NCBI RefSeq assembly: GCF_001953745.1
Contig: NZ_LWLN01000001.1
Span: 1,302,001-1,366,000, forward strand
Reading direction: 5' to 3'
Length of the DNA stretch: 64,000 nucleotides
Origin: Natrinema saccharevitans
Lineage (GTDB): Archaea > Halobacteriota > Halobacteria > Halobacteriales > Natrialbaceae
Every line of letters begins with the position of its first letter. Positions within the stretch are counted from its first letter, which is position 1. The notes under the pieces are model-generated. The model made no database searches, was not told where the DNA came from, and saw nothing but the letters and a program-made list of their open reading frames with translations. A program made the position numbers and the translations under genes. This document shows, piece after piece, positions 1 to 64,000 of the stretch.

Positions 1-1153
1 CGGTCAGGTCGCGGTTCGTGCAGTGGTGGGTCATCGCCGAGAGGAACGGGAGGATCTCCCGACGGACGGTGGCGACGCTGGCTCCCTCGCGCTCGGCGAT
101 GCGCTCGGCGATCGAATCGCGGGTGTTTCGCGTTCCTTTGGTTCGGCCGAGTTTCGACCAGTAGCTGGGCGGCCCGTAGCGGGTCCAGCCGCCCTTGTCG
201 CCGCGTCTCGAGGCGGCGACGCCGGCGGTCATGTTGTCGGTCGCGTACCGCCAGTAGGAGTAGTCCTGAGTCGCGCGGACCCGCCCCAGCCAGCGGTCGG
301 CGTTCGAGAGGAACTCGTAGGCGTCGGCCAGTTCCGCGCCCGCGTAGTCCTTCGGGACGTTGTCCTCGATCCAGTTGAGCAGGTCGTCGGGCGTCTCGTC
401 GACGTCGTAGGACGCCCGCAGCGCGCTCTCGGCGTCTTTCTCCTTGATGAGTTCGTCGAGGAAGTCGAAGATCCCCTCGGTGGTGTCGCGCTCGCTCGTC
501 ACCACGTCCTCGACGGTCAGGCGCTCGGTCTCCTCCGCGACCGCCTGCAGGTCGTTGACCGCTGACCGGAGGTCGCCGCTGGTCGACTCGGCGATCTTCT
601 CGAGGGCCTCCTCCTCGAACTCGATGCCCTCCCGCCGGCAGACGTCCCGTAGGACGGGGACGATCGACCGCTTCGAGACGTCGCGGAACTCGATGGTCTC
701 GCAGGCGTTTCGCAGCGACTGGCTCATGTCGTAGAACTCGTTCGCGACGAGGACGATCGGCTGGCTGGCGTCCTTGACGACGCGGGTGACCTCCCGCGAG
801 CCGCCGTAGTCGGCGTTGCCGTGGAAGTTGTCGGCCTCGTCCAGGATGACCAGTCGCCGGCCCGACTCGCCGGCGGTGAGGGTGCCGCTCTTGGCCGCCT
901 CCCCCGCGATCTTCTCGATGACGTCGGCCCCCCGGCTGTCGCTGGCGTTGAGTTCCATCACCGGCCAGCCCATGTCGTTGGCCAGCGCGTGGGCGGCGGA
1001 GGTCTTCCCCACGCCGGGACTGCCGTGGACGATCACCGACTCGCGGTGGTCGTCCCACGTCTCGGCCCACTCCTCGAGTTTGTCGCGGGCCTTGTTGTTG
1101 CCGCGTACCTCCGACAGCGTCGTCGGGCGGTACTTCTCCGTCCAGTCGGTCAT
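1..1153 (-). CDS. rfcL: Replication factor C large subunit (5' part, runs off window)
   Basis: Clamp-loader large subunit that opens the PCNA ring at primer ends during DNA replication, as a complex with RfcS. About 384 codons are visible; the 3' end lies outside the window. The protein opens with MTDWTEKYRP, the family's signature start. It then shows a Walker A loop (GSPGVGKTSA), a Walker B box LDEADNFHG, and the clamp-loader helical region with SGDLRSAVNDLQA. The start is fixed by MTDW, which begins at the ATG complement at 1151-1153. No intein is seen in the visible part. A short piece of this start region is duplicated about 0.8 kb upstream. Sure of identity. Confidence 0.95.
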   Translation of the reverse strand, partial: MTDWTEKYRPTTLSEVRGNNKARDKLEEWAETWDDHRESVIVHGSPGVGKTSAAHALANDMGWPVMELNASDSRGADVIEKIAGEAAKSGTLTAGESGRRLVILDEADNFHGNADYGGSREVTRVVKDASQPIVLVANEFYDMSQSLRNACETIEFRDVSKRSIVPVLRDVCRREGIEFEEEALEKIAESTSGDLRSAVNDLQAVAEETERLTVEDVVTSERDTTEGIFDFLDELIKEKDAESALRASYDVDETPDDLLNWIEDNVPKDYAGAELADAYEFLSNADRWLGRVRATQDYSYWRYATDNMTAGVAASRRGDKGGWTRYGPPSYWSKLGRTKGTRNTRDSIAERIAEREGASVATVRREILPFLSAMTHHCTNRDLT

Positions 1154-1195
1154 TGCATCGTGGTAGGGATGAGCCGCGTTTAGTGGTTGCGGAGC
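1134..1195. repeat. Direct repeat copy 1, over the rfcL start
   Basis: 62 bp covering the first codons of rfcL and the gap to vapC. It matches 1956-2017 at 55 of 62 positions with no indel, at an offset of 822 bp. This is the reference copy because it contains the live rfcL start codon. Confidence 0.85.
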
Positions 1196-1196
1196 C

Positions 1197-1577
1197 TCAC
1201 TCCTCGTGCTCGTCGACCGTCTTCAGGTCCAGACGGGATGTGACATCCTCGTACGTCTCGTCGCTTGAGACGATGGTCTCTCCATTCGATTCAACGAGGT
1301 GAAGTGCGTCGAACGGTGTGAACCCGTGGTCTTCCACATATGTCGCCGCCGTAACGACCGTCTCCACATCACCACGTACCTCAACGAGGTTGGCGGCGTT
1401 CGAAACGACGCGTTCGGTATCACGTTCCTCGCGGTAGGCGACCATCAGGAGTTCGATGAGCGTAAACTGCGATGTCCATAACACGTCGCGGTGCTCTCGG
1501 TATACCGACTCGGCAGCGTCGCCGAGCCAGTCATCGTTCTTAATCAGCGCGAGAAGGAAATCGGTTTCCGCATACAT
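1197..1577 (-). CDS. vapC: VapC-type PIN-domain ribonuclease toxin
   Basis: 126-residue PIN-domain protein, the usual length for VapC toxins, which cleave RNA when freed from their antitoxin. The four acidic metal ligands of the PIN fold are all visible: D6, E42 (in TLIELLMVAY), D90 (in FTPFDALHL) and D106 (in SSDETYED), so the enzyme looks intact. The start codon directly abuts the stop codon of the upstream vapB with no gap, so the pair is one transcript with coupled translation. It is convergent with nothing and lies 43 bp downstream of the rfcL start on the same strand. Family membership is clear; the RNA target is unknown. Confidence 0.9.
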   Translation of the reverse strand: MYAETDFLLALIKNDDWLGDAAESVYREHRDVLWTSQFTLIELLMVAYREERDTERVVSNAANLVEVRGDVETVVTAATYVEDHGFTPFDALHLVESNGETIVSSDETYEDVTSRLDLKTVDEHEE

Positions 1578-1808
1578 CTATCGTCCGGCCTCATCGAGCG
1601 CTGCTTCACGTGCTTCTTTACGAAGTTCGCCGGCCGACTTCTCGACGTCCGCGAATTCGTCCCTGAGTGCCTCGAGCGGGTCGTCGGCGACAGGAATCAA
1701 TTTGAGCCCATCAGGAAGCTGCACGACGTGATATCGGTCCCCGTATCGCTCTCGGACCTCCTTTGGGAGCGTGAGGCGACCACGGTCGTCCAGCGCTACG
1801 TCTGACAT
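1578..1808 (-). CDS. vapB: VapB-type antitoxin (AbrB/SpoVT fold)
   Basis: 76-residue swapped-hairpin AbrB-type protein. The N-terminal half (VALDDRGRLTLPKEVRERYG, then the LPDGLKLIPV strand) is the DNA-binding double-psi or swapped-hairpin fold. The acidic C-terminal half (from about residue 41) is the usual toxin-neutralising tail. It sits immediately before vapC, the standard order for an autoregulated toxin-antitoxin operon. A close paralogue without a toxin lies at 2076-2294. Promoter elements are not obvious; the upstream sequence is AT-rich. Confidence 0.88.
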   Translation of the reverse strand: MSDVALDDRGRLTLPKEVRERYGDRYHVVQLPDGLKLIPVADDPLEALRDEFADVEKSAGELRKEAREAALDEAGR

Positions 1809-1955
1809 ACCTTGATGTTCGGTGGGCGAAAATAAAAAAATTCCCCTAATTTATCGGGATACCCATCAGTGGGTGCAGCTACCGAGCTCGTCCACTCGTT
1901 CGCAAATAGCGATTACCACACTCGGTACATCGAATCGACATCATATTCTATTGAT

Positions 1956-2017
1956 TTTTCCGTCCAGTCGGTCATTGCCCCGTGGTCAGGGTGAGTCGCG
2001 TTTAGTGGTTGCGGAGC
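1956..2017. repeat. Direct repeat copy 2, rfcL start remnant
   Basis: Degenerate duplicate of 1134-1195. It still carries the rfcL start-codon region (GTCCAGTCGGTCATTGC is identical) but leads into unrelated AT-rich sequence rather than rfcL. It lies 58 bp from the stop codon of the second antitoxin gene, mirroring the order rfcL-vapC-vapB of copy 1 with vapC missing. It is read as a scar of a tandem duplication. Confidence 0.8.
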
Positions 2018-2075
2018 GGTACTCGTCGCCGATCGGTTGCGGGCGGTCGTGATACGAGCCTCCCACGCAGTCGGT

Positions 2076-2294
2076 TCAGTTCTCGGCGTCGAGAGCCGCC
2101 GCTCGAGCCGCTGACCGGAGTTCGACGGCGGTCTTCTCGACGTCGGAAAACCCGTCTCTGAGCGCCTCGAGCGGGTCGTCGGCGACCGGAATCAGCTTGA
2201 TCCCGTCGGGAAGCTGCACGAGGTGATACCGGTCTCCGTATCGTTCCCGGACCTCCGACGGGAGCGTGAGAGGGCCGCGGTCGTCCACCGTCAT
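2076..2294 (-). CDS. Orphan VapB-like antitoxin paralogue
   Basis: 72-residue AbrB-type protein very similar to the VapB at 1578-1808: both contain GPLTLP or GRLTLP, then a shared EVRERYGDRYH block, LPDG-KLIPVADDPLEALRD, and an acidic tail. No PIN-domain gene follows; only about 58 bp separate its stop from the degenerate rfcL-start repeat. It is most simply the surviving antitoxin of a duplicated vapBC module. It may still cross-regulate vapBC or neutralise VapC, or act as a stand-alone DNA-binding protein. Coding potential is good because the protein sequence is conserved despite nucleotide change. Confidence 0.8.
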   Translation of the reverse strand: MTVDDRGPLTLPSEVRERYGDRYHLVQLPDGIKLIPVADDPLEALRDGFSDVEKTAVELRSAARAAALDAEN

Positions 2295-2340
2295 CTCGGA
2301 CGTGCGTCTCCGGACGGCCCTTCGAACACGAATTTGCCAC

Positions 2341-2826
2341 CTAATCGGGGCCGATCGCCTCGAGACACTCGCTCGCCCGTGGATGCTCGTGGGTCGGCGC
2401 GCCCATCCGGTAGTCCTCCCGTCGGGTCGTCAGCGACGCGATGACGGTTCCGTCGCTCCCGTAGTCCGAGACCGTGACGACGACGCGATCCGATTCGACG
2501 GTCACGCCCGGGCCCTCGCCGATTTCGAAGACGACCGTCCCCGAAAACGGCGCGTCGACGTCGTCGCCGACGGTGACGCCGTCCTCGAGGATCGTGTCGC
2601 CGTACAGCCCGTCGTCGTAAAACCCGGCGTTCGCGTAGGCGACATCGCCGTCCTCGAATTTGCCAGTCACCGTGGCTCGGGAGCAGGAGTGAAACGTAAT
2701 CGTTCGTCCGTCCCGTTCGATCGTCGCCGGCTCGTCGTCGCTCTTTCGCCCGTCGACCGCCGGCGAGTCGGGTTCCGAGCTCGAGCCCTCGGTGGAGTGA
2801 GGGCCGTCGTCCGCGTCGTGGCTCAT
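2341..2826 (-). CDS. Uncharacterised acidic protein, 161 aa
   Basis: I do not recognise this family. The first 30-odd residues are a low-complexity acidic stretch rich in Ser, Asp and Glu. From about residue 35 a globular part follows with alternating beta-like segments (TITFHSCSRATVTG, DAPFSGTVVFEIGEG, DRVVVTVSDYGSDG). It has no membrane segment or signal peptide, so it is probably cytosolic. It ends 46 bp before the orphan antitoxin start on the same strand, so co-transcription is possible. Codon use matches its neighbours. Confidence 0.7.
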   Translation of the reverse strand: MSHDADDGPHSTEGSSSEPDSPAVDGRKSDDEPATIERDGRTITFHSCSRATVTGKFEDGDVAYANAGFYDDGLYGDTILEDGVTVGDDVDAPFSGTVVFEIGEGPGVTVESDRVVVTVSDYGSDGTVIASLTTRREDYRMGAPTHEHPRASECLEAIGPD

Positions 2827-2977
2827 GTCGGGACACCTCGACTGACGGAGGCGGCGCGCGTCGGGCGGGTCATACGGGAGCCACCACGTCGGGCGTAATA
2901 AGAAGTGACGTCAGTCGGGTTCGATGACGGTCCGGCTATCAGACGCGAGCGATCGGGGCGGGGCCGCCGGTGGCCGA

Positions 2978-4336
2978 TCAGTCCTGCGATTCCTCGGCCG
3001 GCGCGGCCGCCTCGAGGATCACCCGCGAGATCCGCGTTCCGTCCACTTCCTCGACGATGGCCTCGTAGCCGTCAGCCGCGACCGAGTCGCCGACCTCCGG
3101 CGCGCGGCCGAGGCGGCTCAGGACCAGGCCGCCGACGGTGTCGAACGCCTCGCCCTCGAGAGCAGTGTCCAGCGTCTCGTTGACCGTCTCGAGCGTGACG
3201 CCGCCGTCGACGGCGTAACGGCCGTCGGGGAGTTCGTCGATCGACGCCTCCGCGTCGGGGGCGTCGAACTCGTCGCGGATGTCGCCGATGACTTCCTCGA
3301 TGACGTCCTCGATCGTCAGGATCCCCTCGAAGGCACCCCACTCGTCGATGACGACGGCCAACTGGGCGTCCTGCCGGCGAAACTCCGCGAGGATGCCGTC
3401 GATTCGGCGCGTTTCGGGGACGATGATCGCGTCCCGCACGAGGTCGCGCGCGGTCGGTTCGTCCGCTGGGGCGTCCTCCCCGTCGGCGGCTTCGATGGCC
3501 TGGAGGACGTCTTTGGCGTGGACGAATCCGATGACCGGGTCGTCGGCGTCTTCGTCGACGACGGGGTAGCGGGTGTAGTTGCCGTCCGCGGCGACTCCGC
3601 GGAGTTCCGAGAGGGGCATGTCGGCGGAGACGGTGGCGACGTCCGGACGGGGGATCATCACCTCGCGAGCGACGGTGTCGCCGAGGTCGAACACCGCCTC
3701 GATCATCTCGACCTCGTCGGTGTCGACGACGCCCTGCTCGCCCGACTTGGCGACGATCCGCAGGATCTCTTCCTCGCTGTGGCTTTCATCGCGCTCCGAG
3801 GCCGGCGCGACGCCGAGCAGGCGCGTGAAGAAGTTCGCCGTCCCGTTGAACACGATGATCCCCGGAATGAAGACGTAGTAGAAGAACTTCATCGGCGCGG
3901 CGACGAGCAGGGCGATGCGCTCGGCGTCGGCGATGGCCAGCGTCTTCGGCGCGAGTTCCCCGAAGACGACGTGCAGGAAGGTGATAACGCTGAACCCGAT
4001 CGCGATCGAGACGAGATGCAACGTTCCGGCCGGCAGGACCGGTCCCAGCACGGGCTCGAGCAGCGAGGCGATCGCGGGTTCGCCGACCCACCCGAGTCCC
4101 AGCGAGGCGATCGTGATGCCCAGCTGGGTCGTCGCGAGGTAGTCGTCGAGGTTCTCCTCGGCCTCCTGCAGGAGTTTCGCCGACCGGCGTCCCTCGTCGA
4201 CGAGGGTTTGGATCTGGGTCGGTCGGATCCGGACGTAGGCGAACTCGGCCGCGACGAAGAAGCCGTTCAGGAAGACCAGAAAGAGAGCGAAGAGGAGCCG
4301 CCCGACCGAGAAGGCGAGGTCTACCATCGGTTCCAC
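2978..4336 (-). CDS. CNNM/CorC family transporter with CBS domains
   Basis: 452-residue membrane protein of the CNNM/HlyC-CorC family, linked to divalent cation (Mg2+) export. Domains in order: DUF21 membrane part (about 1-180, several hydrophobic helices and the family motif GELAPKTLAI at 126-135), two CBS motifs (about 225-350, with EVMIPRPDV and the IDEWGAFEGILTIEDVIEEV segment), and a CorC_HlyC C-terminal domain (about 365-445). Length fits the family. Met4 is an alternative start. It is transcribed away from the divergent CinA-like gene. Ion specificity cannot be read from sequence. Confidence 0.9.
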   Translation of the reverse strand: MEPMVDLAFSVGRLLFALFLVFLNGFFVAAEFAYVRIRPTQIQTLVDEGRRSAKLLQEAEENLDDYLATTQLGITIASLGLGWVGEPAIASLLEPVLGPVLPAGTLHLVSIAIGFSVITFLHVVFGELAPKTLAIADAERIALLVAAPMKFFYYVFIPGIIVFNGTANFFTRLLGVAPASERDESHSEEEILRIVAKSGEQGVVDTDEVEMIEAVFDLGDTVAREVMIPRPDVATVSADMPLSELRGVAADGNYTRYPVVDEDADDPVIGFVHAKDVLQAIEAADGEDAPADEPTARDLVRDAIIVPETRRIDGILAEFRRQDAQLAVVIDEWGAFEGILTIEDVIEEVIGDIRDEFDAPDAEASIDELPDGRYAVDGGVTLETVNETLDTALEGEAFDTVGGLVLSRLGRAPEVGDSVAADGYEAIVEEVDGTRISRVILEAAAPAEESQD

Positions 4337-4540
4337 CCGGGCGATCCCGAGCGGCCCAGTGCCGTCGTCGTCGAACTGCCGCTGAATACCACCATACGGG
4401 CACTTGGCACAGGACTATCAAAACCGTGGCGCTACGGGCGAGACGGGCCCGCTGCTCGAGACCGCTCGGCCGCTGCCGGGCCGGATCGACCGTCGGTCGC
4501 GTCCCGGAGCGGCTAACTGCTCGGAGTCCCAACGCCGCCC

Positions 4541-5290
4541 ATGAACGTCGCGATCGTCACCGTCGGTGACGAGATCCTCGCGGGGTCGACGACCAACACC
4601 AACGCGTCGTGGCTGGCCGAGCGGATCACAGAACGGGGCAGCAGCGTCGAGCGCATCCTGACGATCCCCGACGACCGCGATCTGATCGCCGACTCCGTCG
4701 CTCGCTGGAGCGAGGCGTTCGACGCCGTGATCGTCACCGGCGGCATCGGCGGCACACCAGACGACGTGACCGTCGAGGCCGTCGCCGACGGCCTGAATCG
4801 GGCGTTCGTCGTCCACGGCGAGATCCGCGAGCGACTGGTCGAGAAGGCCGCCGCGTTCCGGGACGAGAACCCCGACCTGGTCGACGAGTACGACCTCCAG
4901 CTCGATATCGATGCCGCGGCTTCGATCCCCGAGGGCGCGACGCCGATCGTCGTCGACGAGGGGTGGGCCCCCGGCTGTATCGTCGAGAACGTCTACGTCT
5001 TCGCGGGCATCCCCGACGAGATGCAGGCCATGTTCGAGGCCGTTGCCGACGAGTTCCAGGGCGACGCCGTCGCCCGGACGATCTATACTCCGGCTCCCGA
5101 GGGGTCGCTCCACGACGCCCTCGAGGGCGTCGCCGAGCGGTTCGACGTCGCGGTCGGCAGCTACCCCCGCAGCGAGCATCGACCGGGTCGACTTCGCGTC
5201 TCGAGTACCGATCCCGAGACGGTCGACGCGGCCGTCGAGTGGCTGTGCGAGCGCGTCGAGACGACGGAGCCGCCGTCCGAACACGAGTGA
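4541..5290 (+). CDS. CinA-like molybdopterin-binding domain protein (COG1058)
   Basis: 249-residue protein with the MoaB/MogA-like fold of the CinA N-terminal domain. It opens with NVAIVTVGDEIL and carries the TGGIGGTPDDVT loop (about 65-76), both hallmarks of the family. The C-terminal nicotinamide-nucleotide amidase domain of bacterial CinA is absent, as is usual in archaea. The exact role is unresolved; the family is linked to nucleotide or cofactor damage control. Divergent from the CNNM gene, with a 200-bp shared promoter region. Confidence 0.88.
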   Translation: MNVAIVTVGDEILAGSTTNTNASWLAERITERGSSVERILTIPDDRDLIADSVARWSEAFDAVIVTGGIGGTPDDVTVEAVADGLNRAFVVHGEIRERLVEKAAAFRDENPDLVDEYDLQLDIDAAASIPEGATPIVVDEGWAPGCIVENVYVFAGIPDEMQAMFEAVADEFQGDAVARTIYTPAPEGSLHDALEGVAERFDVAVGSYPRSEHRPGRLRVSSTDPETVDAAVEWLCERVETTEPPSEHE

Positions 5291-5320
5291 CGGGCCGTCG
5301 GGAGCGCCCTCGACGCCCGG

Positions 5321-5965
5321 TCAGTTCGCCCGCCGGTCCTCGAGGATTCGGACGGCGACCGCGGTGAGGCCCGCGACGGTGAGGACGAACCGCTCGCCGG
5401 TCGCCGCGATGGGAAAGACCCGTTCGATCCCCGTTTCGGGCTCGTCTCGCGTCGGATCGACGCCGGTCCGGTAGTGGGTGTCCTCGGTCGTGCCCCGCGC
5501 CGTGGTCTCGGCGACGCCGCTTCCCTCGAGTTCGACGAACGTCTGGACGAGGCCGCGCCGATCCGTGACGAGCAGTTCGCCCGAGAGGTCGTAGAACCGG
5601 TCGTGGACCGGCCAGAGGAGGTTGACGCCGTTGAAGAAAGCGTCGAGCAGGACGTGTGCGAACAGCAACGCGGCCAGCGTCGCCCACGCGAGGCGGTGGC
5701 CGTACGCGCCCCACCGCCTCCGGACGAGCGACTCCTCGCGGTGTCGGGCGTCCCACAGCAGGGCAGCGGCGGGGAGAAGAACGATCCAGAGGTTGTGCAA
5801 CGCCGCGCGGTGGGTCCCCGGCACGACGATGCCGATCAGCGTATCGAGATCGAGCAGGGCGCTCGCGCCCATCACGAGCAGGATGGCCCGCGTGTCGAAC
5901 TCGTCGCCCAGCAGGGCGGTCCCGACCAGTCCCGCGAACGCGACGTGGACGACCGTCGATGGCAT
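5321..5965 (-). CDS. Membrane-bound DUF457/YdjM-type hydrolase-like protein
   Basis: 214-residue polytopic membrane protein. It starts MPSTVVHVAFAGLVG and contains an Asp-rich DLDTLIG motif after the second helix, then HN and H residues (AALHNLWIVLLP, FAHVLLDAFF) spaced as in the membrane metal-dependent hydrolases of the DUF457 family. About four membrane helices lie in the first 125 residues, followed by a soluble tail and a final hydrophobic segment. It is convergent with the CinA-like gene. The substrate is unknown; in bacteria relatives are tied to membrane stress. Confidence 0.8.
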   Translation of the reverse strand: MPSTVVHVAFAGLVGTALLGDEFDTRAILLVMGASALLDLDTLIGIVVPGTHRAALHNLWIVLLPAAALLWDARHREESLVRRRWGAYGHRLAWATLAALLFAHVLLDAFFNGVNLLWPVHDRFYDLSGELLVTDRRGLVQTFVELEGSGVAETTARGTTEDTHYRTGVDPTRDEPETGIERVFPIAATGERFVLTVAGLTAVAVRILEDRRAN

Positions 5966-6042
5966 ATCTCGGCGACTCGAACCGCGGGGGCTTGATTGTT
6001 TGGCCGGTGTCGCGGACTCGACCCTCGGCGGCGAACGCGTCC

Positions 6043-7617
6043 CTACCCCGTTCGGCGGTGGCGGACGTACTGCCCGAGAAAGACGAGCGCGAGGACGGCG
6101 CTTCCGACCTCGAGCGGCTCCGGGTGGAACGTCAGGACGGCGCTTGCGACCAACAGGGACCCGGCGACGACGGCGTACCCGACGGCCGGATCGCCGCCGT
6201 CGCTGGGCTCGACCGGGTCGGTCTTGACGACGAGTTCGCCGCGCTCGAGTTGGCCGAAGACGGAATCGAACCGCGCCGGGGCCCGAGCCAGGACGGGGGC
6301 CGACTCGCGGAGGTCGGTCCGGACGTCTGCCAGCAGCGCGTCGATCTCGCTCTCGATGAACCCGTGGTCGACGAGGAACGAGCGCGTGACCGCGATGAAG
6401 TCGAACTCGGGATCGAGGCTGCGGCAGACGCCCTCGCCGACCGTCCCGACCCGGACGAGCAACATGACGTTCGGCGGGATCCGGAACGGGAACTCCTGGA
6501 GCGTCGAGAACAGTTCGGTAATGATCCGCCGCCAGGTGATCTCCGACCGGCCCTCGAGGTTTTCGATCACCAGTTCGAGGACCTGCCTGACCGCGCTCCG
6601 GTCGACCGACTGATCCAGCACCTCGAGCGCGATCAGCGTGTTCAGCAGGCCATCGATGTCGCGGCGGACGAGGTGCCGGTAGAGGTTCGTGATGTCTTCC
6701 TGTTCCGCCTCGGAGAGTCGCCGACTCATGCCATAATCGTAGATGACGAGTCGGCCATCCGCCGTCACCGCGAGATTGCCGGGGTGTGGATCGGCGTGGA
6801 ACACGCCGTCGACCAGCCCCATTTTCAGATACGTTCGGGCGATCAGCGTGGCCATCTCGGTCGGCCCGCGTCCGGCCGCCGCGAGCGCGTCATCGTCGGT
6901 GATCTTCGTCCCCTCGATGTACTCCATCGCGACGACCCGTTCGGAACAGAGGTCGTCGTAGGTCGCCGGAATGCGGACCCGATCGTCGTCGGCGAAGTTG
7001 TCCGCGATCGTCCGCATGATCTCGGCCTCGCGAGCGAAATCCAGTTCCTCGAGGACGATCGCCTCGAAGTCGTCGGCGACGTTCTCGATCGAGTAGCGCT
7101 GGTCCTCGTCGGCGACGGCCCGCAGCAGCGGGACGAGCCCCCTGACGACGCGGAGGTCCCGCTCGATCATCGGCTCGAGGCCGGGCCGGCGGACCTTCAG
7201 CGCGATCCGTTCGCCCTCGTAGTCGACGGTGTAGACGAACGCCAGCGACCCCCCGGCGACCGGCTCGAGCGTCTCGAGATCGAGGTCGTCGCCGAGTTCC
7301 GCCTCGACGACGGTCAGCGGATCGCCGCCGGCGTCTTCGGGGATCTCGTCTTGCAGCGACGCGAACGCCTCGACGTAGATCGGCGGCACGAGGTCGGGCC
7401 GAGTCGACAGCACCTGACCGATCTTGATAAACGCCGGTCCGAGGTCGACCATCGTCTCGGTCAGCCGACGAGCACGCTCCCGGTGAGTGGCCTCGGCGAC
7501 CCGTCTGGGCGGCCCGAACACGAGGAACCGCCGTCGGTCCCGGAGGAAGGCGATCGCGATCGGGAGGAACCGTACGAGGACCTGCAGGTATCGGAGATAG
7601 TACCCCCTCATTCGCAC
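6043..7617 (-). CDS. ABC1/AarF/UbiB-family atypical kinase
   Basis: 524-residue atypical protein-kinase-like ATPase. Visible family motifs: the KxGQ motif in FIKIGQVLSTRPDL (K65), the Ala/Gly-rich nucleotide loop AGGSLAFVY (121-129), the ATP-binding lysine in IALKVRRPG (K141), HADPHPGNLAV (catalytic Asp and Asn), and a degenerate DFG as YDYGMSRR. A C-terminal hydrophobic hairpin (last 60 residues) anchors it to the membrane. In other organisms the family supports isoprenoid quinone or lipid metabolism. No quinone genes are adjacent, so the pathway assignment is inference. Confidence 0.92.
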   Translation of the reverse strand: MRMRGYYLRYLQVLVRFLPIAIAFLRDRRRFLVFGPPRRVAEATHRERARRLTETMVDLGPAFIKIGQVLSTRPDLVPPIYVEAFASLQDEIPEDAGGDPLTVVEAELGDDLDLETLEPVAGGSLAFVYTVDYEGERIALKVRRPGLEPMIERDLRVVRGLVPLLRAVADEDQRYSIENVADDFEAIVLEELDFAREAEIMRTIADNFADDDRVRIPATYDDLCSERVVAMEYIEGTKITDDDALAAAGRGPTEMATLIARTYLKMGLVDGVFHADPHPGNLAVTADGRLVIYDYGMSRRLSEAEQEDITNLYRHLVRRDIDGLLNTLIALEVLDQSVDRSAVRQVLELVIENLEGRSEITWRRIITELFSTLQEFPFRIPPNVMLLVRVGTVGEGVCRSLDPEFDFIAVTRSFLVDHGFIESEIDALLADVRTDLRESAPVLARAPARFDSVFGQLERGELVVKTDPVEPSDGGDPAVGYAVVAGSLLVASAVLTFHPEPLEVGSAVLALVFLGQYVRHRRTG

Positions 7618-7796
7618 GTCGGCGGGGCGTCAATCGGTCGACAGCTCATACCCCGTCTTCGAACACCGGCCACAAATACGTCCGTGGTCGCTCCCGGTAT
7701 CGTGCGGTCGGTCGATCGACCCCGGTCTCGAGGCGACGAGCGGCCGGCCGCGGTCGTCTCCGGTAGCTACTTGGACCGACCGGGCGACCGTCGGGT

Positions 7797-8507
7797 ATGA
7801 GCGGACGCGGACCCAAACGGGAACTCGCGGAGAAGATCGCCGGCGAGATCACGCTGAGCGACGACCCCGGCGCGACCCTGCGCAAGTGGCGCACCGATTT
7901 CGATGTCTCTCAGACCGATCTGGCGACCGAACTCGAGGTCTCCTCGTCGGTCATCTCCGACTACGAGAGCGGTCGCCGGGAGAGCCCCGGCATCGGCGTC
8001 GTCGGCCGACTCGTCGAGGGACTGCTCGCGATCGACGAGCGCCGCGGCGGCGAGCGCATCCGCCAGTACGGCCGGGTCCTCTCGGCGGGCTTCGAGAGCG
8101 ACGTCGTCTACGACCTCCGGGAGTACGCCACCTCGATCCCCCTCGAGCGACTGCACGACGACCTCGAGGCGACCGAGGTCGCCTCGAGCGGCACCGACCG
8201 GGTCAGCGGTCACACCGTCATCGACAGCATCGAGGCGATCACGCGGCTCTCGAGCGAGGAGTTCTTTCGGCTCTACGGTCAGAGTACGAACCGCGTCCTC
8301 GTCTTTACGAACGTCACGCAGGGTGAGGGCGTCGGGATCGCCCTGCGGGTGGTCAACCCGACGCCGAACGCCGTCATCCTCCACGGCCTCGCGGAGGACG
8401 ACCTCTGGGATCACGCGGAGGAACTCGCGCGCATCGACGGCTACTCGCTGGCCGTGACGAACGCGGATCTGGACGACGTCCTCGACAGTCTGGTTTCGAT
8501 CGAATAG
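7797..8507 (+). CDS. XRE-type HTH transcription regulator (haloarchaeal)
   Basis: 236-residue DNA-binding protein. An XRE/Cro helix-turn-helix lies at about residues 28-66 (VSQTDLATELEVSSSVISDYESGRR). The following 165 residues form a conserved archaeal ligand- or partner-binding domain (FRLYGQSTNRVLVFTNVTQG onward). Archaeal relatives are annotated as putative transcription regulators. The gene is divergent from the UbiB kinase with 180 bp between them, so it might control that gene or itself. Confidence 0.82.
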   Translation: MSGRGPKRELAEKIAGEITLSDDPGATLRKWRTDFDVSQTDLATELEVSSSVISDYESGRRESPGIGVVGRLVEGLLAIDERRGGERIRQYGRVLSAGFESDVVYDLREYATSIPLERLHDDLEATEVASSGTDRVSGHTVIDSIEAITRLSSEEFFRLYGQSTNRVLVFTNVTQGEGVGIALRVVNPTPNAVILHGLAEDDLWDHAEELARIDGYSLAVTNADLDDVLDSLVSIE

Positions 8508-8854
8508 CGGCGCTCGAGACGTCTCGTGTCGTTTCGTGGGCGCTCCCACCGTCGATCGCGCTCCGATCACCACACAACCCTTTCTCATTTGTTGGGTTCT
8601 GTCGTGTATTTCCGAGCTTTCAGGATTTTTCAATCGGTGGGGATTCGAATACGCCCCACATACGTTCGCCTTCCGTGACGTTTATGCTGTCTCCGCCCCG
8701 TCCCTCTCGTAAGCGAGTATCCGGTTTCTGGATACCGACGCACGTGTCTCTCGATGCCCGTTGCCCGGGTGAGTATCCCGAAACGATGGGTTCGGACTCG
8801 ATGCCGGGCCCGTTCGAGGGGCCAAACGCCCACATCACCGCAACTCAGTAACCA
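8508..8854. other. Intergenic region before the permease
   Basis: 347 bp without a gene. It holds a short perfect stem-loop at 8717-8735 (GTATCC, 7-base loop, GGATAC) and a weaker AACCC/GGGTT hairpin near 8574-8596 that could end the regulator transcript. No RNA gene is recognised. Confidence 0.4.
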
Positions 8855-11062
8855 ATGACGAAAGACCTCGAGCGAGACCTCGGACTGGCCTCGGTAATGG
8901 CTATCAGTATCGGCGCGATGATCGGAAGCGGGATCTTCATCCTGCCTGCGTTGGCGATCGAAATCGCCGGTCCGGGCGTCGTGATCGCGTACCTGCTCGC
9001 GGGGCTGTTGGTCGTCCCCGCGGCGCTGAGCAAGTCCGAGATGGCGACGGCGATGCCAGAGGCCGGCGGGACCTACATTTATATCGAGCGGGGGATGGGG
9101 CCGTTGCTCGGCACCGTCGCCGGCGTCGGCACGTGGTTCTCGCTGGCGTTCAAGGGTGCGCTGGCGCTGGTCGGCGGCGTCCCCTATCTCGTTCTCCTGC
9201 TCGATCTGCCGGTCAAACCCGTCGCGCTGACGCTGGCGGTCGTGCTCATCGCGGTCAACGTCTTCGGGGCGAAACAGACCGGCCAACTCCAGGTCGCGAT
9301 CGTCGTCGTCATGCTCGCCGCGCTGGCCTGGTTCGTCGGCGGCGGTGCGACGACGGTCGATCCCGGACAGTTCGACGGCTCCCTCGACGACGGGCTCGGC
9401 GGCCTGCTGGCCGCGACCGGGCTCGTCTTCGTCTCCTACGCCGGCGTCACCAAGGTCGCCAGCGTCGCCGAGGAGATCGAGGATCCCGGACGGAACATCC
9501 CGCTCGGCATCCTCGGCTCGCTGACGTTCACGACGATCCTCTACGTCCTCATCGTCGCGGTGATGATCGGCGTCTCCCCGCTCGAGGAACTGGCGGACTC
9601 GGCGACGCCGATGGCGGTCGCCGCCGAGGAGGCGCTGGCGTCTCCGGGCGTCATCGCCGTCGTCCTCGCGGCGATCCTCGCGCTGGTCAGCACCGCCAAC
9701 GCCGGGATCCTCTCCTCGTCGCGCTACCCGTTCGCGATGAGCCGCGACGACCTCGCGCCGCCCCGGTTCGCGACGGTCAGCGATCGGTTCGGAACGCCCA
9801 TCACCGCGATCACGCTGACCGGCGGCGTCATGCTCGCCCTGATCGCGTTCGTCCCCATCCTCGAGATCGCCAAGCTCGCGAGCGCGTTCCAGATCCTCGT
9901 GTTCGTCCTCATCAACGTCGCCGTGATCGCCTTTCGCTACGCCGACCCCGAGGAGTACGAGCCGACGTTCGAGTCGCCGCTGTATCCGGCCGTCCAGCTG
10001 TTCGGCGTCGCGAGCGGACTCGTCCTCCTCACGCAGATGGGGACCGTCGCCCTCGTTGGCGCGGCCGTCATCACCGCGGGGAGCATCGCCTGGTACGCGC
10101 TCTACGCGCGGCCCCGGATCGACCGCGCCGGGATCGCCGTCAACACGGTCCGGCGGAGTACCGGCCGCTCGGCCGTCGACCGGACCGAGGACGTCCTCGA
10201 GTCGGGGTCGGACGACGTCTTCGTGGCCCTCACCGAGGGGACCGGGCAGGCACGCGAGCGGCAACTGATCCGCATCGCCGCCGACGTCGCCCGCGAGCGC
10301 GGCGGCGGCGTCACGGTCGTTCAGTTCGACGAGGTGCCGGATCAGGTGTCGCTGGACTACGCCTCGGAGACGCAGTCGCCGGCCGACCTCCAGTTCGAGG
10401 AACAGACGGACCAGCTCTCGGCGGAGTTCGACGTGCCGATCACCTACGGCGAGATCGTCAGCCACGACACGAAACACGCGATCGTCAACTTCGCGGCCCA
10501 CGAGGGGGACGACGTCCTCCTCATGGAGCGCCAGCCCGGCGGGCTCCGCCACCAGCTGATCGGGAGCCCGGTCGAGTGGATCCTCGAACACGCGCCGTGT
10601 GACGTCGTCCTCGTCGAGGACCGCGACTTCGACGCCGTCTCGGAGGTGACGGTCCTGACCGACCGGAGCCCGTTCGATCCCTCGAAGGTCAGGATCGCCG
10701 ACGCGCTCGCGGGCGAGTTCGACGCGACGGTGCGGCTCGTCTACGCCGTCGAGTCGTCGGCCTCGGCCGATCTCAAGCGGACGGTCGAGGAGTATCAGGC
10801 GGAGTTGAGCGAGCTCTGTTCCGCGTCCGTGACGACCGAACTCGTCGAGACAGACGGCTCCGTCTCGGCACTGATCGATATCGCGCGGGACGCCGAATTC
10901 CTCGTCGTCGGCCGGTCGGGTGGGCGGCTGCGACCCGTCTTCGGAAACGACCTCGCGGACCGGCTCATCGACGCGACCGACTCGCCCGCCCTCGGCGTCC
11001 ACGCACACGAGTCCCGCCGACCCGGATTGGTCGGCCGGATCGTCGAGCGGTTCGTCTTCTGA
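8855..11062 (+). CDS. APC-superfamily amino acid permease with two UspA domains
   Basis: 735-residue fusion. Residues 1 to about 430 are an APC-type transporter: the first helix carries ISIGAMIGSGIFILP, the substrate-binding GSG motif region, and about 12 hydrophobic helices follow. The C-terminal 270 residues are two universal stress protein domains (about 455-600 and 605-735), the first ending with the GSPVEWILEHAPCDVVLVED signature and the second with LVVGRSGGRLRPVF. Permease-Usp fusions are common in haloarchaea and may couple transport to adenine-nucleotide state. The substrate is unknown. Confidence 0.9.
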   Translation: MTKDLERDLGLASVMAISIGAMIGSGIFILPALAIEIAGPGVVIAYLLAGLLVVPAALSKSEMATAMPEAGGTYIYIERGMGPLLGTVAGVGTWFSLAFKGALALVGGVPYLVLLLDLPVKPVALTLAVVLIAVNVFGAKQTGQLQVAIVVVMLAALAWFVGGGATTVDPGQFDGSLDDGLGGLLAATGLVFVSYAGVTKVASVAEEIEDPGRNIPLGILGSLTFTTILYVLIVAVMIGVSPLEELADSATPMAVAAEEALASPGVIAVVLAAILALVSTANAGILSSSRYPFAMSRDDLAPPRFATVSDRFGTPITAITLTGGVMLALIAFVPILEIAKLASAFQILVFVLINVAVIAFRYADPEEYEPTFESPLYPAVQLFGVASGLVLLTQMGTVALVGAAVITAGSIAWYALYARPRIDRAGIAVNTVRRSTGRSAVDRTEDVLESGSDDVFVALTEGTGQARERQLIRIAADVARERGGGVTVVQFDEVPDQVSLDYASETQSPADLQFEEQTDQLSAEFDVPITYGEIVSHDTKHAIVNFAAHEGDDVLLMERQPGGLRHQLIGSPVEWILEHAPCDVVLVEDRDFDAVSEVTVLTDRSPFDPSKVRIADALAGEFDATVRLVYAVESSASADLKRTVEEYQAELSELCSASVTTELVETDGSVSALIDIARDAEFLVVGRSGGRLRPVFGNDLADRLIDATDSPALGVHAHESRRPGLVGRIVERFVF

Positions 11063-11095
11063 GAGATCACCGCCGTACCCGCGGCATCGTCCGTC

Positions 11096-11479
11096 TCAGG
11101 CGATCTGCTCTTCGTACTCGTCGGCGGTGAGAAGCGCCTCGAGGTCGTCGGGATCGGCCGGCTCGATCTCGAGCATCCAGCCGTCGCCGAAGGGGTCCTC
11201 GTTGACGAGTTCGGGCGCGTCGAAGAGGTCGTCGTTGACGGCGACGACATCGCCGCCGACGGGCGCGTAGAGGTCCGAGACGGCCTTGATCGATTCGACC
11301 ACGCCGAACTCCGCCTCCCGTGCGAGATCGTCGCCCTCGTCGGGGAGTTCGACGAAGACTACGTCGCCGAGTTCGTCCTGTGCGAAGTCCGAGATACCGA
11401 CCCGGACGACGCCGTCGGTCTCGAGTGCCCACTCGTGTGATTCAAGGTACCGTCTGTCGTCGGGAACGTCGAAGCTCAT
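11096..11479 (-). CDS. gcvH: Glycine cleavage system H protein
   Basis: 127-residue lipoyl carrier that shuttles the aminomethyl group from P to T protein in the glycine cleavage system. The lipoylation site is K65 in [15 protein letters not shown]; the LPDEGD and GDGWMLEIE segments are typical. Its start overlaps the gcvT stop by 4 bp (ATGA type), so the two are translationally coupled. The other subunits, gcvPA and gcvPB, lie 16 kb away at 27661-30494. Confidence 0.96.
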
Positions 11480-12597
11480 ACTGTATCGATGAAGGGTGTG
11501 GTCTCAACTCTTGCTTTTTTCGACCGGCCGTGGACGACCACCTGCAGCGTCGTCCCCGGCTCGGCGTACTCGACCGGGACGTAGCCCAGTCCGATCGGCT
11601 GCTCCAGGGTCGGGCTCATCGTGCCGCTGGTGACGGTGCCGACGACCCGCCCCTCGGGGTTCGTGACGTCGTAGCCGTGTCGGGGGACGCCGCGATCGAT
11701 CAACCGGAAGCCGACCAGTCGCTCCTCGACGCCCCGTTCGTGGATCTCCGCCAAGGCGTCCCGCCCGACGAACTCGGTCTCGAGCGCGACGGTGAAGCCG
11801 ATGCCGGCTTCGTAGGGCGTTCGTGGGTCGTCGTCGGGATCGAAGTCCTGTCCGGCCAACAGCAGGCCGGCCTCGATGCGGAGCGTGTCGCGAGCGCCCA
11901 GTCCGCAGGGCTGGCAGTCGAGCGCGGTCCAGATCTCCTCGGCGGCCGTCCAGGGGACGATCAGTTCGAACCCGTCCTCGCCGGTGTAGCCCGTCCGGGC
12001 CGTCCAGCAGTCGACGCCGTCGATCGTCGCGTACCGTGCCTCGAAGCGCTCGAGATCGGCGACCGACTCCTCGGTCACGCCGTCGACTAACTCGACCGCA
12101 TCGGGTCCCTGGACCGCGAACATGGCGTACTCGTCGGTCCGGTTGTCGACGGTCGCCTCGAGGTCCCACTCGTTGCGGTAGTCGATCCACCGCTGGTGGG
12201 TGGCCTCGTCGGTGCCGGCGTTGGGGACGAACAGGTAGGTCGGATCGCCGTCGGCGTCGTCCGACGCGTTCCCGTCACCGTCGGGGAGCCGGTAGACGAC
12301 GGTGTCGTCGATGATGACTCCGTCCTCGTCGGTGATCGTCGCGTACTGGGAGTCGCCGACCGCGAGCCGCGAGACGTCGTTCGACGTCAGCCGTTGCATC
12401 AGCTCGGTCGCGTCCGGGCCGGTGACGTGCAGCTGGCCCATATGCGAGACGTCGAAGATCCCGACCGCGTCTCGGACGGCCGCGTGTTCGGTCCGGATCG
12501 AATCGAACTCGACCGGCATGTCCCAGCCGCCAAACTCCGTGAACTTCGCCCCGCGCTCGTCGTGTAACCCACGTAACGGCGGCGTCTGAAGCGGCAT
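11476..12597 (-). CDS. gcvT: Glycine cleavage system aminomethyltransferase (T protein)
   Basis: 373-residue tetrahydrofolate-dependent aminomethyltransferase; it releases ammonia and forms methylene-tetrahydrofolate from the H-bound intermediate. Evidence: the N-terminal [10 protein letters not shown] and FDVSHMGQ motifs, the SNDVSRL segment, the [12 protein letters not shown] motif in the middle, and a C-terminal beta-barrel ([20 protein letters not shown]). It is the first gene of a gcvT-gcvH operon and is divergent from the aldehyde dehydrogenase gene. Length is normal. Confidence 0.96.
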
Positions 12598-12810
12598 ATC
12601 TACACAGTCATCCGCGGAGTAGTAATGTCTTTTCGTCGGCCGAACGCGCCGGCGATCGCCCGCGACCCGACGAAACGAGTGTGCAATCCCGCTCGACGTC
12701 GAAATCCATCCCGATACGACTGGGGTAACTCGTTTCGGTTACAACGATACGAGCCACTGTCTCCGGTTGCCGAAAACATATGTTCGAAAATAACGTATCC
12801 GGGGTACAGT

Positions 12811-14292
12811 ATGAGTGCGCCGACACTCGAGCCACAGGCCGATTGGAACCAGTTGTACATCGACGGCGAGTGGCGCGACGCCACCGGCGGCGAGACGATC
12901 CCCGTGGAGAACCCGGCGAAACAGGAAGTGTTTACGGAGGTGCCGTCGGGGACCGAAGCCGACGTCGACGCCGCCTACGAGGCGGCCGAGGCGGCTCAGT
13001 CCGACTGGGCGGCGACCCCTCGAGCGGAGCGCGACGAGATCGTGCAGAACCTGCTGGACGAACTCAACGCGCGCTTCGAGGAGATCGCCGGCCTGCTCGC
13101 GACCGAAGCCGGCACCCCGGGCTATCGCGCCATGGGCGAGTTCGCCACTGCGACCGGCGACGTGGAGATGGCACTGGACCTCGAACCGCCCGAGGAGGAG
13201 GTCCGGCCCTCGCCCTCGATCGACGACAAGGACAACCACATCGTCTACGAACCCGTCGGCGTCGTCGGCGTCATCTCGCCGTGGAACTTCCCGCTGCATC
13301 TCTCCCTGCGAGCGGTCGCGCCCGCGATCGCGCTGGGCAACACCGTCGTCCTGAAGCCGGCGACGGACACGCCGATCACCGGCGGACTGCTCATCGCGAA
13401 ACTCTGTGAGGCCGCGGGCGTCCCCGACGGCGTCGTCAACGTCGTCACCGGCCGCGGCTCGGAGATCGGCGACCGGATCGCCAATCACCCGACGCCGCGG
13501 GTGGTCTCCTTTACCGGCTCGACGTCCGTCGGCAAGGGCGTCGCCGAGCAGGCCGGCAAGAACCTCGCGTTGCCGGCCCTCGAACTCGGCGGGAACGCCC
13601 CCTTCATCGTCACCGACGACGTCGACGTAGAGCGGGCCGCCCGCGCCGGCGCGTTCGGTTCGTTCTTCCACCAGGGGCAGGTCTGTATCTCGATCAACCG
13701 CCACCTGGTCCACGAGTCGGTCTACGACGAGTACGTCGACCTGCTGGTCGACCACGCCGAGTCGCTCGTCGTCGGCGACCCCTCCGAGAACGAGGACGTC
13801 ACGTTCGGCCCGGTTCAAAACGAGACCCAGCGCGACGCCCTCGTGGAATTTATCGAGGGCTCGCTCGAGTCGGGCGCGACCCTCGAGACCGGCGGCGAGG
13901 CCGACGGGCTGTTCGTCGAGCCGACGGTGCTATCGGACTGTACCAACGACATGCCGACCGCCTGTAACGAACACTTCGGTCCGGTCGCGCCCGTGATCCC
14001 GTTCTCGGACGACGACGAGGCCATCGAACTGGCGAACGACACCGAGTACGGCCTCTCGGCGTCGGTCTTCTGCGAGGACGAAGAGCGCGCTCGCGATCTG
14101 GCCGATCGGGTCGAAGCCGGCATGGTCCACATCAACGACCAGCCGATCAACGAGGACCACAACGCGCCCTTCGGCGGCGTCAAGCAGTCGGGGCTCGGCC
14201 GGTACCACGGCGAGTGGATCACCCGCGAACTCACCGAGCCCAAGTGGATCTCCGTGCAGGGCGAGGAGCGGGATTACTTCGTCTTCGAGTAG
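12811..14292 (+). CDS. Aldehyde dehydrogenase (NAD(P)-dependent)
   Basis: 493-residue enzyme that oxidises aldehydes to acids. The catalytic cysteine is C292 (GQVCIS), the general base E258 (LELGGN), and N159 lies in SPWNFPLH; the nucleotide-binding GSTSVGK loop is at about 236-242. The start MSAPTLEPQ was chosen because the frame further upstream has no family similarity and runs through the promoter region. The substrate is not determined by sequence; benzaldehyde- or succinate-semialdehyde-type relatives are possible. Confidence 0.93.
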   Translation: MSAPTLEPQADWNQLYIDGEWRDATGGETIPVENPAKQEVFTEVPSGTEADVDAAYEAAEAAQSDWAATPRAERDEIVQNLLDELNARFEEIAGLLATEAGTPGYRAMGEFATATGDVEMALDLEPPEEEVRPSPSIDDKDNHIVYEPVGVVGVISPWNFPLHLSLRAVAPAIALGNTVVLKPATDTPITGGLLIAKLCEAAGVPDGVVNVVTGRGSEIGDRIANHPTPRVVSFTGSTSVGKGVAEQAGKNLALPALELGGNAPFIVTDDVDVERAARAGAFGSFFHQGQVCISINRHLVHESVYDEYVDLLVDHAESLVVGDPSENEDVTFGPVQNETQRDALVEFIEGSLESGATLETGGEADGLFVEPTVLSDCTNDMPTACNEHFGPVAPVIPFSDDDEAIELANDTEYGLSASVFCEDEERARDLADRVEAGMVHINDQPINEDHNAPFGGVKQSGLGRYHGEWITRELTEPKWISVQGEERDYFVFE

Positions 14293-14435
14293 CTACTCGC
14301 TCGAGGTCCAGCCGCCCTTCGAGTTCGCGACGGTCTTCGCAGCGACCCGTCCGTCGTCGTTCTTTTCGACGCCATCCGGTTCCGTTTCCGTCGACTCATC
14401 CGAGTCGGAATCAGATCGGTCTGTTCGAGTACACT
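14293..14435 (-). pseudogene. Possible decayed 3' end of a small gene
   Basis: On the minus strand an open stretch ends in a plausible protein tail (RVAAKTVANSKGGWTSSE, preceded by acidic Asp/Ser/Glu repeats), stopping 1 bp from the aldehyde dehydrogenase stop. Reading upstream it meets an in-frame stop with no ATG, GTG or TTG in a usable position. It may be the remnant of a small haloarchaeal gene or chance. Low confidence. Confidence 0.25.
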
Positions 14436-14473
14436 ATGAGAGACAACGTCTCGGGTCTATCGACCGATCGTCG

Positions 14474-16457
14474 CTACCGCCCGCGCTCCTCGACCCGCAG
14501 CGTGTACTCCCCGCTGCCGCTGTTGGCGTGGACCTGCAGCCCGAACGACTCGTCGCCCTCGAGGTCGAGGGCGATCGAGGGGGCCGTCCCCGAGCCCGCG
14601 GCCGCCTCGTCGTGGCTCCATCTCGTCGGTCGACTGCCGTCGGTGGTCACGTAGAGGTCGAAATCACCTCTCGAGGGGCCCTCGAGGGAAATCGTGATCG
14701 AGCAAGGATCGTCGGTGAGAGGTGAGTAGCCGTACCGTTTGCTCTCACCCCACCAGCCGCTGCCGTCCCCGAGCCCGCGGCCGCCTCGTCGTGGCTCCAT
14801 CTCGTCGGTCGACTGCCGTCGGTGGTCACGTAGAGGTCGAAATCACCTCTCGAGGGGCCCTCGAGGGAAATCGTGATCGAGCAAGGATCGTCGGTGAGAG
14901 GTGAGTAGCCGTACCGTTTGCTCTCACCCCACCAGCCGCTGCCGTCCCCGAGCCCGCGGCCGCCTCGTCGTGGCTCCATCTCGTCGGTCGACTGCCGTCG
15001 GTGGTCACGTAGAGGTCGAAATCACCTCTCGAGGGGCCCTCGAGGGAAATCGTGATCGAGCAAGGATCGTCGGTGAGAGGTGAGTAGCCGTACCGTTTGC
15101 TCTCACCCCACCAGCCGCTGCCGTCGAGGGAGCCGCTCGCGCTCGCGGTGACCGTTTCGTCGCCGCACTCGCCGGTGTCGGACTCGGTCTCGCTGCTATC
15201 GTCGCGATCGTCGCCGAATGGATCGGTTTCGACGGCGGCGGCCGCGTCGACCCGTCCGTACCCCTGCTGGTCGGCCGCGAGGCCGAGGTCGACGGCCGTC
15301 TCCCGGAGGTGGTCGCGGAGCTGCGACCGCGAGAGGTCGGGATGGGCCGACAGCGCGAGCCCGGCGACGCCGGCGACTACCGGGGCCGCCATCGACGTGC
15401 CGGACATCCGTCCGTAGCCGCCGCCGGTCGTACTCGAGACGATGCGGCTGCCCGGGGCGGCGAGTTCGATCTCGGGGCCGGTGTTGGAGAAGGAGGCGAT
15501 CGAATCGGCGTCGTCGACGGCGGCGACGGCGACGACGCTGTCCTCGGCAGCCGGCGAGTAGACGCGATCGCTGCCGGCGTTACCGGCGGCACCGACCAGC
15601 AGGACGCCCCGATCGGCCGCGTACTCGCAGGCCGCGGTCAGGGTCCGGTAGGAGCCGTCGACGCCCAGCGAGAGGTTGACGACGTCCGCGTCGGCGTCGG
15701 CCGCCCACTGGATCGCGTCGGCGATGTCCGACAGCGAGCCGACGCCGTCCGCGTCGAGGGCCCGGAGCGAGAGCAGGGAGCAGTCGCTGATCCCCGCGTG
15801 CCCGGTGCCGTCGTCGGTCCCGCCGGCAGCGATGCCGCCGACGTGCGTGCCGTGGTCCCCGCCGCTGCCGGGGTACGGATCGCCGTCGCCGTCGACGAAG
15901 TCCCTGCCGATCCGATCGTCCACGGTGGCCTCGAGCGCGGGATGGTCGTACTGGATCCCCTGATCGACGACCGCGATGACGACGTCCTCGCTCCCGCGGG
16001 TCGTCTCCCACGCGCGTTCACAGCCGATCAGTTCTGGGGCGTACTGGTAGCCGTAGTAGGGGTCGTTCGGCTCGAAAACCGTTTGGACCGTCACGTTGGG
16101 TTCGGCGTACTCGACGGCGGGCGAGTCGGTGACCGCGTCGATGAACGCCTCGCGGGCCCGCTCGGGCGCGTCCGATGGGAACGAAACGACTGCGTAGCGA
16201 ATCGTGTCGTTCGTATGCACAACGTCTGCGTTCCCGGGAACTGCGGCGCGTGCTTCATCGGCCACGTCCGAGGCCGAAGGCGAAATGCCGAGGATGATCT
16301 CGTCGTTTTTCGGTCCCGGGTCGCGGCCGGGCGTTGCACTCGTGAGACCGGACGCGCCGATCAATCCGCCGATAGCGATCGATCCGACACCAGTCAGGAT
16401 CGATCGGCGGTCGTGTGTGCGGTCGGCGTCGTCGTCCGGCGGATTGTTCTGTGTCAT
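14474..16457 (-). CDS. Tat-exported subtilisin-like serine protease, C-terminus out of frame
   Basis: Secreted subtilase related to halolysins. It has a twin-arginine signal (RR at 17-18, hydrophobic stretch to about 42), an inhibitor-like propeptide (about 55-125) and a catalytic domain with D165 ([12 protein letters not shown]), H202 (DHGTHVGG), oxyanion N293 and S355 (GTSMAAP). A C-terminal beta domain follows from about residue 430. Inside this last domain lie three identical 179-bp tandem copies (14583-15125). Because 179 is not a multiple of 3, the frame shifts and the current product ends at 14826 (543 aa) with an unrelated tail. Removing two copies restores a frame ending at 14474 (541 aa) whose tail matches the paralogue next door. 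Start at 16457. Confidence 0.85.
14583..15125. repeat. Perfect 179-bp tandem triplication
   Basis: Three identical 179-bp units start at 14583, 14762 and 14941, followed by six further matching bases (15120-15125). I compared the units by eye and found no difference. The unit length is 3n+2, so each added copy changes the reading frame of the protease gene on the minus strand; one or four copies keep the original frame, while two or three break it. Confidence 0.95.
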
Positions 16458-16609
16458 CGGTCGACAGTCATCACTACCTGAAATTAGTAAACTCTTATCG
16501 AACTTCGTCTAATTTATTCTCGAAATAACCGACCGGATACTGATAGAACGAAACTATATACACGAATAGTGGATGAATATGTGGAGGCGGCGGGTTACGG
16601 CACCCGGAC

Positions 16610-16637
16610 GAAACCCGAGAAACGCAGTGAGGGTTTC
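16610..16637. terminator. Stem-loop downstream of the second subtilase
   Basis: GAAACCC (16610-16616) and GGGTTTC (16631-16637) form a perfect 7-bp stem with a 14-base loop, about 80 bp beyond the stop of the 16719-18398 gene. It lies in the gap between the two protease genes and could end the upstream transcript. There is no strong U-tract. Confidence 0.45.
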
Positions 16638-16718
16638 CCGAAGCGGCGACGGGTCAGCGAGTCGTCTCCGGCGGTGACTTCGAACTGCGGCCGTCGTCGG
16701 CGGTTCAGAACTGAACGG

Positions 16719-18398
16719 TTATTTGCCCAGTTCTTCGACGCTCACGGTGTAGGAACCGCTGCCGCTGTATCGACTGACGAGGATACCGAACTCCTCGTCG
16801 CCGCTGAGGTCCACGTCGATCGATTCGTTCGAGTCGTTACCGACCGACCGCTCATCGTAGTCCCGCTGCGTCGGCGTCCGTCCGTCGAGGGTCAGGTAGA
16901 GATCGAAGTCCGCGGTCTCCGGCCCCTCGAGGGAGACGGTGGCGCTGCAGGGATTCGCCGTTTTGAGGGTGTAGGTGTAGGTGTCGCTCGGATTGCCCCA
17001 CCAGTCGCCGCTGAGTTGGCCGTCCTTACTGGCCGTGTTCACTTCGTCGCCGCAGTCGCCGGGTTCGGGATCCGGATCCGGGTCCGGATCGGGGCTCGTA
17101 CCGGGCTCGGTGGTGACGGCGTTCCCGGCGTCGACACGACCGCTTCCCTGTTCGGTGGCGTCCAGCCCGATGTCGACGGCCGTCTCCTTGAGGTGCGTCC
17201 GCAGGTCCTCGTTCGAGAGGCTCGGCCAGGCAGACAGCGTCAGTCCGGCGACGCCGGCGACGACCGGCGACGCCATCGAGGTACCGCTGAAGGTATCGTA
17301 GTCGTCGAAGGGAATCGTCGAGAGGACGTCGCCACCGGGTGCGGCCAGTTCGATTTTCGGACCGACGTTCGAAAAGTCCGACAACGTTTCGCCCTCGTCG
17401 AGCGAGGAGACGGCCAGAACGGTGTCGTAGGCGGCCGGATACGAGACGGGGCTGCCGTAATCGTTGCCGGCGGCCCCGACGAGCAACGAGCCCTGCGACT
17501 GTGCGTACTCACAGGCCTGTCGCATCAGGTCCGTCTCACCGCCGCCGCCGAGGGACATATTGATGATGTCGGCACCCTGATCGGCCGACCACTGGACCGC
17601 GTCGGCGATGTCCGAGAGCGATCCGCCACCACCGGATCCGAGCGCGCGGGCCGAGAGGAGCGAACAGTTCGAAATACCGGCGTGACCGGTCCCGTTGTCG
17701 GTGCCGCCGGCGGCGATGCCGCCGACGTGCGTGCCGTGGTTCTCGCTCGCCTCCTCCGGATACGGATCGCCGTCGGCGTCGACGAAGTCCTCGCCGTTGT
17801 TCGAGACGCTGTCGTCCATGTTCTCCGCGAGATTCGGGTGATCGTACTGGATTCCCTGGTCGACGATCGAGATCGTCACGTCCGGATCGCCGAGGGTCTC
17901 TTCCCAGGCCTCCTCACAGTTGACTTGCTGTGGCGCGTACTGGCTTCCGAAGTTCGGATCGTTCGGAGTGTACAGCGGCGACGCACCACCTCGTGCGTCC
18001 GCCGTCCCGCCGTCGGTTCCCGACTCGAGCGGCTCGGCCTCGAGTGCGTGGTACGTGACGTTGTCTTCCGTGTACTGGACCTCGTTGGCGTCCATGAGGG
18101 TTCGCTGGACGGTTTCCTTGGCCTGTATGGAGGCTTCGTCGGGCAGCTCTACCGACGCGTAGCCGAGCGTTTCGTTCGTGTGTACGACGTTCGCGTCGGT
18201 CGGGAGTTTCGGTTGGACTGCCGCCTCGATATCCGAAACGTCGGCGTCGACACCGACGATCAGTTCGTCCTCTTTCGGTCCCGGCTCGCGTCCCGGCGTT
18301 GCGGACGTCACGCCGCCGAGACCGAGGATCGCACCGAACGCACCGGCTGCTTCGAGGATCGATCGTCGATTCACGTGTGAACGGTTATCATCAGCCAT
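16719..18398 (-). CDS. Tat-exported subtilisin-like serine protease (intact)
   Basis: 559-residue paralogue of the neighbouring protease. A twin-arginine motif (RR 11-12) and hydrophobic signal come first, then a propeptide (about 45-115) and a catalytic domain with D180, H221, N312 and S374 ([12 protein letters not shown]). A Pro-Asp linker ([12 protein letters not shown], about residue 435) connects to a C-terminal beta domain ending [14 protein letters not shown], which matches the out-of-frame tail of the first protease. Probably extracellular proteolysis in high salt. A TATA-like element (18425-18433) lies about 30 bp ahead of the ATG, suggesting a leaderless mRNA. Confidence 0.93.
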
Positions 18399-18712
18399 GA
18401 TGCGTGTGAAACGATTTCGTTCAGGTATTAAAGAATTTCCAAATTCATTGAGAGTTAATACAAAATATATACCAGTAGTATACTATATAGAATGGCCGCT
18501 ATTACTGTTAGCAACCACGATTGCGCGGTCTTCGGTCCGCCGTTGTGGTAGATAATAAACCCAATAAAAATTTGTTTCTTATCCGGTGGCCGTGTATTTT
18601 CCCGCCACTCTCCGGTCTCGATCGGCCTATCGATCGGGTCGGCGAGAACAGCGGCGACGCTGTCGTTTCGCCACACCTATCTCCGGGCGCGGGAAAGAGC
18701 GGGCAACTGACT
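18399..18712. other. AT-rich intergenic region with divergent promoters
   Basis: 314 bp between the divergent protease and NYN genes. It contains the protease promoter (18425-18433) and several AT-rich runs near 18460-18600. No further gene or RNA is recognised. Confidence 0.5.
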
Positions 18713-19177
18713 ATGTTCGACCGCGTTCGTACCCGTCTCGCGCCCGATACCGAAACCGAGCCGACGGTAGGGCTGTTCGTCGACGGGCCGAACGTCTTCC
18801 GCGACGAGTTCGACGTCGATCTCGACGATCTCCGGGATGCCGCCGGCGAACTCGGCCGCGTCGGCGTCATTCGACTCTACCTCGACGAACACGCGACGCC
18901 CGGCCTCATTCAGGCCGCGGAGGCCCGCGGGTTCGAAGTGATCGTCACCAGCGGCGATGTCGACGTGAAACTCGCGGTCGACGCGACCGCGCTGGCCGGC
19001 GACGCCACGATCGACCGCCTCGCGATCGCCTCGCGCGATACCGATTTCAAACCCGTTCTCGAACACGCGGGCACCCTCGGCGTGAAAACGTACGCGATCG
19101 CGCCGGGGTCGTACGGCCGCTCGGACGCGTTGCGAAACGCGGCCGACGAGGCCGTCACGCTCGAGACGGACGGTTAA
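18713..19177 (+). CDS. NYN (PIN-like) domain protein, probable RNase
   Basis: 154-residue protein of the NYN/LabA-like (TIGR00288) family, PIN-fold enzymes thought to cut RNA. Conserved acidic motifs are GLFVDGPNVF (residues 20-29), a GDVDVKLAVD stretch and IASRDTDFKP. The start MFDRVRT was chosen because family similarity begins there; upstream in-frame sequence is promoter-like. Its stop codon overlaps the stop of the convergent TRAM-like gene within one TTAA (19174-19177). Confidence 0.88.
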   Translation: MFDRVRTRLAPDTETEPTVGLFVDGPNVFRDEFDVDLDDLRDAAGELGRVGVIRLYLDEHATPGLIQAAEARGFEVIVTSGDVDVKLAVDATALAGDATIDRLAIASRDTDFKPVLEHAGTLGVKTYAIAPGSYGRSDALRNAADEAVTLETDG

Positions 19178-19446
19178 CCGCTATAAGAGCTTTCGCCGAC
19201 GACCTCGACGAGGTCGCCCTCGCCCGTCGCCGTGGTCTCGTCGAAGCCGGTCACGCGGACCCGGACCTGCTTCTCGACGGTCTCCGGGCCGGCTCCCTCG
19301 ACGAGCAGTTCGGTGTCGCCGATGTAGGCCCGTCCCGCCGAGCCGTTGGTCTCGGCGATGAAGACGTCTATTTCGCTCCCAACCTCGAGGGAGGGTCGGT
19401 TCGCCCGGAACGTCCAGCCTTTGAGATACTTTCCGAAGATGCTCAT
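19174..19446 (-). CDS. TRAM-like small beta-barrel protein
   Basis: 90-residue protein resembling TRAM domains, small OB-like RNA-binding barrels often found as stand-alone proteins in haloarchaea. Segments SLEVGSEIDVFIAETNG, AYIGDTELLVEGAGP and VRVRVTGFDETTATGEG fit the beta-strand pattern. Its ATG overlaps the nhaC stop by 4 bp, so it is co-translated with the antiporter. A role in RNA binding or as a chaperone is known for archaeal TRAM proteins; here it is inferred. Confidence 0.75.
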   Translation of the reverse strand: MSIFGKYLKGWTFRANRPSLEVGSEIDVFIAETNGSAGRAYIGDTELLVEGAGPETVEKQVRVRVTGFDETTATGEGDLVEVVGESSYSG

Positions 19447-20996
19447 ACGCGTGCCACCTCCTCGCTCTCGCGGTCGATCAGGTACTCGCGGCCGAAGCCG
19501 GTCAGCGCCGCGATGACGAACACCGCCACCAGCAGCCAGCCCTGGAAGACGTAGGGAACGACGTCGATCGGCGTGACGAGCATCGACTGCTCGAACCAGT
19601 CGTAGTCGCCGGGCAGTTGCTGCATCGCCGAGTAGCCGGCCAGCACCCCGCCCGACCACGGGAAGATGTAGCCCATGGCCGCGGTCTGCCCGTCGAGGAT
19701 GTTCGCCCGCCGGTAGCCGTTCAGGTTGAACCGCTCGCCGATCTTCGAGATGTAGGGCCCGATCGCGACCTCGGCGGCGGTGTTGATCGTGATGATCGCG
19801 TTGATCAGCGCCGCGGTCCCGACCATCGTCAGTTCGGCGTTGCGGACGTTCGTCGCGAGGTTCTCGATCGACCACTCGAGCAGCACCTCGAAGGCCCCGC
19901 CGCGGATCATGATCTGGGCCGCGCCGATGATCAGCAACACGAGAATCGAGAGTTCGAGGAAGCCGGCGACGCCGTTCATCAGGCTGCCGCCGACGCCGAC
20001 CGCGTCGGGGTCCTCGACGATCGTCAGAATCGGTAGGGACTCGAGCGGCCCGGCCAGCGGTGCGTCTTCGGGGGCGTTGAACATGACGATGTCACCGGGG
20101 CCCGCGAGGCCGAAGACGAGGTTGAAGACGACGGCGACGACGATCCCCCACGAGATCGCCTCGACGATGTGTCGGCCGGCGATCGCCGTTCCGATCACGG
20201 CGGCCATCGAGACGACGTGGACCAGTCCGATGGCCTCGCTCTCTTCGAGGAAGATCGCCTGCGCTTCGGCCCCGATCTCGAGGCCGTCCATCGCGCCGCC
20301 GGCGGCGACGTAGCCGAGGAAGGTGAGGATGGCGGCGATGATGACGTACTTGAACCGGGAAGCGACGACGCCCCCGATGTCGGCGTCCTGCGTGACGGCG
20401 CTGACGATCGTCGTGTCGCTGACGGGCGCTAAGTTGTCGCCGAAGATCGCTCCCGAGAGGATCGCGCCGAACAGGAGGACGGGGTTCGCGCCGAGCAACA
20501 CCCCGGCGGGGAAAAAGAGGCCGACGAACGCGACGCTCGAGCCGTAGCCGGTCCCGATCCCCGTCGTGAAGACCGCCGCGAGGACGAACGTGATCGCGGG
20601 GAACAACGCTGCGCCGACACCGGCAGTGTCGGCCAGCCAGACGAGGCCGCCGACGAAGCCGCCGTCCTGCAGGAGCTGGGCGAACATGCCGGCCCAGATC
20701 CACGCGACGATCGCCGTCACCGCGACGGGCTGGGTCATTCCCTCGAAGATCGTGTTGGCGTAGTCCTTCCAGTCGCCTCGAGCGAAGAACATTCCGACGA
20801 TGAGCCCGACCAGGATGCCCACGATGAGCCCCCCGGTGTCCCCGATCCGCCAGAGGGCGGTCTGGACGATGGCCCAGACGATGAAGAAGGCGATCGGGAA
20901 CGCGCTCATCCCGCGGCCGCCGTAGAACTCGACTGTGGGGCCGTCGCTGTCGGGCTGTGTGAACTGGTCGGTCGGTTCGTCGCCAGCGTCACTCAT
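19443..20996 (-). CDS. nhaC: NhaC-family Na+/H+ antiporter
   Basis: 517-residue membrane antiporter with about 11-12 helices. The family signature is seen in FTTGIGTGYGSSVAFVGL and the following segment LSGAIFGDNLAPVSDTTIVS. Its likely job is sodium export coupled to proton entry, fitting a halophile. No Shine-Dalgarno is visible and the ATG sits inside a near-palindrome (CATATGTGATCACTCATAT, 20995-21013), so the mRNA may be leaderless or locally regulated. Followed by the TRAM-like gene. Confidence 0.9.
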   Translation of the reverse strand: MSDAGDEPTDQFTQPDSDGPTVEFYGGRGMSAFPIAFFIVWAIVQTALWRIGDTGGLIVGILVGLIVGMFFARGDWKDYANTIFEGMTQPVAVTAIVAWIWAGMFAQLLQDGGFVGGLVWLADTAGVGAALFPAITFVLAAVFTTGIGTGYGSSVAFVGLFFPAGVLLGANPVLLFGAILSGAIFGDNLAPVSDTTIVSAVTQDADIGGVVASRFKYVIIAAILTFLGYVAAGGAMDGLEIGAEAQAIFLEESEAIGLVHVVSMAAVIGTAIAGRHIVEAISWGIVVAVVFNLVFGLAGPGDIVMFNAPEDAPLAGPLESLPILTIVEDPDAVGVGGSLMNGVAGFLELSILVLLIIGAAQIMIRGGAFEVLLEWSIENLATNVRNAELTMVGTAALINAIITINTAAEVAIGPYISKIGERFNLNGYRRANILDGQTAAMGYIFPWSGGVLAGYSAMQQLPGDYDWFEQSMLVTPIDVVPYVFQGWLLVAVFVIAALTGFGREYLIDRESEEVARV

Positions 20997-21279
20997 ATGT
21001 GATCACTCATATTGGCACGCGGTCGTAGTATTGACATCGATCATTATAGCTATTTCTGACAGTATTGGATTCGTGGTTCTCGTCGGTCGCTATCGATCCT
21101 TCTGGCAGTACGCGCGAGGTCTATCATTTAGGTATCGGTTCCTACTGACGGCATCGGGGGCAATCGGTCGTCGAACTCGCCGGTCGTTCGGTCCATTGCG
21201 GCCGGCGACGGTCGATACGGACCGGCGACGGCGGTCCGAACCCGGTGACTTTTCGGGGTCGGCCCGCCCATCCACGCGT

Positions 21280-22131
21280 ATGATCGACGATCGGCCGGTG
21301 CTGGACGACCACCTCCACCTCGATCCGGACAACCATCGGGGCATCGACGCCGTCCGCGACTTCGCCCGCGTCGGCGGCACCCACCTGCTGGTGGTGAACA
21401 AACCCTCCTGGCACCTCGGCGTCGAGGCCGAGACCGGCGACGACTTCCGGCTGGTCTTCGAGCGCACGATCGACATCGTCGACGAGGCCTCGAGCGAACT
21501 CGAGGGCCGGGCCTGGCCCGTCCTCGGGGTCCACCCCGGCCTGATCACCCGGCTGGTCGACGACCGGGACTTCTCGCCCGACGAAGCGCGGGATCTCATG
21601 CAGGCGGGGATCGACGTCGCAGCGGAGTACGTCGAGTCGGGCGACGCGCTGGCGCTGAAATCGGGTCGCCCCCACTACGAGGTCGACGACGACGTCTGGG
21701 CGGCCTCGAACGCCGTCATGCGCCGGGCGTTCGATCACGGGGCCGACCTCGAGTGTGCGGTCCAGCTCCACGCCGAGGCCAGCGAGGACATGACCGAGGT
21801 GGCCGACTGGGCCACCGAGGCCGGGATGGAGCCCCATCGCGTCGTCAAACACTACGCGAGCGGCCGTCTCGAGGGGCCGACGCCGAGCGTGATGAGCGAC
21901 AAGGACCGGCTCGAGACCGCCGCCGAGCGGGGCGAGCCGTTCCTGATGGAGACCGACTACATCGACGACCCCGACCGACCGGGCGCAGTGCTGGGTCCCA
22001 AGACGGTCCCGCGGCGGGTCCGGTGGCTGCTCGAGAACGGGTACGACGAGGCGGTCGAGATCGCCCACGTCGAGACGCCGAAGGCGGTCTACGGGATCGA
22101 TACCGAAGCGACGCTCGAGCGGGATGGATAA
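21280..22131 (+). CDS. TatD-like metal-dependent hydrolase
   Basis: 283-residue TIM-barrel hydrolase of the archaeal TatD-related group. Metal ligands are suggested by DDHLHLDP (residues 8-15), the glutamate/histidine-rich stretch VLGVHPG, the lysine in ALKSGRPHY, QLHAEAS, and the late DYIDDP motif. The start MIDDRPVLDD was taken because the metal motif must lie near the N-terminus; longer in-frame upstream sequence has no similarity. Substrate unknown; TatD relatives are nucleases. Confidence 0.85.
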   Translation: MIDDRPVLDDHLHLDPDNHRGIDAVRDFARVGGTHLLVVNKPSWHLGVEAETGDDFRLVFERTIDIVDEASSELEGRAWPVLGVHPGLITRLVDDRDFSPDEARDLMQAGIDVAAEYVESGDALALKSGRPHYEVDDDVWAASNAVMRRAFDHGADLECAVQLHAEASEDMTEVADWATEAGMEPHRVVKHYASGRLEGPTPSVMSDKDRLETAAERGEPFLMETDYIDDPDRPGAVLGPKTVPRRVRWLLENGYDEAVEIAHVETPKAVYGIDTEATLERDG

Positions 22132-22170
22132 TCCCTTCTTATCGTTAAACGCCCGTGCTATCCGGCGGGA

Positions 22171-22215
22171 TAAAACGTCCCCTAAGCGCGTACGAGCGGC
22201 TGTAGGGACGTTTTA
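22171..22215. other. Perfect 11-bp inverted repeat (stem-loop)
   Basis: TAAAACGTCCC (22171-22181) pairs with GGGACGTTTTA (22205-22215) across a 23-base loop, in the 168-bp gap between the TatD-like gene and the DUF2150 gene. It could terminate the first transcript or be an operator or small RNA for the second. Confidence 0.55.
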
Positions 22216-22299
22216 GTCGATTATCTAGCCTGTCCAAACATTCACTTTCGGCGGCTAGTGTAGAGAAAGGCATTTCAAGCGGCCGGTGTAGGTGTCTGT

Positions 22300-22878
22300 A
22301 TGAGCAATCCCCCGACCGAGTTCTACTCGGAGGAACGCTGGCAGAACTGGATCGGTCGCATCAAAGACGAAGACATCGATCCGGAAGACGAAGACTCGGC
22401 CCGACTCCTGCTCAACCTGCAGGACGACACCGCGATTGCGATCGCGAAGATCGTCGCCGCCTACGACGACGGCGAACTCGAGGGGGAGGACGCCCTCGCG
22501 GAGATCGAAGACGTCCGCGAGATCGTCCTCGGCGAGGTCGACATCGAGGACGAGGAGAAACTGATCCTGGTCGACGGCGTCCAGACGAGTCTGGTCTGTG
22601 TCTTCTTCGCGGCCGAAGAGTACGTCGCCAACGGGCCGGCCGAAGACGGCAGCGTCGGGGACTATCTGGGCGCGGCGGCCGACGCCGAGGCCGAGGAGGA
22701 CCTGGACGCGGCGCTCGGCTACGCCGCCCAGGCGGGAACGCTCATCATCGACGGCGAGGAACTCGACATGGGTGTCGCGGAAGACCTCGAGTACGGCCTC
22801 GTCACGGAGTGGATCAACGGACTCGACAGCCTCCAGAGCGCGATGAGCGATCCGGAAGTCGTCGAGGAAGACGAGTAG
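22300..22878 (+). CDS. DUF2150 family protein
   Basis: 192-residue, very acidic haloarchaeal protein of the DUF2150 family, opening with a FYSEERWQNWIGRI segment. It is mostly helical, without membrane segments or signal. Function is unknown in the family. A perfect inverted repeat lies about 85 bp upstream of the start. Confidence 0.82.
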   Translation: MSNPPTEFYSEERWQNWIGRIKDEDIDPEDEDSARLLLNLQDDTAIAIAKIVAAYDDGELEGEDALAEIEDVREIVLGEVDIEDEEKLILVDGVQTSLVCVFFAAEEYVANGPAEDGSVGDYLGAAADAEAEEDLDAALGYAAQAGTLIIDGEELDMGVAEDLEYGLVTEWINGLDSLQSAMSDPEVVEEDE

Positions 22879-22914
22879 GACGGGGTCTCGTTTTCGCCGC
22901 GCCGGGCCACCAGA

Positions 22915-22923
22915 CGTTTAAGC
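22915..22923 (+). promoter_or_regulatory. TATA box for the pilin-like surface protein gene
   Basis: CGTTTAAGC centred about 26 bp ahead of the ATG at 22944, the spacing expected for a leaderless archaeal transcript. Confidence 0.55.
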
Positions 22924-22943
22924 GCCGGTGACCATCCACCGCT

Positions 22944-24680
22944 ATGAGACGTCGGCACGGCGAGCGCGCGGTGACGGTCCAGATCGGAGCCGTCCTCTTG
23001 CTCGCGATCGTCTTCACCGCGCTTGCACTCTATCAGGTCAACGCCGTGCCCGCGGAAAATCAGGCGATCGAGAGCGAACACAACCAGCAGGTCCACGGCG
23101 AGATGCAAGAACTTCGAAACGCGATCAAAAACGCCGGGATTACGGGTAGCTCAACGTCGGTTTCGGTGACTCTCGGGACCCAGTATCCGACCCGGACCTT
23201 TCTGATGAACCCGCCGGACCCGACGGGCACCCTCGAGACGACCGATCCGAGCCTTCTTACGATCGATAATGCGGACGTGACCGCTCCTCTCGGTGGGTAC
23301 AGTGAGGGTGAACTGGAGGATCGAGTACTCGGGTCTCACGAGACGAGAACGGTTGTTTACGGACCACACTACAACGAATATCGAAACGCTCCTACGACTC
23401 GAATCGAACACGGGCTCGCGTTCAACGATTTCGGCGACGCTACGGTCGAACTCACCGATCAACCGCTGATCGACGGTGACCGAGTCACCATCGTCCTCGT
23501 CGACGGAGACCTATCAACGTCCTCAAGCAGCGCGACGACCGTCGATACCAGATCGCTGAGTGGCCCTACGGATCCGGTCAGTCTCGAGTCGACCGGCGAT
23601 AACATTACGATCACGGTTCCGACGCAGTCGCCGGACGTGTGGAACGAGACTATTGGAACCGACTTTGGACCGAAATCCGGACAGGAGAACGCAAGAGTCG
23701 TGCCGTCCGGATACGCCGACGGGAAGCTACCGATCGAACTCGCGAAGAGTGGAGAACCGTACGATCTTCAAATGGCCTGCGTTGCCATCGGAGACAGCGA
23801 CACCACCTGTGAGGACTTCGATATCGACGAGGAGGCAGACTCAAAGGGCGGAACCACGCTTGCTGGTCCAAAGGTGACCGATCTTGAACTCGATCCGGTT
23901 ACCGTCACTCGCGGAGAGACGGTCGACATAGCAGGCAAATTCGACAACAGGGGTGCCGCCACCGATCTACGAGGCGGGACGCCCATCGTCGATGCGGAGT
24001 GGTATCTCGTTGAGGGCGATCGCAACGGGACCCTCTCGTCCGAGGAGTTCAATAGAGCGACAACCCTGTGGGCGAACGGGACGATCGATACGGAAAACCT
24101 CGAGACAAACACCACTTATACCGTAGGTGTTCGCGCACAGGACACCCGCGGCGTCTGGACGAACGAATCCGTCGACGGTCGTGTCATGGAGTTCACTGTC
24201 GAAGACGAAGACTCTGCTGAGCAGCGGGGTCTCGAATATGCTGGCACGGCACGGACATCCGAGGGATCCCAGCTTGGGACCGACTCACAGGTCGCGTTCG
24301 ACCTCGTGAATACGGGTACCGATTCAGTAACGGTCGAGGGTGTTACGGTGGAGAAAACCGGCCCAGCCGACAAGATTCGGAGCGACGATGTTGGGTTCGC
24401 CGTTCCCGAGGTACTTGTCCAAAGTACAGACAATGGATTCGCGTGGCAGTTAGGGAGCGGCGGCTACCGACTCGGCGATCGTATCGGTTTGGACGACACA
24501 GCCACTGTCGAGGGGAATCAAGAGGTAAGCGTGATCCTCACCGAGTTCCAACAACAACGGAATACGAATACGCCGATCGACATGAATGGGCGGTCGATCA
24601 CTGCGACAGTCGACTATCAGTACGCCGATGGAACGACTGACGAGGTGACGGTTACGTTCACGCCACCGGAAGGCTCCTGA
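22944..24680 (+). CDS. Large exported protein with archaellin/pilin-like N-terminus
   Basis: 578 residues. The N-terminus resembles class III signal/pilin sequences: basic RRRHGER, then the hydrophobic helix VTVQIGAVLLLAIVFTALAL (11-30). The rest is a long, Thr/Ser/Asp-rich beta-structured extracellular part with many Asn-X-Ser/Thr sites (for example NITI, NGTL, NTTY). From about residue 310 Ig-like segments occur (VTRGETVDIAGKFDNRG). Codon use and GC are lower than in neighbours. Probably a cell-surface or minor pilin-like protein held by its N-terminal helix; no partner genes are adjacent. I do not recognise a named family beyond haloarchaeal surface proteins of this type. Confidence 0.78.
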   Translation: MRRRHGERAVTVQIGAVLLLAIVFTALALYQVNAVPAENQAIESEHNQQVHGEMQELRNAIKNAGITGSSTSVSVTLGTQYPTRTFLMNPPDPTGTLETTDPSLLTIDNADVTAPLGGYSEGELEDRVLGSHETRTVVYGPHYNEYRNAPTTRIEHGLAFNDFGDATVELTDQPLIDGDRVTIVLVDGDLSTSSSSATTVDTRSLSGPTDPVSLESTGDNITITVPTQSPDVWNETIGTDFGPKSGQENARVVPSGYADGKLPIELAKSGEPYDLQMACVAIGDSDTTCEDFDIDEEADSKGGTTLAGPKVTDLELDPVTVTRGETVDIAGKFDNRGAATDLRGGTPIVDAEWYLVEGDRNGTLSSEEFNRATTLWANGTIDTENLETNTTYTVGVRAQDTRGVWTNESVDGRVMEFTVEDEDSAEQRGLEYAGTARTSEGSQLGTDSQVAFDLVNTGTDSVTVEGVTVEKTGPADKIRSDDVGFAVPEVLVQSTDNGFAWQLGSGGYRLGDRIGLDDTATVEGNQEVSVILTEFQQQRNTNTPIDMNGRSITATVDYQYADGTTDEVTVTFTPPEGS

Positions 24681-24834
24681 TACGCTTTCTTCACCTGTAC
24701 GATCATTTTCGTGTATAGATACATAAAATAGGTTATTGGTCTGGTGTCACTTGCTGTCGTTCATCGCACGATATTCGTCGATCGTCGAAACGTCGAACGA
24801 CAATATCTTGTACCGTCACCTGCATTGAGAAGGT

Positions 24835-26172
24835 ATGACTGCAGTCGGCATCGACGCCGTCGAGATCTGGACGGGTAACCTCAAACTCGACTTACCCGGC
24901 ACGTTCGCCCCCGAGAAGGGCGAAGATCCGGAAAAGTACACGAAAGGACTCGGCCTGAACGCCAGTTCCTTCCCCGACAGTTACGAGGACATCGTCACGA
25001 TGGGGGCCAACGCCGCCCACCGGCTGATGGAGCGCAAAGGCCTCGAGCCCGACGATATCGGTCGTATCGACGTCGCGACCGAGAGCGCCTTCGACAACTC
25101 GAAGCCGGTTTCGACGTACGTCGCTGGCTGCTTAGAGCAGGTCTACGAGGGAGACTTCCACCACGCGAACAAGGGCGAACGCAAGTTCGCCTGTATCGCG
25201 GGGACACAGAGCTTAGACGACGCGTACAACTGGATCCGGGCGGGCCGCAATCGCGGCCGCTCGGCGCTGGTCATCGCGACCGACACGGCGCTGTACGCCC
25301 GCGGCGACGACGGCGAGGCGACGCAGGGCGCCGGTGCCGTCGCGATGCTCATCAGCGAGGATCCGAACCTCGTCGAACTCTCCGCCGAGCAGGGCTACGG
25401 CTCGGCCGACGAGACGGACTTCCTCAAGCCCAACCAGCAGTTCCCGAGCGTCGACGGCAAACGCTCCGTGCAGGTCTATCTCGCGCGGATGCGCGAGGCC
25501 CTCGAGGACTTCGAGAGCGTCGCTGGCGAGGTCCACGAGGAGGACTTCGCGTACGCGCCCTTCCACACGCCGTTCCCGGGAATGGTCCGGAAGGCCGCGC
25601 TGCTCGCGTTCCGCCACGTCACGCGGAACACGGCGGTCGAGGACGAACTCGCCGAAGAGATCGGTCGCCAGCCCCGCCCCGAGGCGTTCGACTCCGACGA
25701 CGAGTACCGCGATGCGCTCCGGGCGTACATGGACGCGCTCAAAGACACCGACCGCTACGCCGAGTGGTACGACGCCACGATCGATCCGACGCTGACGATC
25801 TCCCGCGAGGTCGGCAACTGGTACACCGGCTCGGTCCACGTCGCCCGCGCGAGCGCGCTCAAACACGCGCTCGAGAACGACCGCGGGATGGTCGGCGAGA
25901 AACTGCTGGTCGGCTCCTACGGCAGCGGTGCGCAGGCGGAGATCCACTCCGAGACGGTTCGAGACGGCTGGGTCGAGGAGATCGAGGCGCTGAACGTCGA
26001 CGAACAGCTGTCCGACCGCTACGAGATGTCGTGGGACGACTACGAGGAGATCCACGACGCCCACAACCACGAGATGGACGTCGACGTCGAGGAGTTCACC
26101 ACGCCCGACGAGGAGTTCGTTTTCGACGGCTGGGGCCGGATGGGTGAGCGGAAGTATCGATACGTCGAGTAG
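24835..26172 (+). CDS. hmgB: Hydroxymethylglutaryl-CoA synthase
   Basis: 445-residue enzyme of the mevalonate pathway that joins acetyl-CoA and acetoacetyl-CoA, needed for archaeal isoprenoid lipids. The catalytic triad is visible: E83 (VATESAFD), C120 (FACIAGTQSL) and H244 (YAPFHTPFPG). Length is normal for archaeal HMG-CoA synthase. The last 38 bp around the stop codon are repeated 116 bp downstream. Confidence 0.95.
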   Translation: MTAVGIDAVEIWTGNLKLDLPGTFAPEKGEDPEKYTKGLGLNASSFPDSYEDIVTMGANAAHRLMERKGLEPDDIGRIDVATESAFDNSKPVSTYVAGCLEQVYEGDFHHANKGERKFACIAGTQSLDDAYNWIRAGRNRGRSALVIATDTALYARGDDGEATQGAGAVAMLISEDPNLVELSAEQGYGSADETDFLKPNQQFPSVDGKRSVQVYLARMREALEDFESVAGEVHEEDFAYAPFHTPFPGMVRKAALLAFRHVTRNTAVEDELAEEIGRQPRPEAFDSDDEYRDALRAYMDALKDTDRYAEWYDATIDPTLTISREVGNWYTGSVHVARASALKHALENDRGMVGEKLLVGSYGSGAQAEIHSETVRDGWVEEIEALNVDEQLSDRYEMSWDDYEEIHDAHNHEMDVDVEEFTTPDEEFVFDGWGRMGERKYRYVE

Positions 26173-26175
26173 CGA
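26138..26175. repeat. Repeat copy 1: 3' end of hmgB
   Basis: 38 bp spanning the last codons and stop of the HMG-CoA synthase gene. One mismatch to 26254-26291. Confidence 0.75.
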
Positions 26176-26253
26176 GGGGGTTTTGGCGAGTGTTTTTTGG
26201 TGGAGATTGTTGCGAGCGAGCGCGTCAGCGCGAGCGAGGAAAAAGGTCCGCCG

Positions 26254-26291
26254 GGATGGGTGTGCGGAAGTATCGATACGTCGAGTAGCGA
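26254..26291. repeat. Repeat copy 2: displaced 3' end of hmgB
   Basis: Near-identical copy of 26138-26175, 116 bp downstream, including a second in-frame-looking stop. Between the two lies a GCGAGCGAG-rich spacer. It is probably a small tandem duplication scar. Confidence 0.75.
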
Positions 26292-26361
26292 CGGCGATTT
26301 CGGCCTGTTGCCCGAACGTCGTATCAGTAGACTAATTTGACGGGCTGTAGCACACTCGTAT

Positions 26362-27477
26362 ATGTCCGACAGTCCCGATCCCCCGGACTGGCTCGTCAAG
26401 CGGCCGGGATTGACCCTGCTCGCGCTGGCGAGCGCCCTTCTCGCACTGTTCGTTCTGCTGCCGTATCTTCAGTACGTCCTCTTCGGGGTCGTCCTCGCGT
26501 ACATCCTGTTTCCGGTCCAGCGGCGTCTCGAGACCTACGTCACGCCGACGGTCGCGGCGCTTGCGGTCGTGACGGCGACCCTGCTCGTCGTATTGTTGCC
26601 CCTGATGTACGTCCTCTCGCTCGCTGTCGGCCAGTCGCTCCGACTCGTCCGGTCGATCAGGCAAGGCGAGATCGACGTCGAGACGATCGAGTCCGTCCTC
26701 GAGCGCAACGGGTACGCCGTCGATCTCGTCGAACTGTACGAGTCGAACCAGGGCCGGATCGCGACGGCCGTTCAGGAGGTCACGAACGGAGCGATCGAAC
26801 TCTTGGGCAGTCTGCCGAGTATGTTCATCGGCCTGACCGTCACGCTGTTCGTCCTCTTTGCCCTGTTGCGTGACGGAGAGCGGCTCGTCTCGTGGCTCCG
26901 GTGGGTGTTGCCGATCGAGGACGACGTCCTCGACGAACTCGAGGTCGGGCTGGACCGGCTGATGTGGGCGTCGGTCGTCGGAAACGTCGCCGTCGCTGCC
27001 ATTCAGTCGGTGATGCTCGGTGTCGGGCTGCTGATCGCCGGCGTTCCGGCAGTCATCTTCCTGACCGTCGCGACGTTCATCCTCACGCTGCTTCCGTTGG
27101 TCGGGGCCTTCGGGATCTGGATCCCGGCGACCATCTATCTGGTCGCGATGGGGCGACTGAGCGCCGGCGTCGCGATGTTCGTCTACGGGTTGGTCGTCAC
27201 GTTCTCGGACTCCTACCTCCGACCCGCGCTGATTGGCCGGTCCAGTGCTTTCAACTCCGCGATCGTAGTCGTCGGCATCTTCGGCGGCCTCATCGTCTTC
27301 GGTGCCGTTGGCCTTTTCATCGGACCCGTCGTCCTCGGCGGGGCGAAACTCACCCTCGACTGCTTCGCGCGCGCTCGAACGGACGACCCAATCGACGGGG
27401 CCACACCCGATGCCGGCGGGCTGGCCACCGGTTCCGAGGGGGACGCCGACTCGAGCGGTGCGGACGGCGATTCCTGA
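26362..27477 (+). CDS. AI-2E/PerM family membrane transporter
   Basis: 371-residue polytopic protein of the UPF0118 (AI-2E transporter) family. Two N-terminal helix pairs (about 14-35 and 60-90), a soluble helical stretch (about 95-150), and a C-terminal membrane domain with a proline-rich turn (VGAFGIWIPATIYLV) and SDSYLRPALIGRSSAFNSAI. The acidic tail after residue 335 is haloarchaeal decoration. Members export varied small compounds or act as Na+/H+ antiporters; the cargo here is unknown. Confidence 0.88.
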   Translation: MSDSPDPPDWLVKRPGLTLLALASALLALFVLLPYLQYVLFGVVLAYILFPVQRRLETYVTPTVAALAVVTATLLVVLLPLMYVLSLAVGQSLRLVRSIRQGEIDVETIESVLERNGYAVDLVELYESNQGRIATAVQEVTNGAIELLGSLPSMFIGLTVTLFVLFALLRDGERLVSWLRWVLPIEDDVLDELEVGLDRLMWASVVGNVAVAAIQSVMLGVGLLIAGVPAVIFLTVATFILTLLPLVGAFGIWIPATIYLVAMGRLSAGVAMFVYGLVVTFSDSYLRPALIGRSSAFNSAIVVVGIFGGLIVFGAVGLFIGPVVLGGAKLTLDCFARARTDDPIDGATPDAGGLATGSEGDADSSGADGDS

Positions 27478-27660
27478 TCGGTCGGCGGGCGACTCAGTCG
27501 TCCGTATCGCGACCGCGGCCGCGGCTCTCGGCCAGGTACGCCGAAACGGGTGCGTTCATTATCCCCTGTCCGCTAGAGGCCAGTATCGTGTCTCGGATCG
27601 AACGCCGCCGACGATTCGGGGGCAACCGATCGGGTCGGTCGACCGAGGCCACGTCTAGCT

Positions 27661-28998
27661 ATGCACGGATCACACGCCACGGGGAGCCCGTACGCTCCCC
27701 ACACGGAGGAGGACCGCACGGCGATGCTCGAGGCGGTCGGCGCGGACTCCGTCGAGGACCTCTTCGACGTGCCGGCCGAGGTCTCGTTCGACGGCCGCTT
27801 CGACATCGACGCGCGATCGGAACGGGAAACGCGGCGGCTGGTACGCTCGCTGTTGGGCCGTAACGACGAGGTGACCGAACTGCTCGGGCGGGGCCACTAC
27901 GGCTACTACGTGCCGTCGCTGGTCGATCACCTCGCGGACCGCTCGGAGTTTCTGACCTCCTACACGCAGTACCAGCCCGAGGTGTCCCAGGGGTTCCTGC
28001 AGGCCCTGTTCGAGTACCAGTCGCTGCTGGTCGAGCTGACCGGGCTCCCGGTCGCAAACTGCTCGATGTACGACGCCGCGACGGCGCTCGGCGAGGCCGC
28101 CACGCTGTCCGATCGCGTCCGCGATACCACGGGCCATCGAGTTCTCGTCCCCGAACTGCTTCGCGAGGAGCGCCGCAGTACGCTCGAGAACTACGTCGCC
28201 GGCACCGACCTCGCGGTCGAGACCTATCCGGTCGAGGACGCCGGTGTCGACCGCGCGGGTCTCGAGGCCATCGCCGACGAGGAGGTCGTCATGATCTACG
28301 CCGAGAACCCCACCGTCCGGGGGACGATCGAGGAAGCACTCGAGGCTGTCGGCGACCTCGCCGCGTCCAACGACGCCCTCTTCGTCCTCGGCTCGGACCC
28401 GATCGCGCTCTCCCTGCTCGAGCGGCCCGCCGACGTCGGCGCGGACGTCGTCGTCGGCGACGCCAGCGTCTTGGGGCTCCCGACGAGCTACGGGATGGGG
28501 ATGGGCCTGTTCGCGACGCGGGAAGAGTATCTCCGGCAGGTTCCCGGCCGGCTCGTCGGGGCCAGCGAGGACGCGACCGACCGGCGAGCGTACACGCTGA
28601 CGCTCCAGACCCGCGAACAGCACATCCGCCGGGAGCGGGCCACGAGCAACATCTGCACGAACCAAGCCTGGATCGCGCTCCGGACCGCGATGCACGCCGC
28701 CGTCCTCGGCCCGAGTGGCATGGTCGACCTCGCGGAGCGCGACGTCCGGCGCGCCCGCGACCTCGCGACCCGGCTCGACGACCTCGTCGGCGTCAAAGCG
28801 CCGGTCCACGACCGCCACCACCTCCGGGAGTTCGTCGCCCGCGTCGACCAGCCCGCTCGCGCCGTCGCATCGGACCTCGAGAAACGGGGCTTCGCGGTCC
28901 ACGTCGTCGGCGATCACGAGATCCAGGTCTGCGTCGCCGGCGTCCCCGACGAGCGGCTGAATCGCTTCGTCGCGGCGCTCGAGGGGGTGATCCGATGA
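27661..28998 (+). CDS. gcvPA: Glycine dehydrogenase (decarboxylating) subunit 1
   Basis: 445-residue N-terminal half of the split archaeal P protein. Evidence: the YTPYQ-type motif as [20 protein letters not shown] and the [15 protein letters not shown] segment, then [19 protein letters not shown] near the C-terminus. With subunit 2 it decarboxylates glycine and loads the aminomethyl group onto GcvH. The stop overlaps the gcvPB start by 4 bp. Confidence 0.96.
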
Positions 28999-30494
28999 GC
29001 GACGAGCGGCCGGACGACCCGCAGGTGCGGTACGATCAGGCCCGCTACGTCGAGAACGGTGAGTACGAACCGCTGCTCTCGGAAAAGGACCTGACGCGGG
29101 TCGAGATCGGCGGCGGTGACGAGGACGCGGCCGACGGCGAATCGCCGCTGCCCGACGACCTCACCCGCGACTCGCTCGAGCTACCGGACCTCTCCGAACC
29201 CGAACTGGCGCGCCACTACACGCGGCTCTCCCAGATGATCTACGGGATCGACAGCGGGCCCTACCCGCTGGGGTCGTGTACGATGAAGTACAACCCGAAG
29301 TTCACCGAGGACGTGGCCGCACTGCCGTCGGCCGCGGTTCATCCCGACCGCTCGGCGGAGTCGATCCAGGGGACCCTCGAACTGCTCTATCGGCTGCAGG
29401 ACTATCTCGGCCGAATCGGCGGTATGGACGCGGTGACGCTGCAGCCGCCCGCCGGGGCCGCCGGCGAGTTCGTCGGCATTCGCGTCGCGGCGGCCTACCA
29501 CGAACACAACGGCGAGGGCCACCGCGACGAAGTCATCGTCCCCGAGAGCGCCCACGGCACCAACTTCGCGACCGCCGCTCTGGGCGGCTACGACGTCGTT
29601 TCCCTGCCCAGTGACGACGAGGGACGGGTCGACCTCGAGGCGCTCGAGGCGGCCCTCTCGGAGAACACTGCGGCGCTGATGCTGACCAACCCGAACACGC
29701 TCGGACTCTTCGAGCGCGACATCACCGAGATCGCCGAGTTGGTCCACGACGCGGGCGGACTGCTCTACTACGACGGGGCGAACTTGAACGCCCTGCTCGG
29801 CCGCGCGCGGCCGGGCGACATGGGCTTCGACGTGATGCACTACAACGTCCACAAGACGTTCGCGACGCCCCACGGCGGCGGCGGGCCGGGTGCCGGGCCG
29901 GTCGGCGTCGTCGACGACCTCGCCCCCTTCCTGCCGGCACCCCGTGTCCGGCAGCGCGACGCCGAGTCGACGGGTGGCGAGCCCCGGTACGAACTCTTCG
30001 AACCCGACCACACCATCGGCAAGGTCCACGGCTTCCACGGCAACTGGCTGGTGCTGCTCAAGACCTTCGCCTACATCGCGCGGCTCGGCGACGAGGGGCT
30101 GGCCGACGCCAGCGCCTCCGCAGTGCTGAACGCGAACTACCTCGCGGAGCAAATCGAGTATGACGTCCCCTACGGCCCCTTCCACCACGAGTTCGTCGCC
30201 AGCGCCGGCGAGCAGGACGCCGCCGACGTGGCCAAGCGGATGCTCGACTACGGCGTCCACCCGCCGACGACCAAGTGGCCCGAGATCGTCCCCGAGGCAC
30301 TGATGACCGAGCCGACCGAGGTCGAGAGCAAGGACACCTTGGACCGGCTCGCCGCCGCGTTCAACGCCGTCGCCGACGAGGACGACGCGACGCTCGCTGA
30401 CGCCCCAGAACGCACGACTGCCCGTCGAATCGACCAGACCAGCGCCGCGCGGAGCCCGCGGCTGTCGTGGCAGCAACTCGAGGACGACGAGTAG
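28995..30494 (+). CDS. gcvPB: Glycine dehydrogenase (decarboxylating) subunit 2
   Basis: 499-residue PLP-containing half of the P protein. The PLP lysine is K287 in [19 protein letters not shown]; other family blocks are [10 protein letters not shown] and [12 protein letters not shown]. The C-terminus carries a haloarchaeal acidic extension. Overlaps gcvPA, forming a two-gene operon distant from gcvT-gcvH. Confidence 0.96.
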
Positions 30495-30666
30495 CGCTCG
30501 CGGCCCGTTTCGCGGGACCGTCGGCGTTTCGGACCGTTCACGACGGTGCCGCCGAGTACCGCGATCCGGTCTCAGTCCTCACGCGTGCGGACGGTTGGGC
30601 GGAGGCGCAGTCGGCTGAAGAGGCACTCTCGAGCGATAGCGGGAGAAAGAACGCGACGGGGGTTCG

Positions 30667-30843
30667 CTACGCCGTACTCGAGTCGACGGCGGTCCCGTTG
30701 TCGCCGATCCGGACGAAGCCGTAGTCACAGTCCGGGCAGTGCCACTTGACCTTCTCGCCGAGGTGCAACATCGTGCTGGCGGCGCGGTAGAAGGTCTTTT
30801 CTTCCCCGCAGTTGGGGCACTCGTGGTCGAGTTCCATAGCCAT
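30667..30843 (-). CDS. Small zinc-ribbon protein
   Basis: 58-residue protein with two Cys pairs, CPNCGEEKTF and CPDCDYGFVRIG, forming a zinc ribbon. Conserved micro-protein type in haloarchaea; function unknown. Two in-frame ATGs (30843 and 30837) are possible; the longer is used. Divergent from the cobalamin adenosyltransferase gene. Confidence 0.8.
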   Translation of the reverse strand: MAMELDHECPNCGEEKTFYRAASTMLHLGEKVKWHCPDCDYGFVRIGDNGTAVDSSTA

Positions 30844-30927
30844 GTCCGGCGATAGCGGGTCGAGCGAGTTGAAGTTACTGGTTCCGCGAACGCGAGACAC
30901 CGGTGGCGCGGCGAGACTGACGCGGCA

Positions 30928-30936
30928 ATTAAGTAG
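30928..30936 (+). promoter_or_regulatory. TATA box for the adenosyltransferase gene
   Basis: AATTAAGTA about 26 bp upstream of the ATG at 30958; implies a leaderless transcript. Confidence 0.5.
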
Positions 30937-30957
30937 TCGCCGTCCGTCGGTCCAGCC

Positions 30958-31491
30958 ATGTCGATCTACACCGGCCGCGGCGACGACGGGGAGACGGACC
31001 TCCGCGACATGAGCCGCGTCTCGAAAGCGAGCGCCCGCATCGAGGCCTACGGGACCGTCGACGAACTCAACGCTTTACTCGGGACGATCCGTCCAACCGA
31101 CTACGACGACGTCAACGACCACCTGTCGGCGATCCAGAACCACCTCCACATCGTGCAAGCCGACTTCGCCAACCCCGACCCCGACGAGGACGACCCCGCG
31201 ATCCGGTCCGACCACGTCGAGACCGTCGAGGACTGGATCGACGCCTACGACGAGGAACTCGAGCCGCTGACCTCGTTCGTCCTGCCGACCGGCAGCGAGG
31301 ACGGGGCCGCGCTCCATCACGCCCGGACGGTCTGTCGGCGCGCCGAGCGCCGCGCGGTCGCACTCGCCGGCGAGGAGCAGATCAACGAGGACGCGGTGCA
31401 GTATCTCAACCGGCTCTCGGACGGTCTGTTCACGATCGCGCGCGTCGTCAACGCCCGCGACGGCGAACCCGAAGAGTCGCCGGAGTACTGA
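30958..31491 (+). CDS. Cob(I)alamin adenosyltransferase, PduO type
   Basis: 177-residue ATP:corrinoid adenosyltransferase making coenzyme B12. The N-terminal ATP-binding MSIYTGRGDDGET and the RVSKASARIEAYGTVDELNA segment are typical, as is the late RRAERRAV block. Length is normal. No other cobalamin genes are in the window, so it may serve salvage. Confidence 0.93.
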   Translation: MSIYTGRGDDGETDLRDMSRVSKASARIEAYGTVDELNALLGTIRPTDYDDVNDHLSAIQNHLHIVQADFANPDPDEDDPAIRSDHVETVEDWIDAYDEELEPLTSFVLPTGSEDGAALHHARTVCRRAERRAVALAGEEQINEDAVQYLNRLSDGLFTIARVVNARDGEPEESPEY

Positions 31492-31580
31492 GCCGGATCG
31501 CCGGTTTCCCGTTTCTCGAGGGCTCGACGAGAGCGGCCGTCACACGCAGTATCCGGGAGACGACGCGGGCGTGACCCGGA

Positions 31581-31769
31581 TTACGCGCCGACGGCGGATG
31601 CCGGGACCTCGAGCGCGACGAGTTCGTGGCCGGTCTCCAGGCGGTGGTCGTCGCCGAGTCGGGTCGCTTCGGTGCGGCCCGCCGCCGAGCGCTCGTAGGC
31701 ACAGTCGGCGCAGGTCACGAGGAACCGCTTCGTCGTGTCGGGACCCGGGGTCGTTTGGTTCGTTGCCAT
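31581..31769 (-). CDS. Small CxxC/H-H putative zinc-finger protein
   Basis: 62 residues. Cys pair CADC (20-23) is followed by ERSAAGRTEATRLGDDHRLE and H48 in TGHELV. The C-x2-C then DH...H spacing suggests a zinc site. The 46-residue protein at 38251-38391 has the same layout, so the two look like one micro-family. The start ATG at 31769 gives the conserved part only. Confidence 0.72.
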   Translation of the reverse strand: MATNQTTPGPDTTKRFLVTCADCAYERSAAGRTEATRLGDDHRLETGHELVALEVPASAVGA

Positions 31770-32032
31770 ACGGGTCCGGTCGCCGACGAGTCGCTTGAAC
31801 CGTTCGCCGAAAGGCGTAGGTATCGCCGCCGTTTCCGTCAGTAAATCGACGGACGGCGACGGTTCTGCATCTCCGAACGATCGCGGCCCGTCCGACGCGT
31901 CGCGTTTCGCCCGTCGTCGATCGACCGCCGCCCGGTCACGGAGGCGGTTCGGACGGACCGCCGGCCGCCGCTGCTGGCCGCGAGGGGATGCTATCGGGGC
32001 GGGCGTCGACTGCCGCTCGCGCGAGAACCGAT

Positions 32033-32449
32033 CTACAGGCCGACGTTCAGCGCGTAGCCCCACGGCTGGCTCGCAAGCACTAGCACGAGCAGCGACGCGG
32101 CGAACAGTTCGACGTTCTTGGTGAAGTGGGTCAGCTCGTCCTGTTTCTGGTCCTCGGGAACTGCCCAGAAATCGTGCATGAACGGGGTCACGACGAGGAA
32201 GAAGACGGCCAGCGCTCCCGCCGCGAGGACGGGGTAGACGCCGAGAACGAGGCCGAACCCCGCGAGAACGAGGAGGACGCCCGAGGCAACGACGCCGAAC
32301 TTCGGTGCCGGGACGCCCTTGGCTTCGGCGTAGCCGGCCATCGCGTCCGGCGCGAGTAAGTGGTCGATTCCCTGATAGATTATCAGGCCGCCGAACAGCA
32401 ATCGGCCGGCGAGCAACACGACGGCGGCGAGGCCGCTCTCGAAGGCCAT
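32033..32449 (-). CDS. DoxX family membrane protein
   Basis: 138-residue protein with four membrane helices and the DoxX motif GRLLFGGLIIYQGIDHLL near the start. DoxX proteins act in redox or thiosulfate:quinone-type roles and respond to oxidative stress; the exact role here is not known. Stands alone, transcribed from its own promoter. Confidence 0.85.
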   Translation of the reverse strand: MAFESGLAAVVLLAGRLLFGGLIIYQGIDHLLAPDAMAGYAEAKGVPAPKFGVVASGVLLVLAGFGLVLGVYPVLAAGALAVFFLVVTPFMHDFWAVPEDQKQDELTHFTKNVELFAASLLVLVLASQPWGYALNVGL

Positions 32450-32679
32450 CAGCGGCTCACCTCCACGGCCGCCGCGCCGGCCGGTCCGATCGGTCGTGAG
32501 TCGGTTCGATCCGCGTTCCGCGTTCGTCGTTGCATGACGGTATCCGGTTCGTTCCCGAACTGGTTATACTCTCGCTAACAGACGTGTTACCGGGTGAAAC
32601 GGCAGTTATCGGTGGAATCGAGTGGTGAACGAGAACGGGGTCGGTTCGATCGACGGGAACCGACGCTCGATCCGGTGGA

Positions 32680-34449
32680 TCAGTCGTCGGTGTCCGTCTC
32701 GGACTCGAGGCCGACGACGGCCCGAGCCAACACGTCGGCGTAGCCCGACGCCGTAAGCTTCAGCGTCGGGACCCCGGGGAAGGTCAGCGTCTGGGCAGTC
32801 AACAGCGGCCAGTCGATGTCGACGCCGCCCTCGCGGAGGGCATCCTCGAGCGCCTCGAACGCGGCGGCGAACTGCTCGGGCGGGAGTTCGGCGGCGGCCC
32901 CGGCGACCGGCATGGCGAGGTCGGCGACCACCTCGCCGTCGCGGGCGATTGCGAACCCGCCGCCCAGCGAGGCGACGCGGTCGGCGGCGACGACGGCGTC
33001 GTCGGTGTCCGCGGCGACGGTCACCAGCCCGGTCGCCTCCCAGACGGCCGAGGTCGCGAGGGCTCCCGACTCGAGGCCGAAGCCCGTGAGGAAACCGGTG
33101 AAGCCCCGCTCGTCGGTCGTCGGGTCGCGATCGAAGATCGTCGCGGTGAGGACGTCGTTCTCCGGGTCGGGGCCGAGTCGGCAGCTCGAGTTGTCCGGAC
33201 CGTCGACGACGGCGGCGTCGGCGGTCGTCTCGGTCGTCACGAGCCCGCGATCGACCGCCATCGCGCGAACGGAACCTCCGGGCGCGGCTGCGAGCGGCGC
33301 GGTGAACCGCTCGGGCGAGACGTCGACCGAGACGGTGTCGTAGACGTAGTCGGGGTAGGGGTCGGTCCTGGCGTCGACGAGGGGCTCGCCGTCGGCGACG
33401 ACGACCTCGCCCTCGGAGAGGACCGTCTCGACGGCCATCGACTCGAGGTCGTCCACGACGAGGAGGTCGGCGACGGCACCGGGCGCGACGACGCCCCGAT
33501 CCTCGAGTCCGAAGTGGGCGGCGGTGTTCCGGCTCGCGGCGTCGATCGCGTCGGCGGGTTCGATCCCGGCGTCGAGCAGTCGGCGAACGATCTCGGCCAT
33601 TCCGAAGCCCTCGAGTAAGTCGCCGGGCCAGACGCCGTCGGTCGACAGCGAGACGCTCCCCGGATCGAGGTCCGGAAACGCCTCGATCAGCGCCGGCAGG
33701 TCCTCCCGGATCGAGCCACAGCGGCCGACGACGTGGATCCCACTCTCGGCTCGCTCGCGGATCCCGTCGGCAGAGATCGCCTCGTGATCGTTGTCGACGA
33801 CGGTCGCGAACGCGCGCAGCGACTCGCCCCGACAGCCAGCGCCGTGACCGACGATCGGAAGGTCGCGGTCGCGAGTGCGCTCGTAGAGGTTCTCGACCGG
33901 CGCGTCGCGGCCGACGACGTGGATCCAGTCGATCTCGCCGACGCCGACGACCCGCTCGTGATCCAGCAGGTCGGAGAGCGCCTCGAGTTCGGCCGGCGTC
34001 CCCGTCGCCGGTTCGAAGGTGTCGACGAAGTCCTGTGGCGGCAGGGAGACGTAGGCCGAGACGGGCGCGTCGGCGGTTCGCTCGAGGAAGGTCTCGACGC
34101 CGCGGCTGCCAAAGAGCAGCCCCAGTCCGGAGCTTTCGGTGACGATCGAGGTAGTCCCCGACGCGAGCAGGTGGGGCACTTCGCGATCGAACAGCAACTG
34201 GATGTCGGCGTGGGTGTGGGCGTCGATCAATCCCGGAAGGACGACGCTGTCGGCCGCCGAGACGACCGTCGTCTCGGGGCCGGTGACCGAATCGGCGTCC
34301 GCGAGCACGGCGGCGATCCTGTCGCCGACGATCGCGACGTCGAGATTGCGGAAGTCCCGGCGGTTCGAGCGGTACACCCGCCCACCCTCGACGACTACGT
34401 CGGCGGTCGCCCCCTCGCGCTCGAGCGCGACCGGCTGTAACTCGTTCAT
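32680..34449 (-). CDS. ade: Adenine deaminase-like amidohydrolase
   Basis: 589-residue member of the adenine deaminase family, converting adenine to hypoxanthine in purine salvage. Family features: DAHTHADIQ (metal ligands), the SRNTAAHFGLEDRGVVAPGA and DLLVVDDLE block, and the C-terminal GGFAIARDGEVVADLAMP and PTLKLTASGY segments. The start MNELQPV was chosen; longer in-frame sequence upstream is promoter. The ligand motif differs from the common HxHIESS form, so substrate should be treated as probable. Confidence 0.82.
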   Translation of the reverse strand: MNELQPVALEREGATADVVVEGGRVYRSNRRDFRNLDVAIVGDRIAAVLADADSVTGPETTVVSAADSVVLPGLIDAHTHADIQLLFDREVPHLLASGTTSIVTESSGLGLLFGSRGVETFLERTADAPVSAYVSLPPQDFVDTFEPATGTPAELEALSDLLDHERVVGVGEIDWIHVVGRDAPVENLYERTRDRDLPIVGHGAGCRGESLRAFATVVDNDHEAISADGIRERAESGIHVVGRCGSIREDLPALIEAFPDLDPGSVSLSTDGVWPGDLLEGFGMAEIVRRLLDAGIEPADAIDAASRNTAAHFGLEDRGVVAPGAVADLLVVDDLESMAVETVLSEGEVVVADGEPLVDARTDPYPDYVYDTVSVDVSPERFTAPLAAAPGGSVRAMAVDRGLVTTETTADAAVVDGPDNSSCRLGPDPENDVLTATIFDRDPTTDERGFTGFLTGFGLESGALATSAVWEATGLVTVAADTDDAVVAADRVASLGGGFAIARDGEVVADLAMPVAGAAAELPPEQFAAAFEALEDALREGGVDIDWPLLTAQTLTFPGVPTLKLTASGYADVLARAVVGLESETDTDD

Positions 34450-34547
34450 AGCGGGAGATGCTCGCGGAGGGACGTATGTCAATCGATCGCGTAACGCTCG
34501 AAATCGCCGACAGGGACCGGCGTCGAAATTCGTCCTCTGCGGTAGGA

Positions 34548-34556
34548 CTATATACG
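34548..34556 (+). promoter_or_regulatory. TATA box upstream of 34585
   Basis: ACTATATAC lies 29-37 bp before the ATG at 34585; a GGGTGAG Shine-Dalgarno-like stretch sits at about 34573-34579, so this transcript likely has a short leader. Confidence 0.5.
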
Positions 34557-34584
34557 CAGCTAACCTTTCTACGGGTGAGAATCG

Positions 34585-34860
34585 ATGAACAACCACTTCC
34601 ACGACAGCCGGTATTACCTCGCTCGCGCCGCCGAACACGCTCGTCTGGGCGTTGCGGAAACGCTCAGCCCCTACGTCGATCGCGTCCGATCACGGCTCGG
34701 ACTCGCGGTCGAAGCAGAGTCCGAACCGAGTCGGCTCGAGGGGGTTCGGGACGAGGCGATCGGCCTCGAGCGGCGTGCTGCGATGCGGATTCGTGGCGTC
34801 GTTGGCGGTGTGCGTGGGCGGGTCGATGGTGGTCGCTCGAGCGACGCCGACGACCGCTGA
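34585..34860 (+). CDS. Small haloarchaeal helical protein, 91 aa
   Basis: Opens MNNHFHDSRYYLARAAEHA, a conserved start in a haloarchaeal family of unknown function (DUF7553-like by memory). Helical and charged, without membrane segments. It lies just ahead of tRNA-Val. Confidence 0.68.
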   Translation: MNNHFHDSRYYLARAAEHARLGVAETLSPYVDRVRSRLGLAVEAESEPSRLEGVRDEAIGLERRAAMRIRGVVGGVRGRVDGGRSSDADDR

Positions 34861-34866
34861 AAGGAA

Positions 34867-34876
34867 GTCTTAAGTC
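34867..34876 (+). promoter_or_regulatory. TATA box for tRNA-Val
   Basis: GTCTTAAGTC 25-34 bp upstream of the tRNA 5' end. Confidence 0.5.
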
Positions 34877-34900
34877 AGACGCACGGGAAGGGCCTCGTGC

Positions 34901-34975
34901 GGGTTGGTGATCTAGTCCGGTTATGATACCTCCTTCACACGGAGGAAGCCGGCGGTTCAAATCCGCCCCAACCCA
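34901..34975 (+). tRNA. tRNA-Val (anticodon CAC)
   Basis: Acceptor GGGTTGG pairs with CCAACCC, followed by discriminator A at 34975. The anticodon stem CCTCC/GGAGG encloses loop TTCACAC, giving anticodon CAC. The T arm holds GGTTCAAATCC. No intron is seen and no CCA is encoded. The 3' end is repeated 100 bp downstream. Confidence 0.95.
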
Positions 34976-35100
34976 TTTCTGACGACACACGGACGAGGAG
35001 CGTAGCGACGAGTCCGTGTCGTCAGAAATCGTTACGGGCGATTTGAACCCAGAGGACGAGCGAAGCGAGTCCTCGTGGTTCAAATCCGTCCCAACCCACT
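34976..35100. repeat. Paired inverted repeats with a second copy of the tRNA-Val 3' end
   Basis: Two successive hairpin-forming sequences follow the tRNA. The first pairs TTTCTGACGACAC with GTGTCGTCAGAAA (34976-35030). The second pairs GATTTGAACC (35040-35049) with GGTTCAAATC (35078-35087), with an inner GAGGAC/GTCCTC stem. Its end, GGTTCAAATCCGTCCCAACC, matches the tRNA T-arm and acceptor with one change. It may be a terminator array or an att scar of an integrated element. The remaining gap to 35283 shows no gene. Confidence 0.7.
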
Positions 35101-35283
35101 CGTTGCCTTGCGCCTCGAAAACCGTAGACAGCGTAGGGAGAATTGGAGGTGAAACCAGTATCCGCTACCGGCTGAAAACGCGGACGAACAGAGAAGGATC
35201 TTCGACCGTACCGTTACGGCATTTAGTTGCGGGAGTTCGGGCAATCTGGTGGACGGAGACAGCACTGAAGCCGACAGTCGGGG

Positions 35284-36093
35284 TTAGCCGTCCGCACAGT
35301 GGTCGAGGTCACGACAGAGCCAGTCGGCGATCTCCGTCGCGAGTCTTCGGTGGGCCTCTGGAGTCGAAATCCGTGCCGGCTGGCCGCCGCGCTGGCCGCT
35401 GTACCACCCTGCCTGTGAGTGATTCATGCCTTCGATACGGCTGATGCTGTGGTCCGGCGGGAGGTTGTCGCGGTTGGCTGCGAACCGGTCACGGTCGAGT
35501 ACCGCGTCTCGAGTGCCGAGAACGGCTACCGTCTGCGTCTCCTCGATCGGTCGATCGCAGTACGAGCCGACGAGGACGATCCCGTCGACTGTGTCGCCGT
35601 TATTTCCGGCATACCGACACGCCATCGAGCCGCCGAGCGAGTGGCCGCCGACGACCCATCGAGAGACCTGCGATTCGCCGTCGACGACCGCGTCGGTGCG
35701 ACCCTGAGAGAAGACCGCGAGGTTCGTTCGCATCTTCGGGATCACGACTGTGGCGTCCGCGCGCTCGGCGATCCGAGTCGCTGTCGGAAGATACGCGTCG
35801 GGCGCAACCCGTCCGCCCGGATAGAACACGAGTCCCAGCCGGTCGGCGTCGGAGTCGGCGTCCGATACGACGTACCCACCGTAGGCCTCCGTCACGCTGA
35901 CGTTCGCGTCCGCTCGAGCGGCCTCTCGAACGTCTTCGGGTGCGTGGTGGGCGAAGATGCCGAAGTACGCGTAGAACCCCATACCAGCCAGAATGACGAG
36001 GACTGCGACAACCGCGAGGGCGTGGATCGCGACGCGCCGTCGTGACCGCTCCGCGATCCACTCGCGGACGTCGTTCCCGGCCGGCCCATTCAT
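35284..36093 (-). CDS. Membrane-anchored alpha/beta hydrolase
   Basis: 269 residues. A hydrophobic helix at about 22-44 anchors or exports the protein; the rest is an alpha/beta hydrolase. The nucleophile elbow is GHSLGGS (WVVGGHSLGGSMA), and a likely catalytic His sits in EGMNHSQAGWYSGQR. Probable esterase or lipase-like activity on the outer face of the membrane; the substrate is unknown. Resembles the Abhydrolase_5 group. Confidence 0.82.
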   Translation of the reverse strand: MNGPAGNDVREWIAERSRRRVAIHALAVVAVLVILAGMGFYAYFGIFAHHAPEDVREAARADANVSVTEAYGGYVVSDADSDADRLGLVFYPGGRVAPDAYLPTATRIAERADATVVIPKMRTNLAVFSQGRTDAVVDGESQVSRWVVGGHSLGGSMACRYAGNNGDTVDGIVLVGSYCDRPIEETQTVAVLGTRDAVLDRDRFAANRDNLPPDHSISRIEGMNHSQAGWYSGQRGGQPARISTPEAHRRLATEIADWLCRDLDHCADG

Positions 36094-36269
36094 ATCGTAG
36101 GCCCACGCCGGGTCACAGTATCAGTCTATCGCCGCTCGCGGATTATGGATGTGGAGACCCAGGATCCGTGTGCTGATGTCGCGTTACGGACTGCTGAACG
36201 CCAGAATCGATCGAACTCTTGACGGAGTCGGCACCGCCGTGGTCGATACTATCGAACACGTTACTGATG

Positions 36270-36355
36270 CTACAGTAACACCTGAAACGATTTACACACC
36301 GATCGCACAGCCGTCGTGCGATCGGGTGTGCAATGACGGTCAGTGGCTACTGTAG
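36270..36355. mobile_element. 86-bp palindromic element, copy 1
   Basis: Imperfect terminal inverted repeats (CTACAGTA at one end, TACTGTAG at the other) and an inner palindrome around CACCGATCGCAC and GTGCGATCGGGTG. About 80% identical (69 of 86 positions) and equal in length to 58396-58481. No coding capacity, so it is MITE-like or a structured RNA/DNA element. No target-site duplication is obvious. Confidence 0.7.
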
Positions 36356-36428
36356 TCCGTGATCGACGGCTGGCCTACGAATCGTCTCCGGTCGCTACTG
36401 CCGCGGGCGGCTGGCGACAGCCACAGGG

Positions 36429-36521
36429 TCAGGCATAGCATTCACCGGAGCCGAGACAGTGGGTGATCAACACGTCACGGCCACAGCGTGAACACGTCCC
36501 GAGCGTGCCGTCGTCACTCAT
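36429..36521 (-). CDS. 30-aa micro zinc-finger protein
   Basis: ATG at 36521 to TGA at 36429. Reads MSDDGTLGTCSRCGRDVL then ITHCLGSGECYA: CxxC plus two further Cys, the pattern of haloarchaeal single-domain zinc-finger proteins. A GGTGA-type Shine-Dalgarno lies about 10 bases upstream of the ATG. Small size makes proof weak, but the Cys layout is not random-looking. Confidence 0.55.
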   Translation of the reverse strand: MSDDGTLGTCSRCGRDVLITHCLGSGECYA

Positions 36522-36718
36522 CTCCCGTCACCCCGTGTGCCGAAGTTCTCGGACGGCGATCTCGGGCGGCGCTGGCCGCGTCGCTCGAGCCAATTGCGAT
36601 CGAATACCGACGCGCTACGGATCGTGCGAGACTTTTATACTCCTCGAGTGAGCTTACCGAACGCGTTCGCCGCCATCCTTTGGCGTCCTCGGCACCAACA
36701 TATGACGGGGATCAATAC

Positions 36719-36928
36719 GTGCGTCTCTCGAAGGGTGCGCTCCTCGTCATCGTGGCCGTCCTCGTCCCGATCGTCGTCGAGTTACGAACGGCCCTCTCGT
36801 GGTTCGGGATCACGTTGTCCGTCCTCGAGACGGTCGTCGTCGGGCTGGCGGTTGTCGCCGCCATCCTGGCCTGGGCGGTGTGGCCACAGGAAGACGAGTC
36901 GGCGATGGACGAACACCGGTCCGACTAA
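36719..36928 (+). CDS. Small two-helix membrane protein (CbaC-like)
   Basis: 69 residues from a GTG start. Two hydrophobic helices (about 7-20 and 33-56) end in WAVWPQEDE. The opening MRLSKGALLVIVAVLVPIVV resembles small haloarchaeal proteins sometimes annotated CbaC; I cannot confirm this. Longer in-frame sequence upstream lacks similarity, which supports the GTG. Confidence 0.6.
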   Translation: MRLSKGALLVIVAVLVPIVVELRTALSWFGITLSVLETVVVGLAVVAAILAWAVWPQEDESAMDEHRSD

Positions 36929-37015
36929 CGGCGTTCTCGCAGGTGCGGACTCGGCGGGCCGCCGTCCGGTCCCGGCCCGTCCCGTGAATCACGACTCCCG
37001 AATGCCGTCCTCGCG

Positions 37016-38062
37016 TCACGTCTCTCGACGGGCGAAGGCGAGTTCCGACGGCTCGTACGTGTATCGGTTGATGCCGTGTTCCTCGCAGTGATCGGCCAGT
37101 TTTCCGGACCAGACGTCCTCGTCGTCGAAGGCGTTCAGGAAGGCGACGGTGACGTCGGTTCCGTCGGCGGCGCGCTCGACCACGACGGCCGCGTCCGGAT
37201 CGTCGTGGCTGGGCTTGATCACGCGGTCGCCGGGGACGTAGGGGTTCGCCGCGAACGTGAGGTTCTCGTGGTTGTAGGTCCAGCGTTTGATCTCCTGATC
37301 GTCGCAGTAGGACGCGAGGATCGCGGGGTGGTACTCGCGCCAGTCGGCCGGCCCCTCGTCGAGGACGTTCGGGAACGTGACCCGGACCGCCTCGCCGTTT
37401 AGCTCCTGTCCGAACGCGCCCGTGTTCTTTTCGGGTGGCAACACCTCGACGACGACGCCCACCGACGGGTCGTCCTCCCCGGCCTTCACCACGCGATCGC
37501 CCGGCTCGAAGGGGTTCTCCGGCTTCTGGTTCATGTGGGCGGTGTTCGGCCCGAGATCGAGCAGTTCGTTCATCGGTCGGGCCGCGAGGTGGTCGAGCTT
37601 TGCCGGCGCGTCGCCCGAGTACTCGGCCTCGGTCTCGACTTTCGATTGCAGCGTCTCGAGCCGTTCCCAGCCCAGCAGGATGAGGCTGTCCTCGTTGTCC
37701 CGGTGCCAGACCATGACGACGATATCGTCGTCGGGATCGCGTTCGACGAGCGATTCGGGGAGAAAGGCCGAGACGTCCCGCGAGGACTTCACGTCGACCT
37801 CGTAGCCGAAAACCTCGAAGTCGTGCCCCGCGAAGCTTTCCGGGTTGCACCGGCGGATCGCTTCCTCGTTGTTCCACTCCCACATCTCGACCGGGAGATA
37901 CTCCCGACAGAACTGTTCGAACGCGAGTTCCCCGAGATTGCCGATCCGCTTGCCGTCCACGTCGTCGGCCCCCTGAATGACCGCCTGATGATGTGCGCGT
38001 TCGTGATCGCTATCGTCCGGCGTGTACCGATACATCGACTGTATATCCAATCCGTGCGACAT
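37016..38062 (-). CDS. PD-(D/E)XK-type nuclease-like protein with two C-terminal repeats
   Basis: 348 residues. N-terminal domain (about 30-180): GNLGELAFEQFCREYLP with E45, then D81 and the D90-V-K92 motif in GHDFEVFGYEVDVKSSRD fit the PD-(D/E)XK nuclease core. Two related domains follow (184-271 and 274-344), each with PGDRVxK, DDP, a VVVE strand and an RW/RYTY...L(T/A)FA ending. This arrangement suggests a DNA-acting enzyme with substrate-binding modules; I do not recognise a named family. No modification enzyme is adjacent, so restriction is not supported. Confidence 0.7.
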   Translation of the reverse strand: MSHGLDIQSMYRYTPDDSDHERAHHQAVIQGADDVDGKRIGNLGELAFEQFCREYLPVEMWEWNNEEAIRRCNPESFAGHDFEVFGYEVDVKSSRDVSAFLPESLVERDPDDDIVVMVWHRDNEDSLILLGWERLETLQSKVETEAEYSGDAPAKLDHLAARPMNELLDLGPNTAHMNQKPENPFEPGDRVVKAGEDDPSVGVVVEVLPPEKNTGAFGQELNGEAVRVTFPNVLDEGPADWREYHPAILASYCDDQEIKRWTYNHENLTFAANPYVPGDRVIKPSHDDPDAAVVVERAADGTDVTVAFLNAFDDEDVWSGKLADHCEEHGINRYTYEPSELAFARRET

Positions 38063-38218
38063 GAATCTTCGCGTTTCAGTCGGGCGATTTCCTACCCACG
38101 ATACGGATTACCGGAAGTCAGTATCGGGGCGACCGCGACCGCCTGCGGTCGTCGGGGCCAAGTGACAGCAGGCCGCATGGGCCCCTCGAGAACGCTCGAC
38201 CGGAGACGGTCGCGATGA

Positions 38219-38227
38219 AACTTAAGC
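38219..38227 (+). promoter_or_regulatory. TATA box for the 38251 micro-protein
   Basis: AACTTAAGC 24-32 bp ahead of the ATG at 38251. This spacing picks that ATG over two in-frame ATGs upstream (38236 and beyond). Confidence 0.5.
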
Positions 38228-38250
38228 CCCTTCGGATGGTATGGATTTAC

Positions 38251-38391
38251 ATGGCGTACCAGTTGCAGTGTGACAGCTGTGACCTCGAGCGGGAACACGC
38301 AGATTGGGCGGACGCCAACAGAGCGGCCAGGGATCACGAGGCGAACTACGGCGACCACTGGGTGCGGATCGTCGACCTGCGCGAGGCCTGA
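38251..38391 (+). CDS. Small CxxC/H-H putative zinc-finger protein, 46 aa
   Basis: MAYQLQCDSCDLEREHADWA, then RAARDHEANYGDHWVRIVDL. C-x2-C, ER, a DH and a final H repeat the layout of the 31581-31769 protein. Likely zinc binding; function unknown. The TATA spacing supports the start. Confidence 0.7.
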   Translation: MAYQLQCDSCDLEREHADWADANRAARDHEANYGDHWVRIVDLREA

Positions 38392-38400
38392 GCAGCGCGT

Positions 38401-38811
38401 TCACTCGGGGTCGTCGGCCTCGTCGAGCGCCGCCGTCAGGATCGCGGTGTGGACCGTGCGGCTGTCCGTTTCCTGAATCGTAGCCGCCGCCTGGAACCGC
38501 TCGCGGGCGCGGGCTACCGTCTCCGGGTCCGCGGCGAGTTGCGCGAGTTCGAACGCCTCGGGGTCGACGGCTCGAGCGGCCTCGAAGTCCGCCGCGTCGT
38601 AGAGGTCGGCGAAGTCCGCGACGAGGTCGGCGACCAGCTGGGCGGTCGCGTCCGCGCCCGGATCGCCGACCGGCACCGAGGACACGGTCGGCTCGAAGTA
38701 GTCAGCGTAGTCGACGACGCCGGCCTCCTCGTAGAGAACCGCCTCGAGCGCGTCGAAGACCGACGGCGAGGCGTAGACGCCGAACAGTTTGTATCGATCG
38801 TCGCTGGTCAT
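38401..38811 (-). CDS. Uncharacterised haloarchaeal protein, 136 aa
   Basis: Starts MTSDDRYKLFGVYASPSVFD. Acidic, helical, Ala/Asp-rich in its second half, no signal or membrane segment. Not recognised. Overlapping longer in-frame sequence upstream lies in a promoter-like gap and is not used. Confidence 0.65.
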   Translation of the reverse strand: MTSDDRYKLFGVYASPSVFDALEAVLYEEAGVVDYADYFEPTVSSVPVGDPGADATAQLVADLVADFADLYDAADFEAARAVDPEAFELAQLAADPETVARARERFQAAATIQETDSRTVHTAILTAALDEADDPE

Positions 38812-38962
38812 CGCGTGCGTCGACTCGATCCGACGCGCTCGAGCCGGATAAATCCGGCCGCCGGTCGGCCGCGAACCTGTCACTGAGCGCGACTTGAACG
38901 ATCGGCCGTGACGGACGCCGACGGTATAAAACGTTTTAGCGCCGAATCCCGAACCGCGAGAC

Positions 38963-40432
38963 GTGGCTTCTCGCGTTCCGAATCCGTTCCGGTGGCTCCT
39001 GCTCTCGATCGGGTTCCTGCTCGCGCGGGTCGGCGTCGTCGACCGGGAGCGCGTCGTGCGGACGACGGACCTCGCGTGGCCGCGGATCGTCACCGGGATC
39101 GCCCGGATGTCGAAGTCGGCGGCGGACGTGGCGATGGTCGGCATCGCGCTGGGGCCGGCGGCGATCGCCGGCGTCGGCTTCGCGACGCCGTTCTGGGCGC
39201 TCGCGTTCGCGATCGGCGGTGGGGTCGCCGGCGCGACGATCGGACTGGTCTCCCAGCGGTTCAGCGCGGGCGCGTCCGAGCAACTCTCGCTGGCGGTGAC
39301 GACCAGCGCGCTCGTCGTCGTCGCGCTCACCGTGCCGCTGGCGGCCCTGTTCTGGCTCGTTCCCGAGGAGCTTATCGGACTCGTCGGTGACGACGCCGCG
39401 GCGGTCGCTTACGGTGCCGACTACCTCCGCGTCGTCGCTCTCGGGGTTCCCGTCGCCGCCCTGAACCTGATCGGCAGCCGTACCCTCGTCGGTGCCGACG
39501 ACGCGTGGACGCCGATGGCGCTGCGAGCCGGCGGTGCCGCCGTCAACGTCGCGGTCAACGCCGTCCTGCTGTTCGTCCTCGAGTTGGGCGTCGTCGGGGC
39601 GGCGATCGGCACGGTACTCGCGAACGTCCTCGTGCTGGCGGCGTTCGTCGGGGGGTTCGCGTTCGGCCGGCTCCCGCTGATCGGCGAGTTCCCGGTCGAA
39701 ATCGACCGCTCGCGGCCGTACACGACTCTCGAGGACGTCCGGAACGTGATCGAGATCGGGACGCCGCTCGTCTTTACCAACGTCGCCCGCCGGGGCGCGC
39801 AGTTTCCCATGCTCGCGATCGTCGCCCTGTTCGGCCCGAACGTCGTGGCCGCCTACGTCGTCGCGCGCCGGGTGCGGGATCTGATGGACACGCCCGGCTG
39901 GGGGTTCTCGCTGGCCTCGAGCAGCCTGGTCGGGCAGGAACTGGGCACCGGCGACGAGGGCGACGCCGACACCTACGGCTGGGAGGTGCTGTGGTTCGGG
40001 ACCGCCGTCTACCTCTGTAGCGCGGCGCTGGTCCTCGTCTTCGCCGAGCGGGTCGGACGGCTCTTCGTCGACGACCCCGCGATCGTGCCGCTCGTGACGA
40101 CGTTCATCGTCGTCGCCTGCGTGAGCGTCGTCTTCCGCGGCATCAGCGGCGGCGCGACCGGCCCGCTGCGCGCCAGCGGCGACACCCGCTGGCCGTTCTA
40201 CGGGCAGGTCCTCGGGCTGTACGCGTTCGCGCTCCCCGTCGCCGCCCTCGGTGCCGTCGCCGTCCCGCTGCCGGGCCTCGAGGTCGTGACACCGCTCGGT
40301 ATCGGGGCGCTGTACGCCGCACTGATCCTCGAGACGCTCGTCCCGGCTGCCGTCACCTACTACCGGTTCGCCGCCGGCCACTGGAAGGCCATCAGTCGCG
40401 GCTACCGACCCGAGTCTTCGCCCGGCGATTGA
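38963..40432 (+). CDS. MATE family efflux transporter
   Basis: 489-residue polytopic transporter with 12 hydrophobic helices in two six-helix halves. The GPAAIAGVGFATPFWALAFAI and YGADYLRVVALGVPVAALN segments fit MATE/NorM proteins, which export drugs or metabolites by Na+ or H+ antiport. GTG start at 38963; no clear Shine-Dalgarno. Cargo unknown. Confidence 0.9.
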   Translation: MASRVPNPFRWLLLSIGFLLARVGVVDRERVVRTTDLAWPRIVTGIARMSKSAADVAMVGIALGPAAIAGVGFATPFWALAFAIGGGVAGATIGLVSQRFSAGASEQLSLAVTTSALVVVALTVPLAALFWLVPEELIGLVGDDAAAVAYGADYLRVVALGVPVAALNLIGSRTLVGADDAWTPMALRAGGAAVNVAVNAVLLFVLELGVVGAAIGTVLANVLVLAAFVGGFAFGRLPLIGEFPVEIDRSRPYTTLEDVRNVIEIGTPLVFTNVARRGAQFPMLAIVALFGPNVVAAYVVARRVRDLMDTPGWGFSLASSSLVGQELGTGDEGDADTYGWEVLWFGTAVYLCSAALVLVFAERVGRLFVDDPAIVPLVTTFIVVACVSVVFRGISGGATGPLRASGDTRWPFYGQVLGLYAFALPVAALGAVAVPLPGLEVVTPLGIGALYAALILETLVPAAVTYYRFAAGHWKAISRGYRPESSPGD

Positions 40433-40874
40433 CCGCGCGGCCCGCCGTCCCGACCCGCGAGTGCGGCACCGATCGCTCGAGTATCTCTCTACCGTTCCCA
40501 CCACAAAAGTGCTAGCGGAGTATTATAGTGCCTATGCTTATATTTTTGTCGGCCTGGACGATCGATCGGTGATCGGAATCGTACGGAAGGCCCGACAGTA
40601 GCCCGCGTAAATCCGCCGAAAGACTCGAGATGATACCGTTCGACTCCGACGATTCGAATTCAGTATCTCGCCCGCGAATATTTTTGATTCAGCACTCAAA
40701 GACCCACTATATCGATGAATTCGACAGTCAGGCTTTCCGTGTGGCATTTGAATCTCGATATATCTATTATTGTATGTATGGCAGATGTTATCGAGTTCCC
40801 GAGTGGTTGACCGGCCCGCCGACTGTCGTCGGTTCCGGACAGCGAACGCCCGTGGGGATACTGGTCGTCGAACG
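40433..40874. other. AT-rich intergenic region
   Basis: 442 bp without a supported gene. Several AT-rich runs (near 40520-40550, 40680-40780). A short open frame of 82 codons here has no recognisable features and poor codon use, so it is left out. Confidence 0.5.
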
Positions 40875-42830
40875 CTAGATCTCCTCGACGTAGGTGTACG
40901 ACTCCGACAGCGCCTCGGCGTCCTCCCGGAGCAGGGCGACGACGAGGCAGTCGACGTACTCCTCGAAGTAGGCCACGAGGTCGGCGATCCGGTTCGAGTC
41001 GATCGCCTCGAGCGAGTCCAGCAGCATGAACGGAACGACCTCGTAGACGTCGTGGACCAGATAGCCGGCCAGCGCGAAGACCAGCCCGGTGACCTCGCGT
41101 TCGCTCTCCGAGAGGTGGTCGACGGTGTCCTCGTAGGTCCGGCCGTCCTCGGTCGTCCGGACGATGTGGAGGTCGAAGGCCGTCCGCGAGACCTTCCGTC
41201 GACCCTCCCGGACCGTCCGCTCGCGGCGCTCGATCCAGATGCGGTCGATGTTGCGGTACTCGAGGATCGAGAGGATCGAGTCCATGTGATCGTTGAAGGC
41301 GTCGACGGCGTTCTCCTCGATCCGGTCGACCCGGGTTCGGAGGTCCGTCAGTTCGTCCTCGACCGTCTCGCGACGCCCCTTGAGGTCGCTTCGCTCCTCG
41401 ATCTTCCCTTCGATCTCCGCGATCCGCGCGTCGACCTCGTCGCGTTCGGCCTCGAGGTCCTCGAGTTCGAGTTCGAGCCGGTTCAGTTCGCGGTGGGTGT
41501 CGATGACCTCGCCGTACTCGGCGTTCTCGTAGGTTTCGGTGTCCGACTCGAGTTCCTCGACGCGCGCCCGCTGGTCCGCGAGGTCGCCCTCGAGGGCCTC
41601 GATTCGGTCCGCGCGGCGCTCGAGTTCGTCCTCGACGGCCTCGAGTCGCGTTTCGATCTCGCCGCGCTTTCGGCGTTGCTCGCGCAGTTCCTTTCGCCGG
41701 TCGGAGAGTTCGTCGATCCGCTCCTGCAGGTCGCTGCGCTCGTCGAGTTTCCGCTGGCGGAGCGAGCGCAGTCGGTCGAGCGTCGCCTCGATCCGGTCGC
41801 GGTCGACCCGGGAGCCACACGTCCAACAGACGACGTCGTCCGAGTCCGCCAGCAACTGGTCGGTGACGTCGCCGTCGTCGTCTCCGACTGCTTCGTCGTC
41901 GACCTCGAGATCGACGTCGAAGCCGTCCTCCGCGAGCCGTTCCTCGTTGAACCGGATCACGCTCTGGAGTTCGCTGACGGTCGTGTCGAGCGACCGCTTT
42001 CGGTCCCGAAGCTCCTGGACGCGACCCTCGAGGCGATCCGGCGACTCGGGATCGTCGTCGAGCGCCTCGAGTTCGGCCGCGAGGTCGTCGCGTTCGGCCT
42101 TAAGTTCGGCGCGGCTCTCGCGTTCGGTCTCGAGGTCGTACTCGATCGACTCGAGTTCGGTCCGGGCCTCCTGCAGGTCCGCGAAGGCCGACTCGATCGC
42201 GTCCTTTCGTTCGCGGCTCGCCTCGACGTCGAGGTCGAAGGCCTCGAGGTCGGCCTCGAGGTCGGCAATCTGCTCTTCGGTCGCCTCGATCTCGTCCGCG
42301 AGCGCGACGCGGTCGGCCTCGAGATCTGGCAGTTCGCTGTCGAGTTGGGCGAGTTCCTCGAGCCGTCCGTCGAGGTCGCGCTTTTCGGCCTCGAGTCGGC
42401 TGATCTCCGCCTCGATCTCGTCGGTATCGATCGGCCGCATGATGAGCTCGCGGAGATCGTCACCGCTTCTGACCGCGCGCCGGGCCTCGTTGGACTCGAG
42501 CAGGAAGGCGAACAGGTCCGCGAGTTCCGGCTCGTCGAGATAGGGGTCCCCGTCGAAGACGACCTCGCCGTTGCGCCGCGTCAGCGAGCGCGTGTATCGC
42601 TCGTCGTCGAAGGACAGCTCGACGCGACCGGCGTCCGCGTCGCCTTTCAGCGACGAGCGCCGACTGCCGAGCGCCGCCATGATCGTCTGCAGGAACGACG
42701 TGCGGTTCGTCGCGTTTCGCCCGGTCAGAACGTTCACACCGGGCGCCAGTGTGACCTCGGTGCTATCGATACCGCCGATGTTCTCCGCCGCGACGGTGAT
42801 CGACGAGGTGACTGACTGTTGAGATGACAC
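40875..42830 (-). CDS. Archaea-specific SMC-related ATPase
   Basis: 651-residue Rad50/SMC-like protein. N-terminal Walker A region LTGRNATNRTSFLQ (35-48) has Arg43 where Lys is usual. A long coiled coil follows, with a zinc-hook CWTCG (C335, C338) in its middle. The signature-like DHLSESEREVTGLVFALAGY and Walker B PFMLLDSLEAID are at the C-terminal end. Its start lies about 60 bp from the rdfA stop, in the same orientation. In Haloferax this pair belongs to the rod-shape determination locus (RdfA); the molecular activity is not known to me. Confidence 0.88.
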   Translation of the reverse strand: MSSQQSVTSSITVAAENIGGIDSTEVTLAPGVNVLTGRNATNRTSFLQTIMAALGSRRSSLKGDADAGRVELSFDDERYTRSLTRRNGEVVFDGDPYLDEPELADLFAFLLESNEARRAVRSGDDLRELIMRPIDTDEIEAEISRLEAEKRDLDGRLEELAQLDSELPDLEADRVALADEIEATEEQIADLEADLEAFDLDVEASRERKDAIESAFADLQEARTELESIEYDLETERESRAELKAERDDLAAELEALDDDPESPDRLEGRVQELRDRKRSLDTTVSELQSVIRFNEERLAEDGFDVDLEVDDEAVGDDDGDVTDQLLADSDDVVCWTCGSRVDRDRIEATLDRLRSLRQRKLDERSDLQERIDELSDRRKELREQRRKRGEIETRLEAVEDELERRADRIEALEGDLADQRARVEELESDTETYENAEYGEVIDTHRELNRLELELEDLEAERDEVDARIAEIEGKIEERSDLKGRRETVEDELTDLRTRVDRIEENAVDAFNDHMDSILSILEYRNIDRIWIERRERTVREGRRKVSRTAFDLHIVRTTEDGRTYEDTVDHLSESEREVTGLVFALAGYLVHDVYEVVPFMLLDSLEAIDSNRIADLVAYFEEYVDCLVVALLREDAEALSESYTYVEEI

Positions 42831-42891
42831 GAGCCTACTTTCTCGCCGCTGAAATAAATGCTATGTGGTTACGGCCGGTCTCGCATCGGGA

Positions 42892-43518
42892 TCACGCGGC
42901 GTCGGGCGCGTCGCAGTCACAGCCGCCTCGATCGAGCAACTCGGCGATCCCGTAGTCGGCACCGCAGTTCCCACAGATCGCCCGGACGTCGACGAACACC
43001 TCGTACTCCCGGTCGGTAATCTCGTCGGCGTTCCCCAGTTCCTCGAGCGTCGACTCCGTGATGACCTGGGTGCGCCCGGCGAGCCGTTGGACGGTCTCTT
43101 TCTTCCGCTCGATGCGGTCCTCGGTGTCCTCTTCGGGGAGGGAGGCGTCGCGAACGTCCGTGAGATAGGAGTAGATCGTCTGATGGGTGACGAAGTTCGA
43201 CTCGACTGCGTCGACGTCGACGCCCGCACGCTCGAGTTCGCGCCGTCGCCGAACCGCGTCGGATCGCGGCGCGTCGTCGTCGGTCAGCGTTCGATAGAGC
43301 GACTCGATGTCCGTATCGAGGGCCGAGCCCCCTGCCTCCCGCACGGCGGCACGGAGGACGGCCTCGTTGAATTCGGTCGCGAGGTCCCGGAGGCTCGTTC
43401 GGTCCGTTCCGTCGCCGATCCACTCCGCCTCCAGGCGCTCCCCCCACTCCTCGAGGTCGTACTGGTCCATCACTCGTTCGACTTTCGTTCGCCGCCCACC
43501 ACGCGAGCCGTCTGTCAT
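42892..43518 (-). CDS. rdfA: Rod-determining factor RdfA
   Basis: 208 residues. Opens with R/K-rich TDGSRGGRRTKVERVMDQYD, followed by a helical domain (LRDLATEFNEAVLRAA, ESLYRTLTDDDAPR, FVTHQTIYSYLT) and a C-terminal Cys cluster (CGNCG and CDC) that may bind zinc. This matches the RdfA family by its N-terminal pattern and by its SMC-like neighbour. The known phenotype of rdfA loss in Haloferax volcanii is loss of rods; here function is inferred. ATG at 43518 chosen; 43530 also possible. Confidence 0.82.
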   Translation of the reverse strand: MTDGSRGGRRTKVERVMDQYDLEEWGERLEAEWIGDGTDRTSLRDLATEFNEAVLRAAVREAGGSALDTDIESLYRTLTDDDAPRSDAVRRRRELERAGVDVDAVESNFVTHQTIYSYLTDVRDASLPEEDTEDRIERKKETVQRLAGRTQVITESTLEELGNADEITDREYEVFVDVRAICGNCGADYGIAELLDRGGCDCDAPDAA

Positions 43519-44184
43519 ACCGGATGGCACCGCGGCCTATCGTACAAATGTTGTGGTCGTCTCCGGTTCGGTCGGGCCGGCGGTTACCGGGCGAACTGCC
43601 GTTGCTGACCGGCGAGTCACCGCCGAAATCATAATCATTGTTGTATTATAATTGACGGACGAATGCCATACTGGGTCGAGACTGATCTCGTCGGAATTGG
43701 GGCTCGACGGGGTAAAATCCTGTCTTGCAGTAGTGAACCGAATCGGTCCCGATCGGAATGCGGGATAACAGTAAAATAGTTTATTGTTTAGTAATCGGTT
43801 TTGGTAGGGGATCGACACCCGGTCCGACGGGCGATCGGTCCGAACCGACCGCGGCGCTCACGATTACACGGCTATGCCTGTAAGCTCCGACGGTCAGCCG
43901 CCCGGTATCGTTCACCACCACTGAACGATCGACGATCGAGTCGAGCCCTTCGGAAGCGGCGCGTGACCGATGCTCGTTACCAATGGTCAGTATCGCCCGA
44001 ATCGGGGTCGTCCGCGGGTCGAGGAGGTCATCTCCGGCCCGCGATCGTCCGGTTCCCGTATCCGGGTGGACAGCGGCCGCGCGATTCCGGACCAGTCCGA
44101 CGGGGAGAACTATCGTTCCCCCTCGGCAGCGGGCAGCGACAGCCGTACACTTTTATCGGTCCGCCGGAGAGACGTGATCACAAG
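43519..44184. other. Intergenic region with two AT-rich patches
   Basis: 666 bp between rdfA and maeB. AT-rich patches at about 43625-43665 and 43760-43800. The maeB promoter (44148-44157) is at the downstream end. No other gene is supported. Confidence 0.5.
44148..44157 (+). promoter_or_regulatory. TATA box for maeB
   Basis: CACTTTTATC, with the start ATG 28 bp beyond its 3' end; this puts the transcription start only a few bases before the ATG. Confidence 0.55.
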
Positions 44185-46440
44185 ATGGACGAAGACGCAC
44201 TCGAGTATCACGGGACCGATCCACCGGGCAAGATCGAGATTTCGACGACGAAACCGACGAACACCCAACGAGACCTCTCGCTGGCGTACTCGCCGGGGGT
44301 CGCGGCGCCCTGCCGGGAGATCGACGCGGACGCGGGCGAGGCCTACCGATACACGACGAAGGGCAACCTCGTCGGCGTCGTCTCGAACGGTTCGGCGGTC
44401 CTCGGACTGGGGGACATCGGCGCACAGGCCTCCAAGCCGGTCATGGAAGGCAAAGGCGTGCTGTTCAAGCGCTTCGCCGACATCGACGTCTTCGACATCG
44501 AACTCGATCTGGACGACACGGGCGCGTTCGTCGAGGCGGTCGCGGCCATGGAGCCGACCTTCGGCGGAATCAACTTAGAGGACATCGCCGCGCCGGCATG
44601 TTTCGAGATCGAAGAGCGCCTCCGCGAGCGGCTCTCGATCCCGGTCTTCCACGACGACCAGCACGGCACCGCGATCATCACCGGGGCCGCGCTGCTCAAC
44701 GCCGTCGAGATTTCGGGGAAGGACCTCGCCGACCTCGAGGTCGCCTTCGCCGGCGCGGGCGCGGCCGCGGTCGCGACCGCGAAGTTCTACGTCTCGCTGG
44801 GCGTCCGCCGGGAGAACATCACGATGGTCGACATCGACGGGATCCTGACGACCGAGCGGGCCGAGGCCGGCGACTTAAACGAGTACAATCGCCAGTTCGC
44901 CAGCGACGTACCGGAGGGCGGCGTCGCCGAGGCGATGGACGGAGCGGACGCCTTCGTCGGGCTCTCGACCGGCGACATCGTCTCCCAGGAGATGGTTCGC
45001 TCGATGGCCGACGATCCGATCATCTTCGCGATGGCGAACCCCGACCCCGAAATCGACTACGAGTCCGCCAAGACGGCTCGCGACGACACCGTCATCATGG
45101 CCACCGGCCGGTCGGACTACCCGAATCAGGTCAACAACGTCCTCGGGTTCCCGTTCCTGTTCCGCGGGGCCCTCGACGTGCGCGCGACCGAGATCAACGA
45201 GGCGATGAAGGTCGCGGCGGCCCACGCCCTGGCCGAACTGGCCAAACAGGACGTTCCCGACTCGGTGGTCAAGGCCTACGGCGATCAACCCCTGCAGTTC
45301 GGGCCGGATTACATCATTCCGAAACCGCTCGATACGCGAGTCCTGTTCGAGGTCGCACCCGCAGTCGCGCGGGCGGCCATCGAATCGGGCGCGGCCCGGG
45401 TCGAGCGCGACGTCGACGAGTACGTCGAACGACTCGAGGCGCGGCTGGGCAAGTCCCGCGAGATGATGCGGGTCGTCCTCAACAAGGCCACGTCCGATCC
45501 CAGGCGGATCGCGCTGGCGGAAGGGACCGACGAGACCATCGTCCGCGCGGCGGCCCAGATGGTCGACCGGGGCGTCGCGGAGCCGGTCCTGATCGGCGAC
45601 GAGGACGAGATCCGTCGGACGGTCGCGGACCTCGCCCTCGAGTTCGACCCCGACGTGGTCGATCCCGAGAGCGGCGACTACGGCAACTACGTCGACCACC
45701 TCTACGAGCGCCGCCGACGCAACGGCGTGACCCGCCGCGAGGCCGAGACGATGATCCACGACGACACGAACTACTTCGGCAGCGTGATGGTCGACCGCGG
45801 CGACGCCGACGCGATGCTCACCGGGCTGACCAACCACTATCCCTCGGCGCTGCGGCCGCCGCTACAGGTGATCGGCACGGCCGACGACGCCGACTACGCG
45901 GCCGGCGTCTACATGCTGACGTTCAAGAACCGCGTGGTCTTCGTCGCCGACGCGACGGTCAATCAGTCCCCCGACGCCGACGTCCTCGAGGAAGTCACCC
46001 GCCACACCGCCGAGCTGGCCCGCCGGTTCGACGTCGACCCCCGGGCCGCCCTGCTCTCGTATTCTGACTTCGGGAGCGTCGACAACGACGGGACGCGAAA
46101 GCCCCGAGAAGCCGCACAGCGGCTTCGCGACGACCCGGACGTCGACTTCCCCGTCGACGGCGAGATGCAGGCCGACACCGCCGTCGTCGAGGAGATGCTG
46201 ACCGGTACCTACGAGTTTAGCGACCTCGAGAAACCGGCGAACGTGCTGGTCTTCCCGAATCTCGAGGCGGGCAACATCGGCTACAAACTGCTCCAGCGGC
46301 TGGGCGGGGCCGAGGCGATCGGCCCGATGCTGGTCGGGATGGACGAACCGGTCCACGTCCTCCAGCGGGGCGACGAGGTCACGGACATCGTGAACCTCGC
46401 GGCCGTCGCGACGGTCGACGCGCAGGGCAACGAGTCCTGA
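44185..46440 (+). CDS. maeB: NADP-dependent malic enzyme with phosphate acetyltransferase domain
   Basis: 751 residues. The N-terminal malic domain (about 1-160) has [11 protein letters not shown] with Tyr35 and [15 protein letters not shown] with Lys90. The NAD(P)-binding part (160-400) holds [15 protein letters not shown]. From about 425 a Pta domain follows ([39 protein letters not shown]). It decarboxylates malate to pyruvate; the Pta part is regulatory in known members. The ATG at 44185 was chosen because longer in-frame sequence is non-coding. Confidence 0.95.
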
Positions 46441-47005
46441 TCGTCCCGGCCGACACGCATCGGTTCCGGAGTTCGATCGACGGGCGCTCGAGACAGCGTG
46501 AGCGTTCCGCCATGCCATGACAGACACGAGTACGTAACGAATCCCCCGTTCGGCTTCTGGAGCGGCCGCCTACACGCAATCACATAACAAATATTATATA
46601 GCTGTGTATACTATAGGTATTGTTTCTGGGAGACGAAACGAGTTCCAGGCGCTCGGGCAGTGTAGAGCAGGTGTGCTTCGAGACGAAAACCGGTATTAGC
46701 CCTGTACTCCGCTTTAGTACCTCGAACACTTCGTACCCGCCCACCGACGTCCCACTCAGTTCCGAGTCTCCCACTACCGAAAAGCCCACTGTAGAGCCAC
46801 TACAGACGCAATCTCGGCGGTCCTCCGATATCGGCGCGTAATCTCACCACTCGAGCGTCTGCTCTCCAATCCTGCCCAGAATAATATATTTTAACTGATT
46901 ATTTGGTAATCTCCTCGGATACGATATAGTTTCGAGAGCCGGGAACATCGGCCGTCGAGGCCGTCGGCCGGAGAACGACCTAGGTAGGCCAAGAAATACG
47001 GGCGG

Positions 47006-47055
47006 CGCTGTATCCCCCCTGCTCGCTTCACTCGCTGAGGAAGGGGGCTTAGCGC
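47006..47055. other. Extended imperfect hairpin, possible IS200/IS605-type end remnant
   Basis: GCGCT (47006-47010) pairs with AGCGC (47051-47055), and an inner C-run (47014-47019) pairs with a G-run (47043-47047). Such hairpins flank the right ends of IS200/IS605 and TnpB-type elements. No transposase gene is beside it; the link is inference. Confidence 0.35.
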
Positions 47056-47360
47056 CTCAATTCAGCTAAACGCTGCAACGGCCGATTCGCTCGGTTGTTG
47101 TTACCTCCCTCTACTCCGAAGTCGACGGCGCTCGAGTCGACCAGTCGCTCCGCCAGACGAGCGATACCCGTCGGTGATCGAGGCGATACAGTTTATACAC
47201 CACAAATTCGTTGCGCCGAACACACCGATTATCGGTTGTCGCCGTTCGATAGTCGCTCCCGATCGCGATCGGTGCGAACCCGGTCGTTCCATGGAAGTAG
47301 CTCGCGACAACAGAAATGAACTCTATATGGGTTTATGACAGATCGGTCACGTACCGCACA

Positions 47361-47370
47361 CACTTTTGTA
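47361..47370 (+). promoter_or_regulatory. TATA-like element for the alcohol dehydrogenase gene
   Basis: CACTTTTGTA, about 28 bp upstream of the ATG at 47394; a leaderless transcript is likely. Confidence 0.5.
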
Positions 47371-47393
47371 CTCGCTGACCGAACAGTCAGGAT

Positions 47394-48455
47394 ATGCGAG
47401 CAGCCGTACTCGAAGAACATGGGGAACCGCTCGCGGTCAAAGACGTCGACTATCCCGAGCCCGAGCCGGATCAGGTCATCGTCGAGACCGAGGCGTGTGG
47501 GGTCTGTCGCAGTGACTGGCACGCCTGGCAGGGCGACTGGAACTGGGTCGGGGCCGGCGTCCCGGAGGGCCAGATCCTCGGTCACGAGCCCGCCGGCGTC
47601 GTCTCCGAGGTCGGCTCGGAGGTCGAAACCCTCGAGGAGGGCGACCGCGTCGCGGTCCCGTTCCACCTCGGGGACGGCACCTGTCCGCACTGTCGCGAGG
47701 GGCGTGCGAACAACTGCGAAACCGTGCTTCCGCTGGGGCTGTCGGAGTACTCTCAGGGCGCGTTCGCGGAGGCGTTCGCCGTCCGGGAAGCCGACTTCAA
47801 CTGCGTCGAACTCCCCGACGACGTCGAGTACGACGAGATGGCCGGCCTGGGCTGTCGGTTCATGACGGCCTACCACGCGCTGGCCGACCGCGCCGACCTC
47901 CGGCCGGGCGACTGGGTCGCCGTCCACGGCTGTGGCGGCGTCGGCCTCTCGGCGATTCACATCGCGAACGCGCTGGGGGCCCACCCGATCGCGATCGACC
48001 TCGTCGACGACAAACTCGAGCGCGCCGAGGAACTCGGCGCCCGCGAGACGATCAACGTGACCGAGGTCGACAGCGCAGCCCGGGAAGTGCAGGCGATCAC
48101 TGACGGCGGGGCGGACGTCTCCATCGACGCGCTTGGCGTCGCCGAGACCTGCAAGAACTCGGTCAACAGCCTCGGCACGCGGGGCAGCCACGTCCAGGTC
48201 GGCCTGACGACCGGCGAGGAGGAGGGCCAGATCGAACTCCCCGTCGACGTCATGACGATGCAGGAAATCGACTTCCACGGCTCTTTCGGGATGCCGCTGG
48301 TCCGCTACGAAGAACTGTTCAAGCTGATCGCACAGGGCACCCTCGAGCCGAGCAAGATCATCGGCGAGCGACTCTCGCTCGACGACCTGCCGGAGACGCT
48401 GGCCTCGATGGACGACTACGAGACGGTCGGCATCCCGGTCGTCACGGAGTTCTAA
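47394..48455 (+). CDS. Zinc-dependent alcohol dehydrogenase
   Basis: 353-residue medium-chain dehydrogenase. Catalytic zinc ligands lie in EACGVCRSDWHAW and GHEPAGVV; the NAD(P) loop is HGCGGVGLSAIH. The structural zinc loop (TCPHCREGRANNC) shows only three of four usual Cys. Substrate cannot be read; reads as a general zinc-type alcohol dehydrogenase family member. Confidence 0.92.
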   Translation: MRAAVLEEHGEPLAVKDVDYPEPEPDQVIVETEACGVCRSDWHAWQGDWNWVGAGVPEGQILGHEPAGVVSEVGSEVETLEEGDRVAVPFHLGDGTCPHCREGRANNCETVLPLGLSEYSQGAFAEAFAVREADFNCVELPDDVEYDEMAGLGCRFMTAYHALADRADLRPGDWVAVHGCGGVGLSAIHIANALGAHPIAIDLVDDKLERAEELGARETINVTEVDSAAREVQAITDGGADVSIDALGVAETCKNSVNSLGTRGSHVQVGLTTGEEEGQIELPVDVMTMQEIDFHGSFGMPLVRYEELFKLIAQGTLEPSKIIGERLSLDDLPETLASMDDYETVGIPVVTEF

Positions 48456-48848
48456 GCGGCGAGTTGGCCGCCGCTGGCGACTCGAGCGTCGGAAACCCCG
48501 GGCGGGGCGGGAACCGCCCTGGGCGTGAGAGACATGAGCGTACTCGAAGCGGGGCGAGTCCACATCCGAGCGATCCGGGCACGAACGCACGCAATCGGCT
48601 GATTAGCGCGTCGCCGTTGACCGAACGCGTACCCGGCGGGGCCTTTCCTCCCCGCAGGCCGGACAATGCAGTCGGGAGTCATTGTTATGCAGTCACTTGG
48701 CCGGCGGTAGTCCCCTCGAAGCGGACGCAGGCGGTGTATAACGCCGGTGTAGCCGGCTGCTACGTGTCAGTGGTCACCTGCCACAATCGAATCTCGGCTT
48801 GCCTGCGACGGTTCCAAAGGGATGGCGCTGGACGCCGTGTCGGTCCCT
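48456..48848. other. GC-rich intergenic region
   Basis: 393 bp. It has short GC-rich complementary stretches (near 48497-48530 and 48638-48660) but no RNA family or gene is recognised. Confidence 0.4.
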
Positions 48849-49865
48849 ATGAGCGACGCCATCGACGCCGGCCCGCTCCGGATCGGCATCGTCGGACTTG
48901 GCTACATCGGCAGGACCGTCGGGGGACAGTTTCATCGCCACGCGGAGGCGACCGTCGGCGCGATCTGCGACCTCGAGCCGTCGGTTCGCGAGGCGGTCGG
49001 CGACCGGTTCGGGGTCCCCGCTGACCGCCGATTCGCCGAGTACGAGACCATGCTCGACGAGGCGGCCCTCGACGCTGTCCTCGCGGGGACGCCACACACC
49101 CTTCATTATGGACAGGTCGTCGCCGCCCTCGAGCGGGGCTGTCACGTCTACTGCGACAAACCGCTCACGACCGACCTCGAGCGCGCTCGCGACCTCGCCG
49201 ACCGCGTCGAGGGGAGCGACCGGACCGTGATGGTCGGCTACCAGCGACACCTCCAGACGGCGTTTCGACGGGCCCGAGAGCGGTTCGCCGACCCCGACCG
49301 CGATCCCGAGTGGGTGACCGCCTCGATCACGCAGGACTGGATCGACGACGCCCGCGGCACCTGGCGGCTCGATCCGGACCTCTCGGGCGGCGGCTTCCTC
49401 TACGATACGGGCAGCCACGTCCTCGACGGCGTCTGCTGGACGACCGGCCTCGAGCCCGCCTCGGTCGCCGCGAGCATGGACTTCCACGACGACGCACAGC
49501 GGGTCGACCGCCGCGCCCACCTCGACGTCGCGTTCGAGAACGGCGCGACCGGGACGTTTGCGTTCCACGGCGACGCGCCGTCGGTCCGGGAACACGTCCA
49601 TCTGTGGGACGGCGCGGGCGCGGTCTACCTCGAGGGGGCCCAGTGGGGTCCCCGCGAGGTCCGGGAGATCGACGCCGACGCCGGCGAGTATACTCCCTAC
49701 GTCGATCCCCGCGACGAGCGGTCCCGGGCCGACGCCTTCCTCGAGAGCGTCCGCGAGGGGACCGAGCCCCCGGCGACGGTCCGGGACGCCCTCCGGGTGA
49801 CGGCGCTGACCGAAGCGGCCTACGAGGCGGCGAGGAGCGGGGAGCGAGTCCCCGTCGACGACTGA
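48849..49865 (+). CDS. Gfo/Idh/MocA family oxidoreductase
   Basis: 338 residues. Rossmann NAD(P)-binding start IGIVGLGYIGRTVGGQ (about 15-30) and the YCDKPLT signature (catalytic Lys) mark the family. The C-terminal beta-sheet part binds a sugar or polyol in relatives. Start at MSDAIDAG, the first Met with local similarity; an upstream ATG in frame is possible. Substrate unknown. Confidence 0.9.
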   Translation: MSDAIDAGPLRIGIVGLGYIGRTVGGQFHRHAEATVGAICDLEPSVREAVGDRFGVPADRRFAEYETMLDEAALDAVLAGTPHTLHYGQVVAALERGCHVYCDKPLTTDLERARDLADRVEGSDRTVMVGYQRHLQTAFRRARERFADPDRDPEWVTASITQDWIDDARGTWRLDPDLSGGGFLYDTGSHVLDGVCWTTGLEPASVAASMDFHDDAQRVDRRAHLDVAFENGATGTFAFHGDAPSVREHVHLWDGAGAVYLEGAQWGPREVREIDADAGEYTPYVDPRDERSRADAFLESVREGTEPPATVRDALRVTALTEAAYEAARSGERVPVDD

Positions 49866-50181
49866 GCGTTCCGGGTCGCGGCCACGCCTCGAGTCCGGTT
49901 CGACGCCGGCCGGGAGCCGTCGAATCGGTGCCCGGTAATAACGACGTTTCGTCGGGAAAGACGAGTTTGTGTCCGCCGAACGGTCACGGAATCATCGGTC
50001 CGCGTTCCCGCTTCTGTCCGGCGGTTACGTGGTGGTTACTCGGCCGGACGGGGGCGAGAGCGCCGCCGGCGTCGCCGCGGAGGGCCTCGAGCGGCCGAAG
50101 CCCCGGTAAGAGGGCGATAGCTACCCGTCGCTTTCGGTTACAAGCCGGATAACTACAACCGGTCGTGGCTATCGAACGGGT
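49866..50181. other. Intergenic region ahead of a zinc-ribbon gene
   Basis: 316 bp. No gene or structured RNA recognised. Confidence 0.45.
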
Positions 50182-50397
50182 ATGATCACCTGCACTAACT
50201 GCGAGACCGCCCAGTTCCTGCAGATCACGCAGAGCCGCGTCTACTTCGAGGACGGCGAGATGATCAACGAGATCTCCGAGACCTACGAGTGTACGCTCTG
50301 TGGCGCGACCGGGAAGTACGTCTACGACGAGGACCGCGACGAGGAGACCGTCACCGGCGAGGTCGAACACACGACCGAGCGCCCGAAGTACGCCTGA
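50182..50397 (+). CDS. Small zinc-ribbon protein, 71 aa
   Basis: CTNCE at the N-terminus and CTLCG after residue 36, with an aromatic/acidic middle, form a likely zinc ribbon. Conserved small haloarchaeal type; function unknown. It is convergent with the gvp operon, ending 84 bp from gvpM. Confidence 0.78.
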   Translation: MITCTNCETAQFLQITQSRVYFEDGEMINEISETYECTLCGATGKYVYDEDRDEETVTGEVEHTTERPKYA

Positions 50398-50480
50398 CCG
50401 CCGGCCCCCGTTCGGGGGCATCCGACCGCGAGTCGACCCGCTCTCGCCGATCTCGAGTGCGGTCCCCGCGCCGATCCTCC

Positions 50481-50861
50481 TCACTCTTCCCCGTTCGTTT
50501 TTCCTGTCTCGTCGACGCCGGCGTGTGAACTGCCGATTCCGAGTTCCTCGAGGCCGTCGAAGGCCGCGTCCGAGCCGTCGTTCTCGAGTCCCGTCTCCGC
50601 ACCGTCATCCGCTGCGTTCGCGGGCGGCCCGTCGTAGTGGGTGCAGCGACCGGCGGCCGCCATCCGCCGGTGGGCGTCCCAGTCCTCGAAGAGCCCGTAC
50701 TCGTTCATCGTCTCCATGCCGGCGATCGCCGCGGTGAGCTTGATTCCGATCAGCGGAATCTCGGCGATCGAGACGATCACGTCCGCGCGAAGGATCGCCC
50801 CGTCCCGGAGCAACACGTCGAGGACGTCGACGAGGCTCTCGTCGTCCTTTCGCGGTCTCAT
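50481..50861 (-). CDS. gvpM: Gas vesicle protein GvpM
   Basis: 126-residue GvpA-family accessory protein. The core is the GvpA-like block DVLDVLLRDGAILRADVIVS followed by IAEIPLIGIKLTAAIAGMETM (about 11-50). A long acidic tail, absent from the 84-residue GvpM of Halobacterium, follows. Its ATG overlaps the gvpL stop by 4 bp. Last gene of the minus-strand operon. In known systems it helps early nucleation. Confidence 0.88.
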   Translation of the reverse strand: MRPRKDDESLVDVLDVLLRDGAILRADVIVSIAEIPLIGIKLTAAIAGMETMNEYGLFEDWDAHRRMAAAGRCTHYDGPPANAADDGAETGLENDGSDAAFDGLEELGIGSSHAGVDETGKTNGEE

Positions 50862-51802
50862 GGTTGCGGATCCGCGCGATCGCCGTCGGTTCCGTCGCCG
50901 TCGCCCCCCAGCTCGGGCGCGAACGTGTACGGCGGCCACGGCCCCGTGAACCTGACCTCGAGGCCGTCGATCGCGGCCACGTCGTCGAGGACCGAGCCGA
51001 TCGCGCCCTCGTCGTCCTCGTGGGCCAGTAGGGTGAGCCGCGCGAGGGTCTCGCCGTCGTCCGCTTTACTCTCCGACGCTCCCGCACCGCTGCCGGCCAG
51101 GTCGTCCGACAACCCCGCGCTCGGCGACCGCTCGAGGGCGTGGACTTCCCGGGCCGCCGTGGCCAGTCGCTCCCGCAGGTCGGCGGTCACCGACTCCCGG
51201 CGGGCCGCCCGGAGTTCGGTCAGCCGCTGGTCGAACTGCTTCTCGAGCAGGAAGGCGGTCCCGGCCTCGGCGTCGGCGATCCGCTCGGCGAGTTCGCGCA
51301 GGCGGTCGTCGCGATCGATCAGCGCTGCGTCGTCGACTGGGTCGATCTCGACGACCTCGACGCGGTACTCCCAGTGGCCGGCGAGTCCGTCGAGCGCCCG
51401 CTCTAAGATCGCCCGCTCCTCGCGGAGCCACTCGCGGAGGCCGTCGTCGTCGCCCCGGAGGATCGTATCGAACTGGAAGGGAACCGGCGTGCCGAAGTCC
51501 TGCCCCGCCTCGTCGACGACCGTCTGGTGGCGGACGAGCCAGCGTCGGATCTGGGCGAAATCTCCGGAGTCGTAGACCCCGTCGCAGGCATGGACGACCG
51601 CGCCGATGCCGTCCGCGACGACGACCGACACCGGCTCGCCGTCGACGCCGGTCGTCTCGAGCGCGGCGTCCTCGTCGGCCCGGACGAGACAGTAGAGGTA
51701 CCGCCCCTCGTCGATCGACGGGGCGTCGGCGGGGTCCGCGGTTCCCACCCCCTCGATCGTCTCGAGTCGGTCGGCGGGTTCCTCGAGGTCGCGTTCGCTC
51801 AC
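50858..51802 (-). CDS. gvpL: Gas vesicle protein GvpL
   Basis: 314-residue member of the GvpF/GvpL family. Features: [13 protein letters not shown] near the start, [20 protein letters not shown] in the middle, and [13 protein letters not shown] near the C-terminus. An accessory protein in vesicle nucleation. Start overlaps gvpK stop by 4 bp; stop overlaps gvpM start. Confidence 0.93.
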
Positions 51803-52143
51803 TCGGACTCACCCCCGAAAACGGAGTGGCCGGGCTGCGTCGTCGCCGTCGGCTCGCCGCGGAGCTGTTCGATCGCGTCGTTGACCAGCCCGTCCAGATC
51901 GCTCCGGAGGTCGTCGACGCCGTCCTCGATTCCCTCGTCGTCCTTGAGCCGCTCGATCTCGGCCTCGATCCTCGCGAGCTGGCCGCCCAGCCGCTCGATC
52001 TCCTCGTCGGAGAGGCTCCCCGACTCCATGCGCCGGACCGCCTCGCGCTCGAGGGCGTCGATCAGGATCTCGACGACGGCGACGACCAGGGTCACCAGCC
52101 CGTCCCGTGCGTCGTCGCCGTTGCCGACGTCGATCGCCGTCAC
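51799..52143 (-). CDS. gvpK: Gas vesicle protein GvpK
   Basis: 114 residues, the usual length. [20 protein letters not shown] and [20 protein letters not shown] are diagnostic. Accessory protein of vesicle formation. Start overlaps gvpJ stop by 4 bp. Confidence 0.94.
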
Positions 52144-52733
52144 GGGTCGTCACCCCCCGATTCGGGTTCGCCCTCCGTCTCGGGCGCGGCCGCATCGCCC
52201 TCGGTGCCCTCGTCGCTCGAGTCTGCGTCGTTGCTCGAGCCGGTATCGCCCGAGCCGTCATCATCGTCGCTTACCAGATCGAACCCGCCGCTGGTGGGCC
52301 GCTCGGGGCCGGGTCTGGCACCGGGCCGTTCGCTGACCAGTTCCTCGTCGCCGACGGCCAGTTCGCTCTCGGTCGACTCGTTTCCCCCGTCGTCGCTCGA
52401 GGAGTCCGACTCGCCGTCGGCGTCTCCCTCGGCCGTGACGTTGACGCCGCGGGTCGGATCGATCGCCGGGTTCGGCCGGTCCATCTCCGCGACCTCGGGA
52501 TCGTCGACCGCTTCGGCGACCCGGCGCATGTCGGTTCCCTCGGGGAACTCGAGGCCGTACTTCGCCGCGGTCTCGAATGAGGCGATGGCGGCCCGGACCT
52601 GCACGCCGAGCAGCTGGGTGTCGCCGATCGAGACGGCGATGTCGGCGTTGATGACGATCCCCTTGTCGAGCAACATCTCGACGACCTCGGCCAGGTCGGC
52701 CTTCTGGCGGCTGGGCTGGAAGTCATCGGGCAC
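52140..52733 (-). CDS. gvpJ: Gas vesicle protein GvpJ
   Basis: 197 residues from GTG. The GvpA-like core is [20 protein letters not shown], then [20 protein letters not shown] and [13 protein letters not shown] long acidic Ser/Asp/Glu tail follows. The GTG at 52733 is chosen because a perfect Shine-Dalgarno GGAGGTGATC lies 3 bases before it; longer starts at 52781 or 52742 are less likely. Two mini-ORFs chained by ATGA overlaps precede it. Confidence 0.88.
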
Positions 52734-52824
52734 CGCGATCACCTCCGGGGCGGCTCGCCGCGGCGCGGTCGGTCGTCGCACGCACCTCGCTGTCGGTCGG
52801 TCGTCGGAGTGGTGGGTCGGTCAT
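52723..52824 (-). CDS. 33-codon ORF ahead of gvpJ (possible leader or frameshifted gvpJ start)
   Basis: ATG at 52824 (MTDPPLRRPTDSEVRATTD, then [14 protein letters not shown], stop). It begins with MTDP like many GvpJ proteins and its stop overlaps the GvpJ reading frame. It could be the former N-terminus of gvpJ cut off by a frameshift, or a translated leader. An 8-codon ORF (52821-52847) links it to the upstream gene by overlapping ATGA units. Confidence 0.4.
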   Translation of the reverse strand: MTDPPLRRPTDSEVRATTDRAAASRPGGDRGAR

Positions 52825-52843
52825 CGTTGGCTCTCCTGTCGGC

Positions 52844-53767
52844 TCATCGCTTGCCCTCCTGTCGTTCGGTCCGGCGCTGGCGCTCCCGCTCGAGTTCGAA
52901 CCGGCGGCCGTAGATTCGCTTGCGGGTGGGGGCCGTCGAGAGCTTCACGTCCTGTGGTACCGTCGCGTACCGGGCCCCGCCGCCGAGGTCGCGCCGGTCG
53001 ACGGGCATCGTCGAGGACGCCGTCGGGTTCCGCGAGTTCGTTCCCCTGTCCTGCCGGCGCATCTTCTCGCGGTTGCACTCGTACAGTCGCTCGAACTTCT
53101 CGTGGATCTCGAGCAAGGCGGCCCGGAAGGTGTCGATGCCCTGCATCGCCTGCTGCTGGATGGCGACCTGGTAGGCCTCCGGATCCTCGGCGACGTCGAT
53201 GTCGCCAAGCGCCTGCTTGGCCGCGAACCCGGCGTCCATGCCGGTGTCGAGGACGCCGTCCCCGTCGTCGTCGAGGAGGCCCTCGCCGTCGTCCCCGCCG
53301 TTCGCGACGTCCGAGACCGCGTCCTCGAGCAGCCCCGCGTCGTCGCCGTCCTCGAGGTCGCCGACGACGTCGTCGAGTTCGCGTTTGTTCTCCCAGAGGT
53401 CGGTCAGGTCCGCGGCGTTCCAGGCGTTCAAGAGGTCGATCGCGTCCAGCAGTGCCGTGAAATCGACGAGGTCGGTCGCGCCCGTCTCCTCGTCGATCAC
53501 TGCGTCGGGAATCTCCCCGAGTTCGATCGCCGCGAGCAGTTCGTCGCCGTCGACCGCCTCCGGCAGTTCGCTCACGTCCATCGACTCGAGCAGTTCGGCG
53601 GTCTCCTCCGCGACCCTGACGAGGGTATCGAGGTCGCCCACGACCGTCTCGAGGGTGTCGTCGTCGATCGTCTCGCTGTCCGCGAGGGTTTCCTCGAGTT
53701 GGCCGACGCTCTCGGTCGCGTCCTCGAGCAGTGCGTCGAGGCCGTCCTCGGACTCCGTCTCGTTCAT
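52844..53767 (-). CDS. Unrecognised gvp-operon protein in the gvpI position
   Basis: 307 residues between gvpH and gvpJ, the place of gvpI elsewhere. The N-terminal 130 residues are acidic and helical, with Leu/Ile repeats (TIDDDTLETVVGDLDTLVRV, LLESMDVSELPEAV). A central linker is Asp/Gly-rich. The C-terminal 100 residues are basic (AAKQALGDIDVAEDPEAY, EIHEKFERLYECNREKMRR, TRKRIYGRRFELERERQR). Known GvpI is smaller and basic, so only the tail could correspond. Its ATG overlaps the gvpH stop by 4 bp. Probably a vesicle accessory or adaptor; this is inference. Confidence 0.75.
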   Translation of the reverse strand: MNETESEDGLDALLEDATESVGQLEETLADSETIDDDTLETVVGDLDTLVRVAEETAELLESMDVSELPEAVDGDELLAAIELGEIPDAVIDEETGATDLVDFTALLDAIDLLNAWNAADLTDLWENKRELDDVVGDLEDGDDAGLLEDAVSDVANGGDDGEGLLDDDGDGVLDTGMDAGFAAKQALGDIDVAEDPEAYQVAIQQQAMQGIDTFRAALLEIHEKFERLYECNREKMRRQDRGTNSRNPTASSTMPVDRRDLGGGARYATVPQDVKLSTAPTRKRIYGRRFELERERQRRTERQEGKR

Positions 53768-54348
53768 GTCTGGCCTCCGGCGTCCCCCTCGTCGTCCGTC
53801 TTTTCGTCGCCGCCCGTCGTCTCCCGGCGGACGCGGACCGTCAGGACGCCGTTGTTGATCACTGCGTCGGAGGTTCGCTCCTCCCAGAGAACCTCGATCC
53901 GATCGAGTTCGGTCCCGTCGACGGCGACGACGAGCGTCGAGTCGTCGAACCCGACGGTGACGTCGGCCGGGTCAGCCCCGGCGACGTCCGCCGTGACGAA
54001 CAGTTCGCCCTCGTGTTCCCGGGTGGCGACGTGGTGGTCGCTCGAGGGACCCGAGGACCGAACGCGACGGTTCCGTAATCGATCGCGGGCGGCCGTCTCC
54101 TCGCCCGGCCCCTCACCGAACGAACGCCGCTCCGACGACGTGTCGCGGGTGAGATCGCCGCCGGAGCGGATCGAGATGTCGTAATCGAAGACCGCCCGGT
54201 CGCTCCGGCGACGGCCCGCGGTCGACGTCGTATCGCCCTCCAAAGACTCCAGTGCGGACAGCAGGCTCGAGAGCCAGCTGTCGTTCTCGTAGTCGCTGTC
54301 GTCGGCCGATTCGTCCCGGTCGCGGTCGTCGGGGGTGCTATCGGTCAT
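53764..54348 (-). CDS. gvpH: Gas vesicle protein GvpH (Hsp20-like)
   Basis: 194 residues. The C-terminal half is an Hsp20-like domain (HHVATREHEGELFVTADVAG, then DPADVTVGFDDSTLVVAVDG and NNGVLTVRVRR). The N-terminal half is charged and disordered. Accessory and chaperone-like in known gvp systems. Start overlaps the gvpG stop by one base (TAATG). Confidence 0.9.
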   Translation of the reverse strand: MTDSTPDDRDRDESADDSDYENDSWLSSLLSALESLEGDTTSTAGRRRSDRAVFDYDISIRSGGDLTRDTSSERRSFGEGPGEETAARDRLRNRRVRSSGPSSDHHVATREHEGELFVTADVAGADPADVTVGFDDSTLVVAVDGTELDRIEVLWEERTSDAVINNGVLTVRVRRETTGGDEKTDDEGDAGGQT

Positions 54349-54602
54349 TATCCTTTCACCTCTACGCGGCCGCTCGAGAGCCGTTCGTGAACGTCACGGG
54401 CGACCTCGAGGTCCGCCTCGAGTCGCTCCTTGCGACGCCGGTACTCGTCCTCGTCGCGCTCGCCGAGTTCGTACAGCAGTTGGTTTTCCTTGAGCTGGGC
54501 CTCGAGGGACTCGATATCGTACAGTTCATCGAGCGCGATCGAGTGGAGGGCGTTGACGATGCCGACGAGCGGTCGGAACAGGAGGTCGTCGAGGACGAAC
54601 AT
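54348..54602 (-). CDS. gvpG: Gas vesicle protein GvpG
   Basis: 84 residues, helical, MFVLDDLLFRPLVGIVNALH at the start and a charged coiled-coil rest; typical GvpG. Starts 2 bp after the gvpF stop codon. Confidence 0.92.
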   Translation of the reverse strand: MFVLDDLLFRPLVGIVNALHSIALDELYDIESLEAQLKENQLLYELGERDEDEYRRRKERLEADLEVARDVHERLSSGRVEVKG

Positions 54603-54604
54603 GG

Positions 54605-55225
54605 TTACTGGGTGCCGATCTTCACGTCGACGAAGCTGTAGGGCGCGAACGGCCCGGTGTACCGGACCATAAGTTCGTCGTGGTCGTCCTCGACGCGGGC
54701 GATCTCGTCGTCGAACGCCGCCCGGTCGTCCTCGGCGACGAGATACGAGCGGTTGTATACGAGCCGGTCGCTGAACAGGTCGTTCTCGACGGTCTGCGCG
54801 GCGATGGGATCGAGGCGCTCGCCGACCTCGGCCTCGATCGCCTCGCGGTCGACGTCGGCCCCGTCCTCGCTGACGAGTTTGAGCCCGAGTTCGACTTCGC
54901 CCTCGATGTCGCTTATCGCGCGTCGGAACGCGGGTCGCGCACCGCGCAGGACGTTCTTCAACGCCCGGTCGCTCTCGAAGGCCATGCCGAACTGCATCGG
55001 GACGACGGTCGTGCCACCGTCGTAGTCCATGATCTCGCGGAGGACCTCGTCGTGGCGCTGTGCATCCTCGTCGGTCTCCTCGGGGTCGGTGGTGTCGATG
55101 TCCGAGACGACGGCCCCGAGCCGGCGATGCGAGATGGTGTAGACCCGCTCGGCACCGGCGACGGCCTCGGTCTCGAACTCGACGGTGTCGGCTTCGACGA
55201 CGCCGTAGACGTATCGATTACTCAT
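54605..55225 (-). CDS. gvpF: Gas vesicle protein GvpF
   Basis: 206 residues of the GvpF/L family. Start MSNRYVYGVVEADTVEFE fits known GvpF; later TTVVPMQFGMAFESDRAL and MVRYTGPFAPYSFVDVKIG. First gene of the minus-strand gvp operon. Divergent from gvpA; the 212-bp gap shows no clear TATA box. Confidence 0.92.
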   Translation of the reverse strand: MSNRYVYGVVEADTVEFETEAVAGAERVYTISHRRLGAVVSDIDTTDPEETDEDAQRHDEVLREIMDYDGGTTVVPMQFGMAFESDRALKNVLRGARPAFRRAISDIEGEVELGLKLVSEDGADVDREAIEAEVGERLDPIAAQTVENDLFSDRLVYNRSYLVAEDDRAAFDDEIARVEDDHDELMVRYTGPFAPYSFVDVKIGTQ

Positions 55226-55437
55226 CGTTTCAGTAGGGGTGATAGCAGTACTCGTTCGAACGCTGTGGAGTACTCGCGTATCGTCGGGGCTACACCACCG
55301 TCTCGGGTTACCGTGGTGCTTGCAGTCGCAGTCCCCGTCGCCCTCGCGCTCGTGAGTTCGTTGCCGGCCGAACCGCTTCCGCTGGCTTGCGGTCGCAGTC
55401 CAAGCCGTGTTACGGACTCCCGCTGAAGAGCGGGTGT

Positions 55438-55722
55438 ATGGCACAGCCACAACGAAGGCCCGACTCCTCGAGTCTCGCGGAAGTACTGGACCGCGTCCTC
55501 GACAAGGGCGTCGTCATCGACGTCTGGGCGCGGATTTCGGTCGTCGGGATCGAACTCCTGACCATCGAGGCCCGCGTCGTGGTCGCCTCGGTCGACACCT
55601 TCCTGCACTACGCGGAGGAGATCGCAAAAATTGAGCAGGCCACGGCGGAGGGCGACCTCGACGAGCTGGAGGAACTCGAGGTCGAGCCCCGCCCCGAATC
55701 GTCGCCGCAGTCCGCGGAGTAG
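55438..55722 (+). CDS. gvpA: Gas vesicle structural protein GvpA
   Basis: 94 residues; the shell-forming protein. The conserved core is [20 protein letters not shown], then [20 protein letters not shown] and [11 protein letters not shown]. It is about 18 residues longer than usual, with an acidic C-terminal tail. First gene of the plus-strand set gvpA-N-O; gvpC, often present after gvpA, is absent here. Confidence 0.93.
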
Positions 55723-55728
55723 CCCGCC

Positions 55729-56113
55729 ATGGCAGACGCCACGTCGCGCAAGCGAACGGTCCGCGGCGCGAAGATCCGGGCCAGTCGCGAGCAGAAGGAC
55801 GGCCACAGAGCGAAAAAAGAGCTCGCGCGAACGGCATCGAACGTCGGCGAACGCAACGGCGACAGTCCCCTCTCCGACCCCGGGCGTCGTCCCCGACCCG
55901 TTCGTCGAGACCGAACTCGAGATCGTCGTCGGCACCCGGGCGGCGATCACCGCCGCGCAGGGGCTGACCGTCTTCGACGGCCACGACGGGGACGGCGAGC
56001 TCGACGACGAGACGCTGACCCACGTCTTCACGGACGTCCTCGCGCCGAAGGTCGCCGGCGAGGACGGCGGCGACATCGAGGCGTTGCGAACGCGAATCGG
56101 CGAGACGATCTGA
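55729..56113 (+). pseudogene. gvpN: Remnant of gvpN with deleted ATPase core and frameshift
   Basis: The start (SRKRTVRGAKIRASREQ) matches the basic N-terminus of haloarchaeal GvpN. The end, in another frame, reads VVPDPFVETELEIVVGTRAA and FTDVLAPKVAGEDGGDIEAL, matching both the start of the ATPase part (FVET) and the C-terminal part (VGTRAA...DVLAxKV). The two are fused at FVETE-LEIVV, so the Walker A/B core of roughly 220-240 residues is missing. A +1 frame change occurs before 55890. GvpN is a MoxR-type AAA+ ATPase in vesicle growth; this copy cannot hydrolyse ATP. Confidence 0.78.
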
Positions 56114-56148
56114 GCCGAGACGGAGGCGATCGACCGACCCAGATACCA

Positions 56149-56682
56149 ATGGCCGAAGCCGACACGCAATCACGAGCGCAGCGCAAGGCCCGCACGGCGG
56201 ACGGTGAGCGCTGCTCGCGACCGGCCGGCGAGGACGGCTTCTGCTACCAGCACGACGAGAGTGATCCAACAGTGAGCGACAGTCAAGCGAGTCAGGAGGA
56301 GGAACAGGGCGAGAGCAAGGAAATCGAGGAGCCCCGCTCTCGCGGAACGACCCACATGACCGCCGACGAGATGACCGACCCCGACGAGGTCGAGGCGGAG
56401 GTCGACGTCGAACAGGAGGAGATCGCGGGCATCCTCGCCGTTCGCGAGACGGTCCAGTCGACCGCGGGCCAACTCATCGGCCACGAGTTCGACGGCGTCA
56501 GCGAGATCTCGCCGACCGACGACGGCTGGCGGGCCGTCGTCGAGGTCGTCGAACGCAGAGCAGTCCCCGACACCCAGGACATCATCGGCCGCTACGAGAT
56601 CGAACTCGACCCCGGCGCGACCGTCCACGGCTACCGCCGGGTCGACCGCTACCGGCGCGGCGACACCGCCCAGTTCGAGTGA
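56149..56682 (+). CDS. gvpO: Gas vesicle protein GvpO
   Basis: 177 residues. N-terminal Cys/His region (RTADGERCSRPAGEDGFCYQ) resembles a small metal site; the conserved GvpO domain is at about 95-170 (LAVRETVQSTAGQLIGHEFD, RRAVPDTQDIIGRYEIELD, YRRVDRYRRGD). Known GvpO is needed for gvpA expression or vesicle formation. The frame is open all the way back to the gvpN start at 55729, so a read-through fusion is possible. Confidence 0.9.
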   Translation: MAEADTQSRAQRKARTADGERCSRPAGEDGFCYQHDESDPTVSDSQASQEEEQGESKEIEEPRSRGTTHMTADEMTDPDEVEAEVDVEQEEIAGILAVRETVQSTAGQLIGHEFDGVSEISPTDDGWRAVVEVVERRAVPDTQDIIGRYEIELDPGATVHGYRRVDRYRRGDTAQFE

Positions 56683-56749
56683 CTCGAGCGCGGGTTCAGT
56701 CGCGGTCGACCGACGCCTGCTCGAGTGGCAACGCCGGCCACCGCGTCGC

Positions 56750-57481
56750 TCACAGCCGTCGTCTTCTCCGCCGCTCGTCGCGCCAGTCCGGGCGTCCGCC
56801 GTCGGCGGCGAGCCCCGGGCGATCGCCGGGGTGCGGTGACTCGCGCGGCCGGTAGTCACAGCACCGGCCGGTGTAGTAGCGCCGGGCGAGGACCATCGCG
56901 GCGTTGAAGTCCGCGGCCACGGTGTCGACGTGGCAGTTCGGATTCGCGCATCGAACGGTCGTGTTCCGTTCTCGAGTTCCGAGGACGCCGCAGGCGTGAC
57001 ACTCCTGCGTGGAGTACGCTTCGGGCACCGCCGTCACCGGGAGTCGGTACTCGGCGGCGACGGCCCGCAGCCGAAGGTGCGCCGCGGGGAGGAGCCACGC
57101 GGAGACCCGATGTGCGTCGGGGTCGGTGAGCCACGCCCAGAGGTCGGGCCGGTAGTGGCTGTCCTCGGTGACCAGAACCGGGTCGTCGTAGGCGGTCGCG
57201 TACTCGCAGACCGTCCGCCCGGCGTCGTCGAGTTCGGCGACGATGGCGTCGCGGCGCTCGCAGAGGTCGTCGCCACAGACGGCGTGCGCGCCCCGCCAGT
57301 CCGGGAGGGCGACCGGGCAGGCCGTGTAGAGGTTGTATTCGCCGACGTCGACGCCGATCGCCGTTTCCGCGCGCGGGATCACCGCGAGCGGCGTCGGCGC
57401 GTTCGGACCGCAGCGATGCGTCTGTCGCGTCGGGACTTTGAAGGTCCCGTGAACTGTCAGTAGACATGGCTTGCGTCCCAT
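56750..57481 (-). CDS. Compact TnpB-like RuvC protein (possibly domesticated)
   Basis: 243 residues with a TnpB/IS1341-type core lacking the N-terminal wedge domain. RuvC residues are retained: D45 (AIGVDVGEYNLYT), E106 (VLVTEDSHYRPD), D191 (AADFNAAMVLA). The zinc ribbon is complete: C161, C164, C178, C183. Full TnpB is about 400 residues, so this is a reduced form. No TnpA or clear ends are beside it. The true start may be a GTG near residue 34. It could be an immobile, co-opted nuclease or a decaying transposon gene. Convergent with gvpO. Confidence 0.72.
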   Translation of the reverse strand: MGRKPCLLTVHGTFKVPTRQTHRCGPNAPTPLAVIPRAETAIGVDVGEYNLYTACPVALPDWRGAHAVCGDDLCERRDAIVAELDDAGRTVCEYATAYDDPVLVTEDSHYRPDLWAWLTDPDAHRVSAWLLPAAHLRLRAVAAEYRLPVTAVPEAYSTQECHACGVLGTRERNTTVRCANPNCHVDTVAADFNAAMVLARRYYTGRCCDYRPRESPHPGDRPGLAADGGRPDWRDERRRRRRL

Positions 57482-57622
57482 GGCTGCGCGAGCCGCGCGG
57501 ACCCGGTGCTGGCGGCACCAGTCCGCATTTTCCGAGCGGCCGTACGGACAGGCGGGACCGCGTGTAGCTCGCGTTACTTACTCAGCATCTCCTCCTCCAA
57601 AATAAGTACTCGGGCTATTTAG

Positions 57623-57636
57623 TCCGATATATCGGA
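57623..57636. promoter_or_regulatory. Perfect 14-bp palindrome, operator candidate
   Basis: TCCGATATATCGGA at 57623-57636, with a related half site GTCCGA at about 57644-57649, about 65 bp before the ATG of the winged-helix gene. It may bind that regulator. Confidence 0.55.
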
Positions 57637-57700
57637 TGATATAGTCCGACAGAGGGCCGTGTTCGAATCAACTAAATGTCGATTCTCCCTTTCGACGATG

Positions 57701-57979
57701 ATGAGAAAACCGGGAGATTGGATGCAACTCCCCACGGACAATTTCATTCTCGAAGCTCTCGATAAGGGTCTCGAGATCGGCCCCACGGCTATCGCGCGGA
57801 ACATCGACAAATCACAGAGTACCGTTCACGAGCGGCTCCGTGTCCTTATCGAGTACGGGCTCGTCGAGAAAGTCGACGACGGCTACTACACGATCACTGA
57901 CGCCGGTCACGCCTATCTCGAGGGCGAACTCGATGCGGATAGTCTCGAGGCAGACGACCTCGAATTGGATGACGGCTAA
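57701..57979 (+). CDS. PhiH1-like winged-helix repressor
   Basis: 92 residues. The start MRKPGDWMQLPTDNFILEAL is close to haloarchaeal virus phiH1 repressor-like proteins; the recognition helix is in IARNIDKSQSTVHERLRVLI and the wing in LVEKVDDGYYTITDAG. An acidic tail follows. Two adjacent ATGs (57698, 57701). Such repressors often sit in proviral or transferred DNA. Likely autoregulation through the palindrome upstream. Confidence 0.82.
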   Translation: MRKPGDWMQLPTDNFILEALDKGLEIGPTAIARNIDKSQSTVHERLRVLIEYGLVEKVDDGYYTITDAGHAYLEGELDADSLEADDLELDDG

Positions 57980-58395
57980 CTGAATGTTGGTCGGCCGCTC
58001 GAGGCCAGTCCGCCGGATCAGTGAATTACACCGTCGAATTCAGTCAACTGGACAATCTATTGCTCGTATTCGATATCAAACCAGTGTTTCACTGCGCATC
58101 GGTTTCGGCATTGACGCAGCCGTGAACACGACACGCTATTCTACGGCCGTTCGGATCATCCGAACGATGTTTGCTTATAAATTCGCTCATCGGACCCAAC
58201 GGTATGGTAAGGATCCGGACGATAGTCTGGTAGATGTATACACAAGGATCGGCAACTCGTGTGCATATTAGGGAATCAGATTCTGTCGATGTGCGGCCCC
58301 AGGGGGGTTGGATCGAAACAGTGACTCACCATCTTCTATTCACTCGGAAGTTGGCTGAACATCGCGATAACTACACGTGCGCACTGAACGCCTTA
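57980..58395. other. Gene-free AT-rich stretch with orphan promoter
   Basis: 416 bp. A strong TATA box (GCTTATAAAT, about 58172-58181) has no supported gene after it; the next ATG opens only a short reading frame. Could drive a small RNA or be the start of a lost gene. Confidence 0.45.
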
Positions 58396-58481
58396 CTATA
58401 GTCGCTCTTGAAACGATTTACACACCGATCACAACGCTGTCCTGCGATCGGGTGTGCATTGACTTTCAAGAGCTACTATAG
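58396..58481. mobile_element. 86-bp palindromic element, copy 2
   Basis: Terminal repeats CTATAGTCGCTCTTGAAA and, inverted, CTATAGTAGCTCTTGAAA differ at one position. Same length as and about 80% identical to 36270-36355. Ends one base before the stop codon of the minus-strand gene at 58483. Confidence 0.75.
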
Positions 58482-58482
58482 A

Positions 58483-58923
58483 CTACTGACTTGCTTTCTC
58501 GGCATGAATAGACCAATTGATATGTACACCAGAATGGTGGTGATCAAGATGCTCTTGGAGTAGTTCTCCTGTTTCGAATTCGACGTTGCAGATGTCACAG
58601 TAATACTGATGATGTGGCCATGGTGCAGTCTCTTTCTGAAGGTCACCGGGTGGATTCTTGTTTTGAATACTCTCGTGGCCAAGGATTGACGAACTGATTC
58701 GCATCGATATTATATCAAAATGCAAGAACTTTGGGTGATCAACAATAAGCTCCGAGAGTATGGCAAACGGAATTGCGATTACCACCACTACTACTATGAT
58801 ATCGAACGATAGTTCTGCATCAGTAGCAATCAAAACAGCGAGGATATCTTCGGAGACACCGAATACGATCCCAATGATAAAGAATTCAAGTAAACGCTTG
58901 ATTTGACCTTGGGTCATATTCAT
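58483..58923 (-). CDS. Two-helix membrane protein with a C2H2 zinc finger
   Basis: 146 residues. Hydrophobic helices at about 11-31 and 40-60, a short polar linker, then YYCDICNVEFETGELLQEHL with C109, C112, H125 and H129/H130 forming a classical C2H2 finger. Low GC and codon use unlike neighbours suggest recent transfer. The start MNMTQGQ is chosen; 58977 or 58917 also possible. A membrane-tethered finger could sense a partner protein or nucleic acid. Not recognised as a named family. Confidence 0.68.
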   Translation of the reverse strand: MNMTQGQIKRLLEFFIIGIVFGVSEDILAVLIATDAELSFDIIVVVVVIAIPFAILSELIVDHPKFLHFDIISMRISSSILGHESIQNKNPPGDLQKETAPWPHHQYYCDICNVEFETGELLQEHLDHHHSGVHINWSIHAEKASQ

Positions 58924-59098
58924 TGTTCGATCGATCACTACATTATTCGACCACCACCGTTCTCTCATCCACGGCACTCAATCTAACCAGTACACTATCT
59001 CAGATAGAGTCAACCAAAACGTAGTAGAATGGTATGTTCCTCACCTGTACTGATCACCGCGCCGCCTAAAACGCAGAGTCTTATTTGTTACAATACAG

Positions 59099-60277
59099 TC
59101 AGTTAGTAGACACGATCTTGATCACGTCGCCCTCCTCGAGTTCGTACTCCTCACTGATCTCCCGATTCGACTTGGCGTCGACGGCGTGGAGGTAGCCGTC
59201 GCCGATGTCGGAGTGGACGGCATAGGCCAGATCCACGGGTGTCGACCCCGACGGGAGCAGGTGGGCGTCGGGCAAGACGTTGCCGCTGCCGTCGGACCAC
59301 TTCGAGGCGTCCTCGACCGGGTAGGCGGTGAGGTGATCGAGCAGGCCGTAGACGGCGTGATCCAGCGCCGCCTGTACGCCGGTGCCGCCCCACTCGGCCA
59401 TGGTGTCCTCGAGGCCCTCGAGGGCCTCCCGTTGGGCGTCGTTGACGTCGTCGCCGATCTCGAGGGTCTCGTCGCCGGGGTCGTACTCGACGAGGCCGTT
59501 GTCCGCGGCCCGGCGCAAGGCGAGTTCGCCCTCCGCCGTGGTCGGGATCACGGGCTTGTCGAGGTCGAGCAGGCGCTCGACGTTCTCCTCGGGCGCGACG
59601 TCGATCTTGTTGGCGGCGACGACGATCGGTTTCGTTCGCTCGCGGACCAGTCGCGCGAGTTCCTCCCGGCGGTCGTCGTCCCACTGGATCGGGTCGTCGG
59701 GGTAGTCCAGTTCCCGCAAGACCGTCGCGATCTGTTTGGGAGAGGCACCGAAACCCGAGAGCATGTCCGCCAGGGCGTCGTCGATGTCGAAGTCGGGCGA
59801 GCGCGATTTCCGCTCGACTGACTCCCAGTTGCGGTCGACGATGCCGGCCAGCCAGAGGTCCATCTCCTCCTCGACGAAGTCGATGTCCTCGAGCGGGTCG
59901 TGGTCGCCGACGTCGACGGGTTCGCCCTTCTCGTTGGTACCGCCGGAGGCGTCGACGACGTTGACGATCACGTCCGCGTTCGTCAGTTCGTCGAGGAACT
60001 GGTTGCCCAGCCCCTTCCCCTCGTGAGCGCCGGGCACCAGTCCCGCCACGTCCAGCAGCTCGATCGGGACGTAGCGCTTGCCGTCCTCGCAGTTCTCGGC
60101 GTTACAGCGCTCCTCGCGCTCGAGGCAGGGACACTCGGTCCGGACGTAGCTCACCCCGCGGTTGGCGTCGATCGTCGTGAACGGGTAGTTGGCGACGTCG
60201 ACCTCCGCCATCGTCGCCGCGGTGTAGAACGTGGACTTGCCGGCGTTCGGTTTCCCGGCAAGCGCGATCGAAAGCAT
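59099..60277 (-). CDS. YchF/OLA1-type GTPase with TGS domain
   Basis: 392 residues. Walker A GKPNAGKST at 8-16; switch regions NYPFTTIDANRG and LLDVAGLVPGAHEGKG; a Cys cluster CPCLEREERCNAENC typical of the archaeal form; C-terminal TGS domain ending EYELEEGDVIKIVSTN. Translation-linked P-loop NTPase. Start at MLSIALAGKP; longer in-frame upstream sequence belongs to a neighbouring gene's complement. Confidence 0.94.
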   Translation of the reverse strand: MLSIALAGKPNAGKSTFYTAATMAEVDVANYPFTTIDANRGVSYVRTECPCLEREERCNAENCEDGKRYVPIELLDVAGLVPGAHEGKGLGNQFLDELTNADVIVNVVDASGGTNEKGEPVDVGDHDPLEDIDFVEEEMDLWLAGIVDRNWESVERKSRSPDFDIDDALADMLSGFGASPKQIATVLRELDYPDDPIQWDDDRREELARLVRERTKPIVVAANKIDVAPEENVERLLDLDKPVIPTTAEGELALRRAADNGLVEYDPGDETLEIGDDVNDAQREALEGLEDTMAEWGGTGVQAALDHAVYGLLDHLTAYPVEDASKWSDGSGNVLPDAHLLPSGSTPVDLAYAVHSDIGDGYLHAVDAKSNREISEEYELEEGDVIKIVSTN

Positions 60278-60353
60278 GCCTCCGGATAGCGCCGTCCGGA
60301 GGAATTGTCTTTCGATTCGGCCGACCTCGGCGGTCGTTCGCGTCGCTCGAGCG

Positions 60354-61523
60354 CTATCTCGTCCCCGGTTCGAACGACTCGAGCAGGACCGCCGCTTCGC
60401 GGACGCCCTCCTCGAAGACGGCGTGGTCGGGTGCCCCGACCCGGTCCGCGTACCGGTCCCAGTCGACGGCTCGAAGTTCCACCAGTCGGGGGAGCGTCGC
60501 GTGTCGCAACCCGGCCGCGACGGCGTCAGCGGAGTCGTCCGTGTGGAGGGCGACGGCCCGAGCGAGGGCGTCGACCGACCGCGTCCGTCCGTCCCACTCG
60601 TGGTAGAGGACGGCGAGCGTGAGCCGCGCGCGTTCGTTCCGGAGGACGCCGAGGACCGCCTCGGCCGTCGACGGAACGTTGGTGACCGCGTCGACGCCCG
60701 GGTCCGGTGTCGGGATCGGCGACTCGAGCGAGTCCCGCGGACCGCCGGGCCGGTCGAACGCGTCGCGGCCGAACCGTCGGGACTGGTCGGGACCGGGTTC
60801 ACGGACCGCGTCCCGGTCGGACGAGCGGAGCGGGCGTGCGGGAGCGGCGGTCCGCCCCGCGGCGTCGACGTCGGTCCAGACGGCGGTCGACGGGCGCGTC
60901 TCCACGGTGATCGACACGTCGGCCGGCCGCGACACGACGGGGAGCACCGTGGTACGCGTCGGGATCTCGGTCGTCGGGCCGTCGGGCGTCGATTCGACCG
61001 GGGTCGTCGCCGACGATCGCGGGGTCGCGTCGATCGACTCGAGCGACGGCAGTGTCTCGGTGTCGACCGTCCGTGACGCCTTCCTCGAGCGGCTCGGTTC
61101 GGCCGAAGCGGCGGCCGGCACGTCTCGCACGGCGGTCGCGAAGCCGGTCGCACCGCCGATACCGGCCAGCGTCGTCGTCAGCGCCAGCGGATCGCGGATC
61201 GCGCCGCCCTCGAGGGCGAGATAGCCCGTCAGCCAGAGCGCGAGCGCACAGGCCGCGACGATCCCGACCGACACCTGTGTCACGGCCCGCCAGCGAACGG
61301 CCGGGGAAACGTTTCGGGCGGCCAGCCAGTACCCGCCGGTGGCCAGCCCGGTGGGGACGAGTAGCGAGACGAACAGTTCGAACGCGGCGACCGATTCGGC
61401 GGTCGGTGCGCCCAGCGCTCGGACGATGCCGGCGACCGCGAGGACGAGCCCCATAGCGACGATCGCGGCGGTCGATTCCCCCCACCCCTCGTACTCGACC
61501 CGCGTGGGGGTAGCGTTGCGCAT
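60354..61523 (-). CDS. Membrane protein with C-terminal winged-helix domain
   Basis: 389 residues. Four hydrophobic helices in the first 140 residues, a long Pro/Thr/Ser-rich linker (about 150-275), then a winged-helix domain of the haloarchaeal DUF7344 type (VLGVLRNERARLTLAVLYHE, AAGLRHATLPRLVELRAVDW). It may be a membrane-bound regulator. Function unknown. Confidence 0.75.
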   Translation of the reverse strand: MRNATPTRVEYEGWGESTAAIVAMGLVLAVAGIVRALGAPTAESVAAFELFVSLLVPTGLATGGYWLAARNVSPAVRWRAVTQVSVGIVAACALALWLTGYLALEGGAIRDPLALTTTLAGIGGATGFATAVRDVPAAASAEPSRSRKASRTVDTETLPSLESIDATPRSSATTPVESTPDGPTTEIPTRTTVLPVVSRPADVSITVETRPSTAVWTDVDAAGRTAAPARPLRSSDRDAVREPGPDQSRRFGRDAFDRPGGPRDSLESPIPTPDPGVDAVTNVPSTAEAVLGVLRNERARLTLAVLYHEWDGRTRSVDALARAVALHTDDSADAVAAGLRHATLPRLVELRAVDWDRYADRVGAPDHAVFEEGVREAAVLLESFEPGTR

Positions 61524-61566
61524 GCCTCCCCGTTTCGCGGACGGTTACATAAATCGAACTGTCAAC

Positions 61567-62295
61567 TCAGAGTTCGACAGCCATCATCACCTCGTCGACG
61601 TAGTGGCCGTTGAGTTTGTAGTGGTCCTCGCGGACGGCTTCCGTCTCCCAGTCGTGGCCCTCGAGGAAGGCGATCGCCTCCTCGTTGGTCGAGGGAACGC
61701 TCTGGTAGAGCTTCTCGTAGCCGTTCGAACCGGCCCACTCGAGCCCCCGGGAGAGGAGATGCGAGCCGATGCCGTGGCCGCGGTACTCCTCCAAGACGCC
61801 GACGGTGAGTTCGGCGGTGTGGCTCAACTTGTCGATCTCGGGCGCGTAGAGGTGGACCCAGCCGACGACGTCGTCCTCGACGGTGGCGACGAAGAACATC
61901 CGCGACTCGAGTTCGTTGTGGCGCAAGAGCGCCTCCTCGTGATCGATCTCGTCGGCGACGCTCTCGGCTTCGATATAGGTCCGCTCCTCGGCGACCTGCC
62001 GGATCGCGCCGACGATCCCCGTCAGGTCTTCCTGCCGGGCGGGTCGGATATGGAACTCGAGGTCCGCCGAGACGTACTCCTCCTCGGCGCCGGCGTCGAT
62101 CGTCACCCGGAGTTTGCCGTCACCTTTCTCGAGTCGGCCGTCGCGTTTGAGAATCGCGACGTGGTGTCGGAAGCCGCTCGAATCGATTCCCAACCGTTCC
62201 CGTGTGTCCTCGGGATCGACCGCGCCGTGTCGCTCGACGTACTCGTAGATCCGCTTGCGGTCCTCGTGACCGAATTCGAGTTCCTCGGTAGCCAT
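61567..62295 (-). CDS. GNAT acetyltransferase with N-terminal winged helix
   Basis: 242 residues. Residues 1-75 form an HTH-like domain (GFRHHVAILKRDGRLEKGDG), then a GNAT fold with the acetyl-CoA loop EYRGHGIGSHLLSRGLEWAG. Acts on an unknown amine. Start at MATEELEFG. Confidence 0.85.
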   Translation of the reverse strand: MATEELEFGHEDRKRIYEYVERHGAVDPEDTRERLGIDSSGFRHHVAILKRDGRLEKGDGKLRVTIDAGAEEEYVSADLEFHIRPARQEDLTGIVGAIRQVAEERTYIEAESVADEIDHEEALLRHNELESRMFFVATVEDDVVGWVHLYAPEIDKLSHTAELTVGVLEEYRGHGIGSHLLSRGLEWAGSNGYEKLYQSVPSTNEEAIAFLEGHDWETEAVREDHYKLNGHYVDEVMMAVEL

Positions 62296-62476
62296 GATGC
62301 ACGGTACCACAACACAATACTTAATCCTTACTTGCCGGACACGATTCGGATCGCGTCACGATCTTAAGGCGGCAACTGGTACAGGCGGAGTCCCTTGGAT
62401 CGGTAGTTCATCGATCCGATCGCGTGAGACGATCGCCGCCCGGTTCAACCGGCGGCAGACGTGTCGCGCGTTCCCA

Positions 62477-62926
62477 ATGATCGGCTCGGACGTGGTGGTT
62501 GCTGGATCGGCCCTCGCGATCGCGGTAGCGGTCGGGCTGGTCGCCCACGAGTGGTCACACGCCGCGGTCCTGCAGCTCGCACGCGTCGAGTACGCCGTCA
62601 CCTACTTTCCCGGTCGTGCCGACGGCCTGCTCGCGCTGGTCACGACGCGGCCCTGGGCGGCCGTCCACCCCCGACCGACCGGTACCGAACCGCCCTGGGC
62701 GCTCCGCCTCGCGGCGCTCGCGCCCGCCCTGCTCGCCGTGCCCGTCTTCGGACTGGGACTGACCGGTCACCTGACCGCGGAGCCCCCCGTCGTCGCCGCG
62801 GCAGCGATCGGGTGGCTCGCCTGTGCCCTGCCCAGTCCGCAGGACTTCTCGGTCGCCTTTCACGCCGGCCGACTCCTCGAGCGGTCCCGAGAGCGGACCG
62901 GAACGGCCCCTTCCCGCGCCGATTGA
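62477..62926 (+). CDS. Membrane protein with HExxH motif
   Basis: 149 residues, three to four hydrophobic helices. The first contains VGLVAHEWSHAAVLQLARV, an HExxH zinc-metalloprotease motif. A conserved Asp in LPSPQDFSVAFHAGRL could be the third ligand. Resembles small M50-like haloarchaeal proteins; activity unproven. Confidence 0.7.
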   Translation: MIGSDVVVAGSALAIAVAVGLVAHEWSHAAVLQLARVEYAVTYFPGRADGLLALVTTRPWAAVHPRPTGTEPPWALRLAALAPALLAVPVFGLGLTGHLTAEPPVVAAAAIGWLACALPSPQDFSVAFHAGRLLERSRERTGTAPSRAD

Positions 62927-62954
62927 CGGTCGTCGCCGGGCCGTTCCCGTCACG

Positions 62955-63509
62955 TTAGTCGGTCCACGCGTGTGCGGCCGTCACGGCCGCGAACGAAGCC
63001 AAAACGAGTCCCGCAGCGACGAGCCCGTCGATCGGAACGAACCCGGCTGCCACCGCGCCGAGGACCGCGGCACAGAGGCCGGCGGTCGCCCCGTACCGGC
63101 GGGGCCACGGGTCGCTCGCGGCCGTTCCGGTCGGCCCCTCGAGATACGGCTCGAACTGGGCGGTCCGCGGCGTCGAGTCGACCCGGCCGCGGTCCTTGTC
63201 GTATTCGATGATCCCGTGATTGTCGAGTTTCGGCAGGTGAGACTGGTACAGCGAGATGTAAACGCGCTGGCGCTCGTCGGATCGTAGCTCCTCGACGGTC
63301 GTCTCCTGCTCCCAGGCGGCGATCTGTTCGGCGAGTTCGCGCAGTCGGACCGGCTCCTCCGCGTCCCGCAGGTACCGCAGGACGTCCCGGCGACGCTTCG
63401 TCTGGAGGAGATGGTGGACGTCGTCCAGTGACAGGTCGGCGGGGATCGCCTCTCCGTCCGCGTCTCGGGCGGCGTCAGCGGGGTCGTCGGTCCGGCCGCG
63501 ATCGATCAC
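62955..63509 (-). CDS. DUF7344-type winged-helix protein with C-terminal membrane segments
   Basis: 184 residues from GTG. The winged-helix domain (LSLDDVHHLLQTKRRRDVLR, then LYQSHLPKLDNHGIIEYDKD) lies in the first 115 residues; two hydrophobic helices end the protein. GTG at 63509 fits a TATA box (63533-63545) about 25-35 bp upstream; longer in-frame sequence would run through the promoter. Confidence 0.75.
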   Translation of the reverse strand: MIDRGRTDDPADAARDADGEAIPADLSLDDVHHLLQTKRRRDVLRYLRDAEEPVRLRELAEQIAAWEQETTVEELRSDERQRVYISLYQSHLPKLDNHGIIEYDKDRGRVDSTPRTAQFEPYLEGPTGTAASDPWPRRYGATAGLCAAVLGAVAAGFVPIDGLVAAGLVLASFAAVTAAHAWTD

Positions 63510-63896
63510 GTTCGTGTGACAGTATACCAGATGGACGGATAAATATACTGACCCCGATGGTGTGTCTCGGTGATCGACGGCAAAAACGAACGCTCGGGTC
63601 GTGAGCGACCCGATAGCAACGCGGTCACACAGCCACGAATGACCGCGAGTCGTGATTGAGTACGGGTGATCCACCGGCGCTTACAGCGACGGTCGGTCGT
63701 CGGGCGGTCGGCGTCTCGCCGACATGATCGTTATTGTCCTATCAGACAATAAAACTACCCCTTGGAACAAGATCTTCATCGTATGCCGGAGAAAGAACAC
63801 GATTTGATCACTATGGGCCGAAATAGTTTTGATACAGGTGGCTGTTTTCGTAGGATCGCGGCAAAATTGATAGCATGTCGAGCGGGACCCACGGCT
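63510..63896. other. Intergenic region
   Basis: 387 bp. Holds the promoter of the 62955-63509 gene near 63540 and an AT-rich patch at 63725-63760. No gene is supported. Confidence 0.45.
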
Positions 63897-64000
63897 TCAG
63901 GGATCGATCGCCATCGGTGCGGTCCGCTCGGAGAGTTCGGCACTGACCAGGGCCGCGTGGCTTCGGCGGAGCCGTTCGGACAGCGCCTGATGGGAGACGT
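63897..64000 (-). CDS. HTH-10 (bacterio-opsin activator-like) regulator, 3' end
   Basis: The last 34 codons of a gene continuing past the window. The residues VSHQALSERLRRSHAALV are the recognition helix typical of HTH-10 transcription regulators, followed by a short tail ending in AIDP and TGA at 63897-63899. Confidence 0.85.
   Translation of the reverse strand, partial: VSHQALSERLRRSHAALVSAELSERTAPMAIDP

Follow-up and report, generated by a model that had tools for sequence, protein, structure and literature searches.

A gene for a secreted protease in Natrinema saccharevitans, an sptB-type halolysin, contains three identical copies of a 179-bp segment, and these put the end of the gene out of frame. 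We think it likely that this is a recent, lineage-specific, microhomology-mediated tandem duplication within sptB that has expanded to three copies, and that a partly redundant paralogue has thereby been lost or weakened. Mutation of this kind is ordinary; the closest precedent is the duplications in the capsule genes of the pneumococcus. The locus does document, in a haloarchaeal gene, an internal tandem duplication that is present in three copies, breaks the frame, and has clear microhomology at its breakpoints. It also shows that the annotated protease of 543 amino acids, though normal in length, is not a normal SptB.

The array and the reading frame

We analyzed a stretch of 64,000 nucleotides (the window), in which these are the features of the affected gene and its neighbor:

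14826-16457, minus strand: the affected sptB-type halolysin gene (543 amino acids), with a twin-arginine motif, a propeptide, an S8 domain, and a disrupted C-terminal extension (CTE); from the open reading frame, Pfam PF00082 and PF22148, and orthologue alignment
16719-18398, minus strand: the intact neighboring halolysin, an sptA orthologue by residue fingerprint, unmutated; from the open reading frame, Pfam, and published features of SptA
14583-14761, 14762-14940, and 14941-15119, minus strand: the tandem array of three identical 179-bp units; from Tandem Repeats Finder (TRF) and an exact period-179 check
15120-15125, minus strand: a 6-bp partial unit of the array, GCCGTC; from the exact period-179 check
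14826-14828, minus strand: the premature TGA of the shifted frame, within the second translated copy; from the open reading frame and modelled translations
14474-14581, minus strand: the orphaned native 3' end (35 codons and a stop), out of frame with the gene; from modelled translations, and similar to orthologues

When run on the window, TRF reports a period of 179 bp, 3.0 copies, 100% matches, and zero indels at 14583-15125, with a score of 1086; this is the strongest array of the window by a wide margin. The exact period-179 run covers the same interval and is 3 x 179 + 6 bp long. So the three identical copies that had been noticed in the sequence are there, free of indels. The span of 14474-15125 that was first given for them is correct at 15125 only: the array starts at 14583, because the exact run ends there, and 14474, outside the array, is merely where the old reading frame ended.

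The affected protein appears, from its sequence, to be a halolysin in most respects. It has a Peptidase_S8 domain (PF00082, E = 4.4e-57), a fervidolysin-type propeptide at residues 52-121 (PF22148), and, near the N-terminus, the twin-arginine motif DRRSILTG, a predicted export signal. In the orthologue alignment R17-R18 are invariant, and D165, H202, and S355 fall in invariant columns, so the Asp-His-Ser triad is intact. The assembled protein does not have the complete beta sandwich of a halolysin CTE, which the single-copy form would have.

To describe the effect of copy number, we modelled arrays of one to six copies, each translated from the same ATG. One copy gives a protein of 541 amino acids with the family tail ...EYTLRVEERGR, as in the relatives. 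From two copies up to six, the product is in every case a single protein of 543 amino acids that ends in ...PREVISTST, because the shifted frame runs into the TGA inside copy 2 and later copies are not read. Since 179 is not a multiple of three and the stop lies within the second copy, every array of at least two copies yields one altered protein, and the sole native state is exactly one copy. The original prediction was right about the change of frame, the altered C-terminus, and the nearly unchanged length of the 543-amino-acid product, but it also held that one or four copies would give the conserved tail and that two or three would give unrelated tails. With four copies the tail is still altered, which rules out a modulo-three switch, however tempting the idea that copy number modulo three controls the tail.

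After residue 506, 35 native residues are lost and 37 new ones are gained. In the three-copy form the native tail peptide SFGLQVHANSGSGEYTLR is replaced by an alternative-frame tail that is basic (5 K/R to 1 D/E, versus 3 to 7 in the lost tail). The altered protein retains the signal, the propeptide, the catalytic domain, and both CTE cysteines.

Origin and age of the array

The array has short direct repeats at its two breakpoints:

15120-15125, minus strand: upstream (gene 5') breakpoint microhomology, GACGGC in gene orientation; by alignment, kept in 6 of 7 relatives
14583-14588, minus strand: downstream breakpoint microhomology, GACGGC only in this lineage; by alignment, ACGAGC or ACGACG in 7 of 7 relatives

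At the aligned downstream site, the sequence is ACGGCC here versus ACGAGC or ACGACG in all seven relatives. Sharing of at least 6 bp is rare in the surrounding sequence: for offsets of 100-299 bp, it holds for only 0.076% of breakpoint classes. The unit itself is single-copy in all 19 of the Natrinema orthologue loci that we examined. In a DNA search of 125 Natrialbaceae genomes, matches 179 bp apart were found only in this genome, and other multiple matches were about 2 kb or more apart. The locus thus has what is expected of a microhomology-mediated tandem duplication (MTD): homology at both breakpoints and exact head-to-tail copies of a segment that is single in the relatives. Because the 6-bp microhomology was completed only in this lineage, we infer a tandem duplication by microhomology or slippage, followed by triplication. 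A misaligned nascent strand or a broken end would have joined the two GACGGC sites, which are 173 bp apart, so that the intervening segment was duplicated; once two perfect 179-bp copies existed, slippage or unequal exchange between them would have produced the third. In vitro, slippage between short direct repeats is known for the replicative polymerases of Pyrococcus abyssi, another euryarchaeon (PMC4134008).

MTDs are known from other organisms, for example in the ssp1 gene of fission yeast, and a review describes the conversion of two copies to more (PMC13207564). The likeness is close: a short direct repeat at both breakpoints, duplication of the segment between, and a premature stop. The difference is that the host here is an archaeon and the case is known from one assembled allele.

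The duplication appears to be recent, as had been proposed. Relative to its three closest relatives, 28-33% of the synonymous sites in the rest of the gene differ, with dN/dS of about 0.2, while the copies of the array differ at none; this implies a recent event in a gene that was formerly under purifying selection. Also, the orphaned native tail is still conserved and remains close to the tail of the relatives.

Two other sources of the array were considered and rejected. Slippage driven by a hairpin is not favored, as the unit folds no better than shuffled sequences do (z = 0.75 and -0.77); a short perfect hairpin, CTCGAGGG/CCCTCGAG, is present despite the unit's ordinary folding. Gene conversion from the neighboring paralogue is not favored either, as DNA identity there is only 66-68%. 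The array contains no promoter or terminator signals of the bacterial type (which are not informative for archaea), and its junction 30-mer has zero matches in viral contigs.

A more mundane explanation is that the true genome has one copy, or some other number, and that the extra copies were put in by the assembler. We consider this unlikely. There is no N at the junctions of the array, the locus lies on the 3.47-Mb main contig of a genome that is in 3 contigs and 99.99% complete, and the clean 6-bp microhomology at the breakpoints is what would be expected of a biological event. Furthermore, in 40 sampled stretches of the same genome (800 kb), there was no comparable frame-breaking array, and perfect tandem arrays of any kind numbered two, so the array in the window is far beyond chance. 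One of the two is CRISPR-like (L085:19300-20000; G000:C1 ~1619300-1620000), with the repeat GTTTCAGAAGGACCCTTGTGGGGTCGAAGC and one repeat-spacer unit exactly duplicated. The other (L100:6296-6449; G000:C1:886296-886449) is an in-frame 45-bp array; it gives a predicted protein an acidic C-terminal repeat, DNETEDNETDGNESM. On the other side, tandem repeats in a Halovivax homologue prove to be scaffolding artefacts.

The Halovivax case is as follows. A draft genome of Halovivax asiaticus (L050) has apparent frame-breaking tandem duplications in halolysin genes at 4534-4709 and 5240-5394, with similar repeats at 1998-2172 and 2700-2910. We rejected it as a second natural example: the later gene has N at the joins, which points to scaffolding rather than biology.

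A probably weakened second halolysin

Which halolysin is affected? In the intact neighbor, the residues Tyr368, Leu394, Tyr398, and Tyr404 of SptA are present and correctly spaced from the second CTE cysteine, and its linker matches the place of the SptA autolysis products TEPGT and TSPDP. Tyr368, Leu394, and Tyr398 are absent from the affected gene, in the modelled one-copy form as well. In Natrinema sp. J7, SptA and SptB are on one GenBank entry (AY800382), which suggests that sptA and sptB are adjacent there. Given this shared entry and the missing fingerprint residues, the affected gene is most simply taken to be the sptB orthologue. The J7 pair (PMC3158780, PMC3402447, PMC6085418) resembles the pair in the window in having two related genes, a common layout of signal, propeptide, S8 domain, and CTE, and two CTE cysteines at a distance of 35 residues. 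It differs in that the sptB-type gene of the window has a frame-breaking triplication, while its sptA-type neighbor is intact. The neighboring paralogue with a conserved tail is as first described (gene 16719-18398). To call the affected product a surface protein was too strong: halolysins are secreted proteases, and this one is the sptB paralogue beside an intact sptA.

What does the altered tail do to the protein? We ran AlphaFold2 as a pair, with nearly the same alignment, on the window protein and on an intact relative. The CTE of the relative was predicted as eight strands (block pLDDT 57-86), while the CTE of the window protein was predicted to be mostly unstructured (block pLDDT 25-45). 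Because neither model is good as a whole (mean pLDDT 54 for the relative and 42 for the window protein), we use only the paired contrast of the CTEs, and we note that the changed tail aligns badly, which in itself lowers the confidence of a prediction. The last three strands of the intact relative's beta sandwich (510-514, 520-529, and 532-542) are the counterpart of the 35 lost residues. With those strands gone, the CTE of the altered protein probably does not fold.

Truncations of SptA give some idea of the consequences. When the last 76 residues of SptA are deleted, the enzyme is still secreted and keeps about a third of its activity; when 125 are deleted, almost none is left. The CTE of SptA aids the cleavage of protein substrates, most of all at high salt, and does not aid the cleavage of small peptides (PMC3158780). 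By analogy, the altered SptB would still be secreted and active, but it would be less stable and would bind protein substrates more poorly.

In strain J7-2, the milk-clearing zone is lost when only sptA is deleted, and extracellular azocasein activity becomes negligible (PMC6085418), so SptB contributes little there. With J7-2 as the guide to redundancy, we read the allele as most probably a recent event by which a paralogue that is partly redundant was lost or weakened.

Possible switching and new function

Could the allele be reversible? It had been suggested that it might be, and this seems reasonable as a possibility: because perfect 179-bp repeats can contract, reversion to one copy by recombination is plausible, and contraction to one copy would restore the native protein. 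The locus would be a ready reporter for the contraction rate of long perfect repeats in polyploid archaea.

The original prediction went further and raised an archaeal form of phase variation. Such a contingency switch would toggle between one copy (intact CTE) and at least two copies (broken CTE) and would diversify the population, as in the pneumococcal capsule. Phase variation of the capsule in Streptococcus pneumoniae is reported to arise through spontaneous tandem duplications within open reading frames, in the type 3 locus, cap8E, and tts (Waite et al. 2001, 2003). The likeness is that a tandem duplication within the reading frame spoils the protein and could in principle be undone if the extra copy were lost; the difference is that here the copies number three, the gene encodes a secreted protease of an archaeon, the change is confined to the end of the protein, and reversion is hypothetical. 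Reversible duplications within reading frames, in these capsule genes and in ssp1, and the capacity of long perfect repeats to contract do speak for a switch. Nevertheless, we think that a contingency switch is very doubtful. The data, from one assembled genome, contain only one allele. No relative has a multi-copy allele (19 loci in the genus are single-copy, and the rest of the 125 family genomes have no array), so the repeat is not conserved, as it ought to be at a phase-variable locus. The modelled translations show no modulo-three logic. Finally, the haloarchaea that have been studied are polyploid, and Haloferax volcanii equalizes its genome copies through gene conversion, which could slow or blur switching and makes clean cell-by-cell switching less simple. 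That frequent contraction and re-expansion would keep cells with intact and broken CTEs in one population strikes us as more doubtful still.

We give almost no credence to the idea that the new tail is a functional innovation, or that a free CTE, translated by re-initiation past the stop, is one. An ATG at 14798-14800, 25 nt past the premature stop, does open a reading frame of 108 amino acids when the copies number exactly three (to 14474, minus strand), which includes most of the CTE and ends in the native tail, but it lacks a signal sequence and the first CTE cysteine. The new tail is a mere alternative frame of a conserved stretch, is predicted to be unfolded, and is basic in a haloarchaeal exported protein. 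And the identical frame and stop were reached in another species through an unrelated frameshift: in the sptB orthologue of another Natrinema genome (L074, G013:C1 ~1366900), a small indel in the linker leads to them. This frameshift may be a separate loss of the CTE, in line with our preferred reading of the triplicated allele and with weakened constraint on that part of sptB, or it may be a sequencing error.

Around L074, our search found no adjacent sptA-type paralogue, unlike in most Natrinema genomes. The frameshifted sptB-type gene is that genome's only member of the pair.

Follow-up and report, generated by a model that had tools for sequence, protein, structure and literature searches.

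A probable gvpN pseudogene in an otherwise complete gas-vesicle cluster of Natrinema, one of several gvpN losses in haloarchaea

What can a gas-vesicle cluster still do once gvpN, the gene for the AAA+ ATPase of gas-vesicle assembly (TIGR02640), is broken? The question is raised by a haloarchaeal genome (Natrinema, 3.98 Mb, 99.99% complete, 3 contigs) in which a gvpN remnant (55729-56113) sits between intact gvpA and intact gvpO. Coordinates refer to the window, the whole 64,000-nucleotide stretch of contig 1 that was analyzed. The first-pass annotation held that gvpN had lost its ATPase core by an internal deletion of about 220-240 residues, with both ends still readable and a frame change ahead of the junction. 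Using DNA alignment against G015, N. thermotolerans (G025) and N. mahii (G012), the latter two being the closest relatives with intact gvpN, the missing part was determined to be exactly 639 bp (213 codons), slightly less than this estimate, while the remainder of the description was borne out. The following parts were distinguished:

55729..55881, plus strand: 5' part of the gvpN remnant, with the start and codons 1-51 still in the original frame and encoding the basic N-terminus; 92% identical to N. mahii GvpN residues 1-51
55880..55885, plus strand: 2-bp gvpN deletion (frameshift) upstream of the junction, from DNA alignment with five intact relatives
55912..55914, plus strand: junction of the 639-bp gvpN deletion with 3-bp microhomology CGA, from the alignment (block overlap 1-1315 / 1313-2091)
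55913..56113, plus strand: 3' part of the gvpN remnant, last 66 codons and stop in a frame different from that of the start; 80-86% identical to intact GvpN residues 276-341

The DNA of the relatives is continuous to window position 55914 and resumes at 55912 after 639 extra bases, so that the deletion spans from directly after FVET to directly before ELEIVV. Both Walker A (GPTGCGKT in relatives) and the Walker B region lie inside the 213 deleted codons. On its own, this deletion preserves the reading frame. A separate 2-bp loss at ~55880-55885 (relatives GACCCCGARGACGTC, window GACCCCGGGCGTC), located ca. 30 bases upstream of the junction, places the two gvpN ends in different frames. The start at 55729 (MADATSRKRTVRG...) and codons 1-51 are read in frame 1 and the FVETELEIVVGTRAA... 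part is read in the other frame, with the stop at 56111-56113. The likeness to gvpN is not due to chance since the flanking DNA is 91-94% identical to that of relatives with a full 341-aa gvpN. Two checks suggested in the first-pass annotation concern relatives and the rest of the genome: N. mahii and N. thermotolerans carry the full gene at this place, and no protein in the genome matches GvpN over the curated cut-off of 266.8 bits, leaving no relocated gvpN.

Compared with N. mahii and N. thermotolerans gvpN, the window copy thus occupies the same place and has protein ends 80-92% identical, but lacks the Walker motifs, is frameshifted and gives no product over the family cut-off. Position and recognizable ends identify it as gvpN, and the two lesions are disabling relative to intact orthologues; GvpN ATPase cannot be produced from this copy. 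As the alignment shows, the 639-bp deletion with its 3-bp microhomology took out the entire AAA+ ATPase core and a distinct 2-bp deletion disrupted the frame. From the window to N. mahii, the remnant ends differ by 7 synonymous and 14 nonsynonymous substitutions, compared with 6 and 7 for the same ends between N. mahii and G015. We draw no conclusion about relaxed selection from these small counts as the ends are fast-evolving already in intact genes.

One further feature was missed in the first-pass annotation. From the gvpN start, reading now continues in frame into gvpO without meeting a stop:

55729..56682, plus strand: fortuitous open frame from the ORF list (317 aa), running from the N-terminus of GvpN through Arg-rich out-of-frame sequence into GvpO

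The matching frame is also stop-free across the C-terminal stretch in six of six intact relatives checked. Openness is thus uninformative and a by-product of base composition, and a meaningful GvpN-GvpO fusion was rejected.

The remainder of the cluster is arranged with gvpM, L, K, J, I, H, G and F on the minus strand and gvpA and gvpO on the plus strand:

50481..50939, minus strand: gvpM, intact (NCBIfam halo_gas_GvpM, 123 bits)
50858..51802, minus strand: gvpL, intact (NCBIfam gas_vesic_GvpL, 386 bits)
51799..52143, minus strand: gvpK, intact (Pfam GvpK, 5.7e-25, over the Pfam cut-off)
52140..52781, minus strand: gvpJ, intact (NCBIfam halo_gas_GvpJ, 147 bits)
52844..53767, minus strand: gvpI, open (83-88% identical to relatives)
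53764..54348, minus strand: gvpH, open (82-83% identical to relatives)
54348..54602, minus strand: gvpG, intact (NCBIfam gas_vesic_GvpG, 132 bits)
54605..55225, minus strand: gvpF, intact (94-95% identical to relatives, equal length; two GvpL_GvpF matches in the genome)
55438..55722, plus strand: gvpA, intact, 94 aa (NCBIfam halo_gas_GvpA, 136 bits, cut-off 112)
56149..56682, plus strand: gvpO, intact, 177 aa (Pfam GvpO; NCBIfam GvpO_arch_Nterm)

All ten remaining genes are open and either family-positive or colinear with relatives, in agreement with the first-pass annotation, and curated NCBIfam cut-offs are exceeded by GvpA, O, G, J, L and M. Between the window and N. mahii, gvpA shows 10 synonymous and 1 nonsynonymous substitutions and gvpO 12 and 4. 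This indicates constraint between species, which neither dates the deletion nor shows that constraint lasted after it. In the window and the Natrinema relatives examined, gvpA is directly followed by gvpN (55722-55729) with no gvpC in between. A search with PF01304 (gvpC) gave zero matches in the genome and zero in the controls as well. For N. pellirubrum, Table 1 of PMC9501494 lists gvpACNO; a 2015 review describes gvpC as lacking (PMC4390858). On the other side, gvpO is adjoined by a TnpB or Cas12f1-like transposon-type ORF with a zinc-binding domain (56750-57481, minus strand), which is shorter than the 289-aa N. mahii version and looks degenerate.

Published genetics suggest what such a cluster could still achieve. 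PMC9372576 describes GvpA, F, G, J, K, L, M and O as essential in haloarchaea; GvpN is not among these eight, all of which are present and open in the window. Three sources further state that, without GvpN, haloarchaea form only tiny or small vesicles while GvpA and GvpC production is normal (PMC9372576, PMC9501494, PMC4390858). The window cluster resembles the Halobacterium salinarum p-vac cluster with an experimental gvpN deletion, which likewise has the eight essential genes and no GvpN. It differs in that the loss is natural, gvpC was not found beside gvpA, and gvpD and gvpE were not recognized in the cluster. As haloarchaeal gvpN deletions still give tiny vesicles, we consider it very probable that gvpN is a genuine pseudogene here, lying in a cluster that is otherwise complete and still competent, and that it is part of recurrent gvpN loss. 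Based on the published genetics, small bicones or no vesicles would be expected. Most likely, the strain would either retain vesicle nucleation without enlargement or live in a habitat where vesicles are not used. Two reports count against competence. In Bacillus megaterium, elongation was judged to require GvpN, and a knock-out was vesicle-free by electron microscopy (PMC11223475). Further, N. pellirubrum and other carriers of this cluster type were reported to be vesicle-negative in the laboratory, even with gvpN (PMC4390858), so the cluster may be unused in the genus.

To place the lesion in context, we surveyed 392 genomes sampled evenly from the order, with those matching both GvpF/L and GvpO defined as gvp-positive (n = 162). 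GvpN over the cut-off was absent from 69 of these (43%). The score split was clean, with true GvpN above 285 bits and the best other AAA proteins at ~80 or less, the exception being a second, partial match in G197. Scarred loci apart, 19 gvpN-less genomes were inspected at the locus level and all 19 had otherwise complete clusters without gvpN, matching gvpA, F, G, I, J, K, L, M and O; in two genomes the match for M, and in two that for L, was partial or paralogue-masked, the fetched stretch ending there. Such clusters occur in many lineages, for example Haladaptatus, Halomarina, Haloarcula amylovorans and Natronosalvus, and one genus contributes several genomes. For clusters without a scar, an ancestral lack of gvpN and the transfer of a cluster already devoid of it are possibilities on a par with loss. 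A motif scan of 23 loci revealed no recurrent substitute P-loop ATPase beside gvpN-less clusters but unrelated genes only, e.g. MutS-like ORFs.

Scars were found in several genomes. A second Natrinema (G003) carries an independent in-frame core deletion leaving a 158-aa version of gvpN, both N. hispanicum genomes (G007, G008) retain only the last ~26 gvpN codons, and in G065, from another genus, an in-frame stub of 90 aa remains. The window lesion is one of several independent gvpN losses in Natrinema and beyond, so that gvpN behaves like a growth factor that the cluster can do without. Clusters without gvpN, as in N. hispanicum, Haladaptatus, Halomarina, Haloarcula amylovorans and, among bacteria, Streptomyces coelicolor (the one such bacterial cluster in Table 1 of PMC9501494), are alike in this respect; in those the gene is gone or nearly gone whereas in the window both ends are still readable, suggesting a more recent loss. 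The opposite situation is seen in G011 (Natrinema), where two gvpN genes together with extra gvpF/L and gvpO copies make up two clusters (L062, L084); of the GvpN proteins, one has a higher score with the general model of the family.

A serious rival is that the whole cluster is being lost with gvpN as the first casualty, in a lineage no longer making gas vesicles. This is compatible with a gvpN pseudogene and differs solely over the function left to the cluster. The vesicle-negative carriers of this cluster type speak for it, as do three Natrinema genomes (G004, G013, G019) without detectable gvpF/L or gvpO, the first of which retains just a short gvpO-like stretch. We give it somewhat less than an even chance, as the ten other gvp genes of the window are all open, gvpA and gvpO change conservatively and complete gvpN-less clusters are kept in many lineages. 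The stretch in G004 (L095, ~8785-8883) resembles the end of gvpO and is possibly a scar of whole-cluster loss. The first-pass annotation had left the choice between early decay of vesicle production and vesicles made without GvpN. Here, the comparative data, namely the frequency of gvpN-less clusters and the published deletions with tiny vesicles, favor tolerance of gvpN-only loss.

Alternatively, a short GvpN combining the basic N-terminus with the C-terminal part could be functional, perhaps by binding GvpO or GvpL. A family of short GvpN proteins conserved in frame had been named beforehand as evidence against decay, and the independent versions in G003 and G065, both fully open, provide a weak counterpart. 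Core deletions in three genomes are each frame-preserving between both ends, and the C-terminal part of G003 shows a dN/dS of ~0.26 versus G005, a ratio that includes time before the deletion. However, one conserved family does not emerge, as the junctions differ between genomes and the extra 2-bp loss prevents the two parts of the window copy from being joined. The in-frame event in G003 is explained by two copies of a 9-bp repeat, found 555 bp apart at the corresponding place in intact relatives, and 125 genomes of the family yielded no other short version. A functional short form is therefore highly improbable.

Assembly quality was assessed using 35 sister-genome ORFs matching the window (some counted twice as two fetched loci overlap), of which 30 were intact. 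The other five are accounted for by gvpN, two entries of a single gene that has an upstream extension, gvpI with a slightly shorter end, and the degenerate transposon-type gene. This gives no sign of an error-rich assembly, and no frameshift comparable to that of gvpN was found among the other ~30 compared ORFs. An apparent second frameshift near 48770 was discarded since it falls in the upstream extension of a predicted ORF, a poorly conserved stretch. The region in question (48580-48840) lies upstream of a 360-aa gene, shows 86-87% identity to relatives, with small indels confined to the second half, and resembles an upstream region or untranslated leader. Although the gvpN frameshift lies in a GC-rich stretch, an assembly or sequencing artefact is hardly credible given the 3-contig genome, the otherwise frame-conserved ORFs and the clean microhomology junction with parallels in relatives.

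In conclusion, a gvpN pseudogene in a still-competent cluster best explains the locus, and Natrinema offers gvpN loss caught at several stages. Dispensability of gvpN is already known from mutants; a report of a large fraction of natural haloarchaeal clusters without it was not found in the open-licence papers searched. The absence of gvpN from 43% of the gvp-positive genomes in this sample of one archaeal order contrasts with the text of a 2022 review, which counts it as a gene that all gvp clusters have conserved (PMC9501494). We tentatively propose, aware that the odds are rather against it, that GvpN is not universal in the gas-vesicle machinery and that a large share of haloarchaea may make their vesicles from a set of proteins that excludes GvpN (A, F, G, J, K, L, M, O and usually I), reached by repeated loss, which would grow without the ATPase or stay small bicones. 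The gvpN-less strains represent natural gvpN deletions, bearing on whether the ATPase is optional for useful buoyancy.
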